From positions 1 through 28,356 of IMG/VR virus record IMGVR_UViG_3300009183_000291: a stretch of DNA of 28,356 bases, one strand, 5' to 3'. The number at the start of each line of letters is the position of its first letter. The stretch's first letter is position 1. The notes below the pieces were generated by a model that had not been told where the DNA came from, did not search any database, and saw only the letters and a program-made list of their open reading frames with translations. Positions 1 to 28,356 of this stretch are shown here, piece by piece. The DNA comes from a virus. Position numbers and translations under genes: made by a program.

Positions 1-2730
1 GTATTCATAAATGTTTTCTTTAATCTCATTATCATTACGTGGGTTATCAGAAAATGTAGCAGCACCAGTTAGTCTTAAAGCACTTAATGCTCTACTATTT
101 ACTCCATTACCTTTGGTAAAAGTAAACTCTTCAAGTTCTTTGTAATTGTTAAATGGTCTTGCATCAATATATTTTTGTGCAATATTATTTGAAATAAATT
201 TAATTCCAGTAAGACCGAAACGAATTCCTTTTCCTTCAATCTTAAAGTCTAAATCAGAATCATTAATGTGTGGAAGTTTAATTGGAATACCCATACGTTT
301 TGCTTCAATAAGATATTCTGTACGACCATCTTTATCCTTCTCATTTTTAAGAAGGGCAAACATAAACTCTAGCGGATAGTAGTATTTGAGCCACGCTGTC
401 CAATACGAGAGAGTACTGTAAGCAACGGCGTGTGATTTGTTAAACGAGTAGCCTGCATGTGCTTCAAAATCATGCCACAGATCCAAAGCGGAATTAGGAC
501 TAATATACCTAGAGGCACCAGTAACAAACCTATCACGGAATTCATCAAATTCTTTCGCATCTTTTTTCTTTCCAATAATCTTACGAACCTTGTCTGCTTC
601 AGACATTGACATACCACCAAGGTATACGCATGCTTGCATAACTTGTTCCTGATATAGGATACACCCATATGTGTCTCCAGTAAATTCTTTCATAATTTGG
701 TGAATATAAGATACATTTTGTTTTCCATGTTTACGAGCAATATAGTCTTTACCAATAGTATTCATTGCACCTGGACGAACAAGAGCATTAGAAGCAGCAA
801 GTTCATTTAAATTCTTTACCCCCATTTTAACAAGAAGGTTTGTATACGGTGTTGCTTCGCATTGAAAGACACCCTTTGTGTATCCGTCAGAAATCATCTC
901 ATACACTTTTGGGTCTGCCATATCAAGTGATAATAAATCAATATCTTTATAGTGATTTTCTTTAATCATCTTTACTGCATCTTGAATAACACTTAATGTT
1001 TTAAGTCCTAAAGCATCAATTTTAATAAGTCCAATTTTTTCTGCTTCACTCATATCAATTCCAACAACAGGAATTCTTTCATCCGATCCTGGAGATGAGC
1101 GAGTTTCTAATGGGGCATATCTAAATATTGGATCTTTACTTGTTACAACTCCTGCTGCGTGAATTCCAGTACCACGAATTCTTCCACGAAGTTGATCTCC
1201 ATAAATAACAACTTCTGGATATTTTTCTCTAAACCAAACTGTATTTTTAGATGTACAGAAATCATCCCAAGTATCAACAAGTTTTAAAACTTTATTAACG
1301 TCTGTAAGCGGAATGTCAAGAACTCGTGCAACATCTCGCACAACACCTTTATCTTTAAATTCAAGAAATGTGGCAATAGATGCTACGTGTCTATATTGTC
1401 TTACAAGATAATCTTTTACATCATCACGTCTTGTGTCTTGAATATCTGTATCAATATCAGGAAAGTCATTACGATCTGGATTAATAAAACGAAAGAACAA
1501 AAGTCCGTGCTCAAGTGGATCAATCTCAGTGATTCCTAATAGATAACAAAGAAGAGAGCCAGCAGAAGAACCTCTTCCTGGACCAACCATAATATCTTCT
1601 TTCTTAGCCCAGTTAATCATATTACTTACAACAAGAAAGTATGGTGCAAACTTTTTATCACGAATAATTTCAAGTTCTTCCATTAAGCGAACTTCATACT
1701 CATCATTTCCTAGCCAGTTAGATGTTAACTTTTTTTCTTCTAGTCCAGCAAAGGCAAGGTTTGCCAACTCTTGATCTGGATTTTTATATTGAACTGGAAG
1801 AAGGTTTAATCCATTTTTAATATCATAGTCTTGTACTGTATCTGCTAACTTTAATGTATTCTCGTAAATGTCTGGTCTATCAATTCCTTGTGCTTCCATT
1901 GCTGATTTAATTTCTTCATATGAAAGCAAGTGGATATCAAACTTATTAAAAGTAATTTGACGATCTTCTCCATAAAGATAGTCAAGGCGAGCCATCATGT
2001 TTTCTTTCTTTTTAGACTTTTCATACGACGCTTCTTTATTTACTTTTGCGTGAGTATTCATAAGCAACTTAAACTCTTGAATTTCTCTTTGAGAAGTATC
2101 TGAGTGGTGACAGTCTGGAGTAACAACAACATCAATTTTAAATTCATCTGCTAACTCAATAAGCATCTTATTAATTTCTGGTGTATTGTGTGGCATAACT
2201 TCAATATAGTAGTCGCTACCAAATGTATCTTTAAACCACTTTATGTGTTTCTTAGCAATAGCAAATTCATTTTCTTCAAGTGCTTTTACAATAACACTAC
2301 TTGGACATGCGGAAGTTACAATAATTCCTTCACTATACTTTTTAAGAATTTCAAAGTCAAACCTTGGCTTCTTAAAAAATCCTTCTGTCCATGCTATTTC
2401 ACTAATTTTATTTAAATTTTCTAAACCTACTTGGTTCTTGGCTAGAAGGACTATATGGTTATAGACAAGATCTTGTTGACCTTCTCTTTCAGACTTATCT
2501 CTACGATCAGAGATGTCTGCACACATATAGCCTTCTAGACCAAGTATTGGCTTAATACCCTTTTCTTTTGCAGCACGATACATTTCTCTGTGACCAGATA
2601 ATGAACCATGATCTGTAATTGCAAGAGCAGTCATACCCAACTTGCTAGCACGGTCAACGTACTCTTGTGGAGTCGCTACGCCGTCAAATAGGGAGTAGTG
2701 AGTATGAACATGTAAGCCTGCGTAACTCAT
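1..2730 (-). CDS. dnaE: DNA polymerase III alpha subunit (DnaE-type), C-terminus beyond the window
   Basis: Replicative DNA polymerase of the phage. 910 codons are open without a stop (checked triplet by triplet) and the frame runs off the low-coordinate edge, so roughly the last 100-250 residues of a normal DnaE are missing. The N-terminal PHP domain (about 1-215) has every usual metal-ligand position filled: H7, H9, D16, H41, E66, H92, C142, D206, H208. The polymerase core shows the GPGRGSSAGS motif at 383-392, the catalytic pair in PDIDTD (D425, D427) and the third aspartate in KIDALGL (D572). A helix-hairpin-helix-like stretch lies near the visible end. The ATG at 2730 follows the SSB stop with one base between (TAAAATG) and no strong Shine-Dalgarno, so translation is probably coupled to SSB. 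An intact PHP site suggests built-in 3'-5' exonuclease; no separate epsilon subunit is seen here. Confidence 0.96.
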   Translation of the reverse strand, partial: MSYAGLHVHTHYSLFDGVATPQEYVDRASKLGMTALAITDHGSLSGHREMYRAAKEKGIKPILGLEGYMCADISDRRDKSEREGQQDLVYNHIVLLAKNQVGLENLNKISEIAWTEGFFKKPRFDFEILKKYSEGIIVTSACPSSVIVKALEENEFAIAKKHIKWFKDTFGSDYYIEVMPHNTPEINKMLIELADEFKIDVVVTPDCHHSDTSQREIQEFKLLMNTHAKVNKEASYEKSKKKENMMARLDYLYGEDRQITFNKFDIHLLSYEEIKSAMEAQGIDRPDIYENTLKLADTVQDYDIKNGLNLLPVQYKNPDQELANLAFAGLEEKKLTSNWLGNDEYEVRLMEELEIIRDKKFAPYFLVVSNMINWAKKEDIMVGPGRGSSAGSLLCYLLGITEIDPLEHGLLFFRFINPDRNDFPDIDTDIQDTRRDDVKDYLVRQYRHVASIATFLEFKDKGVVRDVARVLDIPLTDVNKVLKLVDTWDDFCTSKNTVWFREKYPEVVIYGDQLRGRIRGTGIHAAGVVTSKDPIFRYAPLETRSSPGSDERIPVVGIDMSEAEKIGLIKIDALGLKTLSVIQDAVKMIKENHYKDIDLLSLDMADPKVYEMISDGYTKGVFQCEATPYTNLLVKMGVKNLNELAASNALVRPGAMNTIGKDYIARKHGKQNVSYIHQIMKEFTGDTYGCILYQEQVMQACVYLGGMSMSEADKVRKIIGKKKDAKEFDEFRDRFVTGASRYISPNSALDLWHDFEAHAGYSFNKSHAVAYSTLSYWTAWLKYYYPLEFMFALLKNEKDKDGRTEYLIEAKRMGIPIKLPHINDSDLDFKIEGKGIRFGLTGIKFISNNIAQKYIDARPFNNYKELEEFTFTKGNGVNSRALSALRLTGAATFSDNPRNDNEIKENIYEY

Positions 2731-2731
2731 T

Positions 2732-3388
2732 TTACCAATCTGTGTTGGTTGATGAAGTTACAGATGGAGTGTCAAACCCCAAATAGAATGCTTCCTGCTC
2801 AGCATAAGGAATTTTCTTTAGTGCCAATTCAAGAGGGTATGCTTTATGTGCTGCCCAATCAAATGGTTCCTTATCTGGTGCAGATGGAATTAATGTGTAA
2901 CTTGTTTCAGTACCCTGACCATTACGCTTTAACTTCCATGAAATATTTGAGATGCTTCCTGTTTCAAGAGCATACTCACGAATAGTATTAAATGCAGATT
3001 GCTTGCTTACACCCATTGACCAAATAGCCACATATGGTGCTTCAATTCCATCATCTACAAGTACGTTGCAATAAAAACGAAGACGTGCTCTCCAGCCAGC
3101 CTTTGGATCTTTGCGATGCATTTCTTCAGCCCAGTCACGGCCCTCAGATTCCATAGTGTCTACAGCCTTGCGCTTATAGTCTTTTGGATTTGTGTGTTCT
3201 TTAACAACTAGTGCCAATCCACGTTCTGGATTGTAGTTTGCAGAGTCTTCATCAAGTTCTTCAATGAATCTGATCTTTGCAGATTGTCCATCGGCAAGTT
3301 TTAACCATCTTACCTTTGGAGAGTTTTCATCATATTTTGGCTTATCAACTAGGGCATTAATGTTCTTGAGTCCCTTTACAATAGTCAT
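2732..3388 (-). CDS. Probable single-stranded DNA-binding protein (actinophage SSB type)
   Basis: 218 residues. I recognise the pattern RWLKLADGQ, then KIRFIEELDEDS, HRKDPKAGWRARLRFYCNVLVDDG and PYVAIWS as the family usually labelled ssDNA-binding protein in actinobacterial phages; it is not an E. coli-type OB-fold SSB by sequence. The expected role is coating ssDNA at the phage fork, and its place between primase and polymerase agrees. It has only one cysteine, so no zinc-binding cluster of the T4 gp32 type, and it ends TSSTNTDW rather than in a strongly acidic tail, so partner recruitment may differ. The ATG at 3388 has a good Shine-Dalgarno (AAGGA, nine bases upstream). A TTGACA-type promoter lies about 30 bases upstream, within the end of the primase gene, consistent with a need for many copies. 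The functional call rests on family memory, not on a structural motif. Confidence 0.72.
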   Translation of the reverse strand: MTIVKGLKNINALVDKPKYDENSPKVRWLKLADGQSAKIRFIEELDEDSANYNPERGLALVVKEHTNPKDYKRKAVDTMESEGRDWAEEMHRKDPKAGWRARLRFYCNVLVDDGIEAPYVAIWSMGVSKQSAFNTIREYALETGSISNISWKLKRNGQGTETSYTLIPSAPDKEPFDWAAHKAYPLELALKKIPYAEQEAFYLGFDTPSVTSSTNTDW

Positions 3389-3413
3389 ATTGTTTTTTCC
3401 TTTTCTGTTTTAT

Positions 3414-4337
3414 CTATCTTAACATGCCAATGATAGAATTGTCAAACTGGAACTCCAGTTTTTTAATTGCATCATCATCCATGTCGCCTATATCTTTATA
3501 TTTTTTATCTATATAAACAGATGTAACAACAGGTCCAAGTTTTTCAATTAACTTATCTCTCATTATTACGCCTGCATCATCGTTATCTGCAATCAGTACA
3601 ACGTTATTAAAATATTTTTCTAATAACTTTATCTGTGCTGCAGAAACATTTGCCCCTAGCGTAGCAACCGCAGGGAATCCAACTTGATCTAATCTAATTG
3701 CATCAAAAGATGATTCAACAACATAGACAGTGCTTGATGCCTTAATTCTATGAAGATTAAATAATACCTTACCTTTTGGCAATCCAGGTGTGTTTTTAAA
3801 TTCTTTTCCTTCAACAGTTCTAGCAACAAACCCTATGCACATTCCATCTGGTGAATGTACTGGTATTGTAACTGAATCTTGTTTTTCTGAATAGCCAAGA
3901 TTAAACTTATTGATAGATTCTTTAGTTATATTTCTTCCTTCAAAATATCTAAGTGCCCTTGGTGATTCTAAAGCCTGATTAGTTAATCGTTTGATTAATA
4001 GTTCATCATACTGAACAAACTCTGGTTTTTGAATTAAGGCTTTATTAACTGAGTCTTCAATGCTAGTTTCTTGTTCTTTACTTTTAATATATCTAATTGA
4101 CTCAAAGTATGTTCTATTAGATGTATGCATAATAAACTCAATAAGACTTCTAGTTGTTTGACATCCAAAACAAAAAAATGTTCCATGATCTTTTGATACT
4201 TCACCAGCAGGTGTTCTATTGTTATTATGGTATGGACAAAAAACAATGTAGTCTGTTCCATACTCTGCTTCAATATCAATTCCAGCGCCAGTTAGAACAC
4301 GACGGACCTGTTCTGCCGTATACATATCCTTAACCAT
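3414..4337 (-). CDS. dnaG: DNA primase (DnaG-type, CHC2 zinc finger plus TOPRIM)
   Basis: 307 residues from the chosen ATG at 4337. The N-terminal zinc finger is visible as C34-P-Y-H37 and C56-F-G-C59, the CHC2 pattern that binds template DNA. The TOPRIM catalytic core shows the acidic residue E208 (VVESSFDAI) and the DND motif D251/D253 (LIADNDDAG), which bind the metals for RNA primer synthesis. At 307 residues it is about half the length of bacterial DnaG and lacks a clear C-terminal helicase-binding domain. A longer frame starts at 4379, but I prefer 4337: it has GAGGA five bases upstream and overlaps the helicase stop by 8 bases (ATGGTTAA), a usual coupling arrangement, whereas the extra 14 residues look unlike primase. 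Made together with the helicase, it should form a primosome. Confidence 0.93.
   Translation of the reverse strand: MVKDMYTAEQVRRVLTGAGIDIEAEYGTDYIVFCPYHNNNRTPAGEVSKDHGTFFCFGCQTTRSLIEFIMHTSNRTYFESIRYIKSKEQETSIEDSVNKALIQKPEFVQYDELLIKRLTNQALESPRALRYFEGRNITKESINKFNLGYSEKQDSVTIPVHSPDGMCIGFVARTVEGKEFKNTPGLPKGKVLFNLHRIKASSTVYVVESSFDAIRLDQVGFPAVATLGANVSAAQIKLLEKYFNNVVLIADNDDAGVIMRDKLIEKLGPVVTSVYIDKKYKDIGDMDDDAIKKLEFQFDNSIIGMLR
3416..3445 (-). promoter_or_regulatory. Sigma-70-type promoter for SSB and DnaE, inside the primase 3' end
   Basis: Read on the minus strand: a perfect -35 TTGACA (3445-3440), an 18-base spacer ending in TGT, then TAAGAT (3421-3416), giving an extended -10 (TGnTAAGAT). The predicted start of transcription is near 3409, about 20 bases before the SSB ATG at 3388, leaving room for its Shine-Dalgarno. 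It overlaps the last codons of the primase gene. It is the only perfect -35 with a plausible -10 that I found next to SSB. Confidence 0.6.
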
Positions 4338-5556
4338 TTTTATCCTCGTAATCCTTATAGCGATAGTAGCCTCTATCAAAATCTACTTGAACTAAAAAGT
4401 CACCCATAAAACCATTTCTATTTTTTCTAAATACGCATTCAATAATATCACTATTGGTAGCACGACCAAGAGCCATAACCCAGTCAGCATCGTATGCAAT
4501 TTGTCTTGACCAAGCAGTCTGTCCAAGAGTTGGGGGACTAGACAAATCTTTAACATCATCTGGTGTAGCAGAAGAAATAGCCATAATTGGAACTTCTTCA
4601 CTAATAGACATAAGTTTAAGTTCTCTTGAAAGGTTCTTCATTCGTACCGTTTCGTTATCTGATTTTTGGTTTGGCGACATAAGTTGTAGATAGTCAACAA
4701 CAACAAAGTCTGGCTTATACTGATCAATTTTTCCACGTATAACGGAAGGGGTTACTTCTCCACCACTGTCATTGGAAATAATATGAAACTCTGGTTTACC
4801 CTGCAACTTATCGGCATGCCATTTTTTAAGCATATCAATTTCTACTTGTCCATTACTGAGTTTGCGATGAGACCAAAGACCTTCACCCATAATTGCAAAT
4901 ACACGATTACGAACTTCTGTTTCAGACATTTCAAGACTTATAACAAGTGGGCTACGACCCTGTTTCCAGGCCTGTACAGCGAAATAGAGAGCCAACCACG
5001 ACTTTCCAATACCTGGATATGCAAGGAAGACTCCCAACTGTCCAGGCATGATTCCAGAAGGTAGGTAGTTGTCAAAACCTGGAAGGCCAGTTTTAATTCC
5101 AACTTGACCAAGGTCTTGCATTTTTTTTACATTCTCAAAGTAGGCAACTGCTGAATCAAGATCTGTTACTTCAATATCTCTAATAGCAGCAGTGTTCTTT
5201 TTAAGTTCTGATGTCTTTGTGATTAAATGTTCAAGGGCATTATTTCCATTGCCACTTTGTACTTCACCTGCTGCATTGCGTAGAATATCTTTAAGGCTAT
5301 CATTTAAATATTCTGTTTGTAATTCTTCAAGATGATGTTTTGTAGCACCAACTCCATCAACTGGTTCAAAATCTCTAAACTTTTCTACAACAAGAGATGT
5401 TGGTGGAACTGATTGATTGTTCTCAGAATACTGACGAATAAAATTCCACACATCGTTATGTGTTCTTAATAAATTATCAACATTGGCTTGCAATAATACG
5501 TGCACTTGCTTATCATTTAAAACTGCTGTGATTAACTTTGCCTCTGTATTATTCAT
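4330..5556 (-). CDS. dnaB: Replicative DNA helicase, DnaB family
   Basis: 408 residues, the length of a short phage DnaB. An N-terminal helical part (about 1-145) is followed by a RecA-like ATPase: Walker A AYPGIGKS (179-186, K185, S186), catalytic glutamate E209 in SLEM, Walker B FVVVDYLQL (D288), and the C-terminal FRKNRNGFMG (about 376-385) that matches the KNRNG motif of DnaB. The RQIAYDADWVMALGR segment corresponds to the DnaB arginine-finger region. The usual glutamine after the third strand (LSQ in DnaB) reads AISSATPDD here, a variation worth noting. The start overlaps the preceding 102-residue gene by 8 bases, and the end overlaps the primase start. Unwinds duplex DNA ahead of the phage polymerase. 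Confidence 0.95.
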   Translation of the reverse strand: MNNTEAKLITAVLNDKQVHVLLQANVDNLLRTHNDVWNFIRQYSENNQSVPPTSLVVEKFRDFEPVDGVGATKHHLEELQTEYLNDSLKDILRNAAGEVQSGNGNNALEHLITKTSELKKNTAAIRDIEVTDLDSAVAYFENVKKMQDLGQVGIKTGLPGFDNYLPSGIMPGQLGVFLAYPGIGKSWLALYFAVQAWKQGRSPLVISLEMSETEVRNRVFAIMGEGLWSHRKLSNGQVEIDMLKKWHADKLQGKPEFHIISNDSGGEVTPSVIRGKIDQYKPDFVVVDYLQLMSPNQKSDNETVRMKNLSRELKLMSISEEVPIMAISSATPDDVKDLSSPPTLGQTAWSRQIAYDADWVMALGRATNSDIIECVFRKNRNGFMGDFLVQVDFDRGYYRYKDYEDKNG

Positions 5557-5857
5557 TGATCCACTTTCTTGCTAGTTCTCTGCGCTCTGTTCTTTCCTTA
5601 ATATCTTGCTCTACTTCTAGTTTACCATTAAGAATTTTTTCTGCATTATAAGCAAAATAATTCCAAGTAGGATTTTCTGCTATCTTAAAGTAATAATCTA
5701 ATAAATCATAGCATTCAGAAATACCATATGACTCAACAAGAGCATCTGCTGCCCATTGTTCAACATTGAGATTCATATTAGACTTGGCTTCGTATCTTTG
5801 TAGATGAAATTTATTATATCTACTTAGCAAAGCCATACGGTCTTTGCGTTCAGCCAT
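5549..5857 (-). CDS. Small charged protein of unknown function directly upstream of the helicase
   Basis: 102 residues, rich in Lys/Arg/Glu and mostly predicted helical by eye, with a basic start (MAERKDRMALLSRYNKF), an aromatic centre (YDLLDYYFKIAENPTWNYF) and a charged C-terminus (KERTERRELARKW). I do not recognise a family. The ATG at 5857 has GAGG six bases upstream inside the end of the preceding gene, and the stop overlaps the helicase start by 8 bases, so the two are translationally coupled. Many phages encode the helicase loader immediately beside DnaB, so a loader or helicase accessory role is possible, but this rests on position and size only. No ATPase motif is present, so it is not a DnaC-type AAA+ loader. 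Confidence 0.8.
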   Translation of the reverse strand: MAERKDRMALLSRYNKFHLQRYEAKSNMNLNVEQWAADALVESYGISECYDLLDYYFKIAENPTWNYFAYNAEKILNGKLEVEQDIKERTERRELARKWINE

Positions 5858-5858
5858 A

Positions 5859-6071
5859 TTAGTCCTCTATGAGAGATTCTTTTGCGTCTTTGACTTTTTG
5901 AATTACTTGATTTTCAACAAACGTGTAAACACGATCCATTGCATCATTTGTAGTCTCACCTTGACGAACATGGTCTACAACTCCAAGATCAACCCTTAAA
6001 GACTGAAAGTTACCAAGGTTTAATGTGTATCCAAGTGTTGCTGATACCTTTGTGCTGTTATTTTCTTCCAT
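5859..6071 (-). CDS. Conserved-looking 70-residue protein of unknown function
   Basis: 70 residues: a beta-like N-terminal half (KVSATLGYTLNLGNFQSLRV) followed by a helical acidic C-terminal half (ETTNDAMDRVYTFVENQVIQ). The pattern of a small beta-hairpin and helix resembles short proteins I remember from phage replication regions, but I cannot name a function. It is the first gene after the TTGACA promoter at 6148-6176, so it should be made early together with helicase and primase. Its stop is one base before the next gene's ATG (TAATATG). The ribosome binding site is poor (GGGG ends one base before the ATG). Confidence 0.78.
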   Translation of the reverse strand: MEENNSTKVSATLGYTLNLGNFQSLRVDLGVVDHVRQGETTNDAMDRVYTFVENQVIQKVKDAKESLIED

Positions 6072-6089
6072 ACCCCACCATTTCTGTTA

Positions 6090-6632
6090 TTAAATATTTT
6101 CTGCCCAAACAGGAATGAACCTGCCATCTTCTGTCTTCGTATATGTAAGTATACCGTCTCCCATTCGCCTTGTCAATTCTTGGCTTGTAGGAGTCATATT
6201 ATTTGTTATTAGTCCATCTTTTCTTGGTTGTCCTATATGTATAGTAGCCAGTATAGCACGTATCTCTCGTACCATGCTTTCTGAATAATAAGATCTTATT
6301 CTAAATCCACGTTCACCATCTATTTTTGCACCCACTGGTGGTGGAATCATGCCAGTCTTAATTAACTTAGGCATATATTTTCTATGACGATTAATTAACT
6401 TAGCAGTCTCAGCAACAGTATAGGCTCGTTCTCTATTTTTTCTAAAGTCTGCACGAAGGCATGTTTCAAGTCTATCTTTAGTTATATTATAAACAGAAAC
6501 TAAACCAGTAGATCTTGAACTGTGATGAAGACGAACTAAGTCACCATTAAGAAACCATATTTTTTTATTACCCTTTATTATAGTTTCGTTATTGTATGTT
6601 TCGCTCTGGATAATTCCTTTGCTAGTAACCAT
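6090..6632 (-). CDS. MerR-like helix-turn-helix DNA-binding protein
   Basis: 180 residues. The middle (about 70-125) reads RAYTVAETAKLINRHRKYM, then GMIPPPVGAK, then GFRIRSYYSESMVREI: a helix-turn-helix, a wing and a following helix in the order of MerR/excisionase-type winged helix domains. The N-terminal 65 residues (WFLNGDLVRLHHSSR) and the C-terminal part (TPTSQELTRRMGDG) are not recognised. It starts inside the zinc-ribbon gene (55-base overlap); no other ATG, GTG or TTG in frame before the HTH was found, so the overlap seems real. The Shine-Dalgarno AGAAGG is only three bases from the ATG. It sits between tail and replication genes and could regulate the switch between them or act at an origin; both are inference. 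Confidence 0.8.
   Translation of the reverse strand: MVTSKGIIQSETYNNETIIKGNKKIWFLNGDLVRLHHSSRSTGLVSVYNITKDRLETCLRADFRKNRERAYTVAETAKLINRHRKYMPKLIKTGMIPPPVGAKIDGERGFRIRSYYSESMVREIRAILATIHIGQPRKDGLITNNMTPTSQELTRRMGDGILTYTKTEDGRFIPVWAENI
6148..6176 (-). promoter_or_regulatory. Sigma-70-type promoter for the replication cluster, inside the HTH gene
   Basis: Minus strand: perfect -35 TTGACA (6176-6171), exactly 17 bases of spacer, then TATACT (6153-6148), five of six matches to the -10 consensus. The predicted start of transcription is near 6141, about 70 bases before the ATG at 6071. The site lies inside the coding sequence of the HTH protein, so the HTH gene itself is not served by it. It would drive the two small genes, helicase and primase independently of late transcription. 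Confidence 0.62.
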
Positions 6633-6769
6633 CGTCCTTCTTCACTTTCTGTTGGAGGGTGAAAAAAATTTCTTGATCCACATGTTATGCAATATGTTTC
6701 TATATGTTGAACACCGCTATACTGCCTATCAATAAACAAACGCCCACTACATTTTTTACAATTAATCAT
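6578..6769 (-). CDS. Small zinc-ribbon protein
   Basis: 63 residues from the ATG at 6769. Two CxxC pairs (C4/C7 in NCKKC and C27/C30 in YCITC) spaced by 19 residues make a zinc ribbon, followed by an acidic-to-basic helical tail (ESEEGRWLLAKELSRAK). Such small ribbons bind nucleic acid or a protein partner; no enzymatic motif is present. A TTG start at 6790 would add seven residues and overlap the previous gene by 17 bases. I prefer the ATG at 6769, four bases after the stop of the preceding tail gene, where reinitiation is plausible, though no good Shine-Dalgarno is seen. Its 3' end overlaps the HTH gene by 55 bases, so the two are likely co-translated. Confidence 0.78.
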   Translation of the reverse strand: MINCKKCSGRLFIDRQYSGVQHIETYCITCGSRNFFHPPTESEEGRWLLAKELSRAKHTITKL

Positions 6770-6773
6770 ATTA

Positions 6774-7217
6774 CTAATTTGGTATGCCAATAATGATTAG
6801 GTGAACTGCTAAAGAAAGATCTCCAGATGCACCAAATCTAACAACGCCTTCAATTCTAGATGTTGTTATTGTTTTAAGAATAACGCTAACATTTTGTCCT
6901 GCTGGTGTATTTCCAATATTTACTGGTGTTGCAGAAACAATTGGTGAATATTTAAAATCACTTGGAAAGTCATATGAAAATGTTTTTTCAGATGCTGCGG
7001 TAACAGTAGAGTTATTTGCTACTTCTACATAGCCACCAACGACTCTTGCCTCAGATGTTTTAATGTTTTGTTTGCCAGCAGAGACAGTATCAATAGTTGT
7101 ATAGTTATATGTAGCAGATGATACCTGTGTAGATAAATCATTTACTGCGTCTGCCAACTGATAGATGTATGTAACATCTAGTGGCTGCCCTCTTTCTGGT
7201 AGTGGTACCTTTGCCAT
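6774..7217 (-). CDS. Minor tail protein, possible tail-tip or receptor-contact protein
   Basis: 147 residues. The N-terminus (PLPERGQPLDVTYIYQLADAVNDL) looks like a short trimerising or attachment helix. The remainder alternates hydrophobic and polar residues as in a beta-sandwich (FKYSPIVSATPVNIG, SVILKTITTSRIEGVVRF, VHLIIIGIP), with the strand-rich end typical of lectin-like or fibre-head domains. It is the last gene of the tail block, a usual place for adhesin proteins. The ATG at 7217 has AAGGAG seven bases upstream. Family not identified with certainty; the receptor-binding role is inferred from position and fold impression. Confidence 0.75.
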   Translation of the reverse strand: MAKVPLPERGQPLDVTYIYQLADAVNDLSTQVSSATYNYTTIDTVSAGKQNIKTSEARVVGGYVEVANNSTVTAASEKTFSYDFPSDFKYSPIVSATPVNIGNTPAGQNVSVILKTITTSRIEGVVRFGASGDLSLAVHLIIIGIPN

Positions 7218-7229
7218 ATTATTCTCCTT

Positions 7230-7760
7230 TTATATGCTTTTCTCTTTTTGAAAGAGTGAAAGTCTTGTATCGTAAACTTTGTTATTTGTTGGTATTTGAA
7301 CTGCAACTCTAATGCCTGTTGGACTACTAGCAAGTTGAAGCACTGAAATACTGTTTGATGTGGTTGTTGTGTAATATGAATAACTTCCCCAAGTTCCGCC
7401 GACTTGCCAGGCTACCCAAACATCAAAAGTATCAACCTCAGAAAATATTGCTTCATATTTTGCAACATCTGGATCTACGTCATATTCTGCTGGTGTTGGA
7501 AATGTCCAAATAGATGTTATTAATTTTGGAGCAGTTCCCAAATCTTTTATAATAATTCTGGCGTCACTTGTATATGGCATCTCTGCAACGCTTGTTGGTG
7601 GAACAACGAGTCTTGTAATTGGAGAGTATTGAGATGTACGGTTTTTGTCGTCAGATATAACTCTATACCTAACATCATAAAATAATTCAGTGTCGTTAAA
7701 ACTTACATTTGGCAAGTCTTTATTTTTAATAACAGCCTTTTTAATTCCAGCATCAACCAT
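7230..7760 (-). CDS. Minor tail protein with a fibronectin type III-like character
   Basis: 176 residues, rich in Thr, Ser, Val and aromatic residues with alternating strands (LFYDVRYRVISDDKNRTSQYSP, FDVWVAWQVGGTWGSYSYY). The segment with YDVRYRVIS and a following proline-rich strand resembles a fibronectin type III or other Ig-like surface module. The start ATG overlaps the previous stop by one base (TAATG), so it is coupled to the 378-residue minor tail gene. No catalytic motif is seen. Likely a baseplate or fibre component; function inferred from neighbours. Confidence 0.74.
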   Translation of the reverse strand: MVDAGIKKAVIKNKDLPNVSFNDTELFYDVRYRVISDDKNRTSQYSPITRLVVPPTSVAEMPYTSDARIIIKDLGTAPKLITSIWTFPTPAEYDVDPDVAKYEAIFSEVDTFDVWVAWQVGGTWGSYSYYTTTTSNSISVLQLASSPTGIRVAVQIPTNNKVYDTRLSLFQKEKSI

Positions 7761-8896
7761 TATGAAGTCGCTCCGCCAGTAACGTCTATACTAAATCTAA
7801 ACTCAATATAGTTGCTTGTGTTGGGTGGCTTAACAACTGTTGAGCCATCTGTTGTTTGTATAACTGAGTATCCTGTTAATCCATAAAGTGGATTCAAGGT
7901 TCCAATGTTTTCTAATCTTATTGCATCTAGGGCAATATAGTAGTCGTCTACTGGAGATCCTGCATCAATAACGCATGCATATATTTTTACAACTGTAACA
8001 GCGTCCCATGTAAAGTTTGCCGATGTATATAATTCTTGTAATTGCTTTGTTACAATATAATGTCTATTTGTTGCAAAATCAATTCCGCCAACACCATCAA
8101 CTAAGTTAACTTCAAACCTAGCATACTCTCCAGATCCAGCATCTGTTGACGCAAAATCAACAAGAATTCTAACTGAATCAGGTTCTGCACTTGAGTCGCC
8201 ATCTAAACTTACTAAAGAAAATGCTAACCTTAATTCATCTATTGGTGAGTTTCTTGAAAAATCAACATTGGGACTTGTAAGGTGAAGATGATTTGATCCA
8301 GCCTGAACAACAAGATGGCCTGCAGATAATGTTAAATTAGAATCATCTCCTTGAATTAAAATTGTATTATTTAAAAACCTTGCTCTTTCATATCTAGATG
8401 CTCTTGGTTCTTTATAAAAAATAGGGTTATCTATGTTTGTTTGAAAAACTGGTTCAGCAATTGCAATAATATTATCATACGCTGGTGCATCTAGCGCTGC
8501 AGTATATGCTGGTATTGCACTTGCAGCAGATGCAGTATGGTATTGCCAGTTTTCTGTTGATGTAAATCCAAATACTGTTTTACTATCTTTTGCTCCAGCA
8601 GATGGGTTTGATCCTGCAGAGAATATTCCAACTTCGCTAATTTCATATCTTTCTTCTGTTGGAAGTTCTGCAGTAAATACTATTTTATCAAGCCCGTCCT
8701 CATTTATAAAACCTCTTGAAGATATTGGCACACGTAGCATTTCAAAATCTAAATTAGTTTTAGTTGAGTAATCTGCAGGTGTATCTCCTGAAGATAGCGG
8801 GGTACCACCACAGCCAATAGCAATGTATGATGCATATGCTGGAGCCTGCCCAAGCATGTATTTGGCAATAATGCCCTTGCCTATATCGGTTATCAT
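7760..8896 (-). CDS. Minor tail / baseplate protein
   Basis: 378 residues. The N-terminus (MITDIGKGIIAKYMLGQAP, ASYIAIGCGGTPL, then RYEISEVGIFSAG) has the pattern of phage tail or baseplate proteins whose first domain carries an initial helix, an IAIGxG strand and an ExGIFS motif, as in tail-collar/fibre attachment proteins. The C-terminal two thirds are beta-rich (RILVDFASTDAGSGEYARFEV, YYIALDAIRLENIG) and look like a jelly-roll carbohydrate-binding or adhesion module. The ATG overlaps the preceding TGA stop (ATGA), showing coupling. Likely bridges the tail tip to fibres; exact role unknown. Confidence 0.8.
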   Translation of the reverse strand: MITDIGKGIIAKYMLGQAPAYASYIAIGCGGTPLSSGDTPADYSTKTNLDFEMLRVPISSRGFINEDGLDKIVFTAELPTEERYEISEVGIFSAGSNPSAGAKDSKTVFGFTSTENWQYHTASAASAIPAYTAALDAPAYDNIIAIAEPVFQTNIDNPIFYKEPRASRYERARFLNNTILIQGDDSNLTLSAGHLVVQAGSNHLHLTSPNVDFSRNSPIDELRLAFSLVSLDGDSSAEPDSVRILVDFASTDAGSGEYARFEVNLVDGVGGIDFATNRHYIVTKQLQELYTSANFTWDAVTVVKIYACVIDAGSPVDDYYIALDAIRLENIGTLNPLYGLTGYSVIQTTDGSTVVKPPNTSNYIEFRFSIDVTGGATS

Positions 8897-9684
8897 GAAG
8901 TAAATCCCTCTATTGTGTCTTCATATATTGTACCATTTGTAACAATTTGAATCTCTACTTGTTCGTCAGCCTCTAACTTAACTAACTCTATTGTTAGATT
9001 ACCGTTATCTGTATCTATATAAATGTTGCTTCCATTTGATCCGTTACCCTCGTTTGGAATCTTATCTTCTAGTTTAATTGAAAATCCCGCAAAAAATCTA
9101 TTTGATGTTTGCTGAAGACTAACTATATTATTAGGGTTATATTGTTGCTGAATTGCTGATATATTTTTAATTGGTTGATATGAAATTGGCTGACCATTAA
9201 TGGTATCAGATCTAGCAATATTAATAAGTTCTTGTCCACCAATGTTTTCAAATAATAAATCTTCCATAACTTCTATTGGTACAGTTTCATCATTAAACAA
9301 TACAATGTCTGGGGTTGCTGTTTTAACTGGAGGCGCTGGAGGTGTATATGTTATAGCCGATACTGGTGTTATCGGAGTTGCTGTTAAGTTTCCTCCACCA
9401 CCCCTACCAGTACTAATTCCTTCACTTGGTCCAGTATTTTTTTCTGTGGTACTAGAAGAACCTATTTTTGAAAGTATATCTTTTGCATACTTATCTGTTG
9501 CATTATTAAGCCTATCCATTGCTTTAAAAATTTCTTTTTGGTTTGCATCTGGATTTGCTAAAACTTTATCCATATTTGCCATAGCAGAATCAAAGGCTTT
9601 TTCTGCCGAATTAGTTGGTGAAGCCTTTATTGACGCTAACGGATTGTACGAATTTTTTCTATCATAGTCACTATCTGCACCCAT
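8893..9684 (-). CDS. Minor tail protein with low-complexity linker
   Basis: 263 residues in two parts. Residues 1 to about 120 are helical then low-complexity, ending in Gly-, Ser-, Thr- and Pro-rich linker (GRGGGG, YTPPAPPV). The C-terminal half (VPIEVMEDLLFENIGGQELI, QQTSNRFFAGFSIKL, SNIYIDTDNGNLTIELV) is a compact alpha/beta domain that I associate with minor tail proteins of large actinobacterial siphoviruses. The ATG at 9684 lies one base after the stop of the large hub gene, and that gene's last codons supply GGAGGTG as Shine-Dalgarno. It ends in TGA, which shows that TGA is a normal stop in this phage. Confidence 0.78.
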   Translation of the reverse strand: MGADSDYDRKNSYNPLASIKASPTNSAEKAFDSAMANMDKVLANPDANQKEIFKAMDRLNNATDKYAKDILSKIGSSSTTEKNTGPSEGISTGRGGGGNLTATPITPVSAITYTPPAPPVKTATPDIVLFNDETVPIEVMEDLLFENIGGQELINIARSDTINGQPISYQPIKNISAIQQQYNPNNIVSLQQTSNRFFAGFSIKLEDKIPNEGNGSNGSNIYIDTDNGNLTIELVKLEADEQVEIQIVTNGTIYEDTIEGFTS

Positions 9685-9685
9685 T

Positions 9686-12600
9686 TTACACCTCCACTAA
9701 ATACAATGTCATTTCAGGACCAGAAGTGGTTCTTGAATATTGTATATTATACACAACAAATCTTAAATCATCTGAAGCAACAAGATTTATGTTGTCATTA
9801 TTTTTGTAATCAATTGTAACAATATCACCAAGTTGTATTGCTGGATTAGGAAAAATATTAACTCCAATAAGTTGTTTTGGTTTCATTATTTTATTAACAA
9901 TCCAATTCATTAATTCATCTGCATCGTCTTGTGTCTGTATATATGGAGTGTCAAGTGTAAAGTCATTGTTTCCGTATATCATTCTGCTTAGTTTAATTTC
10001 ATCATATTTTGATTGTTCAACAAGGGGAGAATATACAACAGAAGAACTATCTAACTGTTGATTTAATAAATTACTTCTTTTTCTAAAATATTCATCTACA
10101 GTTAATTCGTGAGTTGTATCCTGTGTAAATGTTATACCTTGAATTCTTAAATAGTTTCCAGTAGTTTCATCTAAGTTTAGTGATGTATCTGTTGCATTAA
10201 ATATTAAAAATTCTGCACCATATGAGTCTGCATAAAATCCAGAACTTACGTATCCTTTTAATCTATTAAGTGTTGGGCTTAATTTAGAATATAATGCTGG
10301 ATATGCACGATCGTATTTAATATCAAAGTATGCACATTCCCTCATGGTTGTTCCAAACTCTTCAAAATACATATTATACTTTGGTGGTTGCTGAGAACTT
10401 ATGCCAGATAAATAGGTTGACTTTATAATGCCACTCATTGCATATTTTCTAAATGACTCAGAAGCATTGACCTCTGTTGCACCAAATGCCGATGATAGGT
10501 TTTCGCCAACTGTAAACACTGTATTTTGTGAATAGTTTTCTGATAATGCGTAAAAGTTTTCAAACATACATCTTGATGAGCCACGGACAAAAAGAGCAGA
10601 GTTGTTATAAACTGGTAGTGGATCTGTATCATCAACAGTTTTAATTAGTTTATTATTTATATAAAGATAGAATCTTCTTATATTTCCAATATCTTCATAC
10701 TCAACAGCAAGGTCATAGACTGTTGGAGTTTCTTCTGAAACCATGCGATACTGTCCAGTAAATCTACCATCATCAACAACAATTTTTGATAACCCTCCCC
10801 AAAGTTTTACTGGAACTGCATTTGTGTTTGAAGAATCTTTTTTAATTTTATAAAAAACAACATTGTTAATTTCAATTGAAGATTGACGATTTGTATTTAA
10901 TTTTAAATAAGACTCTATATTTTTTTCTGTTAATGCTGCAATTTCAAAATAATAGCCGTTGTTGGTTGTTGGATTGAGTAACATTGCTATTCCACCAGAG
11001 CCACCACCAATGCTAACATTTTTATCTGGTGCTGATCCAGTTACTTGATAAAACGTTGTGCTGCCAATTGGCGTTTGTGTTCTGTTTTCATTGTTTTCAA
11101 TTTTTCCAACTATACGCATTCTTGTTCCAAAATGTTTATATGAATTGTTTAATTCTTTATATACATAAGAAACAAAGTTAATTGGAGTTTCTGTATTCGT
11201 AAATGATGGACCATTCATAATAAATGCTGATGACTGAACTGTACCGCTTTGTGTTGATGTTAGTTTATTTACATCTGTTTCTGTTAAAAAAGCAGATGAT
11301 GAAAAATTCTTAATAATTCCATTTCTAGATGCTTGTCTTGCTTTTGTATTATTAACTCCTGCTGCACCAGTTGTTGTGGCTGGTCTTGTAATATCATCTA
11401 ACAATGTAGTTGTATATAAATATTCTGCCTTCATATCACAACCACGAACATAATCATTGTTAGACCAATATGATGAAAGTCCAGCAGAATGATTTGCTAT
11501 TGTTGTTCCAAATTGTGCACGACCATGTTGATATACGCTTCCGTTTTTTAAACGAGTAACTCCATCAACTGTTTCATAATATGGCTCAGTATAAATTCTT
11601 ATTAATCCAGTTGGATATATTTTTCCATTAAAAGGCAAAGAAGAAAAATAATTTTGATACTCTTGATTGCTAGAAATCCAAACATTTCCAATGCCAGTTA
11701 CGCTATATTCTGCTGCATCATATTTAACTATTTCACCATTAGCATAAAGAAAACCATTATATCTTGTTAGACCATAAACGTTTTCACCAATATCTATAAT
11801 GTTATTTGTTATTTGATTATTTACAACCGTTGGCTCTGAGTCTGTTAAGTCTGAATTTAAAGGCATTGCGCCAAGTACATAACTTCCTTGTTTTGAAACT
11901 ATAGAGTTAATTGTTTTTAAATTATCAGTTCCTGCAACTTCCCATAAAAGAACTGGCTTATAAATCCATGTTTGTTCTTTATCAATCATGTTTGCTTGCT
12001 TTACTGATCCATATGATCTTTGTATGTATCTTGTTGTATAATTTATTTTTCCATTATTATAAACTTTTTTATTTTCTGATGTTATTTGAAAAATATTTGG
12101 TAGTGTTCCGCTAGTTTGATTTTCTATAATTCCATCTTGTGTTTGATTATTTGTTCCTGATAAAACCATATTGGTACTTCTATCTTCAATAGTTGGAAGT
12201 ATATAATTTTTACTCATAACAATAAAATTATTATACTCATCAAAAAACATTGCTGTTTGTGTTGAAACTGCTAATTGATTTAAAACTTCTGCAACATTTT
12301 GATCTGGAGCAATAAAAAAATACGGAATAATTGGATCATTTTCAGATACAATTCTATTAAATGAATAATTACTAAAACCAATATAGTCAAGAAGCAAACT
12401 TATTGCGTAACTTAAAGACACTTGTGTAACAAGCATTCTTGGAGCAGGCATTGACTCTAAGAAAAAATAAAAATCTCTTAATTGAATTTGTAAGGTTGCA
12501 CCAGTAGTGTCTGCTTGTGGAAATCCTTCAGAGTAAAGGGTTTTTAGTGGAACCCAATAATCAAATCCATCAACATTTAATATTTTTTCATAAAAGTTAA

Positions 12601-14002
12601 ATTTAATGTTTTTGCGAATATATTTTGAAACAATACTTGTTGTGTTATTATCATTAAATGCTTGATCATCATCAAAAAGTGTAATTAAACCAGTTGATGC
12701 AAGTAACTGTCCAACTGGCAAAGCAGAGTTTCCTAAATCTGAAAGAATTTTATTTATAGAGTATTCAATTGTTTTATCTGATACATTAACTATTAATCGT
12801 GGAGACATTTCAATTAAATCAAAAGTGCAGTCAAATTTATTCATTGTCTCTACAACAATTCTTATTCCCTGAATATACTCAAACTCTCTATACTCTGTTG
12901 TGCCATCTGTTGTGTTGGTATATAAAAGTGGTGATGTAAGATCTGTAACAAAACTTGTTTTATTATCAATTTCTTCTGATCCAAGATACCAGCCATAATT
13001 TGGAATAAAGGTTTCGTATTCTCCAGTTGCTGAATCCCAAATGTAAAAAACCCCAACACTATTGTTTGTTTCAATTACAAGATATGCATATCCATTTAAA
13101 GAAACATTTGGCAACAGTGTTGATGAAGAAAATGTTTCTGCAAAAACAAAAGATTCTTTATATTTATCTGGAACTATAAGACCGTATTGAAGTTCAACGT
13201 ATCCATCAGAGCCAACTATGACTGATCCGTCTTCACGTAAATCATTTTCTGTAAATGAGTAAGCATCCTGCCATTGATTATTTTTTAAATATTGTATTTT
13301 CCATCTAGATGGTGTTGTTCTGTTAGCATCGCCATAGAATGGGTCATTAAAGGCTTCTGAGGCATTTGTAAAGGGTCCAAGGTCAATATCCCCAACGTTT
13401 GTCTGCATCTTAACTATAAGTCTGTTTGTTGGCACTTCTTCTTTATATACTACGAATGGTACAGAGTCATCAATATAATAGTTACCGTTTGAAATATTAT
13501 TTGATATACCTCGCTCAGTACCGTCTTCAGTTCTATATGATGTCCAATATTTAAATTGATCATACTTAGAAGGCATATAATATCTTGGTCGCCTTGCTAA
13601 GTTTGCCCCAGAATTTGGAAGATAGTCTCCAGCAAAATATAATGGTTTGTTGATTCCAGACCTTGGCCTAAATGGTTTAATGCAATCTTCTAATGAATAT
13701 ATCATTTTTATTTTTTCATTAGTTGATGTAAAACTTATTGGCGTTCCATTATTTTGATAGCCACCATCTACAACAATGTCTGCATCTGTTGCACCAGTAT
13801 AATAGTTTCCAGCATCTGCATTATCAAATGATATTGGTAGATTTCTAAGTTGAAGGTCTGATCCAAGAGGTCTGTATCTATAGTTGCCAAGTTTTGCAAT
13901 ATTGTCTGGCATGTTCATATTCCACTCAGCAAGAACTAAAGATTCTGCCTGTACTGTTGCTGATGTTTCTAAATGTGTTTTTAATGCTTCACTAACAAAC
14001 AA
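9686..14002 (-). CDS. Large tail tip / hub-like minor tail protein with LamG-like insertion
   Basis: 1438 residues. Three zones are visible. The N-terminal zone (1 to about 400) is beta-rich with many Tyr and Asn. Near 540-600 the segment NVAEVLNQLAVSTQTAMFF followed by YNNFIVMSK resembles the hub domain of tail-associated proteins. About 1000-1155 is a jelly-roll/LamG-like stretch (YYFEIAALTEKN, YDLAVEYEDIGNIRRFYLY, LFVRGSSRCMFENFYAL). The final ~100 residues (ELMNWIVNKIMKP, AIQLGDIVTIDYKN) again look like a hub C-terminal beta domain. This suggests a hub protein carrying an inserted carbohydrate-binding domain. The ATG at 14002 is one base after the stop of the upstream gene. No peptidase or lysozyme motif was recognised. 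Confidence 0.85.
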   Translation of the reverse strand: MFVSEALKTHLETSATVQAESLVLAEWNMNMPDNIAKLGNYRYRPLGSDLQLRNLPISFDNADAGNYYTGATDADIVVDGGYQNNGTPISFTSTNEKIKMIYSLEDCIKPFRPRSGINKPLYFAGDYLPNSGANLARRPRYYMPSKYDQFKYWTSYRTEDGTERGISNNISNGNYYIDDSVPFVVYKEEVPTNRLIVKMQTNVGDIDLGPFTNASEAFNDPFYGDANRTTPSRWKIQYLKNNQWQDAYSFTENDLREDGSVIVGSDGYVELQYGLIVPDKYKESFVFAETFSSSTLLPNVSLNGYAYLVIETNNSVGVFYIWDSATGEYETFIPNYGWYLGSEEIDNKTSFVTDLTSPLLYTNTTDGTTEYREFEYIQGIRIVVETMNKFDCTFDLIEMSPRLIVNVSDKTIEYSINKILSDLGNSALPVGQLLASTGLITLFDDDQAFNDNNTTSIVSKYIRKNIKFNFYEKILNVDGFDYWVPLKTLYSEGFPQADTTGATLQIQLRDFYFFLESMPAPRMLVTQVSLSYAISLLLDYIGFSNYSFNRIVSENDPIIPYFFIAPDQNVAEVLNQLAVSTQTAMFFDEYNNFIVMSKNYILPTIEDRSTNMVLSGTNNQTQDGIIENQTSGTLPNIFQITSENKKVYNNGKINYTTRYIQRSYGSVKQANMIDKEQTWIYKPVLLWEVAGTDNLKTINSIVSKQGSYVLGAMPLNSDLTDSEPTVVNNQITNNIIDIGENVYGLTRYNGFLYANGEIVKYDAAEYSVTGIGNVWISSNQEYQNYFSSLPFNGKIYPTGLIRIYTEPYYETVDGVTRLKNGSVYQHGRAQFGTTIANHSAGLSSYWSNNDYVRGCDMKAEYLYTTTLLDDITRPATTTGAAGVNNTKARQASRNGIIKNFSSSAFLTETDVNKLTSTQSGTVQSSAFIMNGPSFTNTETPINFVSYVYKELNNSYKHFGTRMRIVGKIENNENRTQTPIGSTTFYQVTGSAPDKNVSIGGGSGGIAMLLNPTTNNGYYFEIAALTEKNIESYLKLNTNRQSSIEINNVVFYKIKKDSSNTNAVPVKLWGGLSKIVVDDGRFTGQYRMVSEETPTVYDLAVEYEDIGNIRRFYLYINNKLIKTVDDTDPLPVYNNSALFVRGSSRCMFENFYALSENYSQNTVFTVGENLSSAFGATEVNASESFRKYAMSGIIKSTYLSGISSQQPPKYNMYFEEFGTTMRECAYFDIKYDRAYPALYSKLSPTLNRLKGYVSSGFYADSYGAEFLIFNATDTSLNLDETTGNYLRIQGITFTQDTTHELTVDEYFRKRSNLLNQQLDSSSVVYSPLVEQSKYDEIKLSRMIYGNNDFTLDTPYIQTQDDADELMNWIVNKIMKPKQLIGVNIFPNPAIQLGDIVTIDYKNNDNINLVASDDLRFVVYNIQYSRTTSGPEMTLYLVEV

Positions 14003-14003
14003 T

Positions 14004-14636
14004 TTAGACCTCTTCCAGATTTACCGAAATATTCCAGAGATCATGATTGTTCCCACCACGCTTTACAACAGAATAACTAAAGTCTGCAAAATATACTTGA
14101 ATGATTTGATTGTATTGCCCAAGATGATTATATTCATCTACTCCTGAAAAATTATTATGTTTATCATATGCAAGGTACATCCAAAATGGTCCTTGATGAT
14201 TTTCATACCATTCAAGAATTTCTCCTCCACCTGCACCACCGTCTGATGTGTATTCATTTGTTGTATTAAAATTTGAAGATTTTCCAGTTGTGATGTTAAA
14301 GTTTGGATCATCTGCATATGATCTTGATGGAACCATATCCCAAGAAACTGTCATATTAAGTTTATCTGCAATATGATATGAACGCATGCGACCATTAATA
14401 GTTCTTTTTCTTTGTTCAATTCTTTGTGGAGCAAAATTCATTTCAGTGCGATTGTGGTCTGTTAAGACAATAAACTGGTCTAATAGATTTGGATCTGTTT
14501 CATTGGTATCGGCCCCAACTTCAAATCCAGTTGGAACATATAATCCATTGCTTAGTGTTCCAGCATTTTCTGACCAAAGAATTCCTTGTGGTCTTTGATA
14601 TCTTTTTCTTCCAGAGATATAAGCGCTTGTAGCCAT
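14004..14636 (-). CDS. Distal-tail-like minor tail protein
   Basis: 210 residues, directly after the tape measure gene, the usual position of the distal tail protein (Dit) that closes the tail tube and carries the tip. Visible features are a basic N-terminus (SGRKRYQRPQGILW), a beta-rich centre (KLNMTVSWDMVPSR) and a C-terminal strand (VYFADFSYSVVKRG, WNISVNLEEV) typical of tube-like beta barrels. The ATG overlaps the tape measure stop by one base (TAATG), so it is translationally coupled. The Dit assignment is by position and fold impression; I would only be firm on minor tail protein. Confidence 0.82.
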   Translation of the reverse strand: MATSAYISGRKRYQRPQGILWSENAGTLSNGLYVPTGFEVGADTNETDPNLLDQFIVLTDHNRTEMNFAPQRIEQRKRTINGRMRSYHIADKLNMTVSWDMVPSRSYADDPNFNITTGKSSNFNTTNEYTSDGGAGGGEILEWYENHQGPFWMYLAYDKHNNFSGVDEYNHLGQYNQIIQVYFADFSYSVVKRGGNNHDLWNISVNLEEV

Positions 14637-17600
14637 TATGCTCTTTGTCTCCTAATTCTTTGTGCATCAACTTGTTTAATTTTTGTCATAACGGCATTTG
14701 CAATTTCATTTGGATTTGCATTTGATCCATTAACATTAAACCCTAGACTATAATTATACACTGCCGTTGAGTTGTCGCTAACAGATGTTGAAACGCTATT
14801 AATAGGGACCTGGCCAGATAATCCAGATCCAATCATTGATGGATATTTTGATTCATTTAACATTGAAAGCAAAGGACCAAATTCTTGAGTTGCTTTTTTA
14901 TTCATTACAAATTCGCCAGGAGTTAGCATTGCTGGTACGGTATCTGAACCAATTCTTCCACCAACAGCCATATATTTAGGAACCATTCCACCCATGGACA
15001 TTGGCGTAATCTTTCCACCATACATATTTGTTTTACCCTTTGTTGTAGGGCTTCCACTGGTAGTATAAACTGTATTAATTATATGAGTTGTAGTTACTGT
15101 TGTATCAAGTTTTTTAATTGTATTTAAAATCCCTTGTGCTTTATCTTGAGCATTTTTAAGTTCATTTTGATATTCTATTGATTTTACTTTTGCTGAATCA
15201 ATAGCAAGTTGTATATCTGTGTATTTCTGTCTTTCAAGATCAAGGCTTTGCAATCTTTGATTTAATCCTTCTTGAAGTGGTAATAATTGATTAACTTGAA
15301 TATTATAATTTGCATCTTGCAATGCTTGTATTTGTTGCATCAATGGAATTTTTGCTTGTTCAAGAGCATATGTTTTTTCGCCAATTTGATAAATTTGTTC
15401 TTCAATTTGTTTTCTTGTAAGTCCTTGTGCATTTTTTAAATTATCTATTTCAAATTGACGAGCACTAGAAATTGAATCTGTTGCTCTTTGCTGTGCACCA
15501 GCAGCACTTGTTGCTCTAACTTGTTGAATTGCTTTTGCTGCTGCAGAAATATCTCCAACACTCAAAGCACTAGCAATGTCTAGTCTGCCATTTTCTTGAT
15601 CAATTATTTGTTGGTTAACCTGTTGAATAGCACTTAATGCTTTTTCTTGTGCATCATACTTATCATTAATTCCTTGTGCAGACTTATCCATTAATGATAA
15701 ATCATGATTTAAGATTGTTGATTGTGCTTCTAGGGCTGCAATCGGACGATCATACTTTATTTCAATTTCACGTTGTTTGGTATCAATTAATTTATTATTT
15801 AAATCAATTACTTCCTGTAATTTATCAATTTGTGGTTGGAAAGATCTACGTGCTTCACGTTCAAGAACATCATAATATTCCATGGCCTTATCTGTTTGCA
15901 TTTGCCAATATCTTGATGGATCTGTTGTAAGCAACATATCTTCTTCTGCTTTTTTTCTTTCTTTAATAGAATTTACAAGTCTTTTATATTCTTCTGTTGT
16001 TTTAGCAGCAGCAAGGGCAGCAGCATTATCAGCATTTGTTATTAATTCTAAAGCGTCTGCTGCACTTATTCCAGCAGCAGTTAATTCTCTAAACTTTTGA
16101 GATTGTAAAGAAAATTCTTTAGCAAGTTGTTTATTGTTATTTTCAAAATCTCCAAGTATTGCTTCGTTAAAACTTTTAAATAATTTTTCACCATCTTTAG
16201 TTAATGTTACAATACCATTTTTAATCTTAATAAATTTCTTTTGTATTGCTGGTTCAAGGCCTCCAATAAAATCAATCAATTCGCCACTGGCACCTAATTT
16301 GGCAAGTTGTTGATCTATGCCTTTGAATATTTTAATGTCTCCGCCTGCTTTGAGCATTACTCGTCGCAACTCTTCAAGTCCACCTTGAGCATTTATAGAT
16401 GCATCACGCACACGCTTTAGTCTAGTTAATAAGTCATCAAGATATGTTGGTCTTTGTCCTGGTCCTGGATTTTCTCCACCTACAGGTGGTGCAATAGTTA
16501 AGTCTACTCTTGCATTTGTTACTGTTTGTCCAAGAGCATCTGCATACTTTTGAATTTGAAGTGGCATTGAAAGATTCTTATATTGACTTCCACCAAGTGG
16601 TCCAGATTCTTGTTGCCACTTTTTAAAATCTTCACTGCCCTGAATTTTTGCTTGATCCATATTAATAATAGTTGCAACTTCTTGTAGATAAACAGCCTTC
16701 TGTGCTTGATTTAATTTATTGAAATAATCTATATCTATTGCACCCATTGCTTTTGGAGGTAAAAAAGTAGTTGCAACAGCAAGATCTAGTTTTCCTTCAT
16801 TCTTTTTAATTGCGTCAAAAACTCCTTGAAGGGCTGCTTTAGCACCTTTATTTTTGTCATTTAAGTAATAGTCGGCAACAATGCCAACATCAAGAATTCC
16901 AGCGCTTTGTCCTAATGCTGCATAAAAATCAATAAACTGCTGGGCTTCTGGTCCTTTTTTTTGTAAATCAAGTTTAGCAATAAAATCAGTAGAAACCTTT
17001 GTATTTTGTTTTCCTTCTTTATCAACAAATGCTCCAATGACTTGTGAAACTTGTGCACCAGTTTTACCACCAAACCTAGTCATAATATTAACTACTTTGT
17101 CAAACGATTTTTTATCATTCCCTAAAACATTAACTAAAGTAATCATATCTGATGGAGCAATGTTGCCTGCACCCATATTAACAGTCAGCACATATTCATT
17201 TTTACCGCTTACACCCTTTAGCAACTCTTGTGCTGCTCCAACAAACTGTTCTTGTCCAGTTCCTTTATATTGTGCTTTTGCACTTTCTTTAGCAGCATTA
17301 AGTAATCCTGCCTGAGTATTTCCTTTTGAAGAATTATATGCTGTTAATACTGCTTGATTTGTTTTTAAACTTTGTTTATCTAAAATGTTTCTAGCAGCAA
17401 TAAGTTTATTTTGCAATTCTTTTACTCTGACAATATTTCCTTCAGCCTCTGCCTGTTTAATTAATTTTTCATAATATTGATCAAGAGATGCTCTCAATTC
17501 ATTTTGTTGATTAAGTGCTGCTTGCTGACTTGCAACTGCTGCTCCAGTTAATTGACCAACAACTTTTGCTTGTCCCGCAATTGCTTTGACTGCAATAAAA

Positions 17601-20600
17601 CCTCCTGCAAGAGCGCCTGCTGCAGCGCCCACAACTGCTCCAATTGCATTTCCAATACCTGGAACAACAGTTCCTGCTGCTGCACCTACTCCTGCTCCTG
17701 CAGCAACCATTCCTCCAATTCCAACATTTTTATTCATTGATCCAAGACCCATATTTGATAACTTAATTCCTCCAGCATCTTGTGCTGCTTTTGATGTCTT
17801 TCCAACTTGTTTTGTTGATTCTTGAATTAATTGAAGTCTAACCTTAAGTGGTGTTTTTAATAAATTATTTCCATCTGGCCCCATTAATGAATCTAGTTGT
17901 GCAGCCACTGTTAGTCCAAGAGGTAAATCTCCAAGTTCTTGTGCAACATTTACTGCAAGACTTCTTGCTTGTTCTACTGAAAATAATCCAGAAGCAACGC
18001 CTGTTGATAGTTGTGAAAGAAGTTGTTGTTGTGCACCCTGTCTTCCACCAGCATTTTTATCTGTAATGGTTTTTGTAAGTGCAGAAACTATTGATTTTCC
18101 TTGTTCTCCTTGAACAAAAGCAGATCCAAAAGTTGTTTTTCCTGCTTGCACTGAGAATGGACTAAATTGTTTATTTCTCTTATAGTCTGCAAGTTCTTGT
18201 GCTGAAACTTTTCCAGCAAATTTAGCAAGACCTTCTAGTGCTTGTTTAGTTGAAGATATCTGTGTACCTAAATCAAGGGCTTCATAATTTGCTTTATTAA
18301 ATGTGTCTCTAATAGATTTAGTTGCTAAGTAGAATGATCCAAGCATTGCTGTTGCAACAATAAGAGTACTCTTCATAGGAGTTAAAGCCATACTTGATTT
18401 TGTAAGATTTTGGGTAAGCATTGAAATACCCTGGATTGCAAAAATCAAAGGTAAAATTTTTTGAGCAATTTCCCCAAGTTTTCCACCAGTAAAGGATGCA
18501 CCAATTGCTAGTGCTCCAAGTGCACCAGATACTTGTGCTGCTTTTTGTCCATAAACCTTTTGTTCTTTTGTGCTCTGTGTAACCTGTTTTGTTTCTTTTT
18601 CAAGTGCTGCAGTATTTGCTTTTCTTGCTTCTTCTGCTAATTTGAGATTTTTTTCTATTAATGCTCTTGGACCAATGGCGGTTGTTTGAGACATTGGAAC
18701 GCCTACTCCAGAAGATATTTTCCCATCTGGCCCTATAGTAAGACCACTATCTGCTCCAGCCATCCATTTAATACCACGATATCTTGAAGGAATAATAGAC
18801 TCATTTGGCTTTAATGTAACAACTCTATTATCTTTAGCACTTTTTGTTCTTACATTTTTAGGTTTTGGTTTACTGTTTTTATCTGTAATTGGGATATATT
18901 TTCCATTAGCATCTTTAATATATTCGCCTTTTTGTGCTGCAACTTGTTCTGCTTTTTTGCTTTGAGTTGGTTTTTCAGTAATGTCTGTTCTTGCTCCACC
19001 AGCACCCTTACCTAGGGAAACTCTATTTCCATTGTCATCAATATAGTGTAAACCACTTATTTTAGTGTTACCATTTGATCCAGTTCTTGTTACAATGTAG
19101 TGTGCTTTTTCTGGAAAACGATAACTTCCTCTTCCAATTGCTTCTGAAACTTTTTGTCCATTTGGTAATATTTCATCACCATTAATAACTTTAATTGGAT
19201 AGTTTGGAGCACCACCATTTGCAATAGCCTTTTCTAACAGTTGCTGTGCACTCTTTGGTGTGCTTCCTAATCCTGGACCAATAGTATATCCAGATACACT
19301 TTGATACTTTTGCAACATTTTTTGATATGCTGATGTTTGTTTTACTTCAGGTGGTAAATTCTTAAATGCATCTTCTATCATTGAATCTGTAATTCTTAAT
19401 TCAGTTCTTGGTCTACCGCCTGCATTGATAGTTCTTTTTTGAAGTTTTGTTAATATTGCATCATCTATAACTGCTGCTTCTGCTGCAGAAAAACCACTTG
19501 CAGCCCATTTTCCAGGACCTCTTGATATCCACTCTTTTTCAAACTGTGAAAAACTAATGCCATTTCTATTGGCTAATCCTCTATTTAAACTGCCAGAAAA
19601 TGAAAAACCTAGTGAGTGTCTTGTATTTGATGAAGTTTCTTTTCCAGTAGACTTTAAAAACCTCTTATAAAATTCAAGTCTGTTTCTATCATTAGAAGTT
19701 AAATTTTGATTTTCAAGTAATTTATCAATATCCATTTTGCTTGATTGACCAACATGCGTAAATTGATCACCAGCATCTGGAGTTCCTGTTCCAAACTTTT
19801 TAAGTTTACCTGAGAATAATGCAGAAAGAAGTGATCTGCCTTCTGTACTTTGTGCAATCTTTTTTGGAATAACTGCTTCTCCAGGCATAAGCATTGCTGG
19901 AACGCTGTCTTTATTTCCTGTTCCTGGAACATATTCAATGCCTGATGCAAGTCCTTTAGGTGGTTTTCCAGTTTTTCCTGGCATCATCATTCCAGGATTT
20001 ACTCTTGCAAAATTTGCTGCTGCTGCCGTTGCTTGTAAATATGCATTTCTTAATAATGTAACTGCTTCTGTTTCTAATGCAAATTGTTGTGTTAGTCTAT
20101 TATGTGCTTGATTTAAAGATGCTGCAACCGTTGCTGCTTCTATTTGTGCAGAATTCATATATGTTGTTTGTTCTGCAAGTGCTGTTGAACTTCCACCTAA
20201 TTTAGAAAAACCAATTCTCATTGTTAAAAATAATTTAAGAATATTTGCTGCGCCATTGGCAAGAAGACCAAATGTCATAAGCAATGCTGGTCCAACAATT
20301 CCAGCAAGGGTTGTTAATATAACAAGGAATTTTTTAGTTCCATCTCCAAGATTATTAAAACTTTCAAATATTTTTGAAATGCCTTTAATAATTGGTGTTA
20401 CTGCTTGTAAAAATGTTTTTCCTATTGGTGCTATTGATAATTTAAGATCTTGCATAGATGCTTTAAAATTAGTTCCAACAGCATCTTCTACCGTTTTTAG
20501 TTCTCGTTCTGCAAGAATTGCTAGTTCTTCAATTGAAGATTGTGTTAATCCTAAAACACGATTAGCCTGTGTTCCATCTTTTGTTATATTTTGAAAAAGT

Positions 20601-21955
20601 GTTGATAAACGAGCAAATTGGAATTTTCCAAATAATTGTTCAATTGCTCTTGATCTTTCAAGTGGGGCTAATGTATCTAATGCTTGTGCAAATCCTACAA
20701 CTGTTGCTTTTAAGTTTCCAGCATTTCCTTCAACAATTCCTTTTATATTTATACCCATTCCTTGAAGCATTTCTGATGTTTTTTTAGTTGGGTTAATTAA
20801 TGATGCAAGACCAGATTTAAGTGCGTTAGCACCTTCTGATGCATTGATTCCACCTTCCTTCATTGCAGTCATAAAAAATGCAAGATCTTCTACAGATCCA
20901 CCTAGTTGCTTTACAACTGGTCCAGCCTTTGGAATGGCAATAGTTAAATCTTCAATAGATAAAACAGTTTGGTTTTCAACTGAGTTAAGAAAGTTAATTT
21001 TAGATGCAAGATCTTCTGCTGCAATGCCAAAAGCGTTTGTTAAAGATGTTGTAGTTTCAAGTGCTTGACTTTGCTCAACATTACCTAAAATTGCAAGCCT
21101 TGTTGCTTCAGCAACCTGTGCCGTTAATTCTGCACCAGTTTTACCCATAGCAGCAGCCTCTGAAGCCATTCTCATGGTATCTACAACTGCAACACCATAC
21201 TTAGTAAATGACTCAGCAAGTTTTTGAATATCGTCTAATGCTTTTTGTGTTTCTCCAGTAGCAGTAAACATGTCACCATAAACACGTTTAAACTTAATTG
21301 CTTGTGCTTCAAGATCCATAAATGTTTTGGCTGCAGCAGTACCAAAATATGCAAGTGGTACGCTAAAACCAACCATTAATTGACGACCAGCCCATTGTGT
21401 ATTTTTACCAAAATTTAAAAGATTTGTAGATCCTTGTTTAACCAGTTGATTAAACATTGCTTGTTTTTGTGCTGCTAAGGCCGTTTGTGTAGCCATATCT
21501 TTCATATTAAGATCTTTTGGCATTATTGCAATTGCTTGCATTGCTCCGTTGGCATCTCTGCCCATCTTGATATACTGTGTCTGCATTTTCTTGACACGTT
21601 CTTCGGCTACCCTGCCAATTGTGTCAAATTCAGTTCTGAATACTTTTCCAAATGTTTTTGTTGCACCACCTGCATAACGGAAATACTCACGCATTGAAAG
21701 TTTATTGTTTTCAAGTGCGTGAGTAAATGATTCCGTTGATGTTCTTACATAGCCCATCTGGGCTGTAAATTTACCTGTTGCATTAATTGAGTTTAATAGA
21801 TTAGTCTGTAAACCCTTTTGAGCAAGTTGTGCTGCTGCACTGCCTTTTGCAACATTGGAATAAAAAAGTGCTAACTGTTTTTGTAAGGCTTTAAGTTCTG
21901 CTAACGCTGCTGACGTATCAATATGTACGCCAATATTGGCATTAACATCACTCAT
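14636..21955 (-). CDS. Tape measure protein
   Basis: 2439 residues, the largest gene; it sets tail length and occupies the tube lumen. At about 1.5 angstroms per residue it predicts a tail near 360 nm. The N-terminal third has the TP901/PhageMin core character (NTQWAGRQLMVGFSVPLAYFG, long Ala-rich helices). Hydrophobic stretches lie near 545-580 and 1165-1215, a glycine-zipper segment near 1411-1461, and long coiled coils at about 2000-2280. The tape measure signature VPAMLxPGE occurs twice (about 685-693 and 2340-2348), with a degenerate copy (LKPNESIIPSRY) near 1048; a non-repetitive polar domain of about 340 residues separates the first and the degenerate copy. It ends in a basic tip (DAQRIRRQRA). 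The ATG at 21955 is led by GAGGTG nine bases upstream. Confidence 0.96.
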   Translation of the reverse strand: MSDVNANIGVHIDTSAALAELKALQKQLALFYSNVAKGSAAAQLAQKGLQTNLLNSINATGKFTAQMGYVRTSTESFTHALENNKLSMREYFRYAGGATKTFGKVFRTEFDTIGRVAEERVKKMQTQYIKMGRDANGAMQAIAIMPKDLNMKDMATQTALAAQKQAMFNQLVKQGSTNLLNFGKNTQWAGRQLMVGFSVPLAYFGTAAAKTFMDLEAQAIKFKRVYGDMFTATGETQKALDDIQKLAESFTKYGVAVVDTMRMASEAAAMGKTGAELTAQVAEATRLAILGNVEQSQALETTTSLTNAFGIAAEDLASKINFLNSVENQTVLSIEDLTIAIPKAGPVVKQLGGSVEDLAFFMTAMKEGGINASEGANALKSGLASLINPTKKTSEMLQGMGINIKGIVEGNAGNLKATVVGFAQALDTLAPLERSRAIEQLFGKFQFARLSTLFQNITKDGTQANRVLGLTQSSIEELAILAERELKTVEDAVGTNFKASMQDLKLSIAPIGKTFLQAVTPIIKGISKIFESFNNLGDGTKKFLVILTTLAGIVGPALLMTFGLLANGAANILKLFLTMRIGFSKLGGSSTALAEQTTYMNSAQIEAATVAASLNQAHNRLTQQFALETEAVTLLRNAYLQATAAAANFARVNPGMMMPGKTGKPPKGLASGIEYVPGTGNKDSVPAMLMPGEAVIPKKIAQSTEGRSLLSALFSGKLKKFGTGTPDAGDQFTHVGQSSKMDIDKLLENQNLTSNDRNRLEFYKRFLKSTGKETSSNTRHSLGFSFSGSLNRGLANRNGISFSQFEKEWISRGPGKWAASGFSAAEAAVIDDAILTKLQKRTINAGGRPRTELRITDSMIEDAFKNLPPEVKQTSAYQKMLQKYQSVSGYTIGPGLGSTPKSAQQLLEKAIANGGAPNYPIKVINGDEILPNGQKVSEAIGRGSYRFPEKAHYIVTRTGSNGNTKISGLHYIDDNGNRVSLGKGAGGARTDITEKPTQSKKAEQVAAQKGEYIKDANGKYIPITDKNSKPKPKNVRTKSAKDNRVVTLKPNESIIPSRYRGIKWMAGADSGLTIGPDGKISSGVGVPMSQTTAIGPRALIEKNLKLAEEARKANTAALEKETKQVTQSTKEQKVYGQKAAQVSGALGALAIGASFTGGKLGEIAQKILPLIFAIQGISMLTQNLTKSSMALTPMKSTLIVATAMLGSFYLATKSIRDTFNKANYEALDLGTQISSTKQALEGLAKFAGKVSAQELADYKRNKQFSPFSVQAGKTTFGSAFVQGEQGKSIVSALTKTITDKNAGGRQGAQQQLLSQLSTGVASGLFSVEQARSLAVNVAQELGDLPLGLTVAAQLDSLMGPDGNNLLKTPLKVRLQLIQESTKQVGKTSKAAQDAGGIKLSNMGLGSMNKNVGIGGMVAAGAGVGAAAGTVVPGIGNAIGAVVGAAAGALAGGFIAVKAIAGQAKVVGQLTGAAVASQQAALNQQNELRASLDQYYEKLIKQAEAEGNIVRVKELQNKLIAARNILDKQSLKTNQAVLTAYNSSKGNTQAGLLNAAKESAKAQYKGTGQEQFVGAAQELLKGVSGKNEYVLTVNMGAGNIAPSDMITLVNVLGNDKKSFDKVVNIMTRFGGKTGAQVSQVIGAFVDKEGKQNTKVSTDFIAKLDLQKKGPEAQQFIDFYAALGQSAGILDVGIVADYYLNDKNKGAKAALQGVFDAIKKNEGKLDLAVATTFLPPKAMGAIDIDYFNKLNQAQKAVYLQEVATIINMDQAKIQGSEDFKKWQQESGPLGGSQYKNLSMPLQIQKYADALGQTVTNARVDLTIAPPVGGENPGPGQRPTYLDDLLTRLKRVRDASINAQGGLEELRRVMLKAGGDIKIFKGIDQQLAKLGASGELIDFIGGLEPAIQKKFIKIKNGIVTLTKDGEKLFKSFNEAILGDFENNNKQLAKEFSLQSQKFRELTAAGISAADALELITNADNAAALAAAKTTEEYKRLVNSIKERKKAEEDMLLTTDPSRYWQMQTDKAMEYYDVLEREARRSFQPQIDKLQEVIDLNNKLIDTKQREIEIKYDRPIAALEAQSTILNHDLSLMDKSAQGINDKYDAQEKALSAIQQVNQQIIDQENGRLDIASALSVGDISAAAKAIQQVRATSAAGAQQRATDSISSARQFEIDNLKNAQGLTRKQIEEQIYQIGEKTYALEQAKIPLMQQIQALQDANYNIQVNQLLPLQEGLNQRLQSLDLERQKYTDIQLAIDSAKVKSIEYQNELKNAQDKAQGILNTIKKLDTTVTTTHIINTVYTTSGSPTTKGKTNMYGGKITPMSMGGMVPKYMAVGGRIGSDTVPAMLTPGEFVMNKKATQEFGPLLSMLNESKYPSMIGSGLSGQVPINSVSTSVSDNSTAVYNYSLGFNVNGSNANPNEIANAVMTKIKQVDAQRIRRQRA

Positions 21956-21980
21956 TTAGTTTTACACCTCTTTTTAGTTA

Positions 21981-22316
21981 TTAATTATTTGATGCAAGCA
22001 CTGTATTTAGTAGTGCATTTGCATCTGTAAGTTTAACTCCAGATGCTGCTTCAATAATTTCATAAACTGTTGGAAGGTCTAAAATTTCCTCCAGTTTTTT
22101 AATGTCTTCAGCAATTTCAGGCTTATATTGTTCCATAGCAATTTGAACACATTCTAGAAGCAATGTCATTGATTTTTCATTGTCTTCTGCCACTGCTGCT
22201 ACACCTTCAAACTTTTTCATAAATGGACGAAGCAAAGAAATCTTAAGTGGGCGCACTTTGATTTTTGTTCCATCCATTAAAGTCAGTTCTGACCCCTCAT
22301 GTACTGTTGTTGCCAT
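21981..22316 (-). CDS. Tail assembly chaperone, short form (G-like)
   Basis: 111 residues. It aligns along its whole length with residues 1-96 of the long chaperone encoded just upstream: both begin MATTV, then share xxDG, PLKI, LR-FM--FE-V, ECV-IAM-QY-PEI and DxPTxY--I. By hand roughly 40 of 96 aligned positions are identical with one gap. It stops just after the shared domain, so it lacks the long form's C-terminal half. It should coat the tape measure protein during tail assembly, as lambda gpG does. It has its own extended -10 (TGCTATAAT) and a strong Shine-Dalgarno AGGAGG seven bases from the ATG, both better than those of the long form, which implies higher expression. It lies immediately before the tape measure gene. 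Confidence 0.85.
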   Translation of the reverse strand: MATTVHEGSELTLMDGTKIKVRPLKISLLRPFMKKFEGVAAVAEDNEKSMTLLLECVQIAMEQYKPEIAEDIKKLEEILDLPTVYEIIEAASGVKLTDANALLNTVLASNN

Positions 22317-22323
22317 TGATTTT

Positions 22324-22329
22324 CCTCCT
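22324..22329 (-). promoter_or_regulatory. Strong Shine-Dalgarno of the short tail chaperone
   Basis: AGGAGG on the minus strand, seven bases before the ATG at 22316. It contrasts with the long chaperone's weak AGAAAG and supports unequal output of the two paralogues. Confidence 0.8.
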
Positions 22330-22344
22330 ATATAGGCTAAGTTA

Positions 22345-22353
22345 ATTATAGCA
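22345..22353 (-). promoter_or_regulatory. Extended -10 promoter of the short tail chaperone
   Basis: Minus strand TGCTATAAT, a perfect extended -10 (TGn plus TATAAT), in the 45-base gap between the two chaperone genes. No convincing -35 is present (TTAGAA 16 bases upstream at best). Predicted transcription start is near 22338, giving a leader of about 22 bases that contains AGGAGG. Confidence 0.58.
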
Positions 22354-22361
22354 TAAAAACA

Positions 22362-23057
22362 TTATTTTCTAAGGTCTTCATAATCAATACCCATTCCAAT
22401 TCCAAACCCTGCTTGCCTTGCATTCTGACCTTGAAGTGCTAATATATCATTGCTGTCATTTGTTGCACCTTGACTAAATACTCTTGCCTTCATATCTTCC
22501 CATTCTTTTTGTCCCTTCTCAGATCCAGACTGTTTATCTAAATCTACTCCCTGTATTGCTGCAAGAAATTTTTTTTCTTCATAGTCAAGTTCTCTACGGC
22601 TTGAAATGGTTGCCATTAATTCTGGCATTGATAAAGATTCTTCAAGTTCTTTATAATCCTTCCAGATACCAAGCAAAAAAGCCTCAGACTCTATTTTTGC
22701 AAGATCCAGGTCTGACCATGTTGCTCCACTATCTGTTGCTTGATCTTTTACAGTTTCTTCTGATTTTTGATTAATCTTAATTCCAGCAGACACATCTAGT
22801 ATTTTATAAATTGTTGGCATATCAAAACTATCTTCTACTGCTTCTTTTGTTTTTGATATTTCTGGATAGTATTGTTTCATTGCTATTCTTACGCATTCAA
22901 CTAAACTTTCTATGGCTTCGTCATCATTTTTTGTTAATTTAACATCTTCAAATGCCTCCATAAATTCACGTAAATATTTTATTTTTAATGGAGTTATCTC
23001 TAATTCTGAACCATCAATTAGATTTATTATTTTGCTTTGATATACAGTTGTTGCCAT
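22362..23057 (-). CDS. Tail assembly chaperone, long form (GT-like)
   Basis: 231 residues. Residues 1-96 are the shared chaperone domain also found in the short paralogue. Residues 113-231 (SEAFLLGIWKDYKELEESL, MPELMATISSRRELDYE, KARVFSQGATNDSNDI, GFGIGMGIDYEDL) are the T-like C-terminal domain I associate with long tail chaperones of actinobacterial phages; in lambda-like systems this part recruits major tail subunits to the tape measure/gpG complex. Here it is encoded in one continuous frame, so no frameshift is needed. The ATG at 23057 has only AGAAAG as ribosome binding site and lies nine bases after a -10-like TAGAAT, so a transcript from it would be nearly leaderless. Expected to be the minor partner in stoichiometry. 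Confidence 0.87.
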   Translation of the reverse strand: MATTVYQSKIINLIDGSELEITPLKIKYLREFMEAFEDVKLTKNDDEAIESLVECVRIAMKQYYPEISKTKEAVEDSFDMPTIYKILDVSAGIKINQKSEETVKDQATDSGATWSDLDLAKIESEAFLLGIWKDYKELEESLSMPELMATISSRRELDYEEKKFLAAIQGVDLDKQSGSEKGQKEWEDMKARVFSQGATNDSNDILALQGQNARQAGFGIGMGIDYEDLRK

Positions 23058-23066
23058 AATCTTTCT

Positions 23067-23075
23067 ATTCTACCA
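23067..23075 (-). promoter_or_regulatory. Extended -10 promoter of the long tail chaperone
   Basis: Minus strand TGGTAGAAT, five of six -10 matches plus the TGn extension, placed directly after the U-tract of the upstream terminator. No -35 is seen. The predicted start of transcription is near 23060, only about three bases before the ATG at 23057. Confidence 0.48.
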
Positions 23076-23080
23076 TAGGC

Positions 23081-23111
23081 AAAACAAAAAACCCACCTCG
23101 TTAGAGATGGG
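23081..23111 (-). terminator. Rho-independent terminator after the major tail protein
   Basis: Transcribed on the minus strand: CCCATCTC, loop TAAC, GAGGTGGG (8 base pairs with one G-U), followed by TTTTTTGTTTT. It begins 23 bases after the stop of the major tail gene. It should end most transcripts of that gene and lower read-through into the chaperones. Confidence 0.9.
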
Positions 23112-23134
23112 CTTTAAGTTAATCTAAATCTAGA

Positions 23135-23767
23135 TTATGACTGGCCCCAAGTACGATCTACGATCTTACCGTAAGAACCTGATACATCTTCAGGAAGAAG
23201 ACGGAATGAAACTTCAAACATTGATGGCTCATCACGCTTAGCGGATACAGTTACGTTCTCAATTGATAGAGCACGGTAGGCTGTATAAACACGCTCAACG
23301 GTGTCAGATGCATCGCAATCTCCAGTTCCTGGACCAACAGCAACGATTCCTCGTTCTACTGGACATTCTCCAAGTTCACCTGCAGATAGGTTAAGAACCT
23401 GACCTGTAGATGCTGCCTTGTTTCCTGTAAGTTGTGTGTCTTTGAATGCTAGTGCAAGAAGCAAGTTTTCTAATGTTGCTTCAGCAAAAGCGGTAGCAAG
23501 ATTAACTTGCATACCTTGCTTATATAGTTTTGCAACGTCAAGAATCTGATCAACTGCAACCTCACCGAAATCAGGTTGGAATTGTAGTTCAAGACCGTTC
23601 ATTGTGTAACCTACGTTAGTATAGGCTGCATCCGCTGAAAGCGTAGTCTTGAAAGACTCGCTTGAATCAAAACCTTCCAGTGTTCCTGGAGTAAGTGTTG
23701 TGTCTGCAACGAATAGTGCTGCTGCACCAACGATAATGTTATTTGACGTACCACGGCTATATGGCAT
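23135..23767 (-). CDS. Major tail (tube) protein
   Basis: 210 residues, the right size and place (directly before the chaperones and tape measure) for the tail tube subunit. The sequence is a beta-rich tube fold type: GAAALFVADTTLTPG, then YTMNGLELQFQPDFGEVAVDQ, a central helix (KLYKQGMQVNLATAFAEAT) and late strands (RALSIENVTVSAKRDEP, SMFEVSFRLLPED). Codon use is distinctly richer in G and C than neighbouring tail genes, as in the capsid gene, fitting very high expression. The ATG at 23767 has GAGGTG eight to nine bases upstream. A TATAAT lies about 60 bases upstream and a strong terminator just downstream, so it can be transcribed as its own unit. Confidence 0.9.
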   Translation of the reverse strand: MPYSRGTSNNIIVGAAALFVADTTLTPGTLEGFDSSESFKTTLSADAAYTNVGYTMNGLELQFQPDFGEVAVDQILDVAKLYKQGMQVNLATAFAEATLENLLLALAFKDTQLTGNKAASTGQVLNLSAGELGECPVERGIVAVGPGTGDCDASDTVERVYTAYRALSIENVTVSAKRDEPSMFEVSFRLLPEDVSGSYGKIVDRTWGQS

Positions 23768-23826
23768 ATTGGTTCACCTCTTTCATAAAGTATTATTAAG
23801 TTGTTTGGCGTGTTTCCTCAAGACTA

Positions 23827-23832
23827 ATTATA
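23827..23832 (-). promoter_or_regulatory. -10 element of a probable major tail protein promoter
   Basis: TATAAT on the minus strand in the 72-base gap before the gene; the preceding bases are TTG rather than TGn, and the -35 region (TTCTAG at 17 bases) is poor. Predicted start near 23820, giving a leader of about 53 bases ending in GAGGTG. Placement between a stop and a highly expressed gene supports it. Confidence 0.5.
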
Positions 23833-23839
23833 CAACCTT

Positions 23840-24409
23840 TTATGTATATCTAGAATCTGGCTCAGTCTTAATATGATAGTCATATTCAACAATAATCTTG
23901 TTTACAAATAGGGTTCTAGCCGAAGCAAGTTCTGCTACGTCTCTACTTTCGTCTGCCTGATATACCCTGGTATTATGGAAGAAAATGTTATATGGAATTA
24001 CGCTTTCCTGGGAATTTAAAATGGGGTTATTTGCTGCCCATGAGTTAATGTCTTGAGCAGATGAATCTTCACGATCCAGGGCATTTGATATTACACGAAT
24101 AGAGTCTATGAGTTTTCCAACATCTGTAGAATATAAGAAATAGATTAACTGCTCTCTCTTACGAGCATAGAATGGTGTTGGTCTAAACCTCATAAGTCTG
24201 TCATATACAACTAGCAGCGGACTCTCTGTCTGTCTAATTATAATGCTATCGTTATATAGGTCTTCAATATTTGTTGGAAACTGGGCTGGAACCATTGGAC
24301 TTGGATTAACTAAGTCTGCATCTGCAATTAAATTATAGTGAGCCAACTCCGAAAGAATATAACCATTCAAAAATGTTGGTGGAAATCCAGTGTCTGTTAA
24401 TATAGTCAT
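23840..24409 (-). CDS. Tail terminator-like / tail completion protein
   Basis: 189 residues. It lies between the neck proteins and the major tail gene, the normal place of the tail terminator that caps the tube end and joins it to the head. The sequence has a long helix-strand pattern (LLVVYDRLMRFRPTPFYARKR, IYFLYSTDVGKLIDSIRVISNAL) and ends in a strand (TLFVNKIIVEYDYHIK), compatible with the alpha/beta fold of terminator proteins. No Shine-Dalgarno of strength is near the ATG; a GGAG lies about 13 bases upstream in the end of the preceding gene. The assignment is by position and general fold only. Confidence 0.8.
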   Translation of the reverse strand: MTILTDTGFPPTFLNGYILSELAHYNLIADADLVNPSPMVPAQFPTNIEDLYNDSIIIRQTESPLLVVYDRLMRFRPTPFYARKREQLIYFLYSTDVGKLIDSIRVISNALDREDSSAQDINSWAANNPILNSQESVIPYNIFFHNTRVYQADESRDVAELASARTLFVNKIIVEYDYHIKTEPDSRYT

Positions 24410-24413
24410 AGGT

Positions 24414-25091
24414 CTATTCTACTCCAATTGTTGCATTGGCAATCCATTTAAATCCAGTTTCAATACCTTTGCTTCTTCCCATTCTTGATCCAGATTTTAG
24501 ATTCTTTTTATATAATGTTGGTTTTTTAATATATTCATAAAGTCCAGAAGATTTAATAAATGATTGTTTAAAATATCTTAAAATGAATTCATCAACTGTT
24601 GACTCAAAACTTCCATAAACTTGATCCCCACCTGGGTTATCAACTACTATTGGCTTTCTTGTAAAAATTTCTCCGTTTGGTCCATTAAATTTTAATACTT
24701 GTGATTTTGTTGGGGAAATCGTTACTGGAATTCCATCTTCCATTATTTTTGCTTTATTATAAAAAGGAACTGTCATGTTCTCTGAAATTGTTCTTGATTG
24801 TCTAAACTTAGAATTTAAAGACAGTCCAAGATTACTAACTGTGTAATTCAAATCAAATAATCTTGAACTTGGACTTCCAGTTTGATTCCACTCATATATA
24901 TGATGTAGTGCTTTTGGGTTTGATCGTGCTTGAACATCTATATATTGTGATAGTGCTTGAATGACACCAACACCAAGTTTATCCAAAAATACTCTTTTAC
25001 CTTTTTGTATGCCATCTAAGAAACCAAATGAATAGTTAACTATATTGTTCATCTGCATTTCAAAACTTTTAGAGTTCATTGTGACTATCAT
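24414..25091 (-). CDS. Neck / tail-completion-like protein
   Basis: 225 residues with a long N-terminal helix (MQMNNIVNYSFGFLDGIQKGK), a basic C-terminus (KKPTLYKKNLKSGSRMGRSKG) and beta-like middle. It lies in the block that normally encodes head-tail joining proteins and may correspond to the HK97 gp10-type tail-completion family. The ATG overlaps the previous stop by one base (TAATG); a second in-frame ATG at 25079 is possible. Family not established from motifs. Confidence 0.78.
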   Translation of the reverse strand: MIVTMNSKSFEMQMNNIVNYSFGFLDGIQKGKRVFLDKLGVGVIQALSQYIDVQARSNPKALHHIYEWNQTGSPSSRLFDLNYTVSNLGLSLNSKFRQSRTISENMTVPFYNKAKIMEDGIPVTISPTKSQVLKFNGPNGEIFTRKPIVVDNPGGDQVYGSFESTVDEFILRYFKQSFIKSSGLYEYIKKPTLYKKNLKSGSRMGRSKGIETGFKWIANATIGVE

Positions 25092-25540
25092 TAGTCGCCT
25101 ACCGTTTGATTCTCAGTTCTACGCCATAACATTTTGTAATATTCTACTGAGCCAAATGGTCCAGTAAATGGTTCTACTGTTGCTACTTCATAAATGGTTC
25201 CTCTACCAGACCTTGGGCCAGCAGTTTCTCTATATATAACAACGTCTCCAGCATCCCTAATGTTGGTAACTAAAATATTAGTAATTGCATTATTTGCATT
25301 ATTTGATGATACTCTTGGGTCATTTTTTGTTCTTACAATAAGTTTATTCTCATATTGTAGAAATGCTTCTGGCTTAATATCTTCATTGCCTAAACCGCCT
25401 ACTGGTGTAGCATTACATATAATTGTTCTATCATATACCCAGTCTTTTTTAGGTTGTCCATAATCACCTTGTTGAAGGATTGGAAAGTATATATCTGCCT
25501 TCATTGGAAACATGAATTCTGTAGTTTCGCATACAGTCAT
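25091..25540 (-). CDS. Head-closure (stopper)-like protein
   Basis: 149 residues, beta-rich (MKADIYFPILQQGDYGQPKKDW, ENKLIVRTKNDPR, IREVIYRETAG-like strands, YYKMLWRRTEN). Small beta-barrel proteins at this position close the head channel after packaging (SPP1 gp16-like). The ATG overlaps the stop of the adaptor gene by one base (TAATG) and the gene's own end overlaps the next in the same way, so adaptor, stopper and neck genes are translationally coupled. Assignment by order and fold impression. Confidence 0.78.
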   Translation of the reverse strand: MTVCETTEFMFPMKADIYFPILQQGDYGQPKKDWVYDRTIICNATPVGGLGNEDIKPEAFLQYENKLIVRTKNDPRVSSNNANNAITNILVTNIRDAGDVVIYRETAGPRSGRGTIYEVATVEPFTGPFGSVEYYKMLWRRTENQTVGD

Positions 25541-26526
25541 TACAACACTCCAGGACGAACAATATTATTAACATATTTAGACAAAATCTTGTCTACAATA
25601 ATATTTCCAGTACCCTCAATCATTCTCTTATCGTACTCAATCTTAAATTGATCAGTGCTGTAGTTCTTTACATATCTCTTATAATAATCTAATTTGCCAC
25701 ATTTAATATCGTTAATTAGTAGCATGGTTGCATCTTGAATATCAATCGGAACAACCTTGTATCCAGTTTCTAGCAAGAAAATATAATCTGTTCCTTGCCT
25801 AAAGCCTACACCAGGTGTAATTGTCTGTGTGTTTCCACTATCTTCTGTATCAAAAAGTGCGTATGAGTCAGATACTGCTAAAGGAATTCTTGATGGGCGT
25901 CTTTCTGCTCTATTTAATGAGTCTGTTGCTTGAACAGGATCTTTTGTAATTGCTGTTTTATCTTTTGTGATAATATAATTAAAGTCTCCAAGTGCTGGAC
26001 CATCTGCGTCACTTGTATCATATACTAATTCTGCATTTTCATATGCCTTTAAAATTTTATGTGTTCTATCCCAAAGAGGAATATAGTCTGTTTCTTGTCC
26101 TACAACTTCTAGGTAATTACGTCTATAATAAAATCCATTAACTATTGTATCAATAATTGCCCTAGCCAAAGATTCGTGTTGTTTGTATTCTGCTATTTCT
26201 GTTGCTGTTGTTCCTAAAGTATTTGGATCAACATATGGACGTTCAATCTGTAAATTGTCTTCAATAACAATATCTCCACGTTCACCATCAATGTCTTCAT
26301 ATACTGTTATAGAATAAGACTTATCATATTTTACAAAGTCCCCAGACAGGGTATATGTTATGGTTCCTTCTGATGAAGATGTTTGTCCAGACTCTCCACT
26401 GACAAACACTTCAAGTTCTGTTTGCTCTGGTACGTCTTCAATAACAAGTATGTAATCTGCTGACTCATCTGGAACTGTATAGGTTACAGAAAGCGGGTAT
26501 GGTGGAATGCGAAGAATGACTGACAT
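25540..26526 (-). CDS. Head-tail adaptor protein with N-terminal Ig-like domain
   Basis: 328 residues. The first ~90 residues are strand-rich with a regular Ig-like pattern (SVTYTVPDESADYILVIEDV, TELEVFVSGESG, SYSITVYEDIDGE). The remainder is mostly helical (ATEIAEYKQHESLARAIIDT, DATMLLINDIKCGKLDYYKR), as in connector adaptor proteins that sit under the portal; the final helix-rich part (FKIEYDKRMIEG, VDKILSKYV) fits a helical adaptor ring. The Ig-like part is an extra module relative to minimal adaptors. The ATG lies two bases after the preceding stop and has only a weak Shine-Dalgarno. Confidence 0.78.
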   Translation of the reverse strand: MSVILRIPPYPLSVTYTVPDESADYILVIEDVPEQTELEVFVSGESGQTSSSEGTITYTLSGDFVKYDKSYSITVYEDIDGERGDIVIEDNLQIERPYVDPNTLGTTATEIAEYKQHESLARAIIDTIVNGFYYRRNYLEVVGQETDYIPLWDRTHKILKAYENAELVYDTSDADGPALGDFNYIITKDKTAITKDPVQATDSLNRAERRPSRIPLAVSDSYALFDTEDSGNTQTITPGVGFRQGTDYIFLLETGYKVVPIDIQDATMLLINDIKCGKLDYYKRYVKNYSTDQFKIEYDKRMIEGTGNIIVDKILSKYVNNIVRPGVL

Positions 26527-26528
26527 TA

Positions 26529-26864
26529 TTATTTACCGTAGTATGAGGCTACTTCTTCAGGCTGTGCAATTCTGACTGCCTTACGAGTAATCCACTTTTC
26601 CGATGCCTCCTTTGAGACGATGTTATATCCCACTTTTACTTCTCCAACCCCATCCCAATAGATGTTTCTATCTGAATAAAGTGCTACCTTTTCAACTGGT
26701 GCTTTTTGTTCTGTAACGACTTCTGTTTGTCCGTTTGGAATAAAACTTGCAATTACTTCTAAAATTTCTAATTTAGTAGATACCCCAAATAGATCAATGT
26801 TATTTTTCTTAGCATAAGATTTTAGTTCCATTACGGTCTTTTTTGCTAATTCTTCAATTGTCAT
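26529..26864 (-). CDS. Small protein with SAP/HeH-like N-terminal domain
   Basis: 111 residues from the ATG at 26864. The N-terminal 45 residues (MTIEELAKKTVMELKSYAKK, DLFGVSTKLEILEVIASF) follow the helix-extended loop-helix pattern of SAP, HeH/LEM or Rho N-terminal domains, often nucleic-acid binding. The C-terminal half is beta-like (LYSDRNIYWDGVGEVKVGYN, WITRKAVRIAQPEE). It lies just after the capsid gene, where head accessory proteins are found. An ATG at 26882 would add six residues but would sit at the predicted transcription start, whereas 26864 has GGGAG five bases upstream. Confidence 0.78.
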   Translation of the reverse strand: MTIEELAKKTVMELKSYAKKNNIDLFGVSTKLEILEVIASFIPNGQTEVVTEQKAPVEKVALYSDRNIYWDGVGEVKVGYNIVSKEASEKWITRKAVRIAQPEEVASYYGK

Positions 26865-26869
26865 ATAAT

Positions 26870-26874
26870 CTCCC
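26870..26874 (-). promoter_or_regulatory. Shine-Dalgarno that sets the start of the SAP/HeH-like gene
   Basis: GGGAG on the minus strand, five bases before the ATG at 26864. It favours this start over the in-frame ATGs at 26882 and 26876. Confidence 0.6.
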
Positions 26875-26887
26875 ATACTCATTTGTA

Positions 26888-26896
26888 ATTATACCA
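26888..26896 (-). promoter_or_regulatory. Extended -10 promoter after the capsid gene
   Basis: Minus strand TGGTATAAT, a perfect extended -10, just downstream of the inverted repeat that follows the capsid gene. No -35 of quality is visible. The predicted start near 26881 gives a leader of about 17 bases with GGGAG before the ATG at 26864. Confidence 0.58.
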
Positions 26897-26907
26897 GAAT
26901 ATGACTA

Positions 26908-26937
26908 AGGGAGGACAGAAATTAATCCATCCTCCCT
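26908..26937 (-). terminator. Inverted repeat after the major capsid gene, possible terminator
   Basis: AGGGAGGA and TCCTCCCT form a perfect 8-base-pair stem around a 14-base loop, starting 19 bases after the capsid stop. On the minus strand it is followed by TTAGTCATATT, which is only weakly U-rich, so termination may be partial. It could also be a processing or mRNA-stabilising hairpin. Confidence 0.6.
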
Positions 26938-26956
26938 CAATCTGGGTGGTCAATGA

Positions 26957-28111
26957 TTACGAATCAGTTGCATCTGCATCTGCATAAGATACAGCGTCTA
27001 GTTCTTCCCATTGAATACCAAAACGGACGAATACTGTGTATTCAATTGTGTCCTTCTTTGGCTTGTATTCACGGTTTACAGTGATGTCTCTCTGGAATCC
27101 CCATACACGGTTTGCTGGGAATGTGAGATCTACATAACCTGCAGGGTAGTAAGGAACTTCAAGAACATCTACACCTAGTACACGAGTTGTGCGTGAGTTA
27201 CCAAGTGTTTGTGCATTTCCATCAAGGTAATCTTGACGGTTTGCTGGTGTTCCTGCTGTACGAGTAGCGAATGCTTCTGCTACTGCATCTGCAAGTGTAC
27301 CGTTATTCTTAACGATACCTTGGAATGCATCTGTACCTGCATAGAACTTAAGATTGCTCTTAATTGCACGATACTTACGTGGCATGGCCAAGATAATGCT
27401 TTGCATTGTGGCTGTTGTCCACTCGTTGTTTGCTACAGTAACTGCTGCTTCGTGAGCATCATTTGCTGCAACTTGGTTTACCTGAGCAACGAAGCCAGGC
27501 ATAATTGAAAGGAATGCGTCTGCGCCAGTTCCAGTTCCATTAATCGCAAGATCTTCAATATCGTTAGCGAAAGCATTTGTCATCAAGCGAACTAGATGAT
27601 CTTCAAGTGCTGCACCTTCAATATTGTCTTCTAGTGATTCTGTAGAAACTTCCCAGTCCAAACGAATCTTCTTTGTTGTGAGTTCTACCTTAGAAAATGT
27701 AGCACCAACGTTTGTGTAGTCTGGTGCACCCTGTGCTGCTGCACGGATAACACGCTCTCCAACGTTGACTTTGTCAATTTCCATTGTATTTGCTCGCATA
27801 GTGACCTTACGGCCATCTTTGGCGAGAACAGTTGCATCCCACACGTAATCAATAAAACGACGTGCTTGCTCAGGTGCTAGAATACCACCAGAGACTCCTG
27901 TAGGATTTACGGCATTTGCTCCTGTTGTAGAACCAAATGCTGCTGTTGCTGTGTTACCAAGCGCTGCTGCTGGACTTACGTTACCGTCAGCATTACGTCC
28001 TGTTGCACCACCAACATCACCAGATACTAATGCGCCTTGGGAGTTAAGTTCTGCTCCTGAGCCACCTGAACCTGGATAGTTTTTTTCTATATTTGTATTT
28101 TGTTCCGACAT
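26957..28111 (-). CDS. Major capsid protein (HK97-like)
   Basis: 384 residues from the ATG at 28111. A Gly/Ala/Asn-rich flexible N-terminal arm (about 1-75) precedes the capsid fold: LAPEQARRFIDYVWDATVLA, then KVELTTKKIRLDWEVSTESL, DIEDLAINGTGTGAD and near the end WGFQRDITVNREYKP and YTVFVRFGIQWEEL. These match the order seen in HK97-type capsid proteins of siphoviruses. The upstream GTG at 28120 lies within the Shine-Dalgarno itself, so the ATG eight bases after AGGAGG is chosen. G+C is higher than in most neighbours, as in the major tail gene. It follows a gene ending like a scaffold/protease and is itself followed by an inverted repeat. Confidence 0.93.
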   Translation of the reverse strand: MSEQNTNIEKNYPGSGGSGAELNSQGALVSGDVGGATGRNADGNVSPAAALGNTATAAFGSTTGANAVNPTGVSGGILAPEQARRFIDYVWDATVLAKDGRKVTMRANTMEIDKVNVGERVIRAAAQGAPDYTNVGATFSKVELTTKKIRLDWEVSTESLEDNIEGAALEDHLVRLMTNAFANDIEDLAINGTGTGADAFLSIMPGFVAQVNQVAANDAHEAAVTVANNEWTTATMQSIILAMPRKYRAIKSNLKFYAGTDAFQGIVKNNGTLADAVAEAFATRTAGTPANRQDYLDGNAQTLGNSRTTRVLGVDVLEVPYYPAGYVDLTFPANRVWGFQRDITVNREYKPKKDTIEYTVFVRFGIQWEELDAVSYADADATDS

Positions 28112-28117
28112 ATTGTT

Positions 28118-28125
28118 CACCTCCT
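28118..28125 (-). promoter_or_regulatory. Strong ribosome binding site of the major capsid gene
   Basis: AGGAGGTG on the minus strand, a full complement of the 16S anti-Shine-Dalgarno, eight bases (from AGGAGG) before the ATG at 28111. It rules out the overlapping GTG at 28120 as start. Confidence 0.85.
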
Positions 28126-28138
28126 AGTGATATATACC

Positions 28139-28356
28139 TTAGTTAAATAGGTCGGTATTTGTGAGGAAACGACCGCCCCATAGGGATTTTTGAACCACTT
28201 GTGGTGATTCCTGTACGATCTCGCCTAGATCGCCAGACTTGCGGAAAGCGGTGTCTTGTTCTACAAGATCTACTCGCTTGCCAAACTCGTTAAAGTTGTT
28301 CTTGATTCCATTAACATCAGATGTTACCGATTCAAGAGATTTTGTTACTGCTGTTA
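28139..28356 (-). CDS. C-terminal end of a probable scaffold / prohead protease protein (partial)
   Basis: The open frame enters from the high-coordinate edge and ends at the TAA at 28141-28139. The 72 visible codons read as a charged coiled-coil-like stretch (TKSLESVTSDVNGIKN, FNEFGKRVDLVEQD) and a tail (SGDLGEIVQESPQVVQ, SLWGGRFLTNTDLFN). The gene directly before the major capsid gene is normally the scaffold or the protease-scaffold fusion, and short C-terminal tails that bind the capsid protein are typical of scaffolds. The start and any protease domain lie outside the window, so the role is inferred from position and this C-terminus. Confidence 0.7.
   Translation of the reverse strand, partial: TAVTKSLESVTSDVNGIKNNFNEFGKRVDLVEQDTAFRKSGDLGEIVQESPQVVQKSLWGGRFLTNTDLFN

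Follow-up and report, generated by a model that had tools for sequence, protein, structure and literature searches.

The G/GT frameshift ranks among the most widely conserved viral recoding events, and it is thought to be kept for the fixed chaperone ratio that it provides in tail assembly. In phage lambda, slippage fixes the proportion of gpG to gpGT at about 30:1, on which tail assembly critically depends, with G binding the tape measure and T binding the tail tube protein (PMC5009743). The T4-like phages are the exception to G-T frameshifting named in that review (PMC5009743), and the Microbacterium cluster EA phages are reported to have two chaperone ORFs that are expressed with no evident frameshift (PMC7302621). 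The analysis presented here indicates that a large group of uncultured tailed phages probably makes its two chaperones from two genes, and that opposite start signals probably now set their ratio.

Gene order and domain content of the locus

The window, that is the whole stretch of 28,356 nucleotides that was analysed, represents a 28-kb piece of a virus record, and the relevant genes all lie on its minus strand. The following genes and domains were assigned:

23135..23767, minus strand: major tail protein gene, the upstream neighbour (phrog_2175, E 3.6e-33; phrog_885 "major tail protein", E 0.012)
22362..23057, minus strand: long gene, predicted fused G-T-like tail assembly chaperone of 231 aa (ORF, BLASTP, PHROG profiles, AlphaFold model)
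22767..23057, minus strand: G-like N-terminal domain of the long gene, residues 1-97 (BLASTP, PHROG profile)
22365..22736, minus strand: T-like C-terminal domain of the long gene, about residues 108-231 (phrog_10474; homology to the -1-frame ORF of Circinus/BillNye)
21981..22316, minus strand: short gene, predicted stand-alone G-like tail assembly chaperone of 111 aa (ORF, BLASTP, PHROG profile, AlphaFold model)
14636..21955, minus strand: tape measure protein gene, the downstream neighbour, 2439 aa (PF10145 PhageMin_Tail, E 9e-24; position)

In Circinus and Braelyn, the place that corresponds to the gene at 23135..23767 is taken by genes annotated "major tail protein". Both chaperone-like genes sit between the major tail protein and tape measure genes, like the lambda-type G/GT pair, and this gene order is identical in the window and in annotated Streptomyces phages. 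The original prediction had read the pair as two paralogous genes, a GT-like one followed by a G-like one, and both open reading frames were recovered in that order on the minus strand. Kinship to Streptomyces phages suggests a possible actinobacterial host for the window phage.

BLASTP alignment of the long and short N-terminal domains showed 41 identical residues out of 97 (42%) and 73% similarity with an E value of 1e-28, which rules out a chance resemblance and agrees with the roughly 40 of 96 positions that had been counted by hand. Both N-domains matched the G-like family phrog_10504 (E 1.6e-23 and 1.1e-20), while the T-like family phrog_10474 was matched by the long protein only, at residues 131-221, so that the T-like C-terminal domain belongs to the long gene alone and lies in a continuous frame, as had been proposed. 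The T domain of the long gene is 45% identical to the -1-frame ORF of Circinus/BillNye.

Structures were predicted for the long and short proteins from alignments in which rows from annotated phage records were left out, giving AlphaFold models with a mean pLDDT of about 72. In the part that the two proteins share, the elements follow the same order in both models: strands at 9-12 and 18-21, and helices at about 26-40, 45-63, 71-78 and 80-92. A search of structures and families had been proposed as a check. It gave the PHROG 10504 and 10474 matches and, in BFVD, a best fold match that bears the name "Tail assembly chaperone" (E 6.5e-7, TM 0.75), the target being itself a predicted structure and likely a relative; the PDB fold search with both models returned no significant match, the solved chaperone HK97 gp13 (2ob9) scoring E 4.0 and TM 0.41 against a model with pLDDT of about 72.

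That neither protein is a tail chaperone would accord with this empty PDB search and with the fact that families 10504 and 10474 carry no assigned function; this reading is nonetheless hardly credible, given the location of both genes after the major tail protein and before the tape measure, the one-to-one homology to genes annotated as tail assembly chaperones in many Streptomyces phages with the -1-frame layout, the chaperone-named BFVD match, and a profile match to the tail assembly chaperone family phrog_1932 (E 0.018). A chaperone function of the long and short proteins is thus predicted from sequence and models.

Two layouts among relatives and the fate of the slip site

Among annotated phages, tblastn matched 127 records of Streptomyces phages that resemble BillNye, Circinus, Braelyn and Paradiddles. 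In those phages G occupies frame 0 and T the -1 frame; the two pieces, located between the "major tail protein" and the "tape measure protein", bear the annotation tail assembly chaperone or hypothetical, and the short protein used as query found exactly one G place per record in all 127 cultured phage records. The survey was extended by IMG/VR scans, in which the window and 438 loci of other records were classified by HMM; locus totals include overlapping fetches of one contig, and distinct counts are given separately. A fused GT was found in 260 loci (184 distinct), and 177 loci (119 distinct) have just one G, the T being in the -1 frame; two loci, L391 and L414, end before T.

A second G lies downstream of the fused GT wherever the contig extends far enough. 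Intermediates, either a frameshift gene with an extra G or a fused gene without G, were sought in the viral scans and none was found, the sole fused contig without a second G (L064/L116) stopping inside the long gene. One scan of cellular genome contigs yielded no relative. The two-gene layout, which it had been proposed to look for in related phages, is therefore neither chance nor an assembly error of the window contig, a one-off contig or artefact being ruled out by the 184 distinct loci. These counts are not independent events, and the two-gene state most likely arose once.

Some fused loci depart from the common arrangement. The short gene is broken in one contig (L046/L108), and a gap of about 780 bp separates the long and short genes in L018 (from about position 10725), L020, L021, L022 and L049, and by spacing in L027. 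The product encoded in the L018 gap is a SAM-dependent methyltransferase-like protein of 215 aa (PF13649, E 4.7e-17), and the short-gene promoter there is intact.

A classical in-frame heptamer was present in 105 of the 119 distinct frameshift loci, always within the G/T overlap. It is CCCAAA[C/T/A] or GGGAAAC, read as GAC CCA AAC/AAT/AAA in 89 of the 119 and in the GGA AAC form in 16. The other 14 loci all encode D-P-E with CCCGGAA and have no classical heptamer. Among the frameshift relatives, those of Braelyn type (L004, L192-L200, L202, L203, L206, L212) keep T in the -1 frame with CCCGGAA in place of the classical X XXY YYZ, and L281 and relatives among L336-L350 use GGGAAAC, not CCCAAA[CT], as slip site.

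In the fused lineage, by comparison, CCCAAA[CTA] was found in the long-gene linker or short-gene tail of none of the 164 distinct loci scanned; a single chance CCCAAAG occurs at the extreme end of the short gene in L325. A hidden slip site in these regions was also sought by scanning the same 164 loci for any in-frame X XXY YYZ, which gave only scattered, unconserved heptamers, and the tail of the window short gene contains none. No T remnant was detected by HMM 3' of the short gene, in the window or in relatives; an apparent extra T in L246 proved to be a short tandem duplication (about 3327-3420) that breaks the T frame. Heptamer scan and HMM search therefore bear out the earlier statement that the short gene ends without a slippery heptamer and without a T-like frame beyond it. 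In the window and the 184 distinct loci, T is reached in a continuous frame with no conserved heptamer, unlike in a lambda-type -1 frameshift.

The short-gene tail carries what may be a trace of the ancestral site:

22017..22025, minus strand: GATGCAAAT (D-A-N), putative remnant of the ancestral slippery site GAC CCA AAT (D-P-N) (alignments, codon counts)

The short tail, with GIKLNDPNALAAALVGTN, aligns with the tail that frameshift G proteins have when read beyond their slip site, with GVKLTDANALLNTVLASNN, so that GAC CCA AAT of the frameshift G's corresponds to GAT GCA AAT at window 22025-22017. Across the fused loci the short tail retains the pattern KL-[ND/TD]-A-N, and D-A-N in the short-gene tail reads as a decayed slip site.

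The direction of change, from frameshift to two genes, is drawn from how general G-T frameshifting is (PMC5009743), from the slip codons that the lineages have in common and from the remnant, and not from the G-domain trees, which are unrooted. A fused two-gene layout that was ancestral, with the frameshift layout derived from it, would be compatible with trees in which the root is not inferred and with a major tail protein tree whose labels need two changes in either direction. It is very improbable all the same, because frameshifting is the general state of long-tailed phages, GAC CCA AAY in both the Streptomyces and the environmental frameshift lineages would need a fresh origin, and the short tail resembles a decayed site. 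The proposal that two genes stand in place of the frameshift thus fits the relatives, which have a single G, T in the -1 frame and mostly a heptamer, the fused lineage having lost the heptamer in both copies.

Contrasting start signals of the two genes

The regions upstream of the two genes differ in the following signals:

23088..23115, minus strand: intrinsic terminator in the interval between the major tail protein gene and the long gene (12-bp stem, 4-nt loop, T run; -19.6 kcal/mol, z -5.3)
23067..23075, minus strand: TGGTAGAAT, extended -10-like box, 9 nt before the long-gene ATG (conservation in relatives)
22345..22353, minus strand: TGCTATAAT, consensus extended -10 promoter box of the short gene, 28 nt before the ATG (exact in relatives)
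22324..22329, minus strand: AGGAGG, Shine-Dalgarno of the short gene (duplex -10.2 kcal/mol)

A simple sigma-70 scan found promoters no more frequently than in shuffled sequences, and a test of the extended -10 across relatives was therefore needed. Upstream of the short gene, TGnTATAAT was exact in 169 of 174 distinct loci, in 144 of 144 in another set, and in 76 of 79 loci thinned to less than 80% similarity, as against 0.4% of shuffles. The median Shine-Dalgarno energy was -10.2 kcal/mol for the short gene versus -0.3 kcal/mol for the long one; the short gene had the stronger site in 170 of 174 loci, and a strong site (-7 kcal/mol or below) preceded the long gene in none of the 174.

All 60 relatives that were sampled have a terminator in front of the long gene. 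A TGnTAGAAT-like box, with TG and at most one mismatch, preceded the long gene in 165 of 174 relatives (about 6% in the shuffled control) and ended 5-9 nt before the ATG in 161 of 174; the long gene is without a clear -10 in 5-6% of loci. Leaderless genes, which make up more than 20% of genes in Actinobacteria, are recognised by a TA-like signal some 10-12 bp ahead of the start (PMC3160421). With its TANNNT-type -10 box and lack of a Shine-Dalgarno, the long gene falls into the TA-led class as defined there, and its mRNA is predicted to be leaderless. Elsewhere in the window, TGGTATAAT at 26888-26896 on the minus strand, 5 nt before the ATG of the gene at 26882-26529 that follows the major capsid gene, forms a second start of the leaderless type.

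The low-GC frameshift relatives carry the same -10 before their single G (84 of 99 exact) and the same strong Shine-Dalgarno, which indicates that the ancestral start region was passed on to the short gene and that the start region of the fused gene is the altered one. The contrast in promoters and ribosome-binding sites did not figure in the original prediction, and it may offer a way of keeping the short protein in excess.

Ancestry of the two copies and comparison with known systems

In three G-domain trees the long copies formed one clade and the short copies another, with support for the long and short clades, respectively, of 100 and 97 (each marked with an asterisk), 100/99 and 98/88, and 100/98 and 100/94. 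A union of long and short received 41/69 support in one tree and was not rejected in another (p-AU 0.515), and one frameshift row (L231) neighbours the long clade. As the union is neither rejected nor shown, and with L231 beside the long clade, the trees are compatible both with tandem duplication and with a gain by recombination.

The environmental frameshift G's lie at a tree distance of about 1.0 from the short copies versus about 2.3 from the long ones, and the short gene is about 55-63% identical to their single G; the short gene is therefore the conservative descendant. These distances bear on a reading in which the short protein has diverged into some other, accessory function and a G-sized product still comes from the long gene itself, through a frameshift, premature termination or proteolytic cleavage. 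The strong divergence of the long N-domain from the frameshift G's, with both genes still present, would suit it, as would A-rich stretches such as CAA AAA TCA close to the domain border in the window. It is the short and not the long gene, however, that is nearest to the single G of the environmental frameshift relatives and has their promoter and ribosome site, and the heptamers of the long linker are scattered, occur in a minority of the 164 loci and are never CCCAAA; such a division of roles is therefore improbable.

Within one genome the long and short copies share an identity of only 0.30-0.53, and dN/dS of about 0.06-0.12 for long-N, T and short indicates purifying selection, hence that both genes are maintained. 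Together with the single clade of each copy, these values agree with the view that the event is old and that both genes have been kept since, as had been suggested from their divergence. In the same pairs, the median dS was 0.33 for the short gene versus 0.89 for the long N-domain and 1.16 for T, which may reflect recombination or synonymous constraint.

Mosaicism was seen when L005, L006, L008, L153 and L168 were compared with window 21981-23057: loci closest to the window by the long gene (94-96%) were only 71% identical in the short gene, and those closest by the short gene (87-89%) were 70-78% identical in the long. Such mixing of alleles is what would be expected if the second G were a xenologue acquired by recombination from another phage and not a tandem duplicate made within the lineage, and a quick tree placed the short clade among low-GC frameshift G's and the long clade elsewhere. 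A single clade of long and short is, on the other hand, not rejected, and the long branch of the fast-evolving long copy could account for the tree placement, so that a foreign origin is a fair possibility, though less likely than not.

The best explanation of the window locus is that it encodes gpGT-like (long) and gpG-like (short) tail chaperones as two genes that derive from an ancestral frameshift gene, an account to which we assign a probability of roughly 80%. In the ancestor, a -1 frameshift at C CCA AAY would have linked T to G within one G/T gene. A segment that includes G would then have been duplicated beside this gene, or a second G allele gained by recombination; the upstream copy would have become an in-frame G-T fusion, and the downstream copy would have lost T and the slip site, leaving G only. 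The downstream G would have retained the ancestral strong promoter (TGnTATAAT) and Shine-Dalgarno, while the upstream GT, behind a terminator, would be read sparsely from a leaderless mRNA that lacks a Shine-Dalgarno and starts from a -10 box 5-9 nt before the ATG. Transcripts from the GT promoter would continue into G, which would also be expressed from its own promoter and strong ribosome site together with the downstream tape measure. With read-through, its own promoter and a strong ribosome site, G is expected in excess over GT, as under frameshifting, and the G:GT protein ratio should favour G. Most likely, duplication and unequal initiation took the place of the fixed ratio that frameshifting had set. 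That the whole lineage swapped a recoding-based ratio for one based on transcription and initiation, with a weak leaderless GT behind a terminator and a duplicated G with ancestral strong signals, the ratio being free of the slip rate, is held with somewhat less confidence and still appears likely.

A frameshift-free lineage, close relatives that keep the frameshift and a putative slip-site remnant together allow a clean comparison of whether the frameshift itself is needed or just the ratio. The locus shows a concrete path by which a recoded gene may be split in two, and the long/short loci provide matched gene pairs for laboratory tests. A literature search that lay mostly within papers outside subscription found no description of a fused GT with a paralogous G, of a slip-site remnant or of opposite start signals.

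Like lambda gpG/gpGT, the window phage is predicted to make two products with a common N-terminal domain and a T domain on the longer one only, encoded between the major tail protein and the tape measure; unlike lambda, it has two genes and no slippery site, so that the ratio would have to come from initiation and not from elongation. Its closest cultured relatives are the Stanwilliamsviridae (Streptomyces phages BillNye/Circinus, Braelyn and Paradiddles), with about 37-45% identity in both domains and the same gene order, whereas their records contain one G only, T being in the -1 frame, and no stand-alone second G anywhere. The Microbacterium cluster EA phages, compared by description only, are alike in having two chaperone ORFs without evident frameshift, and differ in that the passage on them mentions neither a GT fusion accompanied by a G paralogue nor a contrast in start signals (PMC7302621). 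For the T4-like phages, likewise compared by description, the review gives no GT fusion with a G paralogue (PMC5009743), the combination that marks the present locus.
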